A stretch of 64,000 nt of DNA from Natrialba magadii ATCC 43099 (GTDB lineage Archaea > Halobacteriota > Halobacteria > Halobacteriales > Natrialbaceae): positions 1,426,001-1,490,000 of the forward strand of contig NC_013922.1 of the NCBI RefSeq assembly GCF_000025625.1, in the 5' to 3' direction. The position numbers and the translations under genes are program-made. The first letter of the stretch is position 1, and each line of letters opens with the position of its first letter. Shown here in pieces: positions 1 to 64,000 of this stretch. Below the pieces are notes generated by a model. It saw nothing but the letters and a program-made list of their open reading frames with translations. It had not been told where the DNA came from and ran no database searches.

Positions 1-233
1 GTCTGCGTGTAGACGTCGTGGTTGAACTCCTCACCGTGGGAGACGGTGTGGATCGCGTCGACGCCCTCGCGGTTGAGCTTCTCCGCGAAATTGTCGACGG
101 GGCCGCTGATGACAGCGAGATGGAGGTCGCCGCCGGTGTCGTCTGCAAGCTGGCGGCCTGCGGTGATGATTTCGTAGCTCACGTCGCGCAGGTCGCCACG
201 GCGGTGGTCCGTGACTGCGAGGACGTCGCTCAT
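1..233 (-). CDS. etfA: Electron transfer flavoprotein alpha subunit (5' part only)
   Basis: Only the first 77 codons lie in the window; the gene runs off the left edge. The reading frame starts MSDVLAVTDHRRGDLRDVSY, a typical N-terminus of haloarchaeal ETF alpha subunits. ETF is a heterodimeric FAD carrier that passes electrons from acyl-CoA and other dehydrogenases to an ETF:quinone oxidoreductase; the alpha subunit binds FAD through its C-terminal part, which is outside the window. The start codon overlaps the stop codon of etfB (ATGA), so the two subunits are translationally coupled in one operon. Confidence 0.88.
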   Translation of the reverse strand, partial: MSDVLAVTDHRRGDLRDVSYEIITAGRQLADDTGGDLHLAVISGPVDNFAEKLNREGVDAIHTVSHGEEFNHDVYTQ

Positions 234-1021
234 TGTGCCACCCCCTTGTCGCGGAGCAGTTCACCCAGCTCTGCAGCCGTCTCGTCGGCGCTGCCTTCCC
301 AGACGGTGACGTCGCTCTCGCTTTCTGGTTCGTACATGTCGGTGAGTTCCAGGTCGGAATCGACGGCGCTCTCGTCGACACCGAGGTCGGCGAGGCTCTT
401 CACGTCGAGTTCCTTGCGCTGGGCCTGACGGATGCCGCGCAGGCTCGCGTAGCGTGGTTCGTTGATACCGGTCTGGATCGTGAGTGCGGCCGGCAGCTCG
501 ATGTCCGTGAGCTCCTCGACACCGCCCTCGAGTTCGCGTCGAACCGAGGCGGTGTCGCCGTCGAACTCGTGCTCGAGGTGGTTGACGACGGCACCCCACT
601 GATAGCCGATCTCTTCAGCGAGGGCAACGCCCGTCGCGCCAAAGCTGTCGTCGCCGGCCTGAACGCCGGTCAGGACGAGGTCTGGGTCCTCTTCTTCGAC
701 GACGGCACTGAGGATTTCCGTCTTCGCGTTGACGTCGAGCAGGTCGACGCCTTCGAGGGAGTCGTCCCAGACGCGAACCGCGCGGTCTGCGCCCTTCGCA
801 AGGGCCTGACGGATGGTCTGTTCACAGTCTTCGGGGCCGATTGTAACCGTGACAACTTCGTCGGCGACGCCAGCTTCCTGGAGCTGAACGGCCTCTTCGA
901 CGGCGTAATCGTCCCACTCGTTGAGATCTGCACCGAGGTACTGATCTGCGATTTCAGTACCGTCGATTTCGAACTCGTCTTCGACGGTCGCAACTTCTTT
1001 GACCGTAACGAGGATTTTCAT
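230..1021 (-). CDS. etfB: Electron transfer flavoprotein beta subunit
   Basis: A 263-residue protein of normal family length. It begins MKILVTVKEVATVEDEF and carries the ETF-beta signature region near residues 165-200 (VRRELEGGVEE, then LPAALTIQTGINEPRYAS), which packs on the alpha subunit and binds AMP in characterised ETFs. It is the first gene of the etfBA operon. The ATG at 1021 follows a TATA-like box by about 28 bases, so the transcript is probably leaderless. Its partner dehydrogenases are not in the window, so the electron donor cannot be named. Confidence 0.93.
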   Translation of the reverse strand: MKILVTVKEVATVEDEFEIDGTEIADQYLGADLNEWDDYAVEEAVQLQEAGVADEVVTVTIGPEDCEQTIRQALAKGADRAVRVWDDSLEGVDLLDVNAKTEILSAVVEEEDPDLVLTGVQAGDDSFGATGVALAEEIGYQWGAVVNHLEHEFDGDTASVRRELEGGVEELTDIELPAALTIQTGINEPRYASLRGIRQAQRKELDVKSLADLGVDESAVDSDLELTDMYEPESESDVTVWEGSADETAAELGELLRDKGVAQ

Positions 1022-1045
1022 CGTTCGTCACTCGTACGTCACACC

Positions 1046-1059
1046 CGTAAACGTTTTCG
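1046..1059 (-). promoter_or_regulatory. Promoter of etfBA
   Basis: On the minus strand the sequence reads CGAAAACGTTTACG, a purine-rich BRE followed by a TATA-like core. It sits about 25-30 bases before the etfB ATG, the spacing expected for a leaderless haloarchaeal transcript. Confidence 0.55.
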
Positions 1060-1242
1060 AAACGCACAGTATTGGACTCTCCGTTCAACTGATAGTTCGG
1101 GTGGTGTCGGTTTTGCACTGAACCTGGAGATAGTGGGAGCAATCGATCAAAGACGGGGTGTGAAGGCGGAGAAAACGCACAGTGACTGGTCAGCAAGAGT
1201 GGCGAAGAACGGCCGTTTGTACCGGTTTCGCGCGTACAAGAC

Positions 1243-1255
1243 GGAAACGGTTTAA
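1243..1255 (+). promoter_or_regulatory. Promoter of the TRAM-domain gene
   Basis: GAAACGGTTTAAC is a BRE/TATA-like element centred about 28 bases upstream of the ATG at 1279, which fits a leaderless transcript. Confidence 0.55.
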
Positions 1256-1278
1256 CGACACCGCCGGTAGTACACCGT

Positions 1279-1794
1279 ATGGCAGACTGTCCACTGGCCG
1301 ACGATTGTCCGAGCTATTCAGCGCGAATCTCGGGGATGGGGTGTCAACACTACGGCGACCGCGGCGGCAAGGAGTGGTGTCAACACTACAACCAGCCGAT
1401 CGAGGACCTGAAAACGCAGCCGGTCAAGTCCGGCGAGGAGGTTGTTATCGACGTCGTCGACATGCACGAAAGCGGCGCTGGCGTCGGGCGAACCGAAGAC
1501 GGGTTCATCGTGATGGTCGACGGCGTACTCCCCGAAGCACGGGCGCGCGTCGAAATCACCCGCGTCCACAGCAATCACGCGCGTGCAAAAGAACTCGAAT
1601 TACTCCCGATGGACGAGGACGAAGGCGAAGCGGAAGACGACACGGCGGACGCCGATGCCGATGCCGATGCCGCTGCGGACGAGAGCGACAGCGACGATGC
1701 GGACGCTGACGCCGAAACGGACGACGAATCCAACACCGGTCGGGCATCGAGACGCGAACGCCTCGGAAGTCGCGAGAACTTCTGGGGGAACTGA
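1279..1794 (+). CDS. TRAM-domain RNA-binding protein with N-terminal cysteine cluster
   Basis: A 171-residue protein. Residues 4-35 contain several cysteines (CPLADDC, then GCQHYGDRGG, then WCQHY), suggesting a small metal-binding knob. Residues about 50-110 form a TRAM domain (VKSGEEVVIDVVDMHESGAGVGR, then GFIVMVDG), an OB-fold RNA-binding module also found in tRNA-modifying enzymes. The remaining C-terminus is an acidic Asp/Ala/Glu tail with a DADADADA run encoded by a 6-bp repeat. Stand-alone TRAM proteins are common in archaea and are thought to act as RNA chaperones. No catalytic domain is attached here. Confidence 0.82.
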   Translation: MADCPLADDCPSYSARISGMGCQHYGDRGGKEWCQHYNQPIEDLKTQPVKSGEEVVIDVVDMHESGAGVGRTEDGFIVMVDGVLPEARARVEITRVHSNHARAKELELLPMDEDEGEAEDDTADADADADAAADESDSDDADADAETDDESNTGRASRRERLGSRENFWGN

Positions 1795-2232
1795 TCGACA
1801 CGATCACTCGAGACCCCCAACGTCTCGAGGGATCGGCCGTCGGTACCTGGACAGTCGTGCGGCCGTCGATTTGCTTTTTCCTGTTCTGATCGGTGTCTGC
1901 TGTTGTGCCCGTTTGATCCCCTTCGAACACACTCGTAGCCGCTCGCACACAGCGCTTGCAGCACGAGCGACCGGGAGAGCTTTCATCCTTCCCCCCGCTA
2001 GTAATTATCGTATGAGTAGGCGCGTGCAGAGAACAGCGGACCGCACGACGGAGCGACGAGCGGAACGACGGGAGTGGGACGCGCCCGGTGAGGCGACGAC
2101 TGGGACGAGACCACAGACAGTCCGCCGGCCATCGAGCGGCGGGCCACGCGAACGATGTACCGGGTGTGCGAAGACGAGGCGTAGCAGTCAGCAGGGGACG
2201 CAGCGACACAACAGCGGGTGGTCGGGGTGTCC
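1795..2232 (+). other. Intergenic region without a clear gene
   Basis: About 440 bases between the TRAM gene and the Tfx-like gene. A TATA-like AGTAATTATCG lies at about 1999-2009, immediately followed by an ATG, and an arginine-rich frame runs from there into the Tfx gene. Its composition looks like off-frame translation, so I do not call it a gene; the segment may be a long leader for the Tfx-like gene. Confidence 0.4.
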
Positions 2233-2697
2233 ATGATCGACGACGTCGAGGAACTGCTCGCCGAGATCGGGTTCGAAGCCGAGACGAGCGTACTCACGAA
2301 TCGGCAGGCGCAGGTGCTCGCCCTGCGCGAGCGCGACACTTCCCAGGCCGACATCGCCGACGCACTCGGGACCTCCCGCGCGAACGTCTCTTCGATCGAG
2401 GCCAGCGCCCGCGAAAACGTCGAGAAAGCCCGCGAAACGGTCGCCTTTGCCGAGGCGCTTCGCGCTCCCGTCCGGGTCCGCGTTCCCGCTGGAACCGACC
2501 TCTACGACGTGCCGAACCTCGTCTACGACGCCTGTGACGACGCCGGCGTCAAGGTCGACCACACCGCCCCGGATCTGATGAAAGTTGTCAGCGACGCCGC
2601 CGGCGCTGCCGTCTCCGGTCGCGAGATTGCCGCTCCGATCGTCGTCGGCGTCACCTCCGAGGGTGTGGTTCGGGTTCGTCATCAGGACCGCGATTGA
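2233..2697 (+). CDS. Tfx-family DNA-binding transcriptional regulator
   Basis: A 154-residue protein. The N-terminal third is a helix-turn-helix of the sigma-70 region 4/LuxR type (LTNRQAQVLALRERDTSQAD, then IADALGTSRANVSSIEASAREN). The C-terminal part, about residues 80-150, matches the Tfx-type domain (VRVPAGTDLYDVPNLVYDAC, then GREIAAPIVVGVTSEG). Tfx was first described as an activator of the molybdenum formylmethanofuran dehydrogenase operon in a methanogen; haloarchaeal paralogues have unknown targets. ATG 2233 is preferred over an in-frame GTG at 2218 because the homologous part starts at the ATG. The SDR gene downstream is 140 bases away, so it is probably not co-regulated. Confidence 0.82.
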   Translation: MIDDVEELLAEIGFEAETSVLTNRQAQVLALRERDTSQADIADALGTSRANVSSIEASARENVEKARETVAFAEALRAPVRVRVPAGTDLYDVPNLVYDACDDAGVKVDHTAPDLMKVVSDAAGAAVSGREIAAPIVVGVTSEGVVRVRHQDRD

Positions 2698-2838
2698 CAT
2701 GCTGGTGTGTGACAGGAGGGCACAGCAAGTCTGGCCGCACGCACAAGGCCACTTCACAGACCAACTCGCAACTTTCTGTCGCTCACAGTCGCCGGTCGTG
2801 CCCCGAACGATTTGGTCTCCGACGTGGTTCGACTGCCT

Positions 2839-3624
2839 ATGAACCTCGACCTCGACGGTAACGCAGCACTGGTTACCGCCTCCTCGAGTGGCCTTGGACT
2901 CGCGAGCGCGACGACCCTCGCCTCGGAGGGCGCACACGTCACTATCTGCGGGCGCGACCCCGACCGACTTGCGGCCGCCCGCGACGACCTCGCCGACGCG
3001 GGGTCGGGCGAGGTCCTCGCACTCGAGTGCGACCTCACGGATCCGAACGAGATCTCCCGACTGGTGAGTCGGACGGTCGACGAGTTCGGCGGCCTTGACC
3101 ACCTCGTGACCTCCGCGGGTGGACCGCCGAGTACGACGTTTCTGGAGACGGACGAACAGGACTGGTATCAGGCGTACGACCTGCTTGTGATGAGCGTCGT
3201 CTGGATCGTCGAAGAGGTTCACGCGCACCTACTCGAGTCCGATGTGGGCTCGATCACCTGTATCACCTCGACGACGGTGCAGGAGGTAACCGACGGGCTG
3301 GTGCTGTCGAACTCGGTTCGGCGGGCCGTCGTCGGCCTCGTGAAAACGATTTCGCGCGAGTTCGCGCCGGAGATACGGGCCAACGCGGTTATGCCGGGGA
3401 CCATCGAGACACCGCGAATCGAGGAACTCGTCGAGGCGGGTGTCGAGCGCGGCACGTACGCAGACTACGATGCGGGCATCACCGAACTCGCGGCCGAAAT
3501 CCCACTGGAGCGGCTGGGTGAGCCAGCCGAGTTCGGCGACGTGGTCGCGTTTCTCGCGAGTTCACGAGCGAGTTTCGTGAACGGCGCGTCGGTGCCAATC
3601 GACGGCGGCCTGTTGCGGAGTTGA
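2839..3624 (+). CDS. SDR-family oxidoreductase-like protein with altered catalytic motif
   Basis: A 261-residue Rossmann-fold protein of classical SDR length. Residues 8-20 carry the nucleotide-binding loop (VTASSSGLGLAS), residues about 90-95 the structural motif in the form TSAGG, and the C-terminus the usual PGTIETPR and SFVNGASVPIDGG segments. The active-site YxxxK is not present: the aligned stretch reads LSNSVRRAVVGLVK, so Tyr and Lys are replaced by Ser and Arg. Such a protein may use a different mechanism or act as a binding protein; the substrate is unknown. The ATG at 2839 is preferred to a TTG 27 bases upstream. Confidence 0.8.
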   Translation: MNLDLDGNAALVTASSSGLGLASATTLASEGAHVTICGRDPDRLAAARDDLADAGSGEVLALECDLTDPNEISRLVSRTVDEFGGLDHLVTSAGGPPSTTFLETDEQDWYQAYDLLVMSVVWIVEEVHAHLLESDVGSITCITSTTVQEVTDGLVLSNSVRRAVVGLVKTISREFAPEIRANAVMPGTIETPRIEELVEAGVERGTYADYDAGITELAAEIPLERLGEPAEFGDVVAFLASSRASFVNGASVPIDGGLLRS

Positions 3625-3678
3625 TGCGAGAGGGGCTGAACCGTAACGCTCTCGGTCGCCCTCCAGCGACTGGCTCGT

Positions 3679-4683
3679 GTGTACCGCCCGGTCCAGTTCG
3701 CCGGCTTCCTCGCTCTCCTCGCGACACCCGCCGTGTTGCTCGCCAGCGTCCACGCCGTGCCGCCTGCCCTCCAGAGCGGGACGTACAGTCCCCTCCTCGG
3801 GGCGTACAGTCTCCAGCTCGGTACGTACAGCCTCCAGCTCGGTATCGGTCTCGTCGGCGCGGTCGCGGTCGTCGCTGAACGAAACCGTTCTTTCAGCCCC
3901 GACTCCCTGGAATCTGGCACATTCGACCAAACTGACGCCACGAACGCGCTCGCTGTCACTGCCGGCGCAGTCGTCACCTACGGCGCGAGCGTCTTCGCCG
4001 ATCTCGGCCCGGTACTCGCCTCTGCGCTCGTCGGCCTCCTCGCTGGACTCGCCCTCCCGCGCGTCGCCGTTCCCGTCTACTGTGGCTCCTTCGTCGGAAT
4101 GGCCTCCCCGTCCGTGTTCCCCGGACTCGAGTACGTCGCCGTCGCCGGCGCGATTGCTGGGCTCGCGTACGTCGCCACGACCGCCACGTTCGGTGGCGTC
4201 GGCGGGAAACTCGGGACCATCGCACTCTTTGGGTGCGTGGCGGCCGTCGCGCTGACCGGACTCGAGTACGGCTCGCCGAGCGCGCCCGCCTGGGAATCCC
4301 TCCAGTTCGTCGTCCCGGTCGCCGTCGTGAGCGCAGTTGCAACCGTCCTGCTGAGTCTGGAACTCGAGTTGGGGCCGGTCGTGGGCTCGGGGCTCGTCGG
4401 CGTCGGTGCCGGCCTTGGGTTTCCGCTCGTGCTCCCGGGCGAACTCGGCGCGACGCTCGCCGCGGTCGCGTTCTGTGCCTCCTTCGTCGGGATGTCGAGC
4501 CCCGAGCGGTTGCCGATAGGCCACGTCGCAGCGGCTGGCGCGCTCTGCGGACTCGTGTACCTCGCCGTGACGCCGGCGCTGACGGGTGCTGGTGGCAAAC
4601 TCGGAACGATCGCGTTCATCTCTTGTGTCGCACTGGTCGGGCTGGACGAACTGTCCGATGCAGTAGGAACGCGACGTCGATGA
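3679..4683 (+). CDS. Integral membrane protein with internal duplication, unknown function
   Basis: A 334-residue, very hydrophobic protein with about 8-10 predicted membrane segments; start GTG (MYRPVQFAG). Two homologous halves are evident: one around residues 120-190 with SFVGMASPSVFPGLEYV and GGVGGKLGTIAL, the other around residues 255-325 with SFVGMSSPERLPIGHV and GAGGKLGTIAF. Each repeat thus has an S-F-V-G-M-x-S-P loop and a G-G-K-L-G-T-I motif, as in inverted-repeat transporters. A short tandem repeat (LGAYSLQLGTYSLQLG) lies near residue 40. I do not recognise a named family. It sits 55 bases after the SDR gene on the same strand, so they may be co-transcribed. Confidence 0.7.
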   Translation: MYRPVQFAGFLALLATPAVLLASVHAVPPALQSGTYSPLLGAYSLQLGTYSLQLGIGLVGAVAVVAERNRSFSPDSLESGTFDQTDATNALAVTAGAVVTYGASVFADLGPVLASALVGLLAGLALPRVAVPVYCGSFVGMASPSVFPGLEYVAVAGAIAGLAYVATTATFGGVGGKLGTIALFGCVAAVALTGLEYGSPSAPAWESLQFVVPVAVVSAVATVLLSLELELGPVVGSGLVGVGAGLGFPLVLPGELGATLAAVAFCASFVGMSSPERLPIGHVAAAGALCGLVYLAVTPALTGAGGKLGTIAFISCVALVGLDELSDAVGTRRR

Positions 4684-4740
4684 CTCCGCCGACACCGTGG
4701 ACTCCGAGACTTCAACGAGTGCGATGACCGCGAAAACGGT

Positions 4741-5577
4741 TCAGTCCGCCGAGATCTGGCACGTCCCGTCGTAGGAGACGTCCTCGACCGACTCGATTGC
4801 TGGCTCGTCGCCACAGACCGGACACGCCGGGTTCGGTCGAACGTCCACCGTCTCAAACGTCATATCCATTGCGTCGTAGAGCAGCAGGCGGCCCTCGAGT
4901 AGGTCGCCCTTGCCGAGCAGGTACTTGACGGCCTCGGTGGCCTGGATGCAGCCGACGGTGCCGGGGAGGACGCCGAGCACGCCAGTCGTCGCACAGTCGG
5001 GGACGGTACCGGGTTCGGGCGCTTCGGGGAAGAGACACCGGTAACACGGCCGCTCAGCGTCGCCGCCCCGCTCGTTCGTGAACGTCGTTACCTGCCCCTC
5101 GAAGCGGTAGATTGCACCGTGACAGAGCGGCGTCTCCGTGAGTACGCAGTGGTCGTTGAGCAGATAGCGCGTCGCGAAGTTGTCGCTCGCGTCGAGGACG
5201 AGGTCGTAGTCAGAAACGAGTTCGTCCACGTTGTCGGCGGTGAGGCGTGTCTCGTGGGCGTCGACGTCGATGTCAGGGTTGAGCGCCGAAACGTAGTCTG
5301 CCGCGCTCTCGACTTTCGGCCGGCCCACGTCCTCATCGCGGTGGACGATCTGGCGTTGCAGATTCGAGCGCTCGACCACGTCGTCGTCGACGATACCGAG
5401 GCGGCCGACACCCGCCGCAGCGAGGTACTGAATCGCCGGTGCACCCAGTCCGCCCGCGCCGACGACGAGGATGCGTCCCTCGAGGAGCCGTTGCTGTCCC
5501 TCGGGACCGATTTCGTCCATGATTACGTGTCTCGAGTAGCGATCGAGTTGGGTCGCATCGAGGCGCAGGTCGCTCAT
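4741..5577 (-). CDS. ubaA: SAMP-activating E1-like enzyme UbaA (ThiF/MoeB/HesA family)
   Basis: A 278-residue adenylyltransferase of the E1 superfamily. The Rossmann loop is VVGAGGLGAPAIQYL (residues 37-51), followed by the ATP-binding RSNLQRQ segment. A zinc site is formed by CYRC (about residue 180) and CPVCG near the C-terminus. The likely catalytic cysteine is in PDCATTGVLG. In Haloferax the single E1 UbaA adenylates the C-terminal GlyGly of ubiquitin-like SAMPs, serving both protein conjugation (sampylation) and sulfur transfer for molybdopterin and tRNA thiolation. No SAMP gene is adjacent. The gene is divergent from a zinc microprotein gene, with about 200 bases between them. Confidence 0.9.
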   Translation of the reverse strand: MSDLRLDATQLDRYSRHVIMDEIGPEGQQRLLEGRILVVGAGGLGAPAIQYLAAAGVGRLGIVDDDVVERSNLQRQIVHRDEDVGRPKVESAADYVSALNPDIDVDAHETRLTADNVDELVSDYDLVLDASDNFATRYLLNDHCVLTETPLCHGAIYRFEGQVTTFTNERGGDAERPCYRCLFPEAPEPGTVPDCATTGVLGVLPGTVGCIQATEAVKYLLGKGDLLEGRLLLYDAMDMTFETVDVRPNPACPVCGDEPAIESVEDVSYDGTCQISAD

Positions 5578-5748
5578 GCTCGCTGATTGGGGCGAGAGCG
5601 AGAAAAAGCCGCGGGTCGGGAACCAGTAGATTGACGGTTCATAGACAAAGCCCCGTGGTACTGATCAATTGTGGACTCCGCCGCCAGAACAGATCAGGTA
5701 TCGGTACTGTTTCCCAAAGAGACGGCAGGATCTTCACCGACCCCACCA

Positions 5749-5754
5749 CTTAAG
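5749..5754 (+). promoter_or_regulatory. TATA box of the zinc microprotein gene at 5779
   Basis: CTTAAG lies 25-30 bases upstream of the ATG at 5779. An upstream in-frame ATG at 5758 falls only a few bases after this box, where transcription would not yet have begun. This favours 5779 as the true, leaderless start. Confidence 0.55.
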
Positions 5755-5778
5755 ACCATGCATGTCTTTGTCACGCCT

Positions 5779-5964
5779 ATGGCATCCGCACCCAATGGTG
5801 CCGGCGACGATGTTTTCGATCAATTCCTCACTGACCGCGGTCACACCGTCGAACGACTCGACTGGGAGGTAGAGTATAACAAGAAACAGTGTCCCGAATG
5901 TAGCGGTCTCCACGACCTCTCCGCGAGTACCTGTACCGTCTGTGGGTGGGAGCCAACACGGTAG
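5779..5964 (+). CDS. Small zinc-ribbon protein, HVO_0416-like family
   Basis: A 61-residue protein starting MASAPNGAGDDVFDQFL. The C-terminal half has two CxxC knuckles (QCPECSG and CTVCGW) joined by LHDLSAST, forming one zinc ribbon after a conserved WEVEYNKKQ segment. It resembles the haloarchaeal zinc microprotein family named after HVO_0416; the family assignment is from memory of its motif. The function is unknown; such microproteins in haloarchaea often affect growth or regulation. The start at 5779 is chosen from promoter spacing; starting at 5758 would add MHVFVTP. Confidence 0.75.
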   Translation: MASAPNGAGDDVFDQFLTDRGHTVERLDWEVEYNKKQCPECSGLHDLSASTCTVCGWEPTR

Positions 5965-5990
5965 ACGACGATACCCGGCTACCGATTCCG

Positions 5991-5996
5991 TTTTTT
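5991..5996 (+). terminator. T-tract terminator after the zinc microprotein gene
   Basis: A run of six T follows the stop codon by 27 bases in otherwise mixed sequence. Archaeal RNA polymerase terminates at such T-tracts without needing a hairpin. Confidence 0.4.
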
Positions 5997-6242
5997 GACA
6001 GCACTAACCTGATCCGATAGCGGCGCCACTGTTGTGCGAGTCACTGGCTGGTTATCCTCTCGTTCCACTCCCTTGCTGGTCACCACTCCCAGCACCAGTG
6101 TCCCCGGAGATACCCACCCGAAACCCATGACGACGCGACACAGTCGTGGACAACCACTTCGGTGAGGCCCCGGTAATTTCCGCCGTTCGATGGCGATAGA
6201 ATTATAGTGTGGTCCGCCCCAACACGTCAATCGAGGATCATC

Positions 6243-6401
6243 ATGCCGGAATGCCAGAACTGTGGGAACTTCGTAACCGATGCATACGCTCGTGTCTTCA
6301 CGCCACGAGGAGTAGACGATCCGCGCGTCTGCCCGGAGTGTGAGGACAAGATCCGCGACGGTGCCGGCGTTCGAACCGCTCGGTCGTCGCGAAACACGTG
6401 A
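6243..6401 (+). CDS. Small zinc-binding protein (DUF7563-like)
   Basis: A 52-residue protein beginning MPECQNCGNFVTDAYARVF, with a second knuckle CPECEDKIRDGA. The two CxxC pairs form a compact zinc ribbon; the rest is a short basic tail. It resembles a widespread haloarchaeal family that I believe is DUF7563; the role is unknown. The ATG at 6243 is chosen because the CxxC motif follows directly. A TATA-like ATTATAG lies at 6201-6207, about 40 bases upstream, giving a short leader that includes a GAGG. It is the second zinc microprotein within 500 bases. Confidence 0.72.
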   Translation: MPECQNCGNFVTDAYARVFTPRGVDDPRVCPECEDKIRDGAGVRTARSSRNT

Positions 6402-6554
6402 TCCCGCTTCGTTCACCACGAACCGCCTGAATCGCCCGTCAGTCACCCCACCGTTTTCGAGCGACCAGACCGCCGACAGAGCCGACAGACAGTCCCTCTC
6501 GCGGTCGCGGAGAACCCACGTGACTTATGGGTGTCGCGGCCCTGAACAGGGATA

Positions 6555-8420
6555 ATGGCTACCACGGAGACGAAGGTGACCCGGTTGTTCGGTGGACCGG
6601 GAAGCGGGAAGACTACCGCGCTTCTCGACCACGTTGAAGAGATTCTAGAGCAGGACGACGTTACATTCCGGGACATCCTCGTCGTTTCCTATACGCGAGC
6701 AGCAGCACAGGAGATTCGCGAACGGCTGGCAGAGCGACTCGGCGAAAGTCCGCGTGCACTGCAGGGCAACGTCTGTACCATGCACGCAAAGGCGTACGAT
6801 CTTCTCGATCTCTCTCGAAGCGACGTTATCGGCGAATCCGACAAGGAAGAGTTTTGCGAAGAGTACGGACTCGAGTTCGAAGACGAGTACAGCGGGGCCG
6901 GCCGCCGGACCGCTCGCTCGACGACGATCGGAAACAAGATCATCGCAACGAGTCAGTGGCTCCAGCGAACCCGTCGAGACGTCACGGACTGGTACGACGT
7001 CCCGTTCCAGTGGGACGACGAGGAGGTTCGCCTCCCGCCGGAGATTGACGATCACGCCCAGGAGGGCAACAAGTACACGCCGACCTGGCCTTCTGATGAC
7101 GACCGGATCGACGTCCCAGAGGCAATCCGCGGCTGGCGCTCGTACAAAGGCGAACAGGGCAAGATCGGCTTCGCGGACATGCTCGAGCGAGTCAAGCAGC
7201 GTTCGCTGCTCCCGAGCGTCGACTACCTGGTGATCGACGAGTTTCAGGACATCACGACGCTGCAGTATGACGTCTACGAGGAGTGGAAACCCCACATGGA
7301 GCAGGTGCTGATCGCCGGCGACGACGACCAGGTCGTCTACTCCTGGCAGGGCGCAGATCCTGCCCTGCTGCTCGACGAGGAGGTCGACGAGGACATCATC
7401 CTGCCGAACTCCTACCGACTGCCCTCGAACGTCCTCAACGCGGTCAATCAAGAGATTCGTCACATCGAGCACCGAAAGGACAAGGACCTGAAACCGCGCA
7501 AGGAAGGCGGCGCAGTTGAGGCCCGGCGTAACGCCTCGATGCTCGACGTCGTCCGCATGGTTCGGCGCACGCTCGCCTCGGGCGACGGCACCATCATGAT
7601 TCTCTTCCGTGCGCGCTACCAGATGTTCCAGTTCATCGACGAGTTCATCACGGAAGGAGTGCCGTTCACGTCGCTGACGGACCAGCGGATGTGGACCGAC
7701 CGCCTCACCCAGTACGTCCGCGCCGTCGAAGCCATCGACCGCGGCGACGACGTGACTGGCCTGCAGGCTCGCCGCCTCGCAGACATGCTCCAGGAGTCGG
7801 CGTTCGGCACCAACGAGCGCGATGACCTGTTCGATACGATCGACGAGCGCCAGGAAGAGGCCGGTATCGACGACCTCCAGGAACTCATGATTCCCGCATC
7901 GGTCATCGAGGACCACGTGCCGTTCATGCCCGGCTCCGAGTCCGCGGCCGATATGGTTCGGAAGGTCACGAACTTTCAGAAGAAGAGCGTCCGCGCGTAC
8001 TTCGCCATCGGCGAGTACACCCGAATGGACACCGACCGCGTCCGCGTCGGCACGATCCACTCCGCGAAGGGTCGTGAAGCAGACCACGTCATCGTCGGCA
8101 CCGACCTGACCGAGAAGGTCGTCGAGCAGATGGTCGCGACGGTCGACGATCCGACGAACGTCCCTGGCGTCGAGGAGTTCACCAAGACCACCTCGCCCGT
8201 TCCCGTCCTGACGGACAACGAGCGACGTGTTTTCTACGTCGGTATGTCCCGCGCCCGCGAACGACTCGTGATGCTCGAGAACCTGGTCGACGGCGCACCG
8301 ACGCTGCCGATCGACGTTCTGCTCCACAACGAACTCACCGAGACGCCACTCGAGGACCTCATCGAGGACGCCCAGCAGGCCGCGGAGGGCGGCGAGGAAC
8401 TCGAGGCCGAAGCGCCCTGA
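6555..8420 (+). CDS. UvrD/PcrA-type superfamily 1 DNA helicase
   Basis: A 621-residue ATP-dependent helicase. Walker A is GGPGSGKTT (residues 13-21), motif Ia follows at VVSYTRAAAQEIRERL, Walker B/motif II is VIDEFQD near residue 227, motif III is AGDDDQVVYSWQGA, motif V VGTIHSAKGREADHVIV and motif VI VFYVGMSRARERLVM. All SF1A motifs are intact, so it should be an active 3'-5' translocase. It is shorter than bacterial UvrD (about 720), mainly through smaller 1B/2B insertions. Haloarchaea carry such proteins as general repair helicases. A TATA-like GACTTATGG lies about 30 bases before the ATG. The next gene begins 15 bases after its stop, so the two form an operon. Confidence 0.9.
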   Translation: MATTETKVTRLFGGPGSGKTTALLDHVEEILEQDDVTFRDILVVSYTRAAAQEIRERLAERLGESPRALQGNVCTMHAKAYDLLDLSRSDVIGESDKEEFCEEYGLEFEDEYSGAGRRTARSTTIGNKIIATSQWLQRTRRDVTDWYDVPFQWDDEEVRLPPEIDDHAQEGNKYTPTWPSDDDRIDVPEAIRGWRSYKGEQGKIGFADMLERVKQRSLLPSVDYLVIDEFQDITTLQYDVYEEWKPHMEQVLIAGDDDQVVYSWQGADPALLLDEEVDEDIILPNSYRLPSNVLNAVNQEIRHIEHRKDKDLKPRKEGGAVEARRNASMLDVVRMVRRTLASGDGTIMILFRARYQMFQFIDEFITEGVPFTSLTDQRMWTDRLTQYVRAVEAIDRGDDVTGLQARRLADMLQESAFGTNERDDLFDTIDERQEEAGIDDLQELMIPASVIEDHVPFMPGSESAADMVRKVTNFQKKSVRAYFAIGEYTRMDTDRVRVGTIHSAKGREADHVIVGTDLTEKVVEQMVATVDDPTNVPGVEEFTKTTSPVPVLTDNERRVFYVGMSRARERLVMLENLVDGAPTLPIDVLLHNELTETPLEDLIEDAQQAAEGGEELEAEAP

Positions 8421-8435
8421 GCCTGCGAGGCGACT

Positions 8436-9752
8436 GTGACAGACGCCGACGGCGATTTCACGCGATGTAGCACGGGAGCGGCTGGTAGCGACAGCAACGG
8501 TGATGGCGATGACTATGGCGATGGAGAATCAAAATCAAAATCAAAATCAAAATCAAAATCAGTAGCTGCTACACCGACCAGCACAACGCTCATCGACGAG
8601 ACACTCACACAGAGAGACGCCGCCGCGTTCGTTCACGTTGGACAGGCGCACGAACCGGCGATTCAGTACTGTCTCGACTGCTGGACACAGGCTGTTGCGA
8701 ACGACGAGGCTGTCGCCGACCCGCCGGCGGACTCCGACCTCGTCGCGCTCTCGTTCGACGGCGAGGGCTGGGAGATGCGGGCCAGGCCGCGAAAGCCAGG
8801 TCGAGGAGAATCAGACACACATCCCGCCTCCCAGTTGGCATCGACGCTCGCGGACCGCCACGGCTCTGCGACCGTCCTGACGCCCCCCAGCATCCCACAC
8901 GACGCGGCACTGTATCTCGAGAACGCCGGGCTCACACTGACCTCGACGGACGTACTCGAGTGCGCCCGTGCGAAAAAGACCCCAGATGAGCGAGCGCGGA
9001 TCGAGACCGCACAGGCTGGCGCCCGTGCAGGGATTCGTCGGGCGGCCGCCGTCCTCGCGGACGCGAGAGTCGTCGACGGAGAACTCGTTCGCGGCGATAC
9101 GACAAGAGAGGACGAACCGATCACACCAGATCACCTCCGGACCGAAGTTGACAAGGCTATCGTTTCGGCCGGCGCGTACCCCGCGGGCAACACCGCGATC
9201 AATCCCGACGCTGATCCCGAACGGGTTCCGTCGACGGTCGGCACAGCCGACACGCCGCTTCGCCCCGGCGAGCCGATCGTTATCCGAACCGCACCGCGCG
9301 AACCCGGCGGCTACCACGGCGGCCTCGTCCGGACACTCGTCGTCGACGGCGACGGCGGCCGCGAGCGCCGCGCCCACGTCGGCGCAACCCAGTCGTTCCG
9401 CTCGGCCAGCGCCATGCTGACCGCCGACACAGAAACCGTGGGTGCCGTCAAAGCCGACCTCGAGGCCGAGGTCCGCGCGTTCGGCTTCGAAGACGCCGAC
9501 GCCGTCGAAACGAGCGTTGGGGGCGTCGGACTGGCTGCACTCGAGTCCCCGTGCAAACTGACCGACGAGATCGAACCTGGAAGTGTGGTGCAACTCGAGT
9601 CGGCCGTGCGCGTCGAGGAGGGGGTGTGGCTCCGAATTGCGGATGTGCTGGCGCGCGGTCGTGACCAAGATCAAGATCGGGATGGGGAGAGACCGGAGTG
9701 GCTAGCACCGCTGTCGCGGTCGTTGGATCCGGAGACGGTGCGCAAGTCGTAG
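8436..9752 (+). CDS. M24-fold (Xaa-Pro peptidase-like) protein lacking most metal ligands
   Basis: A 438-residue protein with GTG start, 15 bases after the helicase gene. The C-terminal 260 residues follow the pita-bread M24 order: ECARAKKTPDERARIETAQ, then GGYHGGLVRTLVV, then SVGGVGLAALESP and VVQLESAVRVEEGVW. In active M24 enzymes five residues hold two metals (Asp, Asp, His, Glu, Glu). Here the two Asp positions are Thr and Gly and the His position is Gly; only the two Glu remain. It is therefore probably not a peptidase. Residues 32-42 are a Ser-Lys run from a hexanucleotide repeat. Its operon position suggests a link with the helicase, but no function is known. Confidence 0.75.
   Translation: MTDADGDFTRCSTGAAGSDSNGDGDDYGDGESKSKSKSKSKSVAATPTSTTLIDETLTQRDAAAFVHVGQAHEPAIQYCLDCWTQAVANDEAVADPPADSDLVALSFDGEGWEMRARPRKPGRGESDTHPASQLASTLADRHGSATVLTPPSIPHDAALYLENAGLTLTSTDVLECARAKKTPDERARIETAQAGARAGIRRAAAVLADARVVDGELVRGDTTREDEPITPDHLRTEVDKAIVSAGAYPAGNTAINPDADPERVPSTVGTADTPLRPGEPIVIRTAPREPGGYHGGLVRTLVVDGDGGRERRAHVGATQSFRSASAMLTADTETVGAVKADLEAEVRAFGFEDADAVETSVGGVGLAALESPCKLTDEIEPGSVVQLESAVRVEEGVWLRIADVLARGRDQDQDRDGERPEWLAPLSRSLDPETVRKS
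8527..8560 (+). repeat. Hexanucleotide tandem repeat within a coding region
   Basis: About five and a half copies of AATCAA encode SKSKSKSK near the N-terminus of the M24-fold protein. The 6-bp unit means copy-number changes keep the reading frame. Confidence 0.85.
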
Positions 9753-9961
9753 TGAGACACGTGGCGTATTGGCTGACTCGTTAAAGCATCCTAACAGTTG
9801 ATACGTTCTGTCTGCTGAATATAGAGGATGCGTGCGGCAATAGGGGGCTGCTTGGTGCAGAACAAAACAATTGAAACAACTGTTCGGTAACCTTGCGTAT
9901 CGTTCATTGGGATATGTCTGTCAAGGGAAATAGTAAAGGGCCCGTATAACATACATCCGAC

Positions 9962-10441
9962 ATGTATCGCCGATTGCTGCTCAGCAGTATCTCGCTCGTT
10001 GCTGTAAGTGGCTGCACATCTAATTCCGACAAGGAAGATGGTACTGACGGTGACACTGCAACAGACAGTAATTCTGATGACTTAGGTTCCAGTGATACTG
10101 GATCTGATAACTCTGACGAGTACCCACCAACGGGATATATTTACGTGTATTTAGCGATCACAATTCCTGATGATGAACCAGTTTACGATGCAAAAGAGGA
10201 TAATTTGACAGAAGTGACAGACATTGAACGAGCCCTTGAAACAGCGAGAAGTGAGTACACCGATGGGTTGGAAGATGAAATTGAGCCAGAAGATGAAACT
10301 CACTGGGAAAACAAGCTTGCCGAGATTAGTGGCAACTCTGTAGCAGATGGCAACGCAGGGTCAAAAATTGAAGGAGACGGCGTGTACGTCGAATATGAGG
10401 GGGAGAAGTATATTTTGCTGTATGATCAAGCGGAGTCGTAA
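9962..10441 (+). CDS. AT-rich putative lipoprotein, unknown function
   Basis: A 159-residue protein. The N-terminus MYRRLLLSSISLVAVSGC is a short export signal ending in a lipobox (residues 15-18, V-S-G-C), so the mature protein should be lipid-anchored outside the membrane. A Ser/Asp/Thr/Gly-rich linker (about residues 20-55) precedes a domain containing YIYVYLAITIPDDEPVYDA and ending VYVEYEGEKYILLYDQ. No family is recognised. The gene is visibly less GC-rich than its neighbours and uses A/T-ending codons, and the DNA downstream contains a MITE. It was therefore probably acquired by transfer. Confidence 0.7.
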   Translation: MYRRLLLSSISLVAVSGCTSNSDKEDGTDGDTATDSNSDDLGSSDTGSDNSDEYPPTGYIYVYLAITIPDDEPVYDAKEDNLTEVTDIERALETARSEYTDGLEDEIEPEDETHWENKLAEISGNSVADGNAGSKIEGDGVYVEYEGEKYILLYDQAES

Positions 10442-10963
10442 TCTCGGAATCACCCATATTTTCATCCTGTGTTACGTTTTAGTTCAGTAGATGTGGGAGG
10501 ACATTCACATGGTATGGCATACGGATCCTCTATGGTATGTCCTATCCCTGGCAAATTGAGCAAAGTATCGTTCTACATTCGCGCTATGTATCTTGCAGAG
10601 GTATAGCGAACTATCGATTTCTGTCGGTAAGGGCGTGCGAGATACAGAGGATGAATCTATCGCCAGTCTCCGTGCGAGCGAAGCAAGCGCGGTTCCCGGG
10701 CTGCGAGGCCGAGGGCCGAGCCGTCCGCCTTTTTATCGAAGTTTTGCGCGAGCGGTTCGCCGAAGGCGAACCCGACGCGGAAAAGTTCGCGCTCTGTGTT
10801 CAGCAAGACAGTTGGAATTCATCACTGATTGAGAGTGTCAACAAAGCCGCTCGGCTGTGTTACTATAGTAGCCACTGCAAGTCACTGCACACCAGATCGC
10901 CAGATGACTCGGCGATCAGTGTGTAACTAGTTGCAGTTGTTACTATAGCTGCGTGTCGGCAGG
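10442..10963. other. Gene-free accessory segment with repeat-like block and MITE
   Basis: About 520 bases without a convincing gene. An AT-rich first part has an inverted repeat (CGCTAT and ATAGCG) near 10580-10608. From about 10630 to 10800 the DNA becomes GC-rich, with the perfect hairpin GGTTCGCC-GAA-GGCGAACC at about 10754-10772. From memory this block resembles a degenerate dispersed repeat of haloarchaeal genomes. The 86-bp MITE at 10863-10948 follows. Reading frames open across this region look fortuitous. Confidence 0.5.
10863..10948. mobile_element. 86-bp MITE-like imperfect palindrome
   Basis: The whole segment folds on itself. The left end reads CTATAGTAGCCACTGCAA; the reverse complement of the right end reads CTATAGTAACAACTGCAA, 16 of 18 identical. 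The centre is the hairpin GATCGCC...GGCGATC around 10896-10918. It has no coding capacity. The terminal CTATAGTA is the same as the ends of the IS630-type element at 53.6 kb, so it is probably a non-autonomous element moved by an IS630/Tc1-mariner transposase inserting at TA. Confidence 0.72.
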
Positions 10964-11143
10964 CTACTGCTCCTCGTCGGCTTCGTCGGTTGCAGTTGCT
11001 ACGGACTCGTCGTCGCTAGCTGGGGACGCCCGTTCGTCACGGTTCTGCTCTGCAGTAGAGCCTCGGAACCGACCGTACACCGAGACAGCGGTGTCGACGA
11101 CGAGTTCACCGGCTCTGAGCGCCGCAACGACCAGATCGGCCAT
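10964..11143 (-). CDS. Small haloarchaeal protein of unknown function
   Basis: A 59-residue protein (MADLVVAALRAGELVVDTAV, then VYGRFRGSTAEQNRDERAS) with an amphipathic N-terminal helix and an acidic, disordered C-terminus. Its ATG overlaps the stop of the upstream gene by one base (TGATG), so the two are translationally coupled. Its stop codon lies only 15 bases from the end of the MITE. I do not recognise a named family; the coupled membrane partner suggests a membrane-associated accessory role. Confidence 0.6.
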   Translation of the reverse strand: MADLVVAALRAGELVVDTAVSVYGRFRGSTAEQNRDERASPASDDESVATATDEADEEQ

Positions 11144-11442
11144 CAGTCCCCCTCCTCGTTGGTTGTGACGCTGGTCGAATCGGTGGGCGTGTCGTCGTCG
11201 GCCGACTCTGACTCTGGATCTCCGATGACGGTGCCCGCCGCGCGCTTGGCCACGAGACCCGGCACATCCGACGGCATCGTCAGCCAGCGCTCGACAACGA
11301 CGAGCCCGACGGCGAGTCCGATGAGAATCCCACCCGTGCCCGTATCGCCACGAACGAAGAGGAACTCGAGTCCGGCGAGCGCAGCGGGGAGTGCAAGGAT
11401 GAGCACGCCGGCGAGTTTGATCGTATCGATGAGTCCAGCCAT
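11143..11442 (-). CDS. Small membrane protein (DUF7533-like)
   Basis: A 99-residue protein starting MAGLIDTIKLAGVLILALPA, with two hydrophobic segments (about residues 7-27 and 37-55, separated by LEFLFVRGDTG) and a conserved-looking WLTMPSDVPGLVAKRAAGTV before an acidic Ser/Asp/Glu tail. It resembles a haloarchaeal family I believe is DUF7533, of unknown function. ATG 11442 is preferred over a GTG 15 bases upstream. It forms a coupled pair with the downstream gene and is divergent from riboflavin synthase. Confidence 0.65.
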   Translation of the reverse strand: MAGLIDTIKLAGVLILALPAALAGLEFLFVRGDTGTGGILIGLAVGLVVVERWLTMPSDVPGLVAKRAAGTVIGDPESESADDDTPTDSTSVTTNEEGD

Positions 11443-11567
11443 TTGGCATGAGTACACCGGAGTGAACCAAAAGGACGGCGACCGAGTACCCTGTCACCGA
11501 GCCATCACAGAAGTGGAACGCATACCGGGATCAGAATGGCTTTATCCGTCGGCTGGTATCGTCGAGT

Positions 11568-12194
11568 ATGTTCACGGGAATCGTCGAGGAGACCGGCGAA
11601 ATCGTCGGCCGGGAGCGAACGGAGGACGGCCTCCGGCTTCGGATTGCAGCCGACGCGGTCGCGACCGGAGTAACACACGGCCAGAGCATCAGCGTCAGCG
11701 GGGTCTGTCTCACCGTCGAACGCTACGACGATGGCGCGTGGTTCGAGGTCTTCCTCGCGACCGAGACTGTCGAACGAACCTATTTGGGCGACCTCGAGGA
11801 GGGTGACACGGTCAACCTCGAGCGCGCGATGCCGGCCAACGGCCGCTTCGATGGCCACATCGTGCAAGGCCACGTCGACGCAGTCGCGACGGTTTCGAAT
11901 ATCGAATCCGTCGAGGAGGATTGGTTTTTCGAGTTCGAACTCCCGGCGGGGTACGGCCGCTACGTCGTGGAGAAGGGCTCGATCACGCTCGACGGGATCA
12001 GCCTGACCGTCGCCGACCTGGAGACGACCGAGGATGAGCAGGATCGAGTTACCGTCGCCATCATCCCAACGACCTACGAGCTGACGACGCTCTCGGAAAA
12101 GGCGATTGGCGATCCAATCCACCTCGAAGTCGACGTGCTCTCGAAGTACGTCGAGCGGCTACTCGAGTCCCGGTTCGACTCTCGGGTCGACTGA
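11568..12194 (+). CDS. ribE: Riboflavin synthase (lumazine-binding type)
   Basis: A 208-residue protein built from two tandem lumazine-binding barrels. The first begins MFTGIVEETGEI with ISVSGVCLTV, the second contains GHIVQGHVDAVATV and SITLDGISLTVADL. It catalyses dismutation of two 6,7-dimethyl-8-ribityllumazine molecules to riboflavin, the last step before FMN/FAD. It is the bacterial-type trimeric enzyme rather than the unrelated archaeal RibC type, which is typical of haloarchaea. The ATG at 11568 follows a TATA-like GCTTTATCC near 11538. No other rib gene is adjacent. Confidence 0.93.
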   Translation: MFTGIVEETGEIVGRERTEDGLRLRIAADAVATGVTHGQSISVSGVCLTVERYDDGAWFEVFLATETVERTYLGDLEEGDTVNLERAMPANGRFDGHIVQGHVDAVATVSNIESVEEDWFFEFELPAGYGRYVVEKGSITLDGISLTVADLETTEDEQDRVTVAIIPTTYELTTLSEKAIGDPIHLEVDVLSKYVERLLESRFDSRVD

Positions 12195-12195
12195 A

Positions 12196-12256
12196 CGGCG
12201 AGTAAAGGGTGAGCCGGCGGTCAAAGGGCGAGTCGGCGGTTAAATCGTGAGTCGAC
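12196..12256. repeat. Short degenerate tandem repeat after riboflavin synthase
   Basis: Three imperfect copies of a roughly 20-base unit (GGCGAGTAAAGGGTGAGCCG, then GGCGGTCAAAGGGCGAGTCG, then GGCGGTTAAATCGTGAGTCG) fill the gap between two convergent genes. It may have a role in termination or be simple replication slippage. Confidence 0.55.
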
Positions 12257-12272
12257 GATCCAGGGAGTGATT

Positions 12273-12623
12273 TCAGGCACCCGGCACGCCGAACGCGCCG
12301 ACGCCAAGTCCCAGAATCGTATCGAGGACGAAGAGGATGGCGAGGGCGGCGAGCCAGGCGACGACACCGATGAGTGCGGCATCCAGCCAGCCGCCGGGGT
12401 AGCGCCAGTTGACAACCCAGATCCAGGCGATGAGTGCGAGGAGCGGGCCGAAGAGCGGAATCCAGGCGGTGAGTGCCCACGCGAGTGCGCCGACGATGGC
12501 GGTGACCACGGCGTGGGAGTAGTCCTCGAGACCGACGATGAGCGAGGCGCCGACGTAGATTGCCAGGCCGCCGACGAGCAGTGCGACGACGAACGCGACG
12601 AGCGAACCAATGAGTGCGACCAT
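12273..12623 (-). CDS. Small integral membrane protein, unknown function
   Basis: A 116-residue protein with four predicted membrane segments: the N-terminal MVALIGSLVAFVVALLVGGL, then AVVTAIVGALAWALTAWIP, LALIAWIWVVNWRYP and the C-terminal LAALAILFVLDTILG. The tryptophan-rich loop AWIWVVNWRYPGGW is the most distinctive feature. No catalytic motif is evident. It is probably an uncharacterised haloarchaeal membrane protein family. An in-frame GTG directly before the ATG would add one residue. It is convergent with riboflavin synthase. Confidence 0.65.
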   Translation of the reverse strand: MVALIGSLVAFVVALLVGGLAIYVGASLIVGLEDYSHAVVTAIVGALAWALTAWIPLFGPLLALIAWIWVVNWRYPGGWLDAALIGVVAWLAALAILFVLDTILGLGVGAFGVPGA

Positions 12624-12734
12624 CACGAGATCCTACTTGTTCCGGGGTTATAGAGACTGTGCTGATTCGGGTCCGGTGGGCTGGTGCGGACTGGTGAACG
12701 TGGCTGAACGCTGTTGATTCGGTGTGTACTTGTG

Positions 12735-13751
12735 TTATCGCCGAGGTGGCTCGAACTCCGTTAGTTCGGGTGTTGGTGGACCTGACGTATCATCTCGGAC
12801 CGCGCGGTACGTGCGTCGGTAGCGGGCGATTTTCCGGTAGAGGTAGTAGCCGATCACGAGGTTGAACCCGACGACGTAGACAATAAATGCCAGTCCAGGA
12901 CTGAGCGGAGTGACTGCAGCGATGACGATGGGGGCACCCAGCCAGGACAATGTGTTGTAGGTCGCATGGACGAATGCAGCGATCAACAGCCCTTTGGCGA
13001 CGAGTGGGCCGGCATACTGGGGGTTGAACTTCGCCAAACCGAGGTAGTAGCCCGCAATCGCGGAGTAGATAACGTGACCTGGACCGACGAGTGCACGAAC
13101 AGTAGCGATACCGGTTGCAGCGGACACTACACCGTTTTCCGGCTGGGCTGCGATGACCTCGCCGGAGATGTAAAGCGTGTTCTCGAACGCTGCAAAGCCA
13201 AGACCCGCCACAGCGCCGTACACCGTTCCGACGATTACTGCATCGAACGTCTCGCTTCGATAGGCGAAGACACGGACGGCGAGCAGTTTCACAGCCTCCT
13301 CAACGGGGCCGACGATAAGGTAAAAAAAGAGCGCTGTTCCGATGATCGGGATCGCTTGAAGCGGCGGACCGAAAAACGAGTTCACCACGGCCGCGAATGT
13401 CGCGAAGAGGATAGCGAGGATAAACGTCGCGACGAGAAGTCCGAGCGGTTCGTTCTCAGTGATATCCGAATGCCAGATGAAAGCGGCAAGCAACCCTGCA
13501 GGAACAAACGAGAGTGCAAAGAACAGGGTGAGTGAGGGATCATCGAGAACGAGTACTGTCGGTTGAATGAGTAAGAAGAGGGTGATGACAAACGCGACAA
13601 GGAGCACTAGCGTGCGGAATCCGTAGCTTATCGCGTTGTAGACTGAATACGCGAGATTGTCGACGACAGACCGCGGCTCCCACGTCGAGACATCGTAGAG
13701 ATCTCGCGACTCCTCATCTGCTCGTTCGACCGGGTCACGACGACGCTGCAT
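12735..13751 (-). CDS. PrsW-family intramembrane metalloprotease
   Basis: A 338-residue membrane protein with about eight predicted helices after an N-terminal cytoplasmic stretch. The family motifs are all present: EEAVKLLAV (EExxK, about residue 155), AAFENTLY (FExxxY), PGHVIYSAIAGYYLG (His with small residues) and FVHATYNTL (second His). In Bacillus, PrsW clips an anti-sigma factor within the membrane; archaeal homologues have unknown substrates. ATG 13751 is preferred to a TTG 6 bases upstream. It stands alone, and no obvious anti-sigma-like substrate is encoded nearby. Confidence 0.87.
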   Translation of the reverse strand: MQRRRDPVERADEESRDLYDVSTWEPRSVVDNLAYSVYNAISYGFRTLVLLVAFVITLFLLIQPTVLVLDDPSLTLFFALSFVPAGLLAAFIWHSDITENEPLGLLVATFILAILFATFAAVVNSFFGPPLQAIPIIGTALFFYLIVGPVEEAVKLLAVRVFAYRSETFDAVIVGTVYGAVAGLGFAAFENTLYISGEVIAAQPENGVVSAATGIATVRALVGPGHVIYSAIAGYYLGLAKFNPQYAGPLVAKGLLIAAFVHATYNTLSWLGAPIVIAAVTPLSPGLAFIVYVVGFNLVIGYYLYRKIARYRRTYRAVRDDTSGPPTPELTEFEPPRR

Positions 13752-13881
13752 GTGCAAGCGTACAACACACCCACTGGTAAGCGTTGGGCGTTGGACGTTC
13801 TTCCAATCCTAGAATGATACTTATTATCATATTCGTATAAGGGGGACGCTTATACTGGCTCAGCCGTGAGAACAGATAGCT

Positions 13882-14055
13882 ATGCACAGTCCACGCCGCG
13901 GGTTCCACTACACCGCACCGCCAAATCCGGATGGGGAACGAACACCGATGACCGACACCGATGCGAAAACCGACGCTGACGCCGACTCCGAGGAGGCGGC
14001 CCAGGACGCAATCGCTCCCTCGAAACCGACTGATCGTCTCGCCGCCGACGACTGA
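13882..14055 (+). CDS. Small acidic protein, unknown function
   Basis: A 57-codon gene beginning MHSPRRGFHYTAPPNPDG and ending in an Asp/Ala/Glu-rich tail. The support is contextual: a TATA-like CTTATAC lies at about 13850, 30 bases upstream of the ATG, and a palindrome plus T-run terminator directly follows the stop codon. Codon use matches the neighbours. The product lacks hydrophobic segments or cysteines. No family is recognised. It might instead be a short regulatory transcript. Confidence 0.5.
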   Translation: MHSPRRGFHYTAPPNPDGERTPMTDTDAKTDADADSEEAAQDAIAPSKPTDRLAADD

Positions 14056-14084
14056 GAACCGGTTCTGTCTGTCTCTCCCTTTTT
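14055..14084 (+). terminator. Palindrome plus T-run terminator
   Basis: The perfect 12-base palindrome AGAACCGGTTCT begins on the last base of the stop codon and is followed by a pyrimidine tract ending in five T (14080-14084). It probably ends the transcript of the small gene at 13882. Confidence 0.5.
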
Positions 14085-14265
14085 GCCGCTTTCCCGTAGC
14101 GGCCAGCAGCAGTATAGAGTTCTGTTTTCTCTCAGCCACAGACGTTCCTCTCAGCCACAGACGAGAACACACGTCCATCATTGATTTCCAACGACAACGA
14201 TACCCACAATCACGACCACAGGAGGACTCGGAATCCACAAAGCCCCCCCGTGCGAACGCACACCC

Positions 14266-14649
14266 ATGCACTTCGACCAGCGAACACAGCAGGCGCTTCG
14301 CGCCGTCGGCCTCGAAACCGACGACCTCCAGACGGCCTCCGACGCCGTCGCCGAAGCCGTCGCCGACGATGCGGCCGCACTCGAGTCCTTCTTCGAAACC
14401 CACGACACTGTCTACTCGGACATGGATATGGCCCACTCCGCGTCCGACTACCCCGAACACAGCGTCGATTACGCCGACATCACGACCCACGCGGCTGAGA
14501 TGCGTGGCTGGCTGCGCTTCGACACGTGGGGTGTCTACGTCGAAGATGGTCGCATCCTCGACGCCGAGGATGACTACGTCGAACTCACGCTCGGCCCGAC
14601 GATCAACGCCCGCGTTCGGTTCGCCGCCGAACGCGAGACCCTGCGGTGA
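14266..14649 (+). CDS. Conserved haloarchaeal protein (DUF7532-like)
   Basis: A 127-residue soluble protein beginning MHFDQRTQQALRAVGLETDD. It is helical at first (QTASDAVAEAVADDAAAL) and then shows a distinctive block (THDTVYSDMDMAHSASDYPE) and a C-terminal beta-rich part (MRGWLRFDTWGVYVEDGRIL). This resembles a family of unknown function that I believe is DUF7532. Several Asp/His residues in the middle block could bind a metal, which is inference only. It lies 94 bases upstream of the FAU-1 gene on the same strand, so it may be co-transcribed. Confidence 0.7.
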   Translation: MHFDQRTQQALRAVGLETDDLQTASDAVAEAVADDAAALESFFETHDTVYSDMDMAHSASDYPEHSVDYADITTHAAEMRGWLRFDTWGVYVEDGRILDAEDDYVELTLGPTINARVRFAAERETLR

Positions 14650-14743
14650 TCGCCGTGCTCGCTGACGCTCATCGCGTACTCGAGTTCGGATGCGAGTACG
14701 ACTGCGAGTGCAACTGTGATCGACCAGTAGCGGAGGGCCAACT

Positions 14744-16228
14744 GTGACGGAGACCGACACCAGTTCTGACGCCGCCGCAGAGACCACGGTCCGCGTCCGC
14801 GGCATCTACACGACGGCCGTTACACACCGCCTCGAAACGAGCGCAGAGGCTGACTTCAGTGTCGTCCAGGCCTCCGAGCCGATCCGCGAACGCTTCGACC
14901 AAGCGTTCGAGACCGCACCGGCTGACGCAGCGGTCGAGACGACCCGCGACCGACAGGGCGTTGGCGTGTCGGGCAGCGCTGACGCAGTCGAACTGGTGGC
15001 TGCGGAACTCGCCGACCTCGCGATCGATACCTTCCGCTGGGAGTCGACAGTTCCGCGCGGCGCGGTCTTCGACGCCGAAGTGATCGACGCCGCAGGCGGC
15101 AGCGGTGCCGTCGTCGACCTCGGCCAGGGCCGCCGTGGCTATCTGAAGTACGACGACGTCGACGGCTACGTCGACAAGGGGAACCGCTACCGCGTGCAGG
15201 TCACCGAACCTACCCCGCCGTGGGACGACGACCAGCCGCGAGTCGAGCCCACACTCGCCGTTCGCAGCGGCCTCTGTACGCTCTCGCAGGATCGGACCGG
15301 CGTCTCGGCCGCACTCCGCGGCGAGCGCGCCGACGAACTCGTCGGCATGACCGACCTACTCTCAGTCGACCTTCCGCAGGGCTGGGGACTGCGCTGGCAA
15401 CACACCGCGACCGATGCAGATCTTGGCGCGATGGAGACCGCACTCGAGTCCGTCGCCGGACGTGCACGTGCACTCGAGTCCGATCTCGCGGACGCGCCCG
15501 ACGAACCGGGCGAGCCAGGACTGCTTGCCGCCCCACGGGCGACGGAGTGGCTCTGGTTCGGCCGCGACTCGCGCTTCGCGCTCGACGAAGCCCGTCGTGC
15601 CGTCGAGACGACGATGCCGGGCCACCACCGGACGAAGGCCGCCGACAGGGCGGCCAGTTCGGCCGTCGACTTCGCGGAGGCCGTCTGTGGCTCGGTCGTC
15701 GACGACCTCGAGAGCGGTGAGGACGCGTTTCCGTTCGATGCTGTTTCCCGGCAGTTCGGCCCGCTCTCTGGCGACCGACTCGAGATTGGCCACGGCAAAC
15801 CCGACGGGAGACTGATCTCACTCGGTTACGGCGACGTGACCGAGTGGGACCCCGAGGGGAAGGTCACACTCGAGCGCTCGATGGGCGGGGGCGGCAGCTA
15901 CGACGCCCTCGGCACACCGAAGGAGGACGGCGACACCGCGGTCACGAAGTTCCGCGAAGGTCGCTGGTGGTACCCGACGACGTACAAAGGCGCAGATGGT
16001 TCTTCGAAGGGGACCTACGTCAACATCTGCACGCCGGTCGAACTCCTTCCGGATACGGTCCGGTACGTCGATCTCTACGTCGACGTGATCCGCCAACCGG
16101 ACGGCGAGGTCGAAGTTGTCGACGAGGACCAACTCGAGGACGCTGTCGCGGACGGACTGGTCTCTGAAGAGCTTGCGGAGAAAGCGAAAAGCGTCGCAAC
16201 GGCTGTCGAGCGGGCGCTGTCGAAGTGA
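14744..16228 (+). CDS. Probable ribonuclease FAU-1 (RNase E/G-type with DUF402 domain)
   Basis: A 494-residue protein with GTG start. It has an N-terminal domain with an embedded S1-like segment (GAVVDLGQGRRGYLKYDDVD, about residues 120-150), a long middle region, and a C-terminal DUF402 domain with KFREGRWWYPTTYKG and VRYVDLYVDVIRQPDG; the acidic DLYVDV resembles the metal-binding site of the DUF402 fold. The Pyrococcus homologue FAU-1 binds AU-rich RNA, and family members process the 5' end of pre-5S rRNA. The length matches the family. It probably acts in RNA maturation or decay in the cytoplasm. Confidence 0.82.
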   Translation: MTETDTSSDAAAETTVRVRGIYTTAVTHRLETSAEADFSVVQASEPIRERFDQAFETAPADAAVETTRDRQGVGVSGSADAVELVAAELADLAIDTFRWESTVPRGAVFDAEVIDAAGGSGAVVDLGQGRRGYLKYDDVDGYVDKGNRYRVQVTEPTPPWDDDQPRVEPTLAVRSGLCTLSQDRTGVSAALRGERADELVGMTDLLSVDLPQGWGLRWQHTATDADLGAMETALESVAGRARALESDLADAPDEPGEPGLLAAPRATEWLWFGRDSRFALDEARRAVETTMPGHHRTKAADRAASSAVDFAEAVCGSVVDDLESGEDAFPFDAVSRQFGPLSGDRLEIGHGKPDGRLISLGYGDVTEWDPEGKVTLERSMGGGGSYDALGTPKEDGDTAVTKFREGRWWYPTTYKGADGSSKGTYVNICTPVELLPDTVRYVDLYVDVIRQPDGEVEVVDEDQLEDAVADGLVSEELAEKAKSVATAVERALSK

Positions 16229-16253
16229 AAGGCAACGGTAACAGGTACCCGCG

Positions 16254-17264
16254 CTAGTCGGACGCCACCGTCGGCTTGTACGCCGGCGTCGACTCGTCGT
16301 CCATCCGGGTGAACACCGTCGCCAGCGCCGGCCCCGTGACGTTGTGCCAGACGCTGAACAGCGCCGGAATGAGCGCGGCGAGCGGATCGAAGAAGGCGAC
16401 GGCGAGTGCGACCGCCAGCCCGCTGTTCTGCAGGCCGACCTCGAACGCGCAGGCACGCGCTCGGTCCTCGGCCATCCCGGTCGCGTGGCCGATGCCGTAT
16501 CCCGCCCCAAGCCCGAGCGCGTTGTGGATAATGACGGCGAGGAACACCAGAGCGCTCGCAGCGAAGATTTCCTCGACGTTGAGACCGACGATTGCCGCGA
16601 CGATCAACACGATCGCGAGCACGCTGATCGCGGGAAAGACAGTGAGTCCGGCCTTCGCTACCGCTGGCGCGTATCTGTCGAGCAGGATGCGAAGGAGTAG
16701 CCCCGCGACGACCGGAATGAGGACGATCAGGACGATCTCCTCGGCCATCGCGGCGAAGGTGACGGTGATCTCCTCACCCGCGAGCAGAACGATCCAGGCG
16801 GGCACGACCAGCGGCGCGGCGATCGTCGTCACCGACGTGATCGTCACCGAAAGCGCGACGTCGCCCCGTCCGAGATAGGTCATGACGTTCGAGGCCGTCC
16901 CACCCGGTGCCGCCCCGAGCAGGAGTAGCCCGATGCCGAGTTCCCACGGCAGCCCCAGCAGTGCGACGAGGAGGTACGCAAAGAGCGGCATACACAGCCA
17001 CTGGGCCGCCGCACCGATGAACACGTCACGGGGGCGCTCGAGTACCCGCCGGAAGTCCTCGACGGTGAGCGTGAGCCCCATGCCAAGCATGATGATGCCG
17101 AGCATGAGCGAGATGTGGTCACCAAGCGGGGTGAACGTCGCCGGCGAGTAGAGCGCAAGCCCAGAGCCGAGCAGGATCCAGACGACGAAGTACGTGCTCA
17201 GTACGTCGGCTGCGCGTTCGACGACGTGTCCCAGGCCACCCGACTCGCCCACAGAGTCTGTCAT
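16254..17264 (-). CDS. Bile acid:sodium symporter (BASS) family transporter
   Basis: A 336-residue membrane protein with about nine or ten predicted helices, the standard BASS/SBF size. Family hallmarks are ISLMLGIIMLGMGLTLTVED after the second helix, GAAPGGTASNVMTYLGRGD in the first crossover region, and CAFEVGLQNSGLAVALA (E-x-G-x-Q-N) in the second, which form the Na+ sites of characterised members. Archaeal substrates are unknown; bacterial and plant members carry pantothenate, pyruvate or other organic anions. ATG 17264 is used rather than the TTG at 17270. The gene stands alone. Confidence 0.9.
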   Translation of the reverse strand: MTDSVGESGGLGHVVERAADVLSTYFVVWILLGSGLALYSPATFTPLGDHISLMLGIIMLGMGLTLTVEDFRRVLERPRDVFIGAAAQWLCMPLFAYLLVALLGLPWELGIGLLLLGAAPGGTASNVMTYLGRGDVALSVTITSVTTIAAPLVVPAWIVLLAGEEITVTFAAMAEEIVLIVLIPVVAGLLLRILLDRYAPAVAKAGLTVFPAISVLAIVLIVAAIVGLNVEEIFAASALVFLAVIIHNALGLGAGYGIGHATGMAEDRARACAFEVGLQNSGLAVALAVAFFDPLAALIPALFSVWHNVTGPALATVFTRMDDESTPAYKPTVASD

Positions 17265-17444
17265 AATCAATCATGGCTGAGTGGGAGCGTATAAATCAGT
17301 CGATCAGCCGCTACCAGGAGGTGAGACTAGAGGAATCGGGAGTCGAGAGTCGGGTGTCAGAAACCAGCAATCAGAAATCAGCGAACCACAGCACGAAAAC
17401 AGCGATAACGAATCAGGCGTGCTCGCTACCCGCAAACGGCACAG

Positions 17445-18500
17445 TTAGTCGGCTGCGAGCTTGCCGAGCCCCGCAGACTCGAGGTCGTCTCCGTCGACCG
17501 ACGAACGCAGGGCGTCCATGCCGTCGTCGCGGTCGACTCCAAAGTTGGTCTCGTAGAGGTCGGCGACGCGGTCCATCTCCTCGTCGGAGAGCTTCGGCAC
17601 GTCGCTCGCTGCCGCCCACTCGTCAATATCGTCGGTCGTCCGGAACGTCGGCGTGACGGACGCGACTGGCTCGTGCGAGAGCAGCCACGCGATCGAGGCC
17701 TGGCTCATCGTACGCTCGCCGTCTCGCTCCAAGAAGCGCAGTTCCTCGAGTTTCTCCCAGCCCGTCTCGTACCACTCGTCGGGGCGGAAACCGCGATGGT
17801 CGCCCTCATCGAGTTCGGTCTCGGGCGTCACCTGCTCGTTGAGAATGCCCGAGGAGTGGGGCACACGCGGGATGAGACTCGTGGTCGAGCCGGTCTCCTC
17901 GATCGTTTCGAGGAAGTGATTGCCAACATCTTGCTCCAGTACGTTCCAGACCAACTGCACGGAATCGAACTCCTTCTCGATGGCGAGGTCACCCTCCGCG
18001 AGCCAGCCGATCGAGGGACCAAGCGCGAGTCCAACGGCGTCGATTTTGCCTTCCTCCTCGAGTTCGTCGAGTAACTCGAGTACGTCGGGCGTGATTTCGT
18101 CGGCGTTGGCGTTGTGGAGCTGGAGCAAGTCGACGGAGTCCATCTCGAGGCGGTCGAGACTCTGCTCGACGGCGTCTCGGAGGTACTCGGTGTCCATCTC
18201 CTTCGGGAGTTCGCCGTGGCCGGCCTGCGGGTTGTTGTAGAAGTCGTAGCCGACCTTGGTTGCGACGGTCACTTCGTCACGGACCTCGGCGAGTGCCTGG
18301 CCGAGGAGTTCCTCGCTCCGGCCGTGACCGTAGACGTCACCCGTGTCGAAGTAGGTGATCCCCTGGTCGACGGCGTACTGAACCATCTCGATGGCGTCCT
18401 CCTCCGAACGGTCACCCCACCAGTCGGTTCCGACGACCCACGCACCGAAGCCGATTTCGCTCACTTCGACACCGGACGTTCCGAGTTCGCTGTGGTGCAT
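17445..18500 (-). CDS. Aldo/keto reductase
   Basis: A 351-residue (beta/alpha)8 barrel oxidoreductase. The catalytic tetrad is visible: Asp and Tyr in YFDTGDVYGHGRSEELLG (residues about 50-67), Lys in VATKVGYD and His in LLQLHNAN. It therefore should reduce carbonyl compounds with NAD(P)H. The N-terminal MHHSELGTSGVEVSEIGFGA is typical of the YajO/Tas-like branch. The substrate is unknown. A TATA-like CATAAG lies on the minus strand at about 18525-18531, giving a leaderless transcript from the ATG at 18500. Confidence 0.9.
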   Translation of the reverse strand: MHHSELGTSGVEVSEIGFGAWVVGTDWWGDRSEEDAIEMVQYAVDQGITYFDTGDVYGHGRSEELLGQALAEVRDEVTVATKVGYDFYNNPQAGHGELPKEMDTEYLRDAVEQSLDRLEMDSVDLLQLHNANADEITPDVLELLDELEEEGKIDAVGLALGPSIGWLAEGDLAIEKEFDSVQLVWNVLEQDVGNHFLETIEETGSTTSLIPRVPHSSGILNEQVTPETELDEGDHRGFRPDEWYETGWEKLEELRFLERDGERTMSQASIAWLLSHEPVASVTPTFRTTDDIDEWAAASDVPKLSDEEMDRVADLYETNFGVDRDDGMDALRSSVDGDDLESAGLGKLAAD

Positions 18501-18689
18501 ACGCAGCCCTTCGTACCGAGAGAACTTATGGGGTACGGAACGCGAGGCGGGGGAATCCGAACCCGTTCGGTTTCCGCGGTGTGTGCCTCACGGCGCAGTT
18601 CGTGACGGAGTACAGCTGCGTGGTCGTGACAGCTACTCGTGACAGTGGAGAGTCGAATCGTTCTTGGGAGAAGGGGCCGGAGTAGCAGT

Positions 18690-18905
18690 ATGGACGAGGT
18701 CTGTCGGACGACTGCCGGGCGGCGGTTGCTCGGTGTCGTCCTCGCCGTCGCCGTACTCCTCCCGATCGCGCTGACCCAACTCGAGGTGAGCCCGCAGCGT
18801 GTGACGGTTGGAACGGCTGTCGTGAGTGGGCTGCTCGTGATCGGCGCGCTCTCGCTGCCGGCCCTGATTTTCGCGGAGTGGCGGGCCGCCGATGCCGGCC
18901 AGTGA
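18690..18905 (+). CDS. Small two-helix membrane protein, unknown function
   Basis: A 71-residue protein starting MDEVCRTTAGRRLLGVVLAV, with two hydrophobic segments (about residues 13-29 and 41-63) joined by LEVSPQRVTVGT. No motif points to a function. The ATG at 18690 is preferred because upstream in-frame sequence is arginine-rich and unlike a protein start. It lies in the divergent region beside the aldo/keto reductase gene. It could be a membrane microprotein conserved in close relatives. Confidence 0.5.
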   Translation: MDEVCRTTAGRRLLGVVLAVAVLLPIALTQLEVSPQRVTVGTAVVSGLLVIGALSLPALIFAEWRAADAGQ

Positions 18906-19025
18906 CGGCTCATCGTGTGGGAACTGCGATCGTGGAGCCGGTAACACTCGTGTTATCGGTCGATCCACGGGAAACACGAACCGACAACCGAACCCCTATC
19001 AACTCCGCGGACAATACCTGGGTGT

Positions 19026-19925
19026 ATGACAAAGCGGTACGTCTCGCTCCCCGACGAGGCGGAGTCGGGCATGCGCGAGTTCATCGAGGAGGTTGACCGG
19101 CGGCTCTCGGGCGAGGAGGACACCTGTTCAGTCGTCGAAGACGTGCTGATCGACCTCTCGGGCGACCGCGAGGCCTACGAACGCTGGCAAAACGGCGAGG
19201 ATGTTTCGCCTGCAGAGCAGGTTCGCCTGCAGAGCTACGATCCGTGTAACACGACCTTAGAGAGCGAGTACTACGCCGAGAAGGACGAGGAGACGTTTCG
19301 TCGCTCGAAACACCTCCAGTGGCTCTGGCGGCAGTTCGACAGTCTCCCGATCGCAGATAACGTCGAGTTCGCACTGCGCTTCCGTGGGATGCTCGCAGAT
19401 CACCTCTTCGAGGAGTGTGGAGAGAACTGCCGGTTCTTCAAGGGAGTTACGTTCACCTACGGGCACAACATTACGATCGGCGATAACACGATCGTCCACG
19501 ACGATGTCCACCTGGACGACCGCGGGGAATTGACCATCGGCGACCGCGTATCGATCTCCGACGGCGTTCACATCTACAGCCACGATCACGACGTCGTCGA
19601 CCAGACCGAGGTTCGCAATTTCCACACCGTCGTCGAGGACGACGTGCGCCTCACCTACGACTCGATGATCCGCGCTGGCAACAGGGTCGGCGAGAACGCC
19701 ATCGTCGGCGCACGCGCCGTCGTCCAACACGATATTCCTGCCCACCACATCGCCGTCGGGATGCCGGCACAGAGCGTCAAGATCAAGCCCGGCTGGGAAT
19801 CCGTCGCGACGCCCATCGACGACGCCGGCGTCAACCGCCAGGACGAGCGCCACCTCCCCTACGACCTCCCGGACGACTTCGACGTTTTCGACGAGTTCGA
19901 CCGCGACCTGCAGCCGCCAAACTGA
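19026..19925 (+). CDS. Acyltransferase with left-handed beta-helix (hexapeptide repeats)
   Basis: A 299-residue protein. Residues 1-135 are helical and charged and may serve for oligomerisation. From about residue 140 hexapeptide repeats build a left-handed helix (YGHNITIGDNTIVHDDVHLD, then ELTIGDRVSISDGVHIYSHD, then MIRAGNRVGENAIVGARAVV, ending in HHIAVGMPAQSVKIKPGW). The IYSHDHD loop carries the catalytic His of O-acetyltransferases of the maltose/galactoside type. It probably acetylates a sugar or surface glycan. It stands alone; no sugar-biosynthesis genes flank it. Confidence 0.85.
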   Translation: MTKRYVSLPDEAESGMREFIEEVDRRLSGEEDTCSVVEDVLIDLSGDREAYERWQNGEDVSPAEQVRLQSYDPCNTTLESEYYAEKDEETFRRSKHLQWLWRQFDSLPIADNVEFALRFRGMLADHLFEECGENCRFFKGVTFTYGHNITIGDNTIVHDDVHLDDRGELTIGDRVSISDGVHIYSHDHDVVDQTEVRNFHTVVEDDVRLTYDSMIRAGNRVGENAIVGARAVVQHDIPAHHIAVGMPAQSVKIKPGWESVATPIDDAGVNRQDERHLPYDLPDDFDVFDEFDRDLQPPN

Positions 19926-20040
19926 TCCCCCTTTCGTTCAGACACTCACGGTTCTGATGTGTGTAATTCTGCCGCCACAGACAGTCAGACTGCCGTGAAT
20001 CAGGGAATATCCAAGTGGCTTGAGAGCCAATGTCATAGTG

Positions 20041-20370
20041 ATGGAGCTCTGGGGTTGGCTCATCGGCTACGTCGTGCTGTTTGCGCTCCTCCATCTGTTA
20101 CTGTACTATGTGTACGTCCGGCGCGAAGATAGCGACGGCGCGACCTCCCCCTCGTTCGCCGATCCAAACCGTGCCCCCTCACGGTCGTCGGGAACCGCAG
20201 ATCGCTATCCGTCCAGCGGTGATGAACGCGGCAGGCACGATCCACCGCCTGTTGAAGACGATCACGAGGTCGACGGCGAATCGATTCGCTGTCGGCACTG
20301 CGGCGCGGAAAACGCCGCTGACCAGACCTACACCTACTGCTGGAACTGTGTGACAACACTGCGTCAATAG
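20041..20370 (+). CDS. Membrane-anchored zinc-ribbon protein (DUF7577-like)
   Basis: A 109-residue protein with a single N-terminal membrane helix (MELWGWLIGYVVLFALLHLL) followed by a flexible Ser/Pro/Asp linker and a C-terminal zinc ribbon (IRCRHCGAENAADQTYTYC, then WNC). The two CxxC knuckles are intact. It resembles haloarchaeal proteins with a domain that I believe is DUF7577. The function is unknown; the layout suggests a small cytoplasmic zinc domain tethered to the membrane. ATG 20041 places the membrane helix at the N-terminus. Confidence 0.7.
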   Translation: MELWGWLIGYVVLFALLHLLLYYVYVRREDSDGATSPSFADPNRAPSRSSGTADRYPSSGDERGRHDPPPVEDDHEVDGESIRCRHCGAENAADQTYTYCWNCVTTLRQ

Positions 20371-20403
20371 GCGTGGGACGCAGTTCGCAGTTGACTGCGC
20401 AGG

Positions 20404-21285
20404 TTAGCTGTCGGCCGAAAGTTCGTCCGCGAGCCGTTCGAGATGGTCGATTCCAACGACGGCAACCACGTCATCATCGGTTTCAGACCGGATCTCGGTG
20501 AGCCGGTCGATCATACACCGTTCGCGCGTGTCGTCCCTGTAGGCGAGCGCACTGTCCGTCGTTTCGAGACTGCCGAGCAGCGCCTGTACGCTCGCGACGT
20601 GTGCGCGCTCGTGAGCTGCCTGTTCGGCCGGCGGGTCGTCGAACGAACAGTCGTACTCGATCGGATCGTCGGGCGCGATCGTCATCGAGGTCGCGTCCGT
20701 TAGCGTCGCTGCGATCCGACAGGTCAGTGCATCTCGCGTCGCGCCGCCGAGACTCGAGAGGAGTCGCCGTGCAGTACCTGGCGAGACGCGGTCTGCGACG
20801 AGTCGCGTCACGAGTCGGCGCAGGAACGACCAGTTCGGCGCGTCGATCCCGACGAGCGAGGCGCTGTCGGTGGCACTGATTGCAGCACTCATTTCGCCGC
20901 CGCGCGAGGGCGGCACGTACTCTGTGCCGTCGTCCGTCTCGTTCGTGCCGCCCTTGCGAGCGTAGACCCGGTACAGGGGGAGCGCTGCTGGCGGTAACTC
21001 GAGTGCGAGGACGCTCGGGTCGATTTCGTCGACGGCCCGCATGACGCGGCCGATGCTTGCGGGGTGGTCGTGGACGACACCGAGGAGGTAGAGGGTGCCA
21101 GTGGTGGTGTTGGTGTTGGTGTTGGTGTTGGCAGTGGTGCCAGTCCTCTCAACGTCCATCGTTTCGGCACCGGTCGGCGTTGCCTCTGCTGACGCGGGTG
21201 AGCAAGGGCCTGGGACGCACCGGTAGAACTGCCCGGTGATCCGAGGGTCGTCGACCGATTCGGGGAGGAGCGGGGACTCGTCCAT
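20404..21285 (-). CDS. TraB/GumN-like protein
   Basis: A 293-residue protein. Residues about 65-105 contain LYLLGVVHDHPASIGRV and VLALELPPAALPLYR, matching the two GX2H/ExxR-like motifs of the TraB/PrgY/GumN (TIKI) superfamily; the C-terminus VVAVVGIDHLERLADEL is the matching last motif. TraB/PrgY proteins inactivate peptide pheromones in enterococci and TIKI proteins are metalloproteases; archaeal members are uncharacterised. A NTNTNTNT stretch near residue 52 is encoded by a hexanucleotide repeat. Unlike many archaeal TraB proteins, it lacks a C-terminal set of membrane helices, so it appears soluble. Confidence 0.7.
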   Translation of the reverse strand: MDESPLLPESVDDPRITGQFYRCVPGPCSPASAEATPTGAETMDVERTGTTANTNTNTNTTTGTLYLLGVVHDHPASIGRVMRAVDEIDPSVLALELPPAALPLYRVYARKGGTNETDDGTEYVPPSRGGEMSAAISATDSASLVGIDAPNWSFLRRLVTRLVADRVSPGTARRLLSSLGGATRDALTCRIAATLTDATSMTIAPDDPIEYDCSFDDPPAEQAAHERAHVASVQALLGSLETTDSALAYRDDTRERCMIDRLTEIRSETDDDVVAVVGIDHLERLADELSADS

Positions 21286-21669
21286 CGATCGAATAGTAAT
21301 ACGGGACTAGCAGCATAACGCTTCCGTTGTGCCCTCGGGAACGGTGGAAGTAACTGATTACCTGCCAGCGGGCAACAGGACCCCGAGCCAACCGAGCAGT
21401 AGGGACAGTGTACGCGCGGGCAGTACACTGGTAACCTGTAATTACGACCGTCGCGCTGTATAATCGTTCAGTGTGACGGCATGACGGTTTCTGCGATTTA
21501 TTGCCAGCGTCGTCTCCGAGATAGACATCACCCTACCGGGTAGCTGTGTTCCGCTGGCACACGATGGCTCATCGCCACGCCACGCAGCGACAACCGCACT
21601 GACCCGGCCCAACACTGCACCGGAGAGCAACACACCCTGCCGGCTAGCCACGTTCCACTCCACGTTCCA
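21286..21669. other. Intergenic region with imperfect direct repeats
   Basis: About 380 bases without a convincing gene. Two related stretches of some 25 bases occur (CACCCTACCGGGTAGCTGTG near 21530 and CACCCTGCCGGCTAGCCACG near 21635), each followed by TTCC. They could be a regulatory duplication upstream of the gene at 21670. No obvious TATA box precedes that gene closely. Confidence 0.4.
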
Positions 21670-21915
21670 ATGACACAGGACGCGCTCACAAAAGCTGACG
21701 AAGGAAAACGAGTCCTGAACATCGACGGCACCGAAGTCGGCCGCATCATCGCCGTCGAGGAGGGCCGTGGCTACGTCGACCCGAACCCATCACTCACGAA
21801 AACGATCAAGGCAAAGCTTGGCTGGGGCGACCTCACCGAGGACGCACACCCGCTCGACGAGGGAAGTGTCAAGGAGATTACCGAAGACACAGTGCGACTC
21901 CGCGGGACGCTTTAA
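21670..21915 (+). CDS. Small PRC-barrel-like protein
   Basis: An 81-residue beta-rich protein (MTQDALTKADEGKRVLNIDG, then TEVGRIIAVEEGRGYVDPNP). The GKRVLNIDGTEVGRI segment resembles the start of a PRC-barrel, the small beta domain found in photosynthetic reaction centre H subunits and the RNA-processing protein RimM. A later TIKAKLGWGDLTEDAHPLDE stretch contains a conserved-looking Trp. The function is unknown. Its stop codon overlaps the end of the convergent regulator gene by three bases. Confidence 0.6.
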   Translation: MTQDALTKADEGKRVLNIDGTEVGRIIAVEEGRGYVDPNPSLTKTIKAKLGWGDLTEDAHPLDEGSVKEITEDTVRLRGTL

Positions 21916-22718
21916 TGCTGATTCTGATCCTCCGACCGATCCGGTGGCTCCACCGGTGACGCCGCCGCCCGTAACTCGGCAAACGCGGACTCGGCCCACT
22001 CGAGTGCGGCCTGCGTATCGTTCTCGATGACGCCTTCGATTTCGGCGCGATCGTTGAGTGCGAACAGGAAGATCCGACAGTCGTCAGGTTGTTCGACGAT
22101 CGCGAGTTCGTAGGGGATCGATTCGATCTCGTACATGTTGGAGTCAGCCTCGGAGACGACACCGGAGACCTGGCCAGGATACGCAGAGAGGAGGAACTCG
22201 GCGAGGTCGGTTGTGAGAATCAGTTCGACCGAGAGGTCGTCCTCGATAGTCCGCTGGTGCAGTCGGGCACGCGTCTCGGGGATCCGTTCGGCAGACGAGC
22301 AGCCGCGGACTCGCGTTGCCGTCTCGAAGCTCGCCGCCAGTTCCTGCAGGGGTGCGTTCGGTGCGTGTGGCTCGGGTTCGGAAACGGTGGCGTCCTCGAG
22401 AAAGGTGGGCGACATCGGTGCCTCCCGCGGGATGGCGGCGAGTACCTGGCTCGCCTCGTTGATCGATGCGAATGTCCTGGTGGTCCGGCTGAACTCCTCG
22501 AGGGCGAGGCGGCCGACAGCTGTCAGTCGGTAGCCCGACTCGGCGCGCTCGATAAACTCGAAGCGCTCGAGTTCCCGGATCGCGCGGTCGATCGTCGACC
22601 GCGAACACGCCAACTGCTCGACGAGGTCACGCTTTCGCTGTGGCCCAGTTGCGAGCGCCTCGAGTAGCTCACGTCGTCGGGAGACGGTCTCGACGACGTC
22701 GGCAGTCGGCGGATACAT
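21912..22718 (-). CDS. Winged-helix transcriptional regulator
   Basis: A 268-residue protein. Residues about 8-75 form a winged helix (SRRRELLEALATGPQRKRDL, then LACSRSTIDRAIRELERFEF, then GYRLTAVGRLALEEFSRTT). The remainder is a ligand- or partner-binding domain typical of a large haloarchaeal regulator group related to methanogen AsiR/DUF1724 proteins, with VELILTTDLAEFLLSAYPGQ and a late IVEQPDDCRIFLFAL. Targets are unknown. ATG 22718 starts just before the helix-turn-helix; a TTG at 22766 would add 16 residues. It may regulate its own divergent upstream region. Confidence 0.8.
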   Translation of the reverse strand: MYPPTADVVETVSRRRELLEALATGPQRKRDLVEQLACSRSTIDRAIRELERFEFIERAESGYRLTAVGRLALEEFSRTTRTFASINEASQVLAAIPREAPMSPTFLEDATVSEPEPHAPNAPLQELAASFETATRVRGCSSAERIPETRARLHQRTIEDDLSVELILTTDLAEFLLSAYPGQVSGVVSEADSNMYEIESIPYELAIVEQPDDCRIFLFALNDRAEIEGVIENDTQAALEWAESAFAELRAAASPVEPPDRSEDQNQH

Positions 22719-22952
22719 ACAGTCTGTTAGATGGTCGTCAGTTTTGATTAAAAGAGCATCGGCCAAACTGATGGATTGCGTTCATTGGTTCTCGAGTACT
22801 GGTTCTCAGTTTCGGTCGTCAAGTACTGGTTCTCGGTTTCGGTCGTCAGGACGTACAGGCATCAGCGGTGTCGATACGGTGAGATGAACGCAGCGAGGAG
22901 AGTACCCAGAAGCGCTGGCCTGGTTTCGGCCCGGACGAGAATCACTTCACCC

Positions 22953-24212
22953 CTAGACACCGGTGCTGTAGCGCAGAATACCCGCAAAGCCGCCGAAAGC
23001 GTTGTAGAGTTGTTCACCCTTCTCGAAGTCAGTCGAAATGAACTTCGTCTCGGTGCCGCGCTGTTCGGCGATCTCGATGAGGTGATCGATTGCGTCCTCG
23101 CGGTCTTCCTCGGTGGCGTCGACCTCGGATCCGCAGTCGCTACAGGTGTGTTCGGGCGTCGACTTACGCCGGTCGATAACCTCGCGGTCGGTGTTGCCAC
23201 ACTCCCCACAGTCGTAGGTGACGACATCCTTGCGCAGGTCCTCACTGATCAGCAGCCGGTCGACAGCCCCCATCATGAGGTTCTGACGAGTCTGCTCGAA
23301 GCCGTAGGTCGCGCGGTCGCCCGCGTTGAGTTCCTCGAAGAACTCCTCCATCTGCTTTTTGTCCTTCATCACCTCGGCGTCGGCCAGCGCGTCCTCCGCG
23401 TTGTCGACGAGGTCTTTGAGACCGGATTCGTCCGTATAGGCGACGTCGAACTTGCCGATGACGTTGTCCTGAATCTCGTGGTGGAGATAGTCACCGTCCA
23501 GGAACTCGTCTTTCGTCGGCGAGGGACCGCCCACGAGGATCCCATCGAGCTCGTGGCGCTTCGGGACGAACAGGTCGTTCGCCATACCGGCAACCTCCTG
23601 GTAGAAGTTGTCGATTGCCTCGAGACGCAGGCGAGCGAAACGCTGGGCGGACTGACCACCTTTGCGCTGCTTGCCGGGGACGAGCGAGGAGGCGGACTTC
23701 ACCGGCTCGACGCGCTTGCCCTTCAGCCAGCCGACGTTTGCCTCGCGCCGGTCGAGCACGACCAACCCGTAGAGGCCCTTGTCCGCCAGCATGTTCTCGA
23801 GTGGCTCCGTCAGAAAGTCAGAGTCACAGTGATAGCGGAACGACTCGACTGGCTGGGGTGGACTCTCGAGTACGTGCGTGACCATCTCGGTCTGACCGCC
23901 GCCGGAGTCGACCGCACCGGAGAACAGTACGATGCCGTTCTCTGGTGGGAAGGTATCGAAGTAGCGCAGTCGGTCCTTGATGCTCGTCAGCGCGTCCTGG
24001 ACGGCCGTTCGCGTCTGTTTCGACTTGATGTTGGCTGCTTCGCTGTGTTCTTGTGTGACGTGGGCGACCACGTCGCTGATCTGTCGGTCTTCGGGAACGT
24101 AGATCGAGACGAGTTGCGTCCCGGATCCATCGAAGTTCTTGAGGTCCTCGATAACCTTCCGGAATTCGTACTTTTTCCGGTCGGATTGGTCCTGCTCGCC
24201 CTCCTGGCTCAT
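22953..24212 (-). CDS. prf1: Peptide chain release factor aRF1
   Basis: A 419-residue archaeal release factor of normal length. The stop-codon-recognition motif NIKS is in EAANIKSKQTRTAVQDAL (about residue 60), and the peptidyl-tRNA hydrolysis motif GGQ in GKQRKGGQSAQRFARL (about residue 180). Domain 3 contains two cysteine pairs (CGECG and CSDCG), the usual zinc-binding insertion. It recognises all three stop codons in the ribosomal A site and triggers release of the nascent chain. ATG 24212 follows a TATA-like ATACTTACC by about 28 bases, so the transcript is likely leaderless. Confidence 0.95.
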   Translation of the reverse strand: MSQEGEQDQSDRKKYEFRKVIEDLKNFDGSGTQLVSIYVPEDRQISDVVAHVTQEHSEAANIKSKQTRTAVQDALTSIKDRLRYFDTFPPENGIVLFSGAVDSGGGQTEMVTHVLESPPQPVESFRYHCDSDFLTEPLENMLADKGLYGLVVLDRREANVGWLKGKRVEPVKSASSLVPGKQRKGGQSAQRFARLRLEAIDNFYQEVAGMANDLFVPKRHELDGILVGGPSPTKDEFLDGDYLHHEIQDNVIGKFDVAYTDESGLKDLVDNAEDALADAEVMKDKKQMEEFFEELNAGDRATYGFEQTRQNLMMGAVDRLLISEDLRKDVVTYDCGECGNTDREVIDRRKSTPEHTCSDCGSEVDATEEDREDAIDHLIEIAEQRGTETKFISTDFEKGEQLYNAFGGFAGILRYSTGV

Positions 24213-24388
24213 TATCCGTACAAAACGGTGCTGCGGGTAAGTATTCTTTGACACGCACCAGTGCGTATGCAGGTCATTCTCGGGGAAAACGTCGGCATTT
24301 CGGCGGTCGCGTGGCCGCTCGACTACCGCGAGCGCCGGAGGTGACGATTTAAGGTGTTCCCGTCCCACTGTCCGGACAGTAATCGAAT

Positions 24389-25294
24389 ATGTCTCACGAG
24401 ACGGTATATTCCATCGCGAGCGGGAAAGGCGGCGTCGGAAAGACGACGACGACAGTCAACCTGGGGACCGCGCTCGCGCAGGCGGGCAAGCGCGTCGCCA
24501 TCGTCGACGTCGACCTCGGCATGGCGAACCTGGCCGGCTTCGTCAGCCTCTCACCCGACTCGACGACGCTCCACGACGTCCTCGCCGGCAACGCAGCAGT
24601 CGAGGACGCAACGTATCGACTGGCAGAGAACATCGTCGCCGTCCCAAGTGGCATCGGACTAGACGAGTACGCAGAGACCTCACCCGAAGGGCTTCGCGAG
24701 GCCGTTTCCGACCTGCGTGCGGCGTACGACTACGTCCTGCTCGACGTCGGCGCGGGCATCAGCCACGAAACCGTTCTCCCGCTCGGCCTCGCAGATGCTG
24801 TCCTGCTCGTCTCGACGCCGGAACCCGCCGCCGTCCAGGACACACAGAAGACGATCGAACTCACCGCGCGCGCTGGTGGCGACATCGCCGGTCTCGTCCT
24901 CACGCGCACCCTCCCCGGCAGCGATATCTCCCACGAGGACCTCGCCAGCCGTCTCGACGTCCCGCTCCTCGCGAGCGTCCCCGAAGACGACGCCGCACGC
25001 GAGAGTGTCTACGCCGGCACCCCGCTCGTTGCCTACGAACCGAACGGCCCCGCAGCCGCGGCCTACCGCCGACTCGCGGCTGACCTGGCTGGCATCGAAC
25101 TCGAGTCCCCTGACGATGGAGCGAACGACACGGATGGTGCGGATGACGTGGACGAAACAGCAGAAGACGACAACACAGCTGGAGATACCGATGCCGAAAC
25201 TGGTAGGACGGACGACTCCGACAACGCCGACAGCGATGACGCTGACTCGACAGCCGTCTCGAGTGCAATCACCGAAGCGGAGTCAAACGACTGA
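24389..25294 (+). CDS. MinD/ParA-family ATPase
   Basis: A 301-residue ATPase with the deviant Walker A KGGVGKTTTTVNLG (residues 13-26), switch I VDVDLGMANLAG and switch II LLDVGAGISHETVLPLG. The core ends near residue 235; the rest is an acidic Asp/Thr/Glu tail with no sign of the usual membrane-targeting amphipathic helix. Haloarchaea encode several MinD homologues; one (MinD4) affects placement of archaella and chemosensory arrays, while others have no known effect on division. MinD, MinD4 or ParA-like roles cannot be separated here. It is divergent from prf1; a TATA-like GATTTAAGG lies at 24346-24354. Confidence 0.85.
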   Translation: MSHETVYSIASGKGGVGKTTTTVNLGTALAQAGKRVAIVDVDLGMANLAGFVSLSPDSTTLHDVLAGNAAVEDATYRLAENIVAVPSGIGLDEYAETSPEGLREAVSDLRAAYDYVLLDVGAGISHETVLPLGLADAVLLVSTPEPAAVQDTQKTIELTARAGGDIAGLVLTRTLPGSDISHEDLASRLDVPLLASVPEDDAARESVYAGTPLVAYEPNGPAAAAYRRLAADLAGIELESPDDGANDTDGADDVDETAEDDNTAGDTDAETGRTDDSDNADSDDADSTAVSSAITEAESND

Positions 25295-25592
25295 GCCCCA
25301 GTTCCAGACCCCAGAAAGCGGACGGTAGGCACCGCCTGAATTGCCGAAATCGACCGATAGAGACGATTCCTGTTGGCTACGGTGAGTACGACGAACTGAC
25401 GACTGTTGTCGTTTTGAGACTGTGTTTGGATGTGACTGATTCGATTTCGTGACTGTTGGAAGATGCCGAAATCGCGGCTGCAAGAGCCTGTAGGCCACGA
25501 TACACAGAACCGTGAGGCCGGGAAATGGATTTTTCAGCCCCAGAAACGGTACGAGCTAATTACTAATTCCATCCCTTCTGGATGGCTCGTGC
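25295..25592 (+). other. Intergenic region before the lipoprotein gene
   Basis: About 300 bases with lower GC than the flanking genes. TACGAGCTAATTACTAAT (about 25549-25566) offers a TATA-like element some 28 bases before the ATG at 25593. Nothing else stands out. Confidence 0.4.
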
Positions 25593-26138
25593 ATGGAGCG
25601 ACGAAAAATCCTCCTCGGCAGTGGAGCCGCACTCGCAACCGCACTCGCTGGCTGTTCCAGCAGCGAGACCGACGAACCATCCGGCAACGGATCTGACGAC
25701 GACGGCAGTTCGGGATCCAGCGGCAACGGATCCGATTCCAGTTCGGACTCAGACTCGGACTCGGACTCAGACTCGGACTCGAGTTCGAGCGCAGACGTGC
25801 CCGGGTTCGATAGCGACGGATTCGAACTGAGCAGCAGCGAACTCAGCGTGATCGAACTCGACCGCAGCGGCGAGACGGTCGACGTACTCGTGAGCACCGA
25901 GGTCACCGAGACCGAGCAACTCTACGCGGAACTCGATTCCGTAGCCGCGGACATCGCGGCCGCAATCTCGGACCCGGATCGATTCAAAGACGAGATCGAG
26001 ACGGTGTCGTGGGTCCTTGAACACGACGACAACCGCGTCGTTGGTCTCTACGTCGACGTCAGCTGGGTCATCGAATACATCGAAGACGAGATTTCGCGCG
26101 ACGAACTCGTCGACAAGATGCTCGACACGGCTCACTGA
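25593..26138 (+). CDS. Tat-exported lipoprotein of unknown function
   Basis: A 181-residue protein. The N-terminus MERRKILLGSGAALATALAGC has twin arginines and a lipobox (residues 18-21, L-A-G-C), so it is probably exported folded by Tat and lipid-anchored, as is usual in haloarchaea. A Ser/Asp/Gly linker with a DSDSDSDSD run (6-bp repeats) spans residues 25-67. The C-terminal domain is acidic and mixed alpha/beta (LSVIELDRSGETVDVLVSTE, then VVGLYVDVSWVIEYIEDEIS). I do not recognise the domain with certainty. It stands alone between minD-like and argS genes. Confidence 0.7.
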   Translation: MERRKILLGSGAALATALAGCSSSETDEPSGNGSDDDGSSGSSGNGSDSSSDSDSDSDSDSDSSSSADVPGFDSDGFELSSSELSVIELDRSGETVDVLVSTEVTETEQLYAELDSVAADIAAAISDPDRFKDEIETVSWVLEHDDNRVVGLYVDVSWVIEYIEDEISRDELVDKMLDTAH

Positions 26139-26266
26139 TCCGAATCAAGCGCTCGCCGGTCGATGCGAGCGACGACGCTGTCGGCAGGAGCCGAGTTACG
26201 GCCTGTTTTCTACGGAAGACGACCCAACGGAGAGCTGTGGGTCGGCGATCGATGCCCGGGTCCGGA

Positions 26267-28069
26267 CTACATCGATCGCGGCGCAGCCACACCCAGCACG
26301 GAGAGTGCGTTCGCGATCGTGTGCTTCGACGCCGCAACGAGTGCGAGACGCGTCTCGCGGACCTCGGGGTCGACATCGTCCGCCAGCACCGGGCACTCGC
26401 GGTAGAACGTGTTGAACCGATCGCCAAACTCGCGGGTATAGGTCGCGATCTGGTGGGGTTCGAGGTCCGATGCAGCTTCGTCGACGACTGCCGGGAAGCG
26501 CGCGATCGTCTCGAGTAGGTCCTGTTCTGCGGGCGTCTCGAGGAGGTCGGCGTCGATGGCGTCGAGGTCGAGGGATTCCGCTTGGCCTGCCGCAGCGAGC
26601 GGTTCTGTCGGGTCGAAGCCGGCTTCCTCGAGGATGCCACAGCAGCGCGCGTGGACGTACTGGACGTACGGCGCGGACTGAGCCTCGAAGTCGAGGGCCT
26701 GGTCCCACTCGAAGGTGATCGCCTTGGTTGCCTGCTTCGAGACGATATCGTAGCGGACCGCGCCGATGCCGACCTGGTGGGCGATGCGCTCGATGTCTTC
26801 TTCGTCCAGGTCGTCGTCGCGGATGCGGTCGTCGAGGCGGTCTTCGACCTCCTCGCGGGCGCGGTCGATCGCCTCGTCGAGCAGGTCGTCCAAGTCGACG
26901 CCAGTACCCTTGCGGGTAGACATCCCGAGTCCGCCGGGGAGGTTGACCCACGAGAAGATGACGTTCTCGAGTTGGTCGGTGTCGTTGCCGAGCAGTTCGA
27001 GGGTCTGTCCAAGCTGGTCGGCCTGGAGCTTGTGGTCCTCGCCAAGCACCGTCACTGCGCGGTCGTAGTTCTCGAACTTCCACTCGTGGTGAGCGAGGTC
27101 GCGGGTCGTGTAGAGAGTGGTGCCATCGGAGCGCAGGAAGACGAGATTCTTGTCGATGCCGTGGTCGTCGAGTTCGAGCTGCCAGGCGTCGTCCTCGTAG
27201 ACGGCCTCGTCGAGTTCCTGCAGGCGGTCGACCAGTGCGTCCGTATCGCCGTTGCGCATGAACTGCGTCTCCTTGACGAACTCGTCGAACTCCGCGGGCA
27301 GACGGGCCAGACACTCCGTCATCCCGCCGAGCACCTGGTCGACGACCTCGCTGACGCGGTCGTAGGCCTCCTCGTTGCCCTCCTCGAGTCCCTGCATGAT
27401 GGCCTCGATTTCGGCTTCGGCGTCTTCGACCTCGTCTTCGGGGCCATCCTCGAGGAACGCGTTCCCCTTGCGATAGTAGCGCACCAGGTCGTACTCGATG
27501 CGGTCGCGCTCGGGTTCGTCCTCGAGATCCTCCTCATCGAACGTCTCGTAGGCCCAGGTAAACGTCGCGATCTGGCGACCCGCATCGTTGACGTAGTAGT
27601 GGCGCTCGACGTCGTAACCCGCGGCATCGAGCAGGTTCGCGACCGCGTCGCCGATGATCGGGTTGCGCGCGCGGCCGACGTGGACCGGCCCGGTCGGATT
27701 CGCGCTCGTGTGCTCGACGACGACGGACTCCTCGCGGTCGTCGAGGTGGCCGTAGTCCGCCTCGGTCGCAGTCTCGAGTGTCGTCGCGAGATAGGCGTCA
27801 CTCGGCAGGAAGTTCAGATACGGTCCCTGTGTCTGCACCACGGCGACGTAGGTTAGTTCGTCCGTGTCGATTTCGTCGGCGAGCTGGCCCGCGACCTGCG
27901 GTGGGGCCGCCCCGGCCTCGCCGGCGAGTCGGAACGCCACGCTCGATGCGAGCACGCTCTCGACGTCTTCCGGCGGTTCTTCGATCCCGAGGTCGTCCGT
28001 GGGGTACTCGAGTGCAGCGAGTGCGGACTCGAGTGCGCCCTCGACCTCTTCGCGTAGGGCAAGGAACAT
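26267..28069 (-). CDS. argS: Arginyl-tRNA synthetase
   Basis: A 600-residue class I synthetase. The N-terminal Add1 domain for tRNA D-loop recognition precedes the HIGH-type motif HVGR in [17 protein letters not shown] (about residue 120); the KMSKS counterpart is MSTRKGTG in [20 protein letters not shown]. The C-terminal helical anticodon-binding domain ends in GVAAPRSM. It charges tRNA-Arg in an ATP- and tRNA-dependent reaction. A minus-strand CCTTTACTTG at about 28090-28099 is the likely promoter, close to the ATG at 28069. The upstream intergenic region holds a 30-bp tandem repeat. Confidence 0.95.
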
Positions 28070-28467
28070 ACCCGCCCGTATTCAGGGCGCAAGTAAAGGA
28101 ATGTCGGGTTTCGTTGCTGGCGGGTGCTGTGGGTGGAGGTGGCTGTGGTTGAGGGTGCCGTGGGCAGAGGTGCTGTAGTTGAGGGTGCTGTGGGTGGCGG
28201 TGCTGTAGTTGAGGGTGCCGTGGGCGGAGGTGCTGTAGTTGAGGGTGCTGTGAGTGAAGTGCCGTGGTTGTGAGTGTTGTAGTTGGGAGTGACGTGGTTG
28301 TGAGCGAGAGCGAGAGCGAGAGCGAGAACGAGAGTGTGACCACTCTGTCAGCGTAGCGCCCCTGTCTACACGGAGACGTCTCTCTGCGGTGGTGTGGTGT
28401 GTTGGGAAAAGTAAACTTACACGCTATCGTCGGAAGACGACGTCGTGAAGTCGTACGTTAAACGTAC
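28070..28467. other. Repeat-filled intergenic region
   Basis: About 400 bases between the argS start and the csp stop hold the argS promoter at its left end, the 30-bp repeats and a GAGCGA tract. The inverted pair TACGTTAAACGTA at about 28453-28465, just beyond the csp stop codon, may contribute to termination. No gene is supported. Confidence 0.5.
28145..28264. repeat. 30-bp tandem repeat between csp and argS genes
   Basis: About four imperfect 30-base units begin at 28145, 28175, 28205 and 28235 (GTAGTTGAGGGTGCTGTGGG then GTGGCGGTGCT and variants). They fill the roughly 400-base gap between the two genes and are followed by a second simple repeat, GAGCGA units, at about 28300-28330. Frames open across it encode His/Pro/Gln 10-mers and look non-coding. 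Confidence 0.8.
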
Positions 28468-28662
28468 TTACGCGCGAACGACGTTCGTTGCGCGGGGACC
28501 CTTGGGGGCCTGTTCAATGTCGAATTCGATTTCGGTCCCTTCCGTCAGATCCTCGCCGCCAACGTCTTCCATGTGGAAGAACACGTCGTCGTCAGCATCC
28601 TCTGTCTCGATGAAACCGTAGCCGCCTGTGTCGTTGAAGAAATCAACAGTACCGTTTGCCAT
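28468..28662 (-). CDS. cspA: Cold-shock domain protein
   Basis: A 64-residue single cold-shock domain. RNP1 is GGYGFIETED and RNP2 DVFFHMEDV, the nucleic-acid-binding strands; the N-terminal MANGTVDFFNDTGGYGFIE is typical of the haloarchaeal form, where FND replaces the bacterial FNx. It binds single-stranded RNA/DNA and acts as an RNA chaperone, often constitutively expressed in haloarchaea. A strong minus-strand TATA-like GGTTTACC lies at 28689-28696, about 30 bases before the ATG at 28662. Confidence 0.94.
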   Translation of the reverse strand: MANGTVDFFNDTGGYGFIETEDADDDVFFHMEDVGGEDLTEGTEIEFDIEQAPKGPRATNVVRA

Positions 28663-28688
28663 TACGACTAAACGAATCCCCGGCACAC

Positions 28689-28696
28689 AGGTAAAC
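28689..28696 (-). promoter_or_regulatory. Promoter of the cold-shock gene
   Basis: GGTTTACC on the minus strand, preceded by GAATACGGAA, is a good BRE/TATA pair about 30 bases before the cspA ATG. Confidence 0.55.
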
Positions 28697-28935
28697 CTTC
28701 CGTATTCGTTTTCAGATTTGGTATCTCAGTATACGAATGTCTACACTAGTTCGTTTTTGGAGAATACTTGTCTACCTGTGGTGCTATTCGGGTCATTGTC
28801 GCTGTTCCAGCAGAACCTGACCTAACTTCTGACGGACCTTCGGTTTGCCCACTACGGCAACACCGCTCTGCAAACAATCACAGCCGCAAAATGCACGAAA
28901 TCAGCATCCGACTGGCCGGTTGATCGACAACGTGA

Positions 28936-29646
28936 CTACTCTGTCGGCTCCAGCGGAGAGACAGCGGACTCGAGTTCGTCGCGTTCTGGCCGCTCGCTAT
29001 CCGGCGGTACATCCCGTGTCACCTCGTGTTCACCACCCAGTTCGGCCTGCACCTTCTCGACGAGCAGGTCGACCGCCATCCGGTTCGCTCCCTCGGGGAT
29101 GATCACGTCGGCGTCCTTCTTCGTGGGTTCGACGAAGCGCTCGTGCATCGGTTTCACCGTCTCGAGATACTGGTCGATGACGCCCTCGAGTTCCCGGCCG
29201 CGCTCGACCACGTCGCGTTCGATCCGCCGGAGGATGCGCACGTCCGCGTCAGTCATGACGTAGACACGCAGATCGAGCAGCTCGCGGATCGCCTCGTCGT
29301 GCAGCGCGAGGATCCCCTCGAGAACGATCACGTCGGTTGGCTCGACGCGGACGGACTCGTCCTTGCGGGTGTGGCGCTCGAAGTCGTACTGGGGCATCTC
29401 GACGGGCTGGCCCGCGAGCAACGATTCGAGGTGCTCTCGGAGGAGGTCCCACTCGAAGGCGTTCGGATGGTCGTAGTTGACGTCCGCGCGCTCCGCGCGG
29501 TCGAGATGCGAGAGGTCCTCGTAGTAGTTGTCGATCGGAATACGGGTGACGGCCTCGCCGACGGTGTCGGCGACCGTCCGGGCGACGGTGGTCTTGCCGG
29601 CACCCGTGCCGCCGGCGATGCCGATGGCGAACGAGGGGATACTCAT
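28936..29646 (-). CDS. udk: Uridine kinase
   Basis: A 236-residue P-loop kinase. Walker A is GIAGGTGAGKTTVAR (residues 9-23); the uridine-binding DNYYEDLSHLD and the NYDHPNAFEWDLLREHL segment follow, and VIVLEGILALHD is the family strand. It phosphorylates uridine/cytidine for pyrimidine salvage. The last 35 residues form an acidic extension. It is tightly followed on the same strand by nothing obvious, but the Nudix gene just upstream (27 bases away) is probably co-transcribed with it. Confidence 0.92.
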   Translation of the reverse strand: MSIPSFAIGIAGGTGAGKTTVARTVADTVGEAVTRIPIDNYYEDLSHLDRAERADVNYDHPNAFEWDLLREHLESLLAGQPVEMPQYDFERHTRKDESVRVEPTDVIVLEGILALHDEAIRELLDLRVYVMTDADVRILRRIERDVVERGRELEGVIDQYLETVKPMHERFVEPTKKDADVIIPEGANRMAVDLLVEKVQAELGGEHEVTRDVPPDSERPERDELESAVSPLEPTE

Positions 29647-29672
29647 CGTCCGTTGCTAGTCCGTTGCAGTCA

Positions 29673-30269
29673 TTAATCCGGTGATTCGGACTGAATGCGC
29701 TGTGTCGGCAGGTCGGCGGTCGGAGCGCGACTCGTCGACTGATCAAAAACGGCCGCTGCAGCGCGAAAGCGCTCCTCGTGAACCGGGCGGAACGTTTCCG
29801 CTGTCGCATCGAACTCGCTGGGCGACCAGAACGCTGCGTCGGTCGCGTCACTGCCTGCGGTCAGATCGCCGGTAGCCGCCGCGCGCTCGACCACGTAGTA
29901 CGTCGTCATCACGTGCTTGCCGTTTCGTGGCGGGAGCGAGACCGCATCAAGAATCTCGAGCGCCGAGGGGTCGACTTCGAGCCCGGTCTCCTCGGCGAGT
30001 TCGCGCGCCGCGGCAGCCTCAGGTGACTCGCCAATGTCCATGTGACCGCCGGGAAGTGTCCACTCGCCGACGCCAGGCGGGACCCCGCGTTCGACACAGA
30101 GCACCGCCGATTCGTCGGAGTCGACGACTGCGACGGTCGCACAGGGAACCGGATTGTGCCAGACGACGCGTTCGCAGCCAGGACAGTACTTTCGTTCGCG
30201 ATCCTCGATCGTGGTCGTCTCGAGTGCATCGCCACACTGGGGGCAAAACGTCGGCGGTCGACTGACCAT
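29673..30269 (-). CDS. Nudix hydrolase with N-terminal zinc ribbon
   Basis: A 198-residue protein. Residues 9-35 form a zinc ribbon (CPQCG and CPGCE), as in NADH pyrophosphatase (NudC) and related enzymes. The Nudix box is G-x5-E-x7-REL-x2-E-x2-G, seen as GGHMDIGESPEAAAARELAE then ETG (about residues 74-96). The WTLPGGH lead-in is intact. It should hydrolyse a nucleoside diphosphate derivative; the specific substrate cannot be told. It lies between a PLP enzyme gene (25 bases upstream) and udk (27 bases downstream), all on the minus strand, forming a likely three-gene transcript. Confidence 0.9.
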   Translation of the reverse strand: MVSRPPTFCPQCGDALETTTIEDRERKYCPGCERVVWHNPVPCATVAVVDSDESAVLCVERGVPPGVGEWTLPGGHMDIGESPEAAAARELAEETGLEVDPSALEILDAVSLPPRNGKHVMTTYYVVERAAATGDLTAGSDATDAAFWSPSEFDATAETFRPVHEERFRAAAAVFDQSTSRAPTADLPTQRIQSESPD

Positions 30270-30294
30270 CTACGCGGTCATCGGGGATGGGGGT

Positions 30295-31410
30295 TCAAAG
30301 CGTTTTCAGTCCGCTGCCGGTGAGCGGGACGACCACGTCGTCGGCTTCGGCGAGCGTGCCGTCCTCGCGGTACTGCTGGAGGGCAGCGGGGGCGACGGCA
30401 GCCGTCGGTTCGACGTAGAAGCCGTTTCGGTGGAGGCGGTCGAGCGCGGCCTCGATCGGATCGTCGCCGAGCGCGATGGCGTCGCCGTCGGTCTCGGTGA
30501 TGGCCTCGATAAGCTGGGTCTTTCGCGCGGGGAGTTCAATCTGGATCCCGTCCGCGATATCGGTCTCGTCGTGGTCATCCACCTCGCCTTCCACCATCGG
30601 ACCGCTGCCGACGGCCTCGACGATGGGCGCGTGGCCGGCCGCCTGCGCGCCGAGTAGGCGCGGCATCTCGTCGACGATACCGGCCTCGTTCAACAGCGAG
30701 AAGCCGCGGTAGGCACCAAGCAGGAGGGTTCCGTGACCGACCGGGAGGACGATCGCGTCGGGAACGGTCCAGCCCCGCTGGGCTGCGACCTCGAACGCGA
30801 ACGTCATCGTGCCCGCGTAGAACGCGGGGTTCCAGGCGTGGCTCGCGTACCAGCCGTCGCCCGATTCGACCGCCTCGATACAGGCGTCAGTCACGTCCTG
30901 TCTGCTCCCCTCGATTCGAACCGGGCGGGCGTCGGCGCGCTGGATCGTCATCAGCTTCGACTGCTTGACGTCCGCCGGCACGTAGATATCCGCCTCGAGA
31001 CCGGCCCGGGCAGCATACGTCGCGATGGCAGCCCCCGCATTGCCCGAGGAGTCCTCGATGATCCGGTCGACCCCGAGTTCGACCGCGCGCGAAAGCGTCG
31101 TCGTCGCGCCGCGGTCCTTGAACGACCCCGTGGGGAAGACGTACTCGAGTTTGAACTGTGCGTTCCACTCGTCGTCGTCGACCAGGGGGGTGAACCCCTC
31201 GTGGAAGGTGACGTGTGGTTCGATCGGGAGGAACTCGAAAAAGGTCCAGAGGCCGTCGCTGGTGTCGAGTTGGGACAGGGGGAGCGGGTCGCCTTCGGGG
31301 TGTGGACGCTCGGTGAACTCGAGTGCGCGGCCACATTGGCAGCGCCACGGTTCGTCGGGGCCGGCGTCGTACGTGGTTTCGCACGCGGGGCAGATGAGAT
31401 TGGATGGCAT
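30295..31410 (-). CDS. Threonine synthase-like PLP-dependent enzyme
   Basis: A 371-residue fold-type II PLP enzyme. Cysteines at the N-terminus (ICPACETTYDAGPDEPWRCQ, then CG) form a zinc-binding lead usual in archaeal threonine synthases. The PLP lysine is in FPTGSFKDRGATTTLSRA (about residue 100), followed by EDSSGNAGAAIATYAARAG which binds the phosphate of the substrate, and VPLTGSGLKT at the C-terminus. It fits threonine synthase (O-phosphohomoserine to threonine) or a close paralogue with unknown substrate; haloarchaea often have several, so I leave the symbol blank. Confidence 0.83.
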   Translation of the reverse strand: MPSNLICPACETTYDAGPDEPWRCQCGRALEFTERPHPEGDPLPLSQLDTSDGLWTFFEFLPIEPHVTFHEGFTPLVDDDEWNAQFKLEYVFPTGSFKDRGATTTLSRAVELGVDRIIEDSSGNAGAAIATYAARAGLEADIYVPADVKQSKLMTIQRADARPVRIEGSRQDVTDACIEAVESGDGWYASHAWNPAFYAGTMTFAFEVAAQRGWTVPDAIVLPVGHGTLLLGAYRGFSLLNEAGIVDEMPRLLGAQAAGHAPIVEAVGSGPMVEGEVDDHDETDIADGIQIELPARKTQLIEAITETDGDAIALGDDPIEAALDRLHRNGFYVEPTAAVAPAALQQYREDGTLAEADDVVVPLTGSGLKTL

Positions 31411-31462
31411 GTGCGGTGGGTGAGGTGAGTGGTAGTGGGTTGGATGGACAGTAGCGAGTGTG

Positions 31463-31482
31463 TGTGTGTGTGTGTGTGAGTC
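31463..31482. repeat. TG dinucleotide repeat
   Basis: About ten TG copies lie in the gap upstream of the threonine-synthase-like gene, about 55-75 bases before its ATG at 31410. It could alter promoter spacing if it slips. Confidence 0.75.
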
Positions 31483-31502
31483 CCTGTTACCAACGCTAGC
31501 AA

Positions 31503-32462
31503 TTAGTAGGAATCGATATCGGTGCCGACCGAACAGACGTACTCACCGGTCGCGACCTGTGGCAGTCGACGGGTGCGCCAGAGGATACCCTCGTTGTCGG
31601 CGGTGACAGTCGCCTTGGTCTCGCCGAAGGGGGTCGTCACCTTGAAGAGGGTGTCACCGCGGACGACGCGGTCGCCCAGGTCCTTCTCGAAGCTGATGAG
31701 GCCGCCGTTCGGCGAACCGTACTGATCGAAACCGTTTGCGCGAGTCTGGCGCTCGAGTTCGACCGTGCCCTCGAGGAAGTCGTAGTGGGTGAGTACGTTG
31801 AAGATTCCTTCGACGCCTTTCCGGATGCTGGTCTCGTCCCAGCCGACACAGCCGCCGAGTTCGGGGTCGATGGTCGGGATGCCCTCGTCGGGGGCGGCGC
31901 GGGCGAGCTGGCCGTCGGGTCCTTTCTGATCCAGGACGTAGCCACAGCCGAACGTCTTCGCGAGTTCGAGGCAGTCCTGATGGAGGCGGTGGCGTTTGCC
32001 ACAGCGGACGCGGACCTCGTTTAACATGCGGCTGGTCGAGCCCTGGTGGAGGTCGAGCACGAGATCCGCGCGTGTTGCCACGTCGAAGGTGGCAGCGGCG
32101 ATGCGCTCGCTCGAGGTGCCGTTCTCGTTGCCGGGATAGGCCCGGTTCATCTTCGTGTCGTCGATCGGGTTTCGGTGTTCCGCGACCTGGAACGCGTGGT
32201 AATTGACGATGCCGACGATCAGGATCGTCCCCGAGAGTTCCGCGGGATCGAGTTGCGGGACGACCCGTTGCAATACACCGACGCCGTTGAGTTCGTCGCC
32301 GTCGCTGACCGCCTGCATGTACAGCGTCTTCCCCGGTTGTGCGCCGTTGATGACGGCGACCGGCAGACCGATCGGGCTCCCATCCCGGGTCTCGCCGACC
32401 TCGAGACGGCCCGTATCGATCTCTCCGGGCCCTGCACTCGCCGTTCCGAGCGTCGTCGTCAT
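31503..32462 (-). CDS. Succinylglutamate desuccinylase/aspartoacylase family protein
   Basis: A 319-residue protein of the M14 AstE/AspA group. Segments typical of the family are AVINGAQPGKTLYMQAVSDG, NRAYPGNENGTSSERIAA (substrate-binding Arg region), LVLDLHQGS (metal-binding His) and a C-terminal beta barrel (SFEKDLGDRVVRGDTLFKV). The first metal ligand, usually His in GxHGdE, is Asp in this protein (SDGDELNG), while the Glu and the later His remain. I have the impression that this change occurs in other haloarchaeal members, so it may define a subfamily. The substrate is unknown; deacylation of an N-acyl amino acid is the usual reaction. Confidence 0.78.
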   Translation of the reverse strand: MTTTLGTASAGPGEIDTGRLEVGETRDGSPIGLPVAVINGAQPGKTLYMQAVSDGDELNGVGVLQRVVPQLDPAELSGTILIVGIVNYHAFQVAEHRNPIDDTKMNRAYPGNENGTSSERIAAATFDVATRADLVLDLHQGSTSRMLNEVRVRCGKRHRLHQDCLELAKTFGCGYVLDQKGPDGQLARAAPDEGIPTIDPELGGCVGWDETSIRKGVEGIFNVLTHYDFLEGTVELERQTRANGFDQYGSPNGGLISFEKDLGDRVVRGDTLFKVTTPFGETKATVTADNEGILWRTRRLPQVATGEYVCSVGTDIDSY

Positions 32463-32609
32463 GTTTCAGTCGACGGACCGATCGGTCTTTATACTGTCCT
32501 TTGATGTCGACTGTCTGCTCGGGTCGAGTGATCGATGGACCGAGGACAGCGGGGGAGACCGGAGAGCAGAACATAAATACAGACGCACTTCGATGGAGCC
32601 ACTACTGGT

Positions 32610-32813
32610 ATGGAAGAAAAACTGAACGATAGTCTCACGGTGGCAGGCTCAGCGCTCGTCATTGTCCTGGGAGCCCTCCTCGTGTATACGGTGTTACCAT
32701 CACGAACACTGCAATGGCTACTGAGCATCGCCTCGTTTGCACTCACGCTCTTCGTCATCTATCTGTTCTACCGACTCGTAATCGCCGTCGAGAAAATCGC
32801 CGCGAAGCTATAA
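32610..32813 (+). CDS. Small two-helix membrane protein, unknown function
   Basis: A 67-residue protein starting MEEKLNDSLTVAGSALVIVL, with two membrane helices (about residues 10-28 and 36-58) and a short basic end (VEKIAAKL). A TATA-like ACATAAATAC lies at about 32571-32580, 30 bases upstream of the ATG, supporting a real leaderless gene. It overlaps the end of the convergent SpoIIM-type gene by six bases. No function can be assigned. Confidence 0.6.
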   Translation: MEEKLNDSLTVAGSALVIVLGALLVYTVLPSRTLQWLLSIASFALTLFVIYLFYRLVIAVEKIAAKL

Positions 32814-34343
32814 CAGCAGGTCGTAGTAGTACGGACTCACGAACCCTTCGATAATACCCGCAATCAGGAGCAGGAGTCCGACACCAACGAGCACCCAGAA
32901 CGCCCGCTCGAGTTCGTCCGCAAACGCGACCCGTGTGGTCCGTCCGCGGAAGGCCCGCCACCCCGTCAGTCCCAGCGTGACTCCGACCGCAGTCGCGATG
33001 AAAATCGCCGGAATCTCGAAGATTCCGTGCGGGATCACGAAGGCGACGAGCTCCATCAGTTCGGCTTCCGTGCGCGCAATCACACCTATGTAGACGCCGT
33101 TGAACACCAGCGAGACGATCGCCGGAATAACGAGCGCGATACCGCTAAACGCCGTCGTGATCGCGACCATCCAGTTATTGCCGAAGAACTCGAGTGCGGC
33201 CGCCGGCGCAACGTGTCCCTCGAGTCGGGCCGCGATCGAGGTCTCGATGCCGGCGTCGACCAGCGGCGCGCCAGCACGCCAGCCGATCCAGAAGCTGGCA
33301 ACTGCGAGAACGACGACCGCCGCGTGGAGCAGCGGCGTGTCGCGGACGTAGGCCACCATCTCGCGCCAGCCGCGACCAACGCCGCCGCGGAACTGGGTCC
33401 AGAGGGACTGTTCGGGCATCGCTGGCGGTTCGAGTCGCCCACGGTAGTTGACGTACAGTGCCATCTTCAGCAGGTCGAGCGCCGGCAGCAGGACGATCAT
33501 CGTCACGAGCGACATGAACGCGACGACGTCGACGAGCAGCAGGATACTCGAGATGACCCCGACGACGAGGAACGATCCGATCGAAAGCACGTAGTAGAAC
33601 ACCGCGTCAACCGGCCGGGCGCGGATGAAGCCGGCGGTACTCGAGAGCGAGCCCAGCACGCCCGCATCATCGGCAACGACGGCGACTGGTGCGAACGCGA
33701 ACAGTGCGCGGATCACGGCCAGGAGAGCAGCGACGAGGAGGACTGCGAGGAGGACGGCAGGTGCGGCGACGACCGATGCGCCGGTGAGCGCCGTGATAGT
33801 CCCGACGGTCGCGACGAGACCGATGCTAGCCATCCCGAAGATGCCAATCCAGAGGACGAGTTCGAGGAGTACCAACCCGAGCAAGCGCAGCCAGTAGCGG
33901 CGAGCGCCCGCGAGGGCAGCGATCAGCCCGCGGTCGTTGCGAGTGCGGCCGTAGCAGGCACTCAGCTGTGCCGCCGCGGCGACGGCGTAGAGGACGAACG
34001 AGAGGACGACCGTGATGAGGATCGTTCCGAGAACTAACAGGGCCATCGTCGGCGTGGCGAGCAACTCGATGAGCGGTTCGAACTGGGTCACCCACTGTTC
34101 GACGGCCTCCTCGCTGGCCTCGGGGCCAGGCATGGCTCCCGGGTCGGTCTCCTCGACGAACGTGAGGATGGACTCGAGTCGACCGCTGAGCGCGAGGTAG
34201 AGCACGCCGAGGAGCGCGGCGATCATGGGAACGACCCGGATGATCGCGGGGAGTGCGGCCCCGAGGAAGTACACGGGAAGCAGATCCCCCGGACGACGCC
34301 GGAACGCTGCGACGACGGCGGTGACGGAGTCAGAGAGTGACAT
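32808..34343 (-). CDS. Stage II sporulation protein M-type membrane protein
   Basis: A 511-residue membrane protein. The C-terminal 200 residues match the SpoIIM/DUF95 family: FFGNNWMVAITTAFSGIALV, then SLVFNGVYIGVIA and LVAFVIPHGIFEIPAIFIAT. The N-terminal 280 residues contain about six further helices with a YGRTRNDRGLIAALAGARRYW loop and resemble the DUF7847-type glycerophosphoryl-diester membrane domains of haloarchaea. In Bacillus, SpoIIM is part of a membrane complex with peptidoglycan hydrolases. Archaea lack that wall, so the role here is unknown, perhaps envelope remodelling. Confidence 0.82.
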   Translation of the reverse strand: MSLSDSVTAVVAAFRRRPGDLLPVYFLGAALPAIIRVVPMIAALLGVLYLALSGRLESILTFVEETDPGAMPGPEASEEAVEQWVTQFEPLIELLATPTMALLVLGTILITVVLSFVLYAVAAAAQLSACYGRTRNDRGLIAALAGARRYWLRLLGLVLLELVLWIGIFGMASIGLVATVGTITALTGASVVAAPAVLLAVLLVAALLAVIRALFAFAPVAVVADDAGVLGSLSSTAGFIRARPVDAVFYYVLSIGSFLVVGVISSILLLVDVVAFMSLVTMIVLLPALDLLKMALYVNYRGRLEPPAMPEQSLWTQFRGGVGRGWREMVAYVRDTPLLHAAVVVLAVASFWIGWRAGAPLVDAGIETSIAARLEGHVAPAAALEFFGNNWMVAITTAFSGIALVIPAIVSLVFNGVYIGVIARTEAELMELVAFVIPHGIFEIPAIFIATAVGVTLGLTGWRAFRGRTTRVAFADELERAFWVLVGVGLLLLIAGIIEGFVSPYYYDLLL

Positions 34344-34417
34344 CGCTATGGACCGCTTTCGAACCAGTATCAGTTAAGTGAACCTGTCGGAACCGACCAC
34401 AGTACTGTACGTGGCGA

Positions 34418-34693
34418 TCAGTTGAACGTGCGGTCGTCGAAGCCGTCCTCGGGGCCGTCGTCGCGGTTGCCGGAGAGTCGCGGCGTGAAGCCGCCGGTGA
34501 GGATCACGGCGACGACGATGAGCGCGGCCGCAAGGACGACGTAGTCGGCGCTTGGCTCGTAGCCGGCGAGGCCGGCACCGGTCGAGATGACGAAGATCGT
34601 GACCGCGAAGACGACGGTCGCGATCAGACCGATAACGAGGATTCCGATAACGCTCGCGAGGAGGCCCTTCATGATGGACTGAATGGATGCCAT
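34418..34693 (-). CDS. Small membrane protein, unknown function
   Basis: A 91-residue protein starting MASIQSIMKGLLASVIGILV, with two membrane helices (about residues 8-35 and 50-68) and an acidic C-terminus (NRDDGPEDGFDDRTFN). ATG 34693 gives the most natural N-terminus. The gene lies between two divergent or unrelated genes and has no recognisable catalytic motif. It is probably a conserved haloarchaeal microprotein. Confidence 0.6.
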   Translation of the reverse strand: MASIQSIMKGLLASVIGILVIGLIATVVFAVTIFVISTGAGLAGYEPSADYVVLAAALIVVAVILTGGFTPRLSGNRDDGPEDGFDDRTFN

Positions 34694-34826
34694 TGTGGTC
34701 CGCTTTGGAGCCACCGCACGTAGTGATTGTGACATCCACCGAATTTCACGCGACACAACGGTCACCGAATCAGCAGCGAGCGACTGCCACGACGAGGTTT
34801 ACAGGACTGCCTCGCCTACCGTCTCT

Positions 34827-36032
34827 ATGGTCACCACACTCTCGGCCGATCGCCTCGCGGAACTACAAGACGAAGGCGAATCGTTCGCGCTCGTCGACAC
34901 CCGTCCCGAAGACAGCTACGAGGCCTGGCACGTCCCCGACGCGATCAACTTCCCGTTCGACCCCGAAGAAGAACTCGACGAGAACGGCCAACTCGAGTCG
35001 TTCAAAGAAACAGTCGGTGACACCGACCAGGTGATCACCATCTGTGCGAAGGGTATCTCCTCAGGGAATTTCGCGACCCAACTCGAGTCCGCCACAGACG
35101 AGTACGAGGTGCAGACGGTCGACGGCGGGATGGAGGGCTGGAGCGGCGTCTACGATCACGTCGACCTGAGTGACGAGATTGCGGCGGACGGCCTCACGGT
35201 CATCCAACTCCAGCGCCGCGCGAAGGGCTGTCTCGGCTACCTCGTCGGCTGCGGTGAGACCGGCGAGGCCGTCGTCGTCGATCCAACCGCCGATATCGAC
35301 GAGTTCGAAATCGCGGCCGGCGACGCCGGTCTCTCTATCGTCGGCGTCATCGATACGCACGTCCACGCGGACCATATTTCGGGCGGTAGAGAGCTCGCAG
35401 ACAGCCTCGACGTACCCTACTACCTCGGCACGCGTGCCAAAGAGCGCGGCGTCGAACTCGAGTTCACCGGTCTCGAGCGCAACGAGGTCCTCGAAGTCGG
35501 TTCCCTCGAAATCAAGGCACTCGCCACGCCCGGCCACACCAGCGAGATGATTACCCTCCTCGTCGACGCCGCTGCACTCCTGACCGCCGACACGCTGCAC
35601 GTCGACTCGACGGGACGGACCGAACTCGAGTTCGGGCAGGATAGCGAGGCGCAGCACGCCTCGGGGGAGTCGAACGGTGAAACCGTGAGGGAGGGCGAGG
35701 AGGGCGCACGGATGCTCTACGAGACGCTCCACCGGACGATCCTGGCGGAACCCGAGCGCCTCGCGGTCCTGCCGGGTCACGTGACCGTCACCGCGGAGGG
35801 CGAGTTCGAGCACGGTTCTCCCGGTGAGCCGATTCTGACGACCGTGCGCGCGGCACGGACTGGAATCAACCTGCTCGACCTGGACGAGGAGGCGTTCGTC
35901 GAGCGGATGGCCGACGCCGGCGAGAAGCCAGCGAACTACGAGGAGATCATCGACAACAACCGCGGGGAACTGGACCTACCGCCCGAGGAGCGAGTCGAAC
36001 TCGAGATGGGGCCGAACAACTGTTCGGCGTGA
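34827..36032 (+). CDS. Rhodanese-MBL fusion, probable persulfide dioxygenase-type hydrolase
   Basis: A 401-residue fusion. Residues 1-115 are a rhodanese domain (LVDTRPEDSYEAWHVPDAIN, active-site loop ITICAKGISSGNFA with Cys). Residues about 125-360 are a metallo-beta-lactamase fold with the metal motif IDTHVHADHISGG (HxHxDH), ATPGHTSEM and LPGHVT. This combination is found in persulfide dioxygenases (ETHE1/PDO group), which oxidise glutathione- or other low-molecular-weight persulfides; haloarchaea have no glutathione, so gamma-glutamylcysteine or protein persulfides would be the likely substrates. In this protein the rhodanese comes first, unlike in most bacterial fusions. Confidence 0.82.
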   Translation: MVTTLSADRLAELQDEGESFALVDTRPEDSYEAWHVPDAINFPFDPEEELDENGQLESFKETVGDTDQVITICAKGISSGNFATQLESATDEYEVQTVDGGMEGWSGVYDHVDLSDEIAADGLTVIQLQRRAKGCLGYLVGCGETGEAVVVDPTADIDEFEIAAGDAGLSIVGVIDTHVHADHISGGRELADSLDVPYYLGTRAKERGVELEFTGLERNEVLEVGSLEIKALATPGHTSEMITLLVDAAALLTADTLHVDSTGRTELEFGQDSEAQHASGESNGETVREGEEGARMLYETLHRTILAEPERLAVLPGHVTVTAEGEFEHGSPGEPILTTVRAARTGINLLDLDEEAFVERMADAGEKPANYEEIIDNNRGELDLPPEERVELEMGPNNCSA

Positions 36033-36115
36033 GTGTGGTGTGACTGCTCGCGCCAAGAGCGAGCGATGGGTCGTCTCTGAACTGACCGGCGGGGACTCTG
36101 AACGATGACCCGACG

Positions 36116-36259
36116 CTACGACTCGTCGGCACTCACCTGATTCGAGTCGAGGTGACGCATAATCGCAGCGCTCGCACCGATGTAGGACGCAAGTCCGACG
36201 GCGACGAGAAACACCAGCGCGGCCAGCGTCGTGTAGCTGAAGATAATCTCCGTTACCAT
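36116..36259 (-). CDS. Small single-helix membrane protein
   Basis: A 47-residue protein (MVTEIIFSYTTLAALVFLVA, then VGLASYIGASAAIMRHLDSN) with one long membrane helix and a short charged tail. Support comes from a minus-strand TATA-like ATTTTAGTCC about 28 bases before the ATG. It is divergent from the next small membrane gene, with both promoters packed into 59 bases. The function is unknown. Confidence 0.55.
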   Translation of the reverse strand: MVTEIIFSYTTLAALVFLVAVGLASYIGASAAIMRHLDSNQVSADES

Positions 36260-36318
36260 GATGGAGACAGTATGTCTACGGACTAAAATTTTTGTACCAG
36301 AGAGTCGTCTGAAACGAC
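36260..36318. promoter_or_regulatory. Compact divergent promoter region
   Basis: Only 59 bases separate two divergent start codons. The central AT-rich core ACTAAAATTTTTGTA (36281-36295) can serve as TATA box on both strands, lying about 25-30 bases from each ATG. Both transcripts would be leaderless and the polymerase-binding sites would overlap. Confidence 0.5.
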
Positions 36319-36567
36319 ATGATCTCTCAGGCATGGTCCGACCGCATCCACCGGGTCCGGCTGTTCCTCGGCGAACATCCCGCGTTGCGCTGGTTCGCGC
36401 TACCGCTCATCTTCATGGGCGCGGTGATCACCGCGCTCCTCTTGCTCGCATCGGACGTCACTGTCGTCGAGGCCGGCCAGGTCACCGGCCTCTTTCTCCT
36501 CGCGTCTGCTGGCGTCGTTGCGCTCGGGCTCGGTACCGAGCGCGCGCTTAGAGCCGTGTTTGCCTGA
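36319..36567 (+). CDS. Small two-helix membrane protein, unknown function
   Basis: An 82-residue protein beginning MISQAWSDRIHRVRLFLGEH, with two membrane segments (about residues 25-45 and 52-74) and a basic cytoplasmic N-terminus. It is divergent from the 47-residue membrane protein gene with overlapping promoters, so the two may be linked in regulation. No known motif is found. Confidence 0.58.
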   Translation: MISQAWSDRIHRVRLFLGEHPALRWFALPLIFMGAVITALLLLASDVTVVEAGQVTGLFLLASAGVVALGLGTERALRAVFA

Positions 36568-36576
36568 CGGAACTCG

Positions 36577-36951
36577 CTATCGGGAGTACGTCTCCAGACG
36601 CACCAGTCGCCCTTGCTCGCGATCGACTGTGAAAAAGTCCGCAAACTCGAACAGCTCGCCGGACTCGTCGCACACTCGTCCGCGAGCCGCGACTGTGAGT
36701 TCGTCGGTACTCGAGTTCGAGTCGCCATCACCATCTCCCGCGTCACGTCCTGCGACGACCTCCTCGAGTTCATGAGTCGTCTCCGGGTTCGGCCGCTCCT
36801 CGCGCATGAACTGGATGAACGCCGTCCGACTCTCGAAGGTTCGGTCGGGGCGGCGCTGGGTGAACTCGGGTGCGAGCACCGACTCGAGTGCGTCGTAGTC
36901 GTGGGCGTCGAGCGCGTCGTAGTAGCGTCGAACGAGGCCGGTGGCGTCCAT
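36577..36951 (-). CDS. SnoaL/NTF2-like protein
   Basis: A 124-residue single cone-shaped NTF2-like domain: MDATGLVRRYYDALDAHDYD is the first helix, LESVLAPEFTQRRPDRTFES the first strand region, and FADFFTVDREQGRLVRLETY the last strands. A DGDGDSNSS insertion interrupts the middle. Members range from polyketide cyclases to isomerases and non-enzymatic binders, so no reaction can be given. A related protein is encoded at 52095-52499. Confidence 0.78.
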   Translation of the reverse strand: MDATGLVRRYYDALDAHDYDALESVLAPEFTQRRPDRTFESRTAFIQFMREERPNPETTHELEEVVAGRDAGDGDGDSNSSTDELTVAARGRVCDESGELFEFADFFTVDREQGRLVRLETYSR

Positions 36952-37100
36952 GGCGGGCTATTCTGGCTGGAGTGTGAAAAGGGTGCGCGCCTCAAGAACA
37001 CCGTTGCAGGTGCTCAGCGTCCCAAACGAAACAGGCGACGACCTATCACCGTCTCTACCAAAATAGCGTTCAGCGAACACTTACACACTCCCCCGTCGAC

Positions 37101-38924
37101 ATGTCTGTCATGGCAACTGCTGACGACAATCAATCGGACACCGAGTTCAGTCCGGCTGTCTCGCTCGAGGCACTCGAGGAGACCGGGCGCGAACTGGTGA
37201 GTATCGACGGCACGCCGCTGGCGATCTTCGCCCACGAAGGCGAGGTCAAGGCCGTGAACAACCGCTGTCCGCACATGGGGTTCCCGCTCGTCGAGGGGAC
37301 TGTCGACGACGGCATTCTCACCTGCCACTGGCATCACGCGCGGTTCGAACTCTCCTGTGGCGACACCTTCGATCCCTGGGCCGATGACGTCCAGACGTAT
37401 CCCGTCGAGATCCGAGACGGCACCGTCTACGTGAACCCGAATCCAGAGCGAGACCTACCACCCGCCGAACACTGGGCGACCCGACTCGAGACCGCACTCG
37501 AGGAGAACCTGCGACTGGTCGCAGCGAAGTCCGCAATCGGGCTGCTAGATGCGGGCGTCGAACCCGAGGAACCGATCGGGACGACGATCGCGTTCGGAAC
37601 CCAGTACCGGGAGTCGGGCTGGGGGTCGGGACTCACGATCCTCGGCTGTATGACGAACCTGTTGGACGATGTCGATCCCGAGGACCGAAAGCGAGCGCTG
37701 TACACGGGTATGCGCCACGTCGCGGACGACTGTGCGGGCGAGCCACCGAGCTTCGACCAGCCCGCCTTCGATACGACGGAGGTCACCTTCAGCCGGCTGA
37801 AGTCCTGGTTCCGCGACTGCGTCGAGGTTCGGGACGCCGACGGCGCGGAACGCTGTCTGCGAACCGCCGTCGCGGCGGACTACTCGGCTGCCGAGATTGC
37901 CGAACTCGTCGTCGCCGGCGCGACTGATCACCCCTACCTCTCGAACGGACACGTCCTCGATTTCGCGAACAAGGCCTTCGAGAGCCTCGAGGAAACCGAC
38001 TGGGAACACGCCGAGACGACACTCGCGGCCCTCGTCGAACCCCTCGTCACCGCCGCCCGCAGCGACGAACGCTCCTCGTGGCGACAGCCGATCGATCTCG
38101 TTGCACTCCTCGAAGACACCTACGGTGGGAACGTTACAGAAACGAGTGGACTCGAGTCCCTCGCCGCTGCGAGCGGGAAGACGGATACCGACGAACCGTG
38201 GACGCCACCCGCGGACCTCCAGGAAACGCTTCTCGGCGACGACCCCGAGGCCATCGTCGACGCACTCGCCGAGGCGATCCGACAGGGGGCGACGACCGAG
38301 GACCTGTCCGCAGAAGTCGCCTCCGCCGCCGCGACGCGCGTCGCCCAGTTCGGGACCGCAAACGAGTTCAGCGACTGGAACACCGTCCACCACACGTTCA
38401 GCTACGCGAACGCAGTCCACCAGTTCGCGCGCCGAACGGACGCCGTCGAGACCTACCGTGGCGTCTTCGATGGCGCGCTCTCGGTCTACCTCGACCGGTT
38501 CCTCAACACGCCACCCGCGCCGATTCCCACCCCCGGCGAGAACGACACCGGCCGCGATCCGGACGCCGTTCGCCAGGGGGTACTCGAGACGTTCGACGCA
38601 GAGGGAGAGGTGAACGAGGCGGGGCGATTAGTCGCCGAATTCTTCGACTGTGGCGGCGACCCCGCTGACTTGCGGCAAACACTCGGCCACGGGTTGTTGC
38701 GCGAGGACGCCGGGTTTCACACGCTCCAGAACGTCGAGGCGGCGTTCCGGCAGGCCGAACTCGCCACCGACGAACGCGAGCAGCGCCAGCGCGTGCCGCT
38801 CATCGCGACGGCCCGCTATCTGGCAGCACACTTCCCGACGCGCCGGGAGGCCGAACAGACGTACACCATCGCTGCGCGGCTCAATCGGGGCGAAGCGATT
38901 CACGAGGCTGCCAAGTCGAACTGA
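37101..38924 (+). CDS. Rieske [2Fe-2S] protein fused to a large unknown helical domain
   Basis: A 607-residue protein. Residues about 17-112 are a soluble Rieske ferredoxin-like domain with both cluster motifs, CPHMG (about residue 56) and CHWHHARF (about residue 75). The other 480 residues are mainly helical and match no domain I can name. Within them two segments look like repeats: one near residues 250-300 with GHVLDFANKAFE, the other near residues 385-450 with HHTFSYANAVHQF, both ending in a His followed by an aromatic-Ala-Asn. This may be a histidine-based metal or substrate site fed electrons by the Rieske cluster. ATG 37101 or 37110 could be used. Confidence 0.75.
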   Translation: MSVMATADDNQSDTEFSPAVSLEALEETGRELVSIDGTPLAIFAHEGEVKAVNNRCPHMGFPLVEGTVDDGILTCHWHHARFELSCGDTFDPWADDVQTYPVEIRDGTVYVNPNPERDLPPAEHWATRLETALEENLRLVAAKSAIGLLDAGVEPEEPIGTTIAFGTQYRESGWGSGLTILGCMTNLLDDVDPEDRKRALYTGMRHVADDCAGEPPSFDQPAFDTTEVTFSRLKSWFRDCVEVRDADGAERCLRTAVAADYSAAEIAELVVAGATDHPYLSNGHVLDFANKAFESLEETDWEHAETTLAALVEPLVTAARSDERSSWRQPIDLVALLEDTYGGNVTETSGLESLAAASGKTDTDEPWTPPADLQETLLGDDPEAIVDALAEAIRQGATTEDLSAEVASAAATRVAQFGTANEFSDWNTVHHTFSYANAVHQFARRTDAVETYRGVFDGALSVYLDRFLNTPPAPIPTPGENDTGRDPDAVRQGVLETFDAEGEVNEAGRLVAEFFDCGGDPADLRQTLGHGLLREDAGFHTLQNVEAAFRQAELATDEREQRQRVPLIATARYLAAHFPTRREAEQTYTIAARLNRGEAIHEAAKSN

Positions 38925-39014
38925 GGAACCAGCGCAGCAACAGAAAAAGCACAACGAACTCGAGCGCCGCACGCAGGGAACGAGCGCGAGAGACAGGGCG
39001 CAGGTCGCAGGTCG

Positions 39015-40397
39015 TCAGTCGCCCTGAATCGTCCCGCCGCCCTCTGGACTGTACCGCTCGGCGTCGTCGTACCGGACACACTTCGCCGTCTGCTCCGGTG
39101 TCACCTGATACGTCGTGATCTCGCCGCGTTCACAGGGCGAGGCAAACTCGGTTTCGATCCGGTTGCGAGCCTGTTCGCGGTCGCCCTCTGTCGCCGTCGT
39201 GAGGACATCCGAGAGGACGCGCTCGGCCTCCGAATCGGAGAGTGTAGCCGGGATGTCGTAGGACTCACGGAGCGCAGCAGGTGTCGCCTCCTCGTCTTCG
39301 CTCGTGAGCGTGAGGTCGTCACGGAGCAGATCCTGGCGGAAGTTCGCGACCGCACGCCAGTGATCCTGGTCCATCTCGTAGCCCTCGGGCTGGACCAGTT
39401 TCGGACAGCGCGGGTGGAACCGACAGCCACTCGGCACGTCGACGGGGTCCGGCACCTCCCCGACGAGTTCGATCCGCTCGCGCTCCTCGGTCGGGTCGAT
39501 CCGCGGGACCGAGGAGACAAGCGCCTGCGTGTAGGGGTGTTTCGGATCGTTGATGATCTGGTCTGCTGGGCCGACTTCGACCAGTTCGCCCAGGTACATG
39601 ATCCCGATCCGGTCGCACATGTGCTTGAGCAGGGAGAGGTCGTGACTGATGTAGACCGCCGTCAGCCCGAGCTCCGTTTGGAGCTCCTTGAACAGGTCGA
39701 GGATGCTCGCTCGAATCGAAACGTCGAGCATACTCGCCGGCTCGTCGGCCAGCAGGAACGACGGCTCGAGTGCAAGCGCGCGAGCGATGCCGACGCGCTG
39801 GCGTTCACCGCCCGAGAGTTCGCTCGGATACTCGTCGGCGTAGGCCTCGGCGGGTCGCAGTCCGGCCTGTTCGATGGTCTCGTAGACGCGGGCGTCGCGC
39901 TCCTCGCTGGTGCCGACGTCGTGCACGTCGAGGGGCTCTTTGACCCACTCGTAGACTGTGAATCGCGGGTTGAGCGACTTGTACGGATCCTGGTGGATGA
40001 TCTGGGCCTCACGGCGGAACTCGTTGAGTTCAGCACCGCCGACGTCGGTGATCTCCTTCCCGTCGAAGTGAATCTCACCGCCCGTCGGCTCGAGGAGTCT
40101 GATCGCACTCTTGCCGAGCGTCGTCTTTCCACAGCCGGACTCGCCGGCGAGACCGAACGCCTCACCCTCGCGAATGCCGAGTGAGACGCCGTCGACGGCT
40201 TTGACTGCGTCGTTGCTCTCACCGTGGAGGATGCGCGAGACGAGTCCCGTGTTGACCGGGAAGTGCTTCTCGAGTCCCTCGATGCGGAGCTTGTACGCTT
40301 CGTCGCGTTCGTCGACTGCGCTTGCGTCGGTCGATTCTGAGTCGGTCGCAGTGGCGTCGGACTCGGAGTCGAGCTCAACCGTGTCCGCGTCAGTCAT
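39015..40397 (-). CDS. Di/oligopeptide ABC transporter ATP-binding protein (DppF-type)
   Basis: A 460-residue ATPase. After a 35-residue acidic lead, the ABC domain shows Walker [14 protein letters not shown], signature [15 protein letters not shown] and Walker [15 protein letters not shown], with the switch His in [13 protein letters not shown]. The C-terminal oligopeptide/dipeptide extension has [11 protein letters not shown], and the protein continues about 120 residues further than usual with a [15 protein letters not shown] segment. It powers uptake together with the DppD-type subunit. Its ATG overlaps the dppD-type stop by 8 bases (ATGACTGA). It is the last gene of the operon. Confidence 0.88.
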
Positions 40398-41475
40398 CGA
40401 GTTCCACCTCCGCTTCCACGGCCTGTTCGTCGGCTGTCCCGACGGGTTCGGGTTCGCCGATATCCTGCTCGCGCCAGGTCTCTTTCTTGCCGGCTTCCGC
40501 CTGCAGGTGCTCGATTTCGTCGGCACGGTGGCACTCGACCTGATGGCCGTCGCCGTAGGATTCGGGCTGGGGCGTTACTTCCCAGCACTCCTCCTCGGCG
40601 AACGGACAGCGTGGTGCGAAGCGACAGCCTTCGCCGGGGTCGACGAGTTCCGGCGGCGAGCCGGGGATGGAGATGAGCTCCTGGTCGTCGTCGCTGATGT
40701 CGGGGAAGGCGTTTCGTAGGCCGAGCGTGTAGGGGTGGCGCGGATTCGTGATGATCGTCTCGGCGTCCGCGAGTTCGACGATTCGGCCGCCGTAGACCAC
40801 GGCGATGCGGTCACAGGTTTCACTGACGACCGACATGTCGTGGGTAATCATGATCATCGCGCTGTTCAGTTCCTCCTGCATCTCTTTGATCGTCTCCAGG
40901 ATGCGGTCCTGAATCACCACGTCGAGCGCCGTTGTGGGCTCGTCTGCGAGCACGAGTGACGGCGAGAGCGCGAGTGCGAGCGCGATCATCGCACGCTGGG
41001 CCATCCCGCCGGAGAACTGGTGGGGATAGTCGTCGATGCGGTCGGGATCGATCCCGAGGTCGTCGAACAGTTCGCGGCCGCGCTCGCGGGCCTCGGCCTT
41101 CGAGGTGTTGTCCTCGTGGTGTCTGATCACTTCGACGATCTGCTCGCCAACGGTGTAGACGGGGTCGAACCCGTTCATCGCGTTCTGCGGAATCATCGAG
41201 ATTTCCGACCAGCGGATCTGGCGTCTGAGCTCCTTGTTGGAGAGCTCGGTAATCTCGGTTCCGTCGAACTCGATGGAGCCGTCGACGATTTCGGCGTTGT
41301 CGGGTAGCAGCCGGATAATTGACTTTGCAAGTGTCGTCTTTCCGCTGCCACTCTCGCCGACCAGGCCGACGGTTTCGCCGCGTTCGATCGACAGCGAGGC
41401 GTCGTCCGTCGCACGAACCCAGCCGTCGTCGGCACCGTAGTACGTCTTCAGTCCGTCAATATCGAGTAGCGTCAT
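40390..41475 (-). CDS. Di/oligopeptide ABC transporter ATP-binding protein (DppD-type)
   Basis: A 361-residue ATPase: Walker [15 protein letters not shown]-loop [10 protein letters not shown], signature [15 protein letters not shown], Walker [15 protein letters not shown] and switch region [13 protein letters not shown]. The C-terminal extension [15 protein letters not shown] is typical of dipeptide/oligopeptide transporters and has cysteines that bind an Fe-S cluster in some homologues. It pairs with the DppF-type subunit as a heterodimer beneath the two permeases. Start and stop overlap both neighbours (TAATG with the permease), so translation is coupled. Confidence 0.9.
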
Positions 41476-42419
41476 TATTGGTGGTTGAGTTCAGGGTTGA
41501 CCTCTTTCTCGAGCGTGCGGCCGATGAAGAACACCGACATCACGAACAGCATGATGCAGATGCCCGGTGGGAAGACCCACCACCACGCCTCGCGGATCGC
41601 GTTCGCGGTGTAGACGTTGTAGATCATCTCGCCCCACGAGAGCATGTTCGGATCACCGAAGCCGAGGAACGAGAGGCTGGCCTCGGCGATCACTGCCCAC
41701 GCAACTGCGAACGCTGCGTACAGGAACGTCAGCGGCAACACGTTCGGCAGGATGTGTCGGTACATGATCCGCACGTGGCCGGCACCGATGGCCTGTGCAC
41801 TCTCGACGTACGGTCGTTGCTTGTGGCTCAACACCTGCGCTCGGATCACCCGTGCCGTCGAACGCCACAGAATCAACACGATCGCCGCGATGATGTTGAC
41901 GATACTGCTGCCCAGGACCGCCACGAGGACGATCGCGAACGGCAGAAACGGCACACCGTAGACGATGTCGGTAATCCGCATCAGCACGTCGTCGACCCAG
42001 CCGCCGAAGTAGGCGCTGATAAGGCCGACGTTCGTACCGATGAAGACAGCCATGAACGCCGCGAGACTGCCGACGATCAACGTCACGCGCGTCCCTGCGA
42101 TAAGCTGGGACAGCACGTCACGACCCATGTCGGTCGTTCCGAGCGGGTGCGCCGCCGAGGGGGACTCGAGTCGGTCGCCGACTGCTCGTTCACCCGGATC
42201 GTACGGAGCGAGTCCGGGCGTCGAAATCGTAAAGTCGAAGAGTTCGATCGTGTACGGCCGAGCGAAGATCCCGATGAAGATGAACAGTGCGAGGATCGCC
42301 AGCCCAATCTGACCGAGTCGGTCGCCTTCGAATACCTCGAATCGCTGGCGGAGCGATGCGAATCGCTCGCCGGCGCTGGTCGTCGTGCTGTCGGTTGGTG
42401 ACGGTTGTTCGGTGCTCAT
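41475..42419 (-). CDS. Di/oligopeptide ABC transporter permease (DppC-type)
   Basis: A 314-residue permease with six predicted membrane helices: the first at LGLAILALFIFIGIFARP, the others within the BPD inner-membrane domain (SLAAFMAVFIGTNVGLISAY, then FLPFAIVLVAVLGSSI). The ABC-coupling EAA loop is visible as AIGAGHVRIMYRHILPNVLP. A conserved GTDMGRDVLSQLIAG region precedes helix 2, as in DppC/OppC. The start overlaps the DppB-type stop by four bases (ATGA). Confidence 0.9.
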   Translation of the reverse strand: MSTEQPSPTDSTTTSAGERFASLRQRFEVFEGDRLGQIGLAILALFIFIGIFARPYTIELFDFTISTPGLAPYDPGERAVGDRLESPSAAHPLGTTDMGRDVLSQLIAGTRVTLIVGSLAAFMAVFIGTNVGLISAYFGGWVDDVLMRITDIVYGVPFLPFAIVLVAVLGSSIVNIIAAIVLILWRSTARVIRAQVLSHKQRPYVESAQAIGAGHVRIMYRHILPNVLPLTFLYAAFAVAWAVIAEASLSFLGFGDPNMLSWGEMIYNVYTANAIREAWWWVFPPGICIMLFVMSVFFIGRTLEKEVNPELNHQ

Positions 42420-43396
42420 TCGTACTCCACCCTCGGATCGAGGTAGACGTAGGCGAGGTCAGCGACGAAGTTCATGATGATCACGACCGATCCCATGAGG
42501 AAGAACGCCGCCATCGCCAGCGGATAGTCGTTGTTGTTTACCGCACTCACCATCTCACGACCCATTCCGGGCCAGTTGAAGACGGTCTCGATGACGACCG
42601 AGCCACCCATCGCAGTGCCGGTCGCGATCGCTGCGACCGTCACGATCGGCAGGATCGAGTTGCGAGCGGCGTGCTTGTACAGCACCGTCCGCTCTGGCAG
42701 CCCCTCTGCCTTCTTGATCTCGATGAAGTCGGCGTTCAGGACGTCGAGCATCGTCGAGCGCATAAGCAGCGTCGGCGTCGCTAGATAGGCAATCGCACCG
42801 GTCAGCGCCGGCAGGAACAGGTGGCGCAGGAAGTCAAGCGAGCCGTACCGGTCGATGAAGCCGCCGCCGAGCTCACCACCCGTCGTGCGCATCCCACTCG
42901 AGGGGAACCAGCCGAGCCAGAAGACGAACACGGACAGCAGGACGATGCCGACCCAGAACTCCGGTGAAGAGCGGGCGACGAGCGTCACGACGATGCCGCC
43001 GCGTTCGAATCGGGAGTCGCGCCACCAGCCCATGAGGGCACCAAAGGTGATGCCGATAACGTAGGCGAAGATGAGCGCCGTCGCCATCAGGACGATCGTG
43101 TTCATGAACCGGACGGCGATGATACTGGTCACCGGATCGTTGTAGATGAACGATTGACCGAAGTCGCCCGTCAGCAGCTGTCGAATGTATTCGATATACT
43201 GTACGTGAAGCGGTTCGTTTAATCCGAGCTCTGCGATCCGCTGTTCGCGCTGTTCGGGCGTCATGCCGTCCATGATGAACATCGACGTTGGATCGCCCGG
43301 CATCATCCGAAAGAGAACGAACAGGAGCGTAAAGAACGCCCAGAACGTGACGACGAGCTGGAGACATCGTCTCACGACGTATGCTCTCAGTCCCAT
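42416..43396 (-). CDS. Di/oligopeptide ABC transporter permease (DppB-type)
   Basis: A 326-residue permease with six predicted helices. The N-terminal MGLRAYVVRRCLQLVVTFWA and the following LFRMMPGDP are the DppB/OppB hallmark; the coupling loop is EIKKAEGLPERTVLYKHAAR. It forms a heterodimeric channel with the DppC-type subunit. The gap to the upstream binding-protein gene is 87 bases, where an AU-rich stretch could allow differential expression of the binding protein. Confidence 0.9.
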   Translation of the reverse strand: MGLRAYVVRRCLQLVVTFWAFFTLLFVLFRMMPGDPTSMFIMDGMTPEQREQRIAELGLNEPLHVQYIEYIRQLLTGDFGQSFIYNDPVTSIIAVRFMNTIVLMATALIFAYVIGITFGALMGWWRDSRFERGGIVVTLVARSSPEFWVGIVLLSVFVFWLGWFPSSGMRTTGGELGGGFIDRYGSLDFLRHLFLPALTGAIAYLATPTLLMRSTMLDVLNADFIEIKKAEGLPERTVLYKHAARNSILPIVTVAAIATGTAMGGSVVIETVFNWPGMGREMVSAVNNNDYPLAMAAFFLMGSVVIIMNFVADLAYVYLDPRVEYE

Positions 43397-43483
43397 CGGT
43401 CACCACACCCAGTGTCGCTAATGAGTATCATGTATCGTATCGTATAGTCGTTAAATATAGTAGTGGAGGGTCGCGTCGGTCGA

Positions 43484-45148
43484 TTACTGGTCTTCGCCGT
43501 AGTGGAGACGTCCGTCGTCGTCCCAGCCGTAGCCACCGTCTGCGAGCTCCTGACGTGCAGCCTCTAAGTCCTCGTTGAACTGCTCGACGTCGGGGTTGTG
43601 CCAGAACTCGTTGTGCTCGGAGATGGTCGAGTGCGTCACCGTTCCCATCCCGTCACGGATGAACTCGACGTACTCCTCCTTCGGAACACCGTAGGAGAGT
43701 GCCCGGCGGACGTGACGGTCGTCGAACGGTTCGCGACGCATGTTGTACTCGATCATCGCGTATCCGATCGCCTCGAACTCGGCGAGGTCGAGATCGTCGT
43801 CCTCTCTGACGCGGTCGACAGCCGTCGGCTGTGGCACCGCACCGACCATATCGAGCTGGCCGGCCTCGAGGTCGTTGACGAGCTGTGCGGTGTCGGAACC
43901 GGGGACACGGATGAGGTTGTCCGCGTTCGGGGCCTCGAAGTGGTCGTCGAACGCCGACAGCTGCAGTTCGGCCTGGCGCTCCCAGTCGACGAACTCGAAC
44001 GGGCCGCTGCCGATCCAATCCTCGTCTTCGTAGTCGACGAGTTCCTCCGGATCGACGTCGCCCCAGACGTGTTCGGGGAAGATGTACACCTGTCCGAGGA
44101 CGTTTGCCACGAACGGCGAGTACTGCTCTTCGAGGTGGAACGTGATCTCGTTCCCCGAGGTGTCGATCTCGTCGATGTCCTCGACGAGCGAGCTGTACGT
44201 CGGCGAGTCGGCGTAGAGTTCGTACGTGAACTCCACGTCGTCGATCGTCACTGACTCGCCGTCGTGGAAGGTGTGGCCGTCCCGAATCTCGACGGTGTAG
44301 GTCATCCCGTCGTCTTCGATGACCGGGTCGTCCGCCGCCAGCCACGGTGTCGGCATTCCGTCCTCACCGATCCGGTAGAGCTGATCGTAGATGAGGCGGA
44401 CGAACTGCCGGTCGGGCGTCGCCAGGTCCTGCATTGGGTTCAGCGAGATAATCTCGGATGGGTAACCAAAGCGGACCGTGTCGTCGTCCGTCGGCGTCAC
44501 CGACGTCAGATTCCAGAACGAGTTCAGCCCTTCACCGAGCGTCGGGTTGATGTCGGTAACGCGGGCGCTCGCGTATGGCTCGTAGCCGCCTTCGTTTGCG
44601 ATGTACGTTCGCGGCTGCGCTTCCGCGATCATCTCCTGTGCCTCGTAGACGGTCTGCTGGCGCTCGTCTTCGTCGACCTGCGCTACCTGCAGCTCCGCCA
44701 GTTCGTCGTACTCGTCGCTCTCCCAGCCCGGCGTGTTTCGACCGCCCTCTCCCGTCGTCGAGGAGTGGTGCATGTCGAAAATGAACGTGTGCGGGTCGAT
44801 CCGCTCCGGCGTGCCACCCCAGCCGAGTAGCGACGCATCGAAGTTCTGTTCGACGACCACCTGATCGACGTGAGCGTTGAAATCGAGTTCTTCGCGGTCG
44901 ACCTCGAAGCCGAGTTCTTCCCAGTTGTCGGCAACGATATCCGAGAGCTCGTTACGGAACGGGTTCGCACCTGCCGTCGGTGCAACGAGATGAATCTCGG
45001 GCACTTCGTCACCGAGATTTTCCGCACCTTCGACATCTGAGCCACCGTTCTGACTGACACATCCTGCGAGACTAGTCGTTAGCCCCGCTGCGCTTGCAAT
45101 CCCAACACCCTTCAGCACGGTACGCCGCGATTTGCTATCGTCTCCCAT
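43484..45148 (-). CDS. Di/oligopeptide ABC transporter substrate-binding lipoprotein
   Basis: A 554-residue family 5 extracellular solute-binding protein. The N-terminus SRRTVLKGVGIASAAGLTTS has twin arginines and ends in a lipobox (LAGC), so it is a Tat-exported lipoprotein. The mature part shows the DppA/OppA pattern with FGYPSEIISLNPMQDLATPD, TYTVEIRDGHTFHDGESVTI and FTYELYADSPTYSSL. Peptides are the likely substrate, but sugars or nickel are also carried by this family. It is the first gene of the five-gene operon. ATG 45148 is chosen from the Tat signal; a palindrome and TATA box lie directly upstream. Confidence 0.9.
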   Translation of the reverse strand: MGDDSKSRRTVLKGVGIASAAGLTTSLAGCVSQNGGSDVEGAENLGDEVPEIHLVAPTAGANPFRNELSDIVADNWEELGFEVDREELDFNAHVDQVVVEQNFDASLLGWGGTPERIDPHTFIFDMHHSSTTGEGGRNTPGWESDEYDELAELQVAQVDEDERQQTVYEAQEMIAEAQPRTYIANEGGYEPYASARVTDINPTLGEGLNSFWNLTSVTPTDDDTVRFGYPSEIISLNPMQDLATPDRQFVRLIYDQLYRIGEDGMPTPWLAADDPVIEDDGMTYTVEIRDGHTFHDGESVTIDDVEFTYELYADSPTYSSLVEDIDEIDTSGNEITFHLEEQYSPFVANVLGQVYIFPEHVWGDVDPEELVDYEDEDWIGSGPFEFVDWERQAELQLSAFDDHFEAPNADNLIRVPGSDTAQLVNDLEAGQLDMVGAVPQPTAVDRVREDDDLDLAEFEAIGYAMIEYNMRREPFDDRHVRRALSYGVPKEEYVEFIRDGMGTVTHSTISEHNEFWHNPDVEQFNEDLEAARQELADGGYGWDDDGRLHYGEDQ

Positions 45149-45158
45149 TCTACAGCCG

Positions 45159-45176
45159 TATCTCTGATCAGAGATA
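45159..45176. promoter_or_regulatory. 18-bp perfect palindrome at the transporter promoter (operator candidate)
   Basis: TATCTCTGATCAGAGATA is a perfect inverted repeat located 11-28 bases upstream of the ATG of the binding-protein gene. It abuts the minus-strand TATA box (CCTTTATATA, about 45175-45184). A dimeric regulator bound here would block or reshape the preinitiation complex. The regulator is not encoded next door. Confidence 0.6.
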
Positions 45177-45355
45177 TATAAAGGTGTGTGATTCCAAAAC
45201 AACAGAACAAGTAGCATACCGATTGTAAACCTTTCACTCATTGATGGATAGTTACACATTCATGGAAGTGTGAATGTGGTAATTAGTAATTCTTACAAAT
45301 TGACGATCCGGCCACACGAGGAACCTTCTTGTATAGGGGGCGGCAGATGTGACCT

Positions 45356-45883
45356 GTGGAGTGTCACGTTTACTACGAGGGTGACGACGACCCCAAGAAG
45401 TGCACCGCGCGTCGACTCGAGAAGTTCGACGAGGCGACACTCTATCGCACAATGCGACAGGTGCCGTACGGCGTCGTGCTCAACCCCCACGCCGAGCAAG
45501 CACTCTCGCCAGCCGACGCCGACGACGGATTGGGAACACTCGTCGCCCTCGACTGTTCCTGGGAGTCAGCAGAGGAAGCGGCGTTCAAGATGAACGGCGT
45601 TCACCGGGCACTCCCCTTTCTCGTTGCCGCGAATCCGGTCAACTACGGCCGGCCGTTCCAGCTCACGACCGTCGAAGCGCTCGCCGCTGCCTGTTGTATT
45701 TTCGACGACTGGGACCGCGCCGAGGAACTGCTCTCACACTTCCGCTGGGGAGAGACGTTCCTGACGCTCAACGAGGAGCCACTGCGCCGGTACAGCAACT
45801 GTGCCGACTCGACCGAGGTCGTCGCGGTACAGGAGGAGTATCTGGCCGACGAGGCGGACGGCGACGGAACAATGTCCGAGTAG
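45356..45883 (+). CDS. tsr3: 16S rRNA aminocarboxypropyltransferase Tsr3
   Basis: A 175-residue protein with GTG start. The core matches the Tsr3/DUF367 family: [20 protein letters not shown], then [20 protein letters not shown] and [25 protein letters not shown]. Tsr3 transfers the 3-amino-3-carboxypropyl group from S-adenosylmethionine to a conserved uridine in the small-subunit rRNA decoding region, a late step of ribosome assembly. The GTG lies 25 bases after a TATA-like CTTGTATAGG, so translation is leaderless. The ribosomal protein L40e gene follows on the same strand 55 bases later, a fitting neighbour. Confidence 0.9.
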
Positions 45884-45908
45884 CCCGCCAGCGCACAGGA
45901 CCACAGCG

Positions 45909-45916
45909 GTTATATG
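45909..45916 (+). promoter_or_regulatory. Promoter of the L40e gene
   Basis: GTTATATG lies about 27 bases before the ATG at 45939, indicating that L40e has its own leaderless transcript although tsr3 is just upstream. Confidence 0.5.
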
Positions 45917-45938
45917 CACCACGGGCCAACGGGGCGAC

Positions 45939-46088
45939 ATGCCAAGTTTCGACGCCGCCGAAGACCGGATGCTCAACAAGATGATCTGCATGCGCTGTAA
46001 CGCACGCAACTCCGCCGAGGCCAAGCGCTGCCGCAAGTGCGGCTACAAGAACCTCCGCCCGAAGGCCAAAGAGCCACGCGCAGCATAA
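45939..46088 (+). CDS. rpl40e: Large-subunit ribosomal protein L40e
   Basis: A 49-residue basic protein ([20 protein letters not shown], then [19 protein letters not shown]) with a C4 zinc ribbon (CMRC and CRKCG). This is the stand-alone archaeal form of the protein that is fused to ubiquitin in eukaryotes. The length and motif are standard. It is a structural part of the 50S subunit. Confidence 0.95.
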
Positions 46089-46423
46089 AACGACAGTCGT
46101 CCGGTTTGGCCACGCCAGTTCGTGGCCGGTGGGCGATCCGTTTCTACTTCGCTTTCGACGCCGCTTAGTTGCATTTTTCTGGACCGGCTCGGGAACATGT
46201 TCCACACGACACGCCGTCCCTGAACTGACTGAACCGACTCCAAATTGCCAGCGCGTACATCTCAATCTGGGACTTGTTGGCTACCTTTCCTACGAATCAG
46301 CAGTCCCTACGGTGATTCACCGAGACCTGCGACGAATCAAAGGGACTAATTAGATCGATTATCATTCGCAGCTATGGATAGATCAAATTCCATGAGTGTG
46401 CAGATCGATAACTGGTCCGGACG
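46089..46423. other. Intergenic region, nothing clear
   Basis: About 335 bases between L40e and the TM-helix protein. The last 80 bases are AT-richer and contain ACTAATTAGATCGATTATC (about 46346-46364), which may include the promoter of the next gene. No small gene is supported. Confidence 0.4.
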
Positions 46424-47155
46424 ATGGAGGGCAAACTGATGCACCCGCTGCTTGTCGACGCGCTTCGACTCGAGTTCGAATCGAGTGCCTACAGTGTGAT
46501 CGAACTGCTCCCCTCGTTGCTTGCGGCAGTCCTGTTCGTCGCAGTTGGTATCTACGCGGGTCGGAAGATTCAGCCGGTCGTGAACGACGCTTCACAGCAG
46601 GCCGGTCTCGACGACCACGTCCGGGAAACGCCGTTTGGAACACTGGTTCCAGACGACACAGCAGCAGTCTCGCGGGTAGTTGCCGTCCTCGGAAAGTACT
46701 ACGTCGTCCTACTCGCCGTCTTCGCCGCCGGGTCGCAACTCGAGTTGCAGTTCGTCACAACCTGGAGCGAGTATCTCCTCATCACCGTTCCATCAGTCCT
46801 CATCGGGATCACCATCCTCGTCGTGGGTGTCTTCGTTGCCGACGCCGTCGGCGACATCGTCCACCAGTCAGGGCCGGTCCAGTCGTCCGGATACGCCTCG
46901 CTCATCGCTGGGGCGACGACGGCGCTCGTCTACTTTGTCGCTGCAGTCATCGGTCTCGACATGATGGGGCTCAACGTCGCTATCCTCTACACGTTCGGGC
47001 AGGCATTCGCCTTCGGTGCCGGCCTCGCCGTCGCCCTCGCCATCGGTATCGCGTTCGGGCTGGGTGGAAAGGAGTACGTCGAAGCCAACGCCGACGACTG
47101 GTTCGACGGGTCCGAGAAATCCACTGCCGATCCGGCCCCTGCAGCCGACGACTGA
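46424..47155 (+). CDS. MscS-like conserved TM-helix protein
   Basis: A 243-residue membrane protein with five predicted helices. It has the repeated 'conserved TM helix' pattern seen next to or in place of MscS channels: VIELLPSLLAAVLFVAVGIY, then ITILVVGVFVADAVGDIVHQ and a final FGLGGKEYVEANADDW, the last resembling the GLGG...  amphipathic helix of small-conductance mechanosensitive channels. The cytoplasmic MscS vestibule domain is absent. It could be a channel-like or auxiliary protein for osmotic stress. An in-frame ATG at 46439 is an alternative start. Confidence 0.75.
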   Translation: MEGKLMHPLLVDALRLEFESSAYSVIELLPSLLAAVLFVAVGIYAGRKIQPVVNDASQQAGLDDHVRETPFGTLVPDDTAAVSRVVAVLGKYYVVLLAVFAAGSQLELQFVTTWSEYLLITVPSVLIGITILVVGVFVADAVGDIVHQSGPVQSSGYASLIAGATTALVYFVAAVIGLDMMGLNVAILYTFGQAFAFGAGLAVALAIGIAFGLGGKEYVEANADDWFDGSEKSTADPAPAADD

Positions 47156-47275
47156 ACCGATTTTCAGAACCACAACTCAATTATTTTTACGCGCCGAGTA
47201 CACGAGGATCGAAGCCCGTAATCGACGCTAGTGCTGACAGAAACAAAACCGGCCGACCCGACGAAACCGGTGCAG

Positions 47276-47887
47276 TCAGCCCTCCGGATACTTCGGCTCG
47301 CGCTTCTCGGCCCGCCCGAGTGCGGTCTCGACGACGTCGCGAACGTCGCCGTGGAAGACATCGCCGTGGCCCGCGTACATGTGCTCGACGGTATCCGGGA
47401 ACTGCTCGAGCAGGCGCTCGATACTTTCGATAAGCTGTTCGCGAGACTGGCCAGCCATGTCTGTGCGTCCGAAACTGCCGTAGTCGAACGCGCCGTCGTC
47501 GTGGACGACCACGTCACCCGAGAACAGCGTCGTCTCCGAGACGAACGAGACGTGATCGTCCGCGTGCCCCGGCGTGTAGACCACGTCGAACGTCTCGTCG
47601 CCGATCTGGACCGTATCGCCGTCGTCGATCGAGTGATCCCGCTGTGGATGGTGGTTATAGGCGTACACCGTCGGATCGAACGCCTCGCAGACCGCGTCGA
47701 GTTGACTCACGTGGTCGCCGTGCTGGTGTGTCAGAACGACAGCGTCGACGTCGTCCGTGTGCTCACGAATCGCGTCGACGACGCCGTCCCACGCGCCCGC
47801 GTCGACCAGGGTCGTTTCCTCGCCGACCACGAGAAATGCGTTACAGGTGAACGTCTCCGCGTCTTCGGTGACGTGGTGTACCTCCAT
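47276..47887 (-). CDS. Metallo-beta-lactamase fold hydrolase
   Basis: A 203-residue MBL-fold protein. The metal motif is VVLTHQHGDHVSQ (HxHxDH, about residue 55), with YTPGHADDHVSF and LFSGDVVVHDDGAF providing further ligands, and a late YAGHGDVF His. The size and spacing resemble glyoxalase II-like hydrolases, but glutathione-dependent chemistry is unlikely in haloarchaea. The N-terminal MEVHHVTEDAETFTCNAFLV starts at ATG 47887, chosen because family similarity begins there. The substrate is unknown. Confidence 0.85.
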   Translation of the reverse strand: MEVHHVTEDAETFTCNAFLVVGEETTLVDAGAWDGVVDAIREHTDDVDAVVLTHQHGDHVSQLDAVCEAFDPTVYAYNHHPQRDHSIDDGDTVQIGDETFDVVYTPGHADDHVSFVSETTLFSGDVVVHDDGAFDYGSFGRTDMAGQSREQLIESIERLLEQFPDTVEHMYAGHGDVFHGDVRDVVETALGRAEKREPKYPEG

Positions 47888-48085
47888 AGGGGTGTACTCG
47901 AGTGCCGGGATCAAAATCGTGCCGTCTGATTTCGTCGCCCTGCCAGACGAAAGTCCGGTGACGCGCCGCCCAAAACCGAGAGTCGTGACGTAGGGGCGCT
48001 TTCAGGCCACTTTCACCCAGTTCATAAACGAATATAAACGAGTGACCACGGAATTTTTGAACGCCGGGGTCCAAGGAGATACTGT

Positions 48086-48280
48086 ATGGGATTCGGAAGC
48101 TACGACGAATCCGAGCAGCAGGAAGTGGACGCTGATTTTGACGAGGATGACGCCGTAAAATCAGGGGAGAACAGCCACAATGGAACGATCGAGTTCGAAA
48201 ACGGGGCGTCGAGCGACGAACTTCTCGACCGTCTCAAGGATATCAAGGACGAGGACGAGGACGAGGAGGACGACGGCTAA
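48086..48280 (+). CDS. Small acidic protein (DUF5786-like)
   Basis: A 64-residue, extremely acidic protein (MGFGSYDESEQQEVDADFDE, then IEFENGASSDELLDRLKDIK). The MGFGSYDESEQ start and the ELLDRLKDIK helix are hallmarks of a ubiquitous haloarchaeal family that I believe is DUF5786. Its function is unknown. A TATA-like GGAATTTTTG lies about 30 bases upstream of the ATG, supporting a leaderless transcript. It is divergent from the MBL gene. Confidence 0.75.
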   Translation: MGFGSYDESEQQEVDADFDEDDAVKSGENSHNGTIEFENGASSDELLDRLKDIKDEDEDEEDDG

Positions 48281-48313
48281 CGCCAAACTCGGTTTTAATC
48301 GCAGGCAGCGCCG

Positions 48314-49075
48314 ATGAAGTCCGGGGTGCGGGCGCTGGGCATCGCCGAATCGTACCGCGGCCGTCGTGAGCACGAGCGACGAGGACAGTATCGACGTGGA
48401 CGGAACCAGTGTCAGTGTACTCGAGACGTCGCCAGTGACGACGATGCTGGAAACGGTGACGGCAGTGGGAGCGATGACGGCAGTAGCGGCGCTGACGATA
48501 GCGTGGACGCCGCCCACCGGAACAGGAGCACCCTGGCCGGTGCCGTCGTCCGCGCCGACCGGGTCGTCGATGGCCTCACCTACGGCCAGTGTGCGGTCGG
48601 CGGAACCGACGCGACCGACGCCATCGTCTCGCTCCTGACGGACCTGGAACGGCCGGACGTCCGATACGTGCTGCTCGGTGCCATCGCCCCGGCGTGGTAC
48701 AATATTCTCGACCTGTCGCGGATCCACGAGGCTGCCGAGCGCCCGGTCTTCGCAGTCACCTTCGAAGCGAGTCCCGGACTCGAGAGCGACCTTCGAGAGG
48801 CCTTTTCGGGTGAGGCGCTCCAGCACCGTCTCGCGATCTACCGACGCCTTCCGCCGCGAACCGCGGTAACGGTCAACGACGAAACAGTCTACGCCCGGTG
48901 GTTCGGCTGTGAGCGTGAGGAGGCCGTGTCCGTAATTCGGTCGTTTACGCCGGTCGGTGGGCGACCGGAGCCGATTCGCGTCGCCCGGCTTGCGGCTCGA
49001 GCTGGTGATGCCTATCGACCGGCTTCACAAGACGATCACGACGACGAAGACGTCGAAGACATCTACGACGAGTAA
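48314..49075 (+). CDS. DUF99 family protein (endonuclease V-like fold)
   Basis: A 253-residue protein. The first 14 residues (MKSGVRALGIAESY) and residues about 73-230 (STLAGAVVRADRVVDGLTYG, then VRYVLLGAIAPAWYNILDLS, then FAVTFEASPG) match the archaeal DUF99 family, which is related to endonuclease V and has been linked to uracil-containing DNA cleavage (endoQ-like/dU). Between them lies an unusual linker of about 55 residues, first Arg-rich, then Asp/Gly/Ser-rich. The Arg-rich half reads as an acidic STSDEDSIDVDG sequence in another frame, suggesting a pair of compensating indels. The C-terminus is acidic. Confidence 0.78.
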   Translation: MKSGVRALGIAESYRGRREHERRGQYRRGRNQCQCTRDVASDDDAGNGDGSGSDDGSSGADDSVDAAHRNRSTLAGAVVRADRVVDGLTYGQCAVGGTDATDAIVSLLTDLERPDVRYVLLGAIAPAWYNILDLSRIHEAAERPVFAVTFEASPGLESDLREAFSGEALQHRLAIYRRLPPRTAVTVNDETVYARWFGCEREEAVSVIRSFTPVGGRPEPIRVARLAARAGDAYRPASQDDHDDEDVEDIYDE

Positions 49076-49081
49076 CACTCA

Positions 49082-49573
49082 CTACGACGCTGGCACCGTC
49101 TCCTCGAGGTCGAACGCCAGCACGTCGCCCTCGCTGACGTCGTGTTCGTCCGTCCACCCGTAGACCACCTCGAGGACGTACAGCCCGCGTCCGGGATACT
49201 CGTGGTCAGCACCGTCCTCGTCCGGACCGGGTTCTGGCGCGTGGTGGATTCCAGTGATCGTGCCCTCGTCGTCGGCGTAGATGGTGTCGATGCCGTCGAG
49301 ACCACTCTGGAGACAGACGGTGGGGGTCACCGGAGCGGCGGAAGTGACTTCTGTTCGTTCCCCTGAGAGGTTCTGAATGAATGTGTGACGTTCCGGCCCG
49401 AAACCAAGTAGCGGTAGCCTCGCGGCAGAGTGTGTTAGAACAACACAGAGTGGGCGAGCAGTTACGTGCTCGCCGTCGAATCGTTCGATAGCCAGTGAGT
49501 GACGGATGACCCAGTAATTCGCCTCGTTTTCCGGCCCTGCACCGCTTGCACACCGCTCCGTCACGACAGACAT
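49082..49573 (-). CDS. DUF192-related protein with divergent N-terminal half
   Basis: A 163-residue frame. The C-terminal half (IDTIYADDEGTITGIHHAPE, then GRGLYVLEVVYGWTDEHDVS, then EGDVLAF) matches the end of DUF192 proteins, a family of small beta barrels of unknown function. The N-terminal half does not show the usual ...RGLM/LS... region, so it has diverged or belongs to another subfamily. The start at 49573 overlaps the divergent peptidase start (CATG), which is unlikely for two functional promoters; a downstream start may be used. It is convergent with the DUF99 gene. Confidence 0.6.
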   Translation of the reverse strand: MSVVTERCASGAGPENEANYWVIRHSLAIERFDGEHVTARPLCVVLTHSAARLPLLGFGPERHTFIQNLSGERTEVTSAAPVTPTVCLQSGLDGIDTIYADDEGTITGIHHAPEPGPDEDGADHEYPGRGLYVLEVVYGWTDEHDVSEGDVLAFDLEETVPAS

Positions 49574-51404
49574 GACAGACTATCCAACACGCAACGAACT
49601 GGACGACCAGTACACCTGGGACCTGACCCGCCTCTACGAGACCCCCGCCGACTGGGCACGCGCCGCAGACGAACTCGAGTCCCAGCTCGAAACGCTACAC
49701 GACCACCACCAGCCGACCGACTCACCCGCCGCGCTGGCAACCGCACTCGAGTCCATCGAGTCTGCGCTGGTTACCAAGGGTCGGCTGACCCTCTACGCGC
49801 AGTTGCACCGAAACGAGCATCCGACGGACGAGAGGCGGCGCGACCGCTACAGTCGCGGGCAGCGACTCGCCGCCAGGGTCGACGAGGCCGTTCGCGGACT
49901 ACAGCGGCGGATTCAGCGCGATGCAGCGAGCGTGCGTGCCTTCCGCGAGGAGGGGGACAACGAACTGGACGGCTGGCACGCCTACCTTGACGACCTCCTC
50001 GCGCAAGCGCCCCACACCCGCGACGCCGACACCGAATCGGTCGTCAGCGCGTTCGCACCCGTCATCGAAGCCCAGACGGACACGATCGCCGCGATCAAGA
50101 CTGCCGATTTCGACCCGCCAACCGTCGAGGGATCGGACGGCAATCCGGTCGCCATCGACCACGGAACGTATCGGGAGGCACTCGAGAACCCCGACCGATC
50201 GGTCCGCCGACGAGCACACACGGGGTACATCGACGCGCTGGCCGAGCACGACCACGCGCTCGCGGCGGCGCTCACCGAGAAGGTGCGTGCTCACGCGGCC
50301 CTTGCAGCGGTTCGAAACTACGAGTCAGTCCGCGAACTCGCGCTCGCAGAACCGAGCTATCCCGACACCGGGATGCACACCTCGTTTGCCGAAGCGACCC
50401 ACGACGCGGTTCTCGAGAACGTCCGCGATCACCTCGAGGCGTATCACGGGCTACTCGAGAGCCGCCGCGAACTGCTCGACGTCGAAACGCTGCGTCGGTG
50501 GGACGAGCGGGTACCCGTGGTTTCCGACGGCGCGGACGCACCCGAAATCACGTTCGAAGAACTGTGTGAGCACCTCCTGGCTGCGGTCGAACCGCTCGGT
50601 GCGGACTATCGGAACCGACTCGAGACGCTCCTCACGGAGCGGCGAATCGACGTCTACCCGACAGCGCGAAAGCGGACGGACATTCCAGCGTACTGTCCCT
50701 CGAGCCCGGACGCCGGTCCATTCGTGCTCGCGAACTTCCGCGAAGACGTGCGGACGGCGTTCTACCTCGCGCACGAACTCGGCCACGCGATGCACATCGA
50801 GTGTATGCGGGCGTCTCAGCCGCCGCGGTACGTGAACAGCCCGCGGCCGACCAGCGAGGTGCCGAGTCTGGTCCACGAACTGCTGTTAGCCGACCATCTC
50901 CGCAAGAAGGGTGGCCCGGAACTCGCCCCGTTCGTCCGCGAGCGCCGAGCGCAGTTCCTCGCCGGCAACGTGTACGGCGCTGGCGAGAGCGCGACGTTCC
51001 TCCACAAGGTGTACCGAACCGCCGAGTCGGGGACCGACCTGACGCCGACTGGGCTGTCGGAGTTGTACGCGGACATTGCCGCCGAATTTCGTGCGCCGGT
51101 TGCGCCGCCGGAGGGTGACACGGCTGCAGCGACGCGCGGCGCACCCTGGCGACAGCAGTCGTACATCCGTGATCCGTACCATAACTACCAGTACGTCACC
51201 GGCACCGTCGCGGCCGTCTCGGTTGTCAGGCGGCTTCAGTCGGGTGCGCTTTCCGCCGGAGAGTATCTCGAGTTCCTCCAGAACACGGGGCGGCGCGAGT
51301 CGAGTGTGTCGTTCGACGCGCTCGGCGTCGACGTGACGGCGGCCGAGCCGTACGAGCGCCTGGCGAGTGCACTCGAGTCGATTCGGGCTGCTCGGCTGGG
51401 CTGA
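49572..51404 (+). CDS. M3 family oligoendopeptidase (PepF-type)
   Basis: A 610-residue zinc metallopeptidase of normal PepF length. The catalytic motif is YLAHELGHAMHIECM (HExGH, about residue 400), with the third ligand Glu in SPRPTSEVPSLVHELL. The N-terminal MTDYPTRNELDDQYTWDLTR matches the family start, so ATG 49572 is well supported. It degrades short peptides in the cytoplasm. Its position away from the peptide transporter operon argues against joint regulation, although both may act in peptide use. Confidence 0.92.
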   Translation: MTDYPTRNELDDQYTWDLTRLYETPADWARAADELESQLETLHDHHQPTDSPAALATALESIESALVTKGRLTLYAQLHRNEHPTDERRRDRYSRGQRLAARVDEAVRGLQRRIQRDAASVRAFREEGDNELDGWHAYLDDLLAQAPHTRDADTESVVSAFAPVIEAQTDTIAAIKTADFDPPTVEGSDGNPVAIDHGTYREALENPDRSVRRRAHTGYIDALAEHDHALAAALTEKVRAHAALAAVRNYESVRELALAEPSYPDTGMHTSFAEATHDAVLENVRDHLEAYHGLLESRRELLDVETLRRWDERVPVVSDGADAPEITFEELCEHLLAAVEPLGADYRNRLETLLTERRIDVYPTARKRTDIPAYCPSSPDAGPFVLANFREDVRTAFYLAHELGHAMHIECMRASQPPRYVNSPRPTSEVPSLVHELLLADHLRKKGGPELAPFVRERRAQFLAGNVYGAGESATFLHKVYRTAESGTDLTPTGLSELYADIAAEFRAPVAPPEGDTAAATRGAPWRQQSYIRDPYHNYQYVTGTVAAVSVVRRLQSGALSAGEYLEFLQNTGRRESSVSFDALGVDVTAAEPYERLASALESIRAARLG

Positions 51405-51487
51405 CCCGGGCCGACCCCGTCGCAGAGATGGAACGGCGTGCACCTGCGACCCGAAAGACGTAGTAGGCGGCCGTCTGAGCCACACCT

Positions 51488-52090
51488 ATGGGAGAGATGG
51501 AGGACCTCTGTGTCACCGAGTGTGAGCGCTGTCCCGCACTCGTCGACTCTCGTAGCCAGATCGTCAACGGTACCGGCCCCGAAGACGCCGACATCCTGTT
51601 CGTCGGCGAGGGTCCCGGCGCACAGGAGGATAGCCAGGGCGAGCCGTTCGTCGGCCGCAGCGGCTCCGTCCTCGACGACCAACTCCGAATCGTCGGCCTG
51701 GATCGCGACACCGTCCGCATCACCAACTGCGTGCGCTGTCGCCCACCCGAAAATCGCGATCCGACGACAGACGAACTCGAGAACTGCCGCAGCTACCTCG
51801 AACAGGAGATTGAACTGCTCGACCCCGACGTGATCGTCACACTCGGAAAGGTACCCACCGAGCACTTGCTCGACCGCGACGTCGCCGTAACGAAGGAAGC
51901 CGGCTCCGTGGAGGACGTTCGCGTCAACGGCACACCCCGACGGCTCCTGATCTGTGTCCACCCCGCAGCGACGCTGTACGACCGAAGCCAGGAGGAGACC
52001 TTCGAGTCCGCACTCGAGCGCGCCGCCGAACTGGCGGGCGTCGACGGCAGCGAGAACACGAGCGGGCAGACGCGGCTCGACGGCTTCTAG
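51488..52090 (+). CDS. udg: Family 4 uracil-DNA glycosylase
   Basis: A 200-residue enzyme with the family 4 motifs: GEGPGAQEDSQGEPFVGRSG (residues about 40-59, water-activating region), TNCVRCRPPENRDP (Fe-S and DNA contact) and CVHPAA near residue 160 (product-binding His). Cysteines in CERCPAL, NCVRC and ICVHP coordinate a [4Fe-4S] cluster. It removes uracil arising from cytosine deamination, starting base-excision repair. It stands alone after the M3 peptidase gene with an 83-base gap. Confidence 0.93.
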   Translation: MGEMEDLCVTECERCPALVDSRSQIVNGTGPEDADILFVGEGPGAQEDSQGEPFVGRSGSVLDDQLRIVGLDRDTVRITNCVRCRPPENRDPTTDELENCRSYLEQEIELLDPDVIVTLGKVPTEHLLDRDVAVTKEAGSVEDVRVNGTPRRLLICVHPAATLYDRSQEETFESALERAAELAGVDGSENTSGQTRLDGF

Positions 52091-52094
52091 AGAC

Positions 52095-52499
52095 TCAGAC
52101 CTCGTCTCGATCCGTAAACGTATACCGCCGCGCAATCCGGCCGTCCTCGAGTTCGTGGAAATCCGCGAAGCCGAATTCGACGGACTCGCCGTGCTGGTCG
52201 CCTGAGAAACTACCGCGGACTGCCGCCGTGTTCGTCTGTTCGTCGACGACGACATCGTGGACCTCGTGGCTGCCGTTCTCGAGTGGGCGGCCCTCGAGGT
52301 AGAACTCGTGGAGGGCCTCGCGGCCGGTGATCGCGCCCTGTCCGGGGCGTTCGTAGCGGACATCCTCGGTGAACAGTTCGACGAGGTCGTCGTAGCGTTC
52401 GTCGTCGACGGTGTCGTAGTAGTCGTGGACGATGGTTTTGGTTTCTGGGCCGGAAGTTCTGTTGGTTCCCGCGGTAGCATCAGTCTCAGAGTCAACCAT
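52095..52499 (-). CDS. SnoaL/NTF2-like protein
   Basis: A 134-residue NTF2-fold protein. After a 20-residue polar lead, the domain starts IVHDYYDTVDDERYDDLVEL and continues FTEDVRYERPGQGAITGREA, ending VEFGFADFHELEDGRIARRY. It resembles the protein at 36577-36951 in layout. Family members include isomerases and cyclases; no catalytic acid can be singled out. ATG 52499 is followed by an acidic lead typical of haloarchaea. It marks the edge of the AT-rich island that begins upstream. Confidence 0.78.
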   Translation of the reverse strand: MVDSETDATAGTNRTSGPETKTIVHDYYDTVDDERYDDLVELFTEDVRYERPGQGAITGREALHEFYLEGRPLENGSHEVHDVVVDEQTNTAAVRGSFSGDQHGESVEFGFADFHELEDGRIARRYTFTDRDEV

Positions 52500-52655
52500 A
52501 CTAGTTATAGGCACTCGTTGATCTAATATATAGTGAAGACAAGGATACAGTCGGTTATAATGGTCACAACATGCCTGATTCAGAGACGGCAACAAACGTT
52601 ATTTGATCCAGACAATAGCCCACTACATTTAGATTCTGAAAGAAAACACACTGAT

Positions 52656-53156
52656 TTATTGTTCTTCTGAGTCACTCCTTCTATTGGGAATCTCATGGAG
52701 ATTTGGTAGGGATTCTCTTTGCTCAATCGACATTATACGCTCTTCATTTATGTCAATATGAATCCGATCAAAATCATTAGGTAGGGTACTACCTCCACGG
52801 ACTCGAGTACCAGTGTCACAACTAGTGTCACTAACACTGTCTGATACAAAATTAAGTATATATTCATTGCCACTACTTTCAACTAAATCCGTGCTGATTG
52901 AATCTGTCTCTTTATTGCAAAGTGTAATATCAAATGTGACAACGAACTCAGAATCATAAGATACTATGTGAATCCATTCATCTGGTGATTCACCATTCAT
53001 ATTCGTAAACTCAGTTGTTGAAACTGATAATGGCCTGTCATTTTCACCAGAACCATTATTCTCAGACCTAAGCACATTTCTCTGGCAACCAGAGAGGATC
53101 GAAATAATAGTGGATGCGCTTATTAAGTGCATTTTCCGTCGTGATATCTCGTTCAT
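52656..53156 (-). CDS. AT-rich Tat lipoprotein, unknown function
   Basis: A 166-residue protein. The N-terminus SRRKMHLISASTIISILSGC has twin arginines and a lipobox, indicating Tat export and lipid anchoring. The rest is Ser/Asp/Asn-rich with EWIHIVSYDSEFVVTFDITL and two cysteines (NK plus DTSCDTG) that might pair. It uses A/T-ending codons and lies in DNA much poorer in GC than the genome norm. No family is recognised. It probably came by transfer with the neighbouring mobile elements. Confidence 0.65.
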   Translation of the reverse strand: MNEISRRKMHLISASTIISILSGCQRNVLRSENNGSGENDRPLSVSTTEFTNMNGESPDEWIHIVSYDSEFVVTFDITLCNKETDSISTDLVESSGNEYILNFVSDSVSDTSCDTGTRVRGGSTLPNDFDRIHIDINEERIMSIEQRESLPNLHEIPNRRSDSEEQ

Positions 53157-53378
53157 ATATGCATAGATACTACTCTATGTGTGGTTATAATTTTGTCGGA
53201 CACATACATCATAATTGGGGACTTACAGGATAGAGTAATAGAATCTATCTTGACGGACGTTTCCAGGAATCCTTAGTATTAATTTCAATAAGTGTGCTAT
53301 TATAGAAATATTTTAAAGTTTGTGAATAAGTCATAGAACAATAACCGCTTCAAAGAGCAGGGAGAATGCTGTGATGGC
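53157..53378. other. AT-rich intergenic region
   Basis: About 220 bases of strongly AT-rich DNA between the lipoprotein and the decayed transposase gene. TATTATAGAAATATTTTAAAG (from 53298) may contain promoters. No gene is supported. Confidence 0.4.
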
Positions 53379-53572
53379 ATGCGCTCAGCGACCCTGCAAA
53401 ACAATCCTACGATAGAGTCGGGCTTCAATGCCGTGGAGACAGGGGTACTAGCGATGTCTGAGCATCTCCCCCTCGAACTTCTTGGAGAGTTCGACGTGTT
53501 CGCCCCGGAGAAGATGCGGCGAACACGAGACCACGGACCACCAGAGCTGATGCGTGGCTTTCTTGATTGCTA

Positions 53573-54627
53573 TAGTAGACGTTAGAAATAATCACTCATT
53601 TTTGGAAGCGACAGTTGGTCAAGAGCGGTATCGATTACCGTCGTGAGTTCGTCTAACGAGTCAAAGAATCGGTTGCTTAGAGCGTCTTGGAGCTGTCTCC
53701 AGCACTCTTCGACAGGATTGAGTTCCGGTGAATACGCAGGGAACGTGACGAAGGTGAGGTCGTCACGGGCCGCCAGGTCCGTGACGGCCGACGCCTGAAA
53801 ATACGGCGCTCCATCAAGCACGACGATCAGATCATCTTCGAACTCTTTGCATAATACGAGAATGAAATGTTTTGCGTGATCGGCGGTGACGTACTCGGTG
53901 AATCGTGAGAAAAAGCGTTCGCCGTCTTCGGTGACCGCGCCGAGCAGACACGTCCAGTCGCGTTGGCCAGAGAGTTCGACGCTCGGCCGCGTGCCGCGAG
54001 GAAACCACGCGGCACGCGGCTCGACCTGCACCGATTTCTTGGTTTGATCGATACAGACTATTTTGGCGTCCATCTCCGATCGCTTTTTTTGATCTCGTCG
54101 TGGAATTCTTCTCGGTCGGATTCTTCGGCTTCGGCGGCTGTGCGGCGAGGTTTTTGATAACTGAGTCCAGCTTCTTTCAAGAGCCGCCGGCAACTCGGAT
54201 AGGAGTACTCGACGCCGTAGGTTTCTTCCAGAAACTCTTGGACGAGCGCCGGCGTCCACGCCGGCGCGTCCATCCCAACCTCTTCGGGCGGTTCGTGAAC
54301 GGTTTGTTCGAACTCTTCTTGCTGTGATTTTGAGAGCTTTCGTTTTCTCCCGGTTCGATGAGCATCAGAGACGGCTTGCTCAAGCGGCTCGTCCGTATCA
54401 AGTCGCATCAGCCAACTGTAGATCGTTCTTCGACCGGTGTCGTGCCACTCTGCAAGTTCGGTTTGCGTCACACCGCTCTTGTACGCAATCGCCGCTAACA
54501 ACCGTTGTGTCGGCTTGTTTCCCTCGACATTGTCGAGGGCATCTTGGAGTTCTTCGACGGAGATCTCGTCGAGATGGTCCATTTATTATAACAACAATTT
54601 CTGAGCGGAAAGTTCTAACGATTACTA
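53573..54627 (-). mobile_element. IS630-type insertion sequence, apparently complete
   Basis: An element of about 1055 bp. The left end reads TAGTAGACGTTAGAA and the reverse complement of the right end TAGTAATCGTTAGAA, 13 of 15 identical. TA dinucleotides flank both ends (53571-53572 and 54628-54629), the expected target duplication of IS630/Tc1-mariner elements. It carries one transposase in two overlapping frames. Removing it and one TA re-joins a single older transposase gene in the correct frame, which confirms the boundaries. Confidence 0.85.
53582..54582 (-). CDS. IS630-family transposase made by a predicted -1 frameshift
   Basis: Two overlapping frames. The first (54582 to 54058, 174 residues) holds the DNA-binding helix-turn-helix region (VTQTELAEWHDTGRRTIYSW) and ends at EIKKSDRRWTPK. 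The second reaches to 53582 and holds the DDE domain: Asp in VCIDQTKKSVQV, Asp in VVLDGAPYF and Glu in NPVEECW, with 34 residues between the last two (D34E, as in Tc1/mariner). The frames overlap at AAAAAAAG (the A7 run at 54084-54090), a -1 slippery site; slipping there joins the two into a protein of about 333 residues. All catalytic residues are intact, so it may be active. Confidence 0.85.
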
Positions 54628-55459
54628 TAGTATAAGGAGATTTACGGATTCAGCTCGTTGAGCAGGCCGCCCTAGTGATCAAGAGAAGTTTTGCAAGTAG
54701 GAAGCGATCGATTGAACTAGGGTTCGGGTACAACTGAATGCAAGACCAGTGCTGGCTTCTCGTAACTGGCAATACTAAGGTCAAGTATTAGCCGCAGCCT
54801 GCTCGACTTGACCCATTGAATTGATTCGACCGACATGAGGGGTGCCTGCAGACTAAGGTGCGTCAAAATGCTACGATTCCAAAGCTAACGAGTACTACCA
54901 GGGCTACGGCTGTACGGCCGTCTCGACCGAACAACAAATCCCGATTGACGCCGAATTCACCGAGAGCAAACAAGCCCCAGAAGGGACGGCGATGTGCGTC
55001 ACACGTGACGCGCTCGTTGTCAAGAAACAGATTTGAGTGGTCGGTGACAGCACCTGCGATACGCTCGACTAGCACGAACACCTGCTGGCCTCAAGGGTCG
55101 TGTCCACCATACAACGTGCGAAACACCGACGAGCCGAAAGACATTGAGTACAGGGTTGAAGATTGCATCGAAGAACACAGCGAGGATATCTAACTGAAAA
55201 ATCGACCCTATACGAGACGCACACCTGTCGTACGGGCGTTGAACGAACCAATGAATTAGTCAGGGACTGCGGTCTCAGGCGAACCCACGCCCGAGCACTA
55301 ATTCACGCTGTGTCTCTACCTCGCCGTCGCAATCACCAGCCCCACACGAATAAAAACAATTCAGGAAGTATGTGAATTCGGTGTGTTAAACCTTCTATGG
55401 CACTCCACCATAAATATAATAGGATAGAAATTATTATATACCCTGAAGGAAACTAGAAA

Positions 55460-56179
55460 TTGTATAAAATACATTCAAGAAGTATCATCATAGCATTGGT
55501 AATGATTATGAGTATAAGTTTAATAAGTATGTCTGGTGTAGCAGCACATGAACCGAAAATAAAAGAAGATATTGAAACAAGCAATGAATCTTCAGATGAG
55601 GTTATAAATTCCAGTAACTCTTCCGATCATGTCACTATATCCAGCGGCAACAAGTCAGATCTAGTAACTCCCAACGGAATCAATCAGTCAAATAGTTCAA
55701 ATTATACAGTTCACTCCCAAGAATACTCTGACAGTGATTTAACAGAGGATACTTCAAATCGTGGACACCAGGACCTATATAGCGAAGTTGAGGGTGAACG
55801 AGAAACTGATGGTCTTCAACTTGCTGCAGAAGGTGAAGGCCAGACACTTGTTGCGTTTAATGAAATACCTGATGAAGTTACCCTGACTTCAGAGATACAG
55901 TTTAGTGGGGCTAGTGTTTCTTTATCAGTACCCCCGGGAGTGGATTTTGAGCCAGATGGTTCTACGGCTACTGTAACCATGGTAATAGATGGTGATGAGT
56001 TTGATGAGGACGAGGATTGGCACAATATACAGCACACGTATTCAAACGTAGAGGCAAGTTCATATGTATCCATATATGGAATATCACAAGAAGATACAAT
56101 CACATTTGATTACGGTACAGAAGCAGTAACACTTAATCAGGAAGTTGGACAGGACTGTATAACAATCTGGTCCTGTTGA
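55460..56179 (+). CDS. AT-rich secreted protein, unknown function
   Basis: A 239-residue protein with a probable TTG start. The first 30 residues (MYKIHSRSIIIALVMIMSIS, ending ...SGVAAHEP) form a typical Sec signal peptide with cleavage after VAA; an ATG at 55502 would remove its basic start. A Ser/Asn/Asp-rich stretch with many N-x-S/T sites follows (residues 40-110), then a beta-rich domain (IPDEVTLTSEIQFSGASVSL, then VNVEASSYVSIYG-like strands) ending in QDCITIWSC, where the two Cys may pair. No family is recognised. Codon use is AT-rich, so it was probably acquired with the island. Confidence 0.6.
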   Translation: MYKIHSRSIIIALVMIMSISLISMSGVAAHEPKIKEDIETSNESSDEVINSSNSSDHVTISSGNKSDLVTPNGINQSNSSNYTVHSQEYSDSDLTEDTSNRGHQDLYSEVEGERETDGLQLAAEGEGQTLVAFNEIPDEVTLTSEIQFSGASVSLSVPPGVDFEPDGSTATVTMVIDGDEFDEDEDWHNIQHTYSNVEASSYVSIYGISQEDTITFDYGTEAVTLNQEVGQDCITIWSC

Positions 56180-56346
56180 ATTGACCATATAAACATTATT
56201 ACATACGATTTCACAATATTTATACTCCTTCATTTAGGTCGAGAACTGAAAACAGTCTCGGGTAGCGCGGTATCCTCTTCGGGCCGACCGCCTCCTAAGA
56301 TTGCACGAATGGCAATACACTTCAACGCGCCGCCCCCAGAGCCGGT

Positions 56347-57009
56347 ATGAGCACCCTTGCTGCTGACGCGGAGCAGTCTCTCGCCTCCGTCGTCGTCGTC
56401 GACTACGGGCTAGGGAACCTCCGAAGCGTGACGCGCGGACTGGAACGAGCGGGTGCCGACGTCGAGATTACCGACGATCCGGACGCGTTCGCCGACGCCG
56501 ACGGTGTCGTCCTTCCCGGCGTCGGCGCGTTCCGAGAGGGCGTCGAGAACGCCGATCCGATTCGCGAGGACCTCCTCGCCGTCGCTGAACGCGGCCAGCC
56601 GCTGTTCGGCATCTGCCTCGGTATGCAGATGCTCCTGACCGCAAGTGAGGAAGGGACGACCGACGGCGAATCGGCCGTCGAAGGACTCGACCGCATCCCC
56701 GGGACGAACGTCCGCTTCGACGACGGACAGAAGGTTCCACACATGGGCTGGAACGAACTGACCGTCGAGCGCGACCACCCGCTGATTGAGGGCGTCGATG
56801 GAGAGTACGCCTACTTCGTCCACTCTTACTACGCGGTCCCTGACGACGAGGCGAGCACGGTCGCGAGCACCGATTACGAGCGCGAGTTCCCCTCGATCGT
56901 CGCCAACGAGGCAGGGAACGTCTTCGGTACCCAGTTCCACCCAGAAAAGAGCGGTGAGACAGGGCTGCAGATTCTACGGAACTTCGTCAACATCTGCGCA
57001 GACGACTGA
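56347..57009 (+). CDS. hisH: Imidazole glycerol phosphate synthase glutaminase subunit
   Basis: A 220-residue class I glutamine amidotransferase. The nucleophile is Cys in FGICLGMQMLL (about residue 94), the catalytic His is in FGTQFHPEKSGETGL with the Glu two residues later, and VVVDYGLGNLRSV is the family start. It supplies ammonia to HisF for histidine biosynthesis. The ATG at 56347 is the first after a TATA-like region; the protein has about 10 extra residues at its N-terminus. No other his genes are adjacent, so haloarchaeal his genes are scattered here. Confidence 0.94.
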   Translation: MSTLAADAEQSLASVVVVDYGLGNLRSVTRGLERAGADVEITDDPDAFADADGVVLPGVGAFREGVENADPIREDLLAVAERGQPLFGICLGMQMLLTASEEGTTDGESAVEGLDRIPGTNVRFDDGQKVPHMGWNELTVERDHPLIEGVDGEYAYFVHSYYAVPDDEASTVASTDYEREFPSIVANEAGNVFGTQFHPEKSGETGLQILRNFVNICADD

Positions 57010-57089
57010 CGACGCGTCCGTTCAGTACGTCTCATCTCCGCGTCCGGTCACTACGCCTCGATACATCGCCACCTCATGTCGGCGACAGT

Positions 57090-57140
57090 CGACAGATGGC
57101 AAGTGGCAGATGACAGGTGGCAAGTGACAGATGACAGGTG
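57090..57140. repeat. Short tandem repeat upstream of a membrane protein gene
   Basis: Imperfect copies of GGCAAGTGACAGATGACAGG (about 20-24 bases) repeat two to three times between 57090 and 57140. The promoter of the next gene (CTTTAATCG, about 57147) follows directly. Confidence 0.6.
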
Positions 57141-57181
57141 GCAGCACTTTAATCGCACCCACAACATACTACACAGACGTC

Positions 57182-57733
57182 ATGGGACAACTCCAGCGCC
57201 AGATTAGCCTCGTTCTCGGCGCCGTCTTCGTCACCGTCTTTGGATTGACTGTCGTCGGCGAACTGCTCGCACTCGAGTCCGGCGTCTGGACCGGGACCGG
57301 TTCCGGAATGGAGACTGACGACGGCACGTCGCCTGGAGCGGCCGAACTCGACCCGATTGCCGTCGGCGGTGCTGCGCTCGTGTTGCTCGGGTCGGCTGCG
57401 TTCGTGCTCGCGGGCATCCGCGAATTTCTCAGCGTGGCCGGACGCGAGTTCAACTGGTGGCAGCTGATGAACTTCGGGTTTTGCGTGATGGCGCTTGGCT
57501 GGGTCGGACCGCTGGTGTCAGCGATTCAAACAGACGTTATGCCCGCGCTGATCCCGCTCGCGGTCGCCGTTGCGACGCTTGGGTTCGGACTCGTCCGACT
57601 CGGACGCGAGCAACCGGATGCGATCGCCGCTACCGATCCGTTCCCACTCGAGACGGCACTGACAGTCGTCGTTGGTGGGATACTGGTCATTTTCTCGATT
57701 ATGTACGTACAGCTGTTTTTCAGTCTTTACTGA
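57182..57733 (+). CDS. Membrane protein of unknown function
   Basis: A 183-residue protein beginning MGQLQRQISLVLGAVFVTVF, with four or five predicted membrane segments (about residues 8-28, 58-80, 92-112, 118-135, 158-180). The loop WWQLMNFGFCVMALGWVGPL is the most distinctive stretch. ATG 57182 is used because a TATA-like CTTTAATCG lies about 30 bases upstream, giving a leaderless transcript; an upstream start would run into the tandem repeat. No function is known. Confidence 0.65.
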   Translation: MGQLQRQISLVLGAVFVTVFGLTVVGELLALESGVWTGTGSGMETDDGTSPGAAELDPIAVGGAALVLLGSAAFVLAGIREFLSVAGREFNWWQLMNFGFCVMALGWVGPLVSAIQTDVMPALIPLAVAVATLGFGLVRLGREQPDAIAATDPFPLETALTVVVGGILVIFSIMYVQLFFSLY

Positions 57734-57868
57734 GGAGGGTGCTGTTGCTGTCACTTCCTGTCGAGTAACGGTCATCTCGCTATCGTGTCGCTACTGCGTG
57801 TCTACGCTCGAATACCCACGTTACGTCGTCGAGTATCCATGACAAAACGCAGGCACCACCACACGATA

Positions 57869-58225
57869 CTACAGCAACTCTCGAACTTCAGAATACCACA
57901 TATCGTGGTAATCGACGTGTCCAACCCGGCGCGCGATAGCGACGGCAAGGACGTGCCAGCAGAGATCCGTTGGATCGTCTGCATCGAGGTTGTACTCGCT
58001 GTCCTTGCAGGTACAGCCACCGTCCTCGACAATGTACTCGTCGTCGTAGCCGACGACGATCGTGAAATCGCGGTAGGCCTTGACTCGATTCTCCCCAACG
58101 GCCTCGATGGCCTGGACGCCGCGGTCACCGTGGAGGCGCGAGATCTGTTGAACGACGTCGGGAGTCAACTCACCCGCCTCCTCGAGTTGGGCCTGCCAGC
58201 GCTCGACGGGAGTCACGTCCGGCAC
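57869..58225 (-). CDS. SWIM zinc-finger protein
   Basis: A 118-residue protein. The SWIM motif is seen as CTCKDSEYNLDADDPTDLCW then H (CxC...CxH, residues about 70-95), ending in a short HVLAVAIARRV helix. The N-terminal half contains VVQQISRLHGDRGVQAIEAV and may be a helical platform. SWIM fingers bind DNA or proteins and occur in recombination mediators and transposases. Haloarchaeal stand-alone SWIM proteins are uncharacterised; one idea is a Shu/SWS1-like cofactor of RadA paralogues, which is inference. It stands divergent from Trm1. Confidence 0.82.
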   Translation of the reverse strand: MPDVTPVERWQAQLEEAGELTPDVVQQISRLHGDRGVQAIEAVGENRVKAYRDFTIVVGYDDEYIVEDGGCTCKDSEYNLDADDPTDLCWHVLAVAIARRVGHVDYHDMWYSEVRELL

Positions 58226-58338
58226 AGTCGTGACTGTGTGCCGGACTGTAAAATCGGTTTGGTTGTGCTCTTGTGATCGTCCCAGGCGCTCGATACCACG
58301 CCGCTTTTCGTCCGCTACCGACGAGAGATGAGGTAGAT

Positions 58339-59460
58339 ATGCGCGTCACTGAGGGTGGAGTCGAACTCGAGGTCCCGGGCGAGCAGACGGACGGGGTCGA
58401 GGAATCGGTCTTCTACAACCCGCGTCAGGAACTGAACCGGGATCTGACGATCGCGACGCTACGCGCCTACCGCGACCGCGAAGAGCGCGCGGAGTCCTAT
58501 CTCGACGCAATGACCGCAAGCGGCATTCGTGGCGTCCGGGCCGCCGCCGACGGCTGGGAGGTCACCTGCAGCGACGTGAACGAGGATGCAGTCGAACTCG
58601 CGCGATCGAATCTCGCACGCAACGACTGCGAGGGAACCGTCGAACACCGCAACGGCAACGCGCTCATGCACGAGCAAGTGTTCGACGTGATCGACCTCGA
58701 CCCCTACGGGACGCCGATGCCCTTCGCCGACGCCGCGTTCGCGAACTGCCGCGACCTGGTCTGTGTCACCGCAACCGACACGGCCCCGCTCTGTGGTGCC
58801 CACTTCAACAGCGGCGTCCGCTCCTACGCCGCCGTGCCGCGAAACACCGACTACCACGCCGAGATGGGTGTGCGCATCCTCCTCTCCGCACTCGCCCGCA
58901 GCGCCGCTCGCTTCGATGTCGGCGTCGAACCGATCCTCACCCACGCGACCAGCCACTACGTCCGAACGTACCTCGAACTCGAGCACAAGGCGACCTCGGC
59001 CGACGCGGCCGTCGACGAACTGGGCTACATCCACCACTGCGAGGACTGCCTCTACCGCGAACACGAGAACGGTTTGATCGCCGACCCGGTCGAGACGTGC
59101 CCACACTGCGACGGAAACCGAATGCTCACAGCGGGGCCGGTCTGGCTCGGCTCGATTCGCGACCCCGAGTTCGTCGCCGCGGTGCGCGAGGAAGTGTCCG
59201 CGCCCGACGAGTTCGGAACGGCCGAGAAGGCCCGCGAACTGTGTATCGAACTCGAGTCCGAACTCGACGAGCCGACTCACTACGACCAGCACAAACTCTG
59301 TCGCAACTGGGGGCTGCCGGCGAACGCGATGGACGACTTTCTTGCCGATCTGCGCGAGGCGGGTTACGAGGCCTCCCGGGCGCACTACGGCGGGACGACG
59401 TTCAAGACGGATGCGAGCGTCGACGAGATCCGCACAGCAACGGCAGACAATCTCGTCTGA
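58339..59460 (+). CDS. trm1: tRNA (guanine(26)-N2)-dimethyltransferase
   Basis: A 373-residue enzyme. It begins [20 protein letters not shown] and the AdoMet-binding core shows [15 protein letters not shown] and [16 protein letters not shown]; the catalytic motif is [11 protein letters not shown] (D-P-Y-G, about residue 120). A C-terminal zinc finger is present ([16 protein letters not shown], then CPHCDGN). It dimethylates G26 (or G10-type sites in some archaea) in tRNA. ATG 58339 is preferred as the conserved start; upstream in-frame codons look non-coding. Confidence 0.95.
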
Positions 59461-59505
59461 GAGAGGGGCCGCCCGTATTTGGTCGTCCCCCACGTCTAGT
59501 CACCC

Positions 59506-60960
59506 GTGCTCGAACGCAGGGACGACCACATCGAAACCGGTAGGCGGATCGTTCGCCTCGCGCGCACCGAACAGCTGACGCTGCTGTCCGCCGGCGTCGC
59601 CTTCTACGGCTTCATCTCGCTCGTCCCACTCATGTTGTTGGCGCTCGGGATCGCCGCCTCGATCGGTGGTGACGCCCTTGTGAACCAGCTCACCGCCGGG
59701 GCCGGCGACGTACTCACGCCAGCAGCCCAGGAAGTCCTTGCAGAGACGATCGTTGACGACACCGGCCGGCAGAGTGCAACCGTCGTCGGCGCGCTTGGAC
59801 TCCTCTGGGGTGCAAGTCGCGTCCTGCGCGGTCTCGACCGCGCGTTCTCCGAGGTGTACGGCACCGCCGGCTCGAAATCGCTACTCGATACCTTCTGGGA
59901 CGCGATGGTCGTCTTTCTCGCCATTTCGGCCGGCCTCGCACTCGTCGGTGGACTCGAGTTGGTCATCCAGTTCGTGCCGGTCGTGCGGGCGATCGGGCCG
60001 CTTTTCATCCTGCTCGCGTTGTTCGTGATGTTCCTGCCGCTGTACATCGTCTTTCCGGGGAAGGACGTCGGGTTTCGAGAAGCGATTCCCGGTGCACTCC
60101 TGGCTGCCGTGGGCTGGCTCGCGCTCAGTCGTGCCTTCTCACTGTACGCAAACGTCGCGACCGGCTACGCGCTGTATGGTGCGCTCGGCGCGGTCTTTCT
60201 GGTGTTGATCTGGCTCTACGCCGGCGCGATCATCCTCATCTTCGGCGCGATCTGCAACGCCGTTCTTGCCGGCCGTGAAGTGGATCGGCAGCTACAAAGT
60301 CCCGGCGCTCGACAGGTTCAGACAGAAGCGATGACCGACGACGCCACGGGGGCCGACGAGGGGACGCCGACGGAGCGCTCGGAGTCGTCCGAACCGACCG
60401 ATCCGTCCGATCCGTCCGATCCGTCCGATCCGTCCGATCCGTCCGATCCGTCCGATCCGTCCGAACCGACTACCTCGGACGAACCGGGTGAGTCGAAGAC
60501 ACCGGACGCAGACGAGCGTGGACCGACTGAGACAGGGCGCACGAGGAGCACCGACCAGCGCCGACCCAGCGCCCGCACTCGAGACCGGTCGGACGATCCC
60601 GAAGTGCTCCGCGAGGAGATCGAGCGCCTGCGCGACCGCGTCGAGACCTTCGAGGAGAACGTCGAGCGTCGAACGGTCGAAAAGGAGTCACTCGAGAGCG
60701 AACTCAAACGCTACGTTCGCCGGCGGGTCCGTCACAGTCACGCCCACGGCTGGGGGCCGTACCTCGTGTTGCTTTATGGAACCGCGATGGCGATTGCGGC
60801 GTTTTACTTCCTCAGCGGTGGCTGGGCAATTCTGGCGATGTTCGTCGTCTGGACGTCGACGCTGGGTGTCTACCTGCTAATGGTGTTGTTCGGTGCCGGC
60901 ATGTCCGTGCTCGGGATTCCGGGGCGGCTTCGGAATCGGATTGGAGACTGGCGGTCCTAA
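59506..60960 (+). CDS. YihY/BrkB-type membrane protein with extended C-terminal region
   Basis: A 484-residue protein with GTG start. Residues 20-270 are the YihY/virulence factor BrkB domain with six helices; family marks are LLSAGVAFYGFISLVPLMLL, LLWGASRVLRGLDRAFSEVY and LYGALGAVFLVLIWLYAGAI. Next comes a low-complexity linker with eight DPS units encoded by a 9-bp repeat, a predicted coiled coil (LREEIERLRDRVETFEENVE) and two extra membrane helices (WGPYLVLLYGTAMAIAAFYF, then FVVWTSTLGVYLLMVLFGAG). Family members were once called ribonuclease BN in error; the real role is unknown. The extension may be specific to haloarchaea. Confidence 0.85.
   Translation: MLERRDDHIETGRRIVRLARTEQLTLLSAGVAFYGFISLVPLMLLALGIAASIGGDALVNQLTAGAGDVLTPAAQEVLAETIVDDTGRQSATVVGALGLLWGASRVLRGLDRAFSEVYGTAGSKSLLDTFWDAMVVFLAISAGLALVGGLELVIQFVPVVRAIGPLFILLALFVMFLPLYIVFPGKDVGFREAIPGALLAAVGWLALSRAFSLYANVATGYALYGALGAVFLVLIWLYAGAIILIFGAICNAVLAGREVDRQLQSPGARQVQTEAMTDDATGADEGTPTERSESSEPTDPSDPSDPSDPSDPSDPSDPSEPTTSDEPGESKTPDADERGPTETGRTRSTDQRRPSARTRDRSDDPEVLREEIERLRDRVETFEENVERRTVEKESLESELKRYVRRRVRHSHAHGWGPYLVLLYGTAMAIAAFYFLSGGWAILAMFVVWTSTLGVYLLMVLFGAGMSVLGIPGRLRNRIGDWRS
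60399..60462 (+). repeat. 9-bp in-frame tandem repeat (GATCCGTCC)
   Basis: About seven copies of GATCCGTCC encode (DPS)n in the linker of the BrkB-type protein. The unit is three codons long, so slippage only changes linker length. Confidence 0.85.
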
Positions 60961-61151
60961 TTCTGCAGTCAATTCCGACCCTCGCTGTTACGTACCTGTT
61001 ACGCACCTGTCACGCTCTAGCATAGAGTCCCGTCCGCAGCCATCAATCTGGACGCCACACATCCAGCACAACACAGCACACGCAGACAGTATGTTGTATT
61101 CAATCTAACTAATCGGTGCTTATAACAACGTGTTGGGTGTAGCGAGAGTCG

Positions 61152-62063
61152 ATGTGGTTCGACTCCACCACCGTCGAAGCCGTCAGTGACCTCTTTCCCG
61201 AATGGGCCGCCCTCCTCTTTGCGCTCCTCTCACACCTGGGGAGCGTCTGGTTCGTCGCCCCAGTCGTCGTGCTCGCCTACTGGTTCGGCGACCGCGAGCG
61301 ATTCGCCCCCTGGCTCGCCATCGTGATGGGCGGCTACGCCGTCATGGTCGGGCTCAAGGGGCTCTTCGCGACACCACGGCCGGATGTCGCCCCACCGCTC
61401 GCTCCCGCGGATCTTCAGATCGGCCTCGAGCAGTTCTACGCCCCCGCCGTCGAGGTCGCCACCACCAGTTTCCCCAGCGGTCACGCCATCGCCGGCACCG
61501 TCATCTGGACCATGCTCGCACTCGAGTCCCCTGTCGGGACGCGCCGCCAGCGCGCTCTCGTCGCGGCGGTGATGATCACGCTCGTCTCGCTTTCGCGGGT
61601 CGTGCTCGGCGTCCACTTCCCGATCGATGTCATCGTCGGCGTCGCCGTCGCGCTCGGCTATCTCGCAGTCGCGCTCACCGTGCGGTCCTGGGTCGGCGCT
61701 CGCGACGCACACCGCGCGGCGAGCGCGCTGTTCGTCCTCGCCGGCACAATCGCGTTGCTCGCGCTCGTGACCGGCAACCGACTCGACGGCGCGGCACTGC
61801 TCGGCGGCTCGGTCGGTGCAGCCATCGTCTGGCAGTACGCCCCGCCGCCGCGGACGCCGTGGCCCGTCACCGCAGGCGTGCTTCTTCGCGCCGCGGCGGG
61901 AGTTGGGGCGCTGGCACTCGTCGCGCTCGTGTTGGTGGTACTCGAGTCCCTGCTGGTCTGGTTCGCCGTCGGAATTGCGGGTGGCGTGACGGTGGTCGGG
62001 TTGCCGCGGTTCGTAACGGAACAGTCGTCGCGGCGGTCACAGGTTGGTGCTGTCGAGCAGTAG
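61152..62063 (+). CDS. PAP2-superfamily membrane phosphatase
   Basis: A 303-residue membrane protein with about eight or nine helices. The three phosphatase motifs are KGLFATPRP (KxxxxxxRP), TSFPSGHAIA (PSGH) and SRVVLGVHFPIDV (SRxxxxxHxxxD), all intact. It probably dephosphorylates a membrane lipid phosphate such as an archaeal isoprenoid or phosphatidate analogue on the outer face. A TATA-like GCTTATAAC lies at about 61117-61125, giving a very short leader before ATG 61152. The last third is hydrophobic without further motifs. Confidence 0.9.
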   Translation: MWFDSTTVEAVSDLFPEWAALLFALLSHLGSVWFVAPVVVLAYWFGDRERFAPWLAIVMGGYAVMVGLKGLFATPRPDVAPPLAPADLQIGLEQFYAPAVEVATTSFPSGHAIAGTVIWTMLALESPVGTRRQRALVAAVMITLVSLSRVVLGVHFPIDVIVGVAVALGYLAVALTVRSWVGARDAHRAASALFVLAGTIALLALVTGNRLDGAALLGGSVGAAIVWQYAPPPRTPWPVTAGVLLRAAAGVGALALVALVLVVLESLLVWFAVGIAGGVTVVGLPRFVTEQSSRRSQVGAVEQ

Positions 62064-62127
62064 CCCACGGCTCGTCCAAACCGGTCCACATACAGCATTG
62101 AGAAACAACGGACAGAGTGGTGGTGAC

Positions 62128-63483
62128 CTAGAACGTCTCGAGGTAGCGGTCGAGTTCCCACTGGGAAACGTCGATCAGGTACTCCTCGAACTCCTGGCGC
62201 TTTGCCTTGACGAACTTATCTCCGACGTGTTCGCCAAGCGCCTCGTAGACGACGTCGTCTTCCTCTAAGGCGTCGATAGCGTCGCCGAGGTTCGACGGCA
62301 GCGTCTCGATACCGTACTCCTTGCGCTTCTGTTCGTCGAACTCGTAGATGTTGTCACGCACTGGGTCGGGACAGTCGAGGTCGTTCTCGATGCCGTTCAG
62401 TCCGGCGTGGATCATGACGGCGATCGCGAGGTACGGGTTACAGGACGGGTCGGGCGAGCGCAGTTCGACGCGCGAGGCAGCGGGCACGCGGGCGGCCGGC
62501 TTGCGGATGAGCGACGAGCGATTGCGGTCGGACCAGGCGATGTAGACGGGTGCTTCGTAGCCCGGTACGAGGCGCTTGTAGCTGTTAACTGTCGGGTTTG
62601 CGACGGCCGTGATTGCGGGTGCGTGCTCGAGGATGCCGGCGGTGAAGGCTCGTGCCTCATCCGACAGGTCGAACTCGTCGTCGCTGTCGTGGAAGGCGTT
62701 TTCGCCGTCCTCGGTAAAGAGTGAGAGGTGCGTGTGCATACCCGAGCCGGCGACTTTTGCGATCGGCTTGGGCATAAATGTCGCGTGGTAGCCGTGTTCG
62801 GCAGCGATTGCCCGAACGACGGTACGGAAGGTAGCGACGTTGTCGGCCGTCGAGAGCGCATCGTCGTACGTGAAGTTGATCTCGTGTTGGCCTTCGGCGA
62901 CCTCGTGGTGGCTGGCCTCGATCTCGAAGCCCATGTCCTCGAGGCCGTAGATGATGTCACGGCGAACGTCGCTCGCGAGGTCCTTCGGTGCGAGGTCGAA
63001 GTAGCCGCCGGCGTCGTTGGTTTCCGTCGTCGCGCGGCCCTCTTCGTCCTCCTCGAAGAGGAAGAATTCCGGTTCCGGCGCGGCGTTGACCGTGTATCCC
63101 ATCTCCTCGGCGCGCTCGAGTGCACGTTTCAGTACGTAGCGTGGATCACCCTCGAACGGTTCGCCAGTCGAGGTGTTCACGACGTCACAGATGAGACGAG
63201 CGGATGCACCATCCTCGCGGTCACGCCACGGCAGGATGGCGAACGTATCCGGATCAGGAGTGAGTCGCATATCCGACTCCTGAATCCGAACGAAGCCCTC
63301 GATAGAAGAACCGTCGAAGTAGATACCCTCAGCGAAGGCCTTTTCGGCCTGTCGTGCCGGTATCGAGACGTTCTTGACAGTTCCGAGAATATCAGTAAAC
63401 TGGAGACGAAGGAAATCGATATCGTGTTCCTCGATCTCGTCGAGGACATCTTGTTCGACAGCCGTGATGTTTCCGCTTGTCAT
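62128..63483 (-). CDS. glnA: Glutamine synthetase (type I)
   Basis: A 451-residue class I glutamine synthetase. Family marks include the N-terminal [13 protein letters not shown], the latch [10 protein letters not shown] (Asp50 loop), the ATP-binding [17 protein letters not shown] and the metal-site [10 protein letters not shown] region. The adenylylation loop and Tyr of bacterial GSI-beta are not seen near the C-terminus, so it belongs to the GSI-alpha-like archaeal form regulated otherwise, often by GlnK. ATG 63483 is preferred to a TTG 21 bases upstream. It is divergent from the Lrp gene, a fitting partner for nitrogen control. Confidence 0.95.
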
Positions 63484-63609
63484 CTTTCTTGTCGTGGTAG
63501 CCAAGTAACTCCCCGATTAAAACCCTACTGTTCTGAGCAATTCTTCGCTCACCGGAGTGGAATTGAATATTCGTAAATTTCTAAAGGCCTCGATGAGTGG
63601 GTGAACGTG
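63484..63609. promoter_or_regulatory. Divergent promoter region between glnA and lrp
   Basis: The minus-strand TATA box of glnA is GTTTTAATC (63515-63523). On the plus strand GTAAATTTCTAAAG (63573-63586) lies about 28 bases before the lrp ATG. The palindrome GAATATTC (63565-63572) directly abuts this box and is a plausible site for Lrp itself. Both genes probably share regulation. Confidence 0.55.
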
Positions 63610-64000
63610 ATGACGTACGAAAATCTCGATGCAAAACTAGTGAATGCCCTCCTCGGGGATGGGCGTGCGAGCCTGCGCAGCCTCGCAGAAGAACTCGACG
63701 TATCGGTCACGACGGTCTCGAATCACCTCTCGGATCTCGAAGACGAAGGTGTCATCGAGGGGTACACACCCAGAGTCGACTACGACGCCGTCGGCTACGA
63801 TGTGACCGCCGTCATTCAGCTTCAGGTCGAGGGGAACGCTCTCCCCGGCATCACGGATACACTGCGTGAACACCGCCAGATGATCAGTGTCTACGAGGTC
63901 ACCGGTGATTACGACGTGATCGCCATCGGCAAGTTCAAAGACACCGACGGCATGAACGACCAGATCAAAGAGCTGCTAACCGACCCCGACATCAAGGCCT
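63610..64000 (+). CDS. lrp: Lrp/AsnC-family transcriptional regulator (cut by window end)
   Basis: The first 130 codons are present. The helix-turn-helix is near residues 20-45 ([20 protein letters not shown]), followed by the RAM ligand-binding domain ([20 protein letters not shown], then [16 protein letters not shown]). Members sense amino acids and oligomerise as octamers. The gene is divergent from glnA and probably controls it together with its own promoter; in haloarchaea an Lrp gene next to a glutamine synthetase gene is common. The ATG at 63610 is used; in-frame GTGs at 63601 and 63607 are alternatives. The 3' end is outside the window. Confidence 0.9.

Follow-up and report, generated by a model that had tools for sequence, protein, structure and literature searches.

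The window, a stretch of 64,000 nucleotides from the 4.44 Mb genome of Natrialba magadii ATCC 43099, carries on its forward strand a real open reading frame for a protein of 607 amino acids (Table 1). The conserved start of the gene is probably the ATG at 37110 (M4) and not position 37101, as hardly any relative departs from M4 and the consensus of the family opens with MAT. Rieske was the sole domain recognised by Pfam and NCBIfam. It lies at the N-terminus, where PF00355 matched residues 26-101 above its curated cut-off. The motifs CPHMG (C56, H58) and CHWHHARF (C75, H78), from which the earlier note had read a Rieske domain without database searches, were found as described, and each of the four ligands was present in all 92 sequences aligned. 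The nearest solved sequences to this part are ferredoxins of aromatic oxygenases (2qpz, E 2.7e-8). A second place in the host genome is weakly similar (34%) to the Rieske part only (L002 1417-1881, reverse strand).

Table 1. Features of the Rieske-helical fusion gene, with positions in the window.
Feature	Position	Strand	Evidence
Whole gene, Rieske-helical fusion	37101..38924	+	607 aa; likely start ATG 37110 (M4)
Rieske [2Fe-2S] domain, residues 16-112	37146..37436	+	PF00355 E 8.4e-15; VIA 2qpz Z 17.9; ligands 92/92
All-helical C-terminal domain, residues 118-602, questin-oxidase-like fold in models	37452..38906	+	AlphaFold2 pLDDT 93.2; BTG13 Z 16.4, 324 residues; without Pfam family
K143, invariant lysine ahead of repeat 1	37527..37529	+	92/92
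GWGSGLTI, residues 173-180, counterpart of the BTG13 repeat-1 NHxxH, without His	37617..37640	+	VIA ranges, BTG13 sequence, alignment
Helical repeat 2, residues 227-321, carries GHVLDFANKAFE	37779..38063	+	Superposes on MgsA/RarA C-terminal domain 2r9g; profile match with repeat 3
H284xxD287, predicted iron ligands, repeat 2	37950..37961	+	Both 92/92
Helical repeat 3, residues 368-468, carries HHTFSYANAVHQF	38202..38504	+	Structural superposition; profile match with repeat 2
H431xxS/T434, predicted iron ligand and HxxT motif common with BTG13	38391..38402	+	H431 92/92; T/S434 92/92
Helical repeat 4, residues 486-596, carries FHTLQNVEAAF	38556..38888	+	Superposes on MgsA family 3ctd, 2qw6
H540xxQ543, predicted iron ligand, repeat 4	38718..38729	+	Both 92/92; BTG13 H374xxK377

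The C-terminal part of about 485-490 residues matched no Pfam family. In it, the residues K143, W174, G177, R244, H284, D287, E323, W327, R413, N421, D425, W426, H431, R466, E535, H540, Q543, Y573, T580 and R582 were invariant in 92 of 92 sequences; position 434 was always T or S, and H577 was kept in 89. H206, H303, H440 and H530 varied. The invariant polar residues D287, E323, N421, D425, E535, Q543, R413 and R466 look like those of an active site. The two His residues around which the earlier note had suspected a metal or substrate site, H284 and H431, were thus both retained by every homologue.

When the C-terminal part was used as query, relatives were found in 30 out of 393 Halobacteriota genomes, all from the order of the window itself. 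Altogether, 62 haloarchaeal loci with relatives were collected, from more than 60 haloarchaea, and the closest ones belong to Natrialba species (90-94% identity). Bacterial relatives came from plasmids of cyanobacteria, proteobacteria and Bacillota: full-length proteins with 41-46% identity occur in Microvirga, Sinorhizobium, Paraburkholderia, Nostoc, Aulosira, Gloeothece, Metabacillus and Priestia. Where annotated, they are named only as Rieske proteins (‘Rieske (2Fe-2S) protein’). The Rieske domain was present at every intact locus, the exceptions being split copies or copies at contig edges. In a midpoint-rooted tree, the seven bacterial sequences examined formed one clade with a support of 0.999; their identity to the window protein was 44-57% in the Rieske part and 41-47% in the helical part, which fits one old fusion whose two parts descended jointly. 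In Halosimplex pelagicum (L078 5158-7422), an in-frame stop at about residue 455 divides the homologue into two open reading frames, which may reflect either a pseudogene or an error in sequencing. Haladaptatus pallidirubidus has two copies with equal match statistics at separate places on one chromosome (L091, L093), a recent duplication.

The His-containing stretches GHVLDFANKAFE (H284) and HHTFSYANAVHQF (H431), pointed out in the earlier note as signs of an internal duplication, were verified in the sequence. A profile-profile alignment of residues 227-345 with residues 366-482 scored 36.8 (E 6.9e-6) and paired H284 with H431. None of 100 column shuffles reached this score (maximum 25.0) and the reversed control scored 11.7. 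The two motifs therefore align beyond chance, but a single duplication is not the whole story: the domain consists of about four helical repeats, three of which contain an invariant His (H284, H431 and H540). An MgsA-type protein of E. faecium (2r9g, 2qw6) superposed on residues 114-208 and, separately, on 375-467 of the domain, and an RFC subunit (7tib, 7thj) on 114-207 and 255-355. By arithmetic on the range ends, which is not a residue-level alignment, H284 (domain residue 171) corresponds roughly to domain residues 311-319 in the third repeat (H431 being residue 318) and to 428-431 in the fourth (H540 being residue 427). From these ranges it follows that repeats 2, 3 and 4 each hold one invariant His at roughly the same place. 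By sequence, the repeat pairs 2-4 and 1-3 were indistinguishable from shuffles and the pair 3-4 was marginal, with one shuffle in 100 reaching its score; the equivalence of these three pairs is a matter of the superposition ranges in the models.

AlphaFold2 was applied to the full-length protein with an alignment of 82 sequences (pLDDT 90.9, pTM 0.90) and to the helical domain alone (residues 114-607, 69 sequences), for which it gave an all-helical model with zero beta strand (pLDDT 93.2, pTM 0.92). With the full-length model, Rieske proteins filled the ranking of structural matches, and BTG13 already appeared with a Z of 16.6 over 321 residues. With the domain model, the top six structures were all BTG13, 8yxs or PaD (324-330 residues, 4.1-4.5 Å, 9-10% identity), namely, the BTG13 entries 7y3y, 7y3w and 7y3x with Z 16.4-15.6, followed by AflY from Aspergillus brunneoviolaceus (8yxs) with Z 14.5 and the hydroquinone dioxygenase PaD with Z 14.2-14.1. 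Behind them came matches of single repeats to MgsA/RarA proteins (Z ≤12.8). Concerning these values, Z scores of 14-16 lie moderately above the chance level for helical proteins and near the range about which the tool warns. Foldseek alone ranked 8yxs first with a probability of 0.99, but weakly, with E 0.018 and a TM score of 0.35-0.38. A kinship with the questin-oxidase fold is proposed because separate structures of one family stand at the top, because they cover about 330 residues as against about 100 for single repeats, and because the His positions fit. A questin-oxidase-like fold as in BTG13, AflY and PaD is thus well supported by the models, and the helical part does have a structural relative that is known.

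No link between the domain and the questin oxidase-like family PF14027 was found by sequence, neither with hmmscan nor with hmmsearch of PDB sequences up to E 10 nor with hhalign. The PF14027 profile gave zero matches in 82 plus 20 members of the family up to E 5-10, while true bacterial members scored 71-141 bits. The argument for kinship with PF14027 is a structural one and remains at the level of the models. Above the cut-off, PF14027 was found neither in the host's own genome nor in the 393 Halobacteriota genomes nor on most plasmids.

A START-type catalytic domain was absent by Pfam, NCBIfam, PDB profile and fold, in agreement with the earlier note, which had stated that the sequence lacks it. 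The order of the parts, Rieske at the N-terminus and then a large domain in which His and Asp are conserved, would also suit a classical Rieske oxygenase whose START-type catalytic domain has diverged strongly. However, this reading is largely refuted and has next to no probability, given a domain model free of beta strands, the lack of any Pfam oxygenase domain and the fact that chains of Rieske oxygenases matched the Rieske part alone. The two outcomes that the earlier note had named as refuting did not occur: the His residues are invariant, and the best structural match is to a helical fold that is catalytic, even if single repeats fit the non-catalytic MgsA/RarA helical domain as well. The superposition of single repeats on MgsA/RarA (Z 12-13) and on clamp-loader helical domains (Z 8) would suit a protein that binds a metal or a small molecule without being an oxygenase, for instance a reductase, isomerase or redox sensor with a linked Rieske domain on a repeat scaffold. 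This is considered unlikely, as the match over the whole domain is to enzymes and the invariant His, Asp, Asn, Glu and Arg are as dense as in an active site.

For comparison of the metal motifs, a bacterial PF14027 protein from a Streptomyces clavuligerus plasmid, confirmed by Pfam, served as seed for relatives and alignment. The motif positions of BTG13 were obtained by counting residues in PDB profile-search alignments seeded from such bacterial relatives and read H55xxH58, H158xxI161, H296xxT299 and H374xxK377. According to the entry titles, 7y3x and 7y3y carry mutations at H58 and T299, and the printed sequences differ there. The iron of BTG13 is bound by four His and the carboxylated K377. 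In repeat 1, true PF14027 members have an invariant NH (H55/H58 in BTG13, N47-H48 in bacterial members), whereas the family studied here reads GWGSGLTI, with G177 in 92 of 92 sequences and without NHxxH. A hand alignment had offered K143 as a stand-in for the second His of NHxxH; this was rejected, since the VIA ranges (domain residue 40 corresponding to BTG13 residue 26) put NHxxH about 35-40 residues further on, at approx. 177-182. In repeat 2, an invariant D287 is additionally present at i+3, where BTG13 has I161. The HxxT motif of repeat 3 is common to both. In repeat 4, the position of the carboxylated lysine is taken by Q543 in all 92 sequences; the bacterial PF14027 members from Rhizobium likewise lack the Lys of HxxK. 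Neither the repeat-1 His nor K377 of BTG13 is conserved here, so the metal site is a predicted one. The conserved residues are most simply read as a 3-His/1-Asp site, where the D287 carboxylate would stand in place of the carboxylated lysine.

At the haloarchaeal and bacterial loci compared, no constant gene partner was found that would hint at the substrate or the reductase. Next upstream, a rhodanese-metallo-beta-lactamase fusion is encoded (window 34683-36032, forward strand), which is persulfide-dioxygenase-like and resembles Blh-type proteins. It holds this place at 23 of the Natrialbaceae-type loci but at only one other haloarchaeal locus. A divergent SnoaL-like gene (36577-36951, reverse strand) upstream of the Rieske gene was kept in 20 Natrialbaceae-type loci only. 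Ordinary genes of an Opp/Dpp-type peptide ABC transporter (39015-45259, reverse strand) are convergent with the Rieske gene. Going by names read from the sequence, the neighbourhood in haloarchaea outside the Natrialbaceae contains either a DnaJ/DnaK region or a regulator of the Lrp-like kind, and in some bacteria an alpha/beta hydrolase. HEAT-repeat and DUF971 genes lie directly upstream of the Rieske-helical gene on a Paraburkholderia sprentiae plasmid (L104). On Rhizobium plasmids (L122-L124, L126), amidohydrolase genes come directly after the genes for the questin-oxidase-family proteins without the HxxK lysine, and genes for an FAD-dependent oxidoreductase or a CocE/NonD hydrolase come before them, probably as catabolic operons. 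The Rieske-helical gene apparently acts on its own and uses a shared reductase. The absence of a constant partner also speaks against the idea that the helical part is a non-catalytic MgsA/RarA-like scaffold whose only role is to dock the Rieske domain onto another enzyme. Nine of 82 members matched MgsA_C weakly (E 3.6e-4 at best) and MgsA-type domains do superpose on single repeats, but H284, D287, H431, H540 and Q543, polar residues of a buried type, are kept in 92 of 92 sequences, which is unlike scaffolds. Such a docking function is therefore highly improbable.

The protein is best seen as a relative, or an analogue, of the questin-oxidase fold with a fused Rieske domain and apparently rewired ligands, and it is probably an oxygenase. 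More specifically, and with a probability of roughly one half, it is proposed to be a self-contained Rieske-coupled mononuclear-iron oxygenase with a questin-oxidase-like fold and a predicted 3-His/1-Asp site. A separate reductase would deliver single electrons to the [2Fe-2S] cluster of the N-terminal Rieske domain, and the cluster would pass an electron on to a mononuclear non-heme iron in the all-helical domain of four repeats. The putative iron ligands are H284, H431 and H540, which sit towards the beginning of equivalent helices, one each in repeats 2, 3 and 4, together with D287 one helical turn past H284 as carboxylate ligand. There, the iron would activate O2 on a substrate that is probably aromatic or quinone-like. 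The fused Rieske domain would supply the electrons internally, whereas the fungal relatives rely on a separately reduced hydroquinone.

The enzyme might instead be a true ring-cleaving dioxygenase that is fed with hydroquinone, with the Rieske domain only reducing a quinone substrate or re-reducing oxidised iron and not serving each turnover. This is doubtful: its nearest structures are the hydroquinone dioxygenase PaD and BTG13, but its ligand set differs from that of BTG13, as the repeat-1 His and K377 are lost and D287 is gained, and Rieske clusters usually supply a mononuclear or di-iron site directly. In its favour, the hydroquinone substrate of GedK, a fungal ring-cleaving dioxygenase, is made beforehand by an NADPH reductase (PMC9890505), and the job of this separate reductase could pass to a fused redox domain. 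This review describes GedK as cofactor-free, while the title of the later BTG13 paper speaks of a nonheme-iron-dependent enzyme. Given the fact that the fusion is obligate, a reductant-driven oxygenase is preferred over a Rieske domain that merely keeps the substrate or the iron reduced.

It is possible, though somewhat less likely than not, that the family represents a second and independently built class of Rieske-dependent oxygenases, with O2 activation driven by Rieske at a mononuclear 3-His/1-Asp iron in an all-helical questin-oxidase-type fold, widespread in archaea and bacteria and with a catalytic domain unrelated to the START-fold enzymes. The suggestion of a new kind of Rieske-coupled enzyme, made in the earlier note, remains sensible; the helical domain, however, does have a known structural relative. 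No paper on a fusion of Rieske and questin oxidase was found in the literature, which is not proof of absence. To our knowledge, Rieske oxygenases all share one catalytic fold, so that a single scaffold has served for working out the rules of electron coupling from Rieske to iron. If Rieske is joined to an iron-enzyme fold of unrelated origin, nature itself offers a test of the real requirements of this coupling. The BTG13-type class is small and known for ring cleavage in fungal natural-product pathways; with the present family, it would also take in archaea and several phyla of bacteria, where the predicted set of iron ligands is different. The family is large and includes easily expressed sources, e.g. 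Priestia megaterium and Nostoc.

Compared with PF14027 proteins (BTG13, AflY/8yxs, PaD and GedK), the all-helical repeat fold is common in the model, as is an invariant His near the start of equivalent helices. The window protein differs in having no detectable sequence similarity to them, in its fused N-terminal Rieske domain and in being about 100 residues longer. Single repeats superposed on the C-terminal helical domains of MgsA/RarA and clamp loaders at Z 12-13 over about 90-105 residues, but with only one repeat per match, and Pfam detected no AAA+ ATPase domain here. The Rieske part is similar to Rieske ferredoxins (2qpz, 2e4p, T4moC) with 24-30% identity and Z up to 17.9. These are separate small carriers, whereas in the window protein carrier and putative acceptor share one chain. 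Classical Rieske oxygenases such as naphthalene dioxygenase, KshA and dicamba monooxygenase likewise have an N-terminal Rieske domain on one chain with a mononuclear-iron domain, which in the present protein is putative. Their catalytic domain is of the helix-grip type, and their C3-symmetric oligomers enable the electron transfer between cluster and iron (PMC12445004). In the protein from N. magadii, the catalytic domain would be all-helical instead of helix-grip/START, and a PF00848-type domain is lacking.
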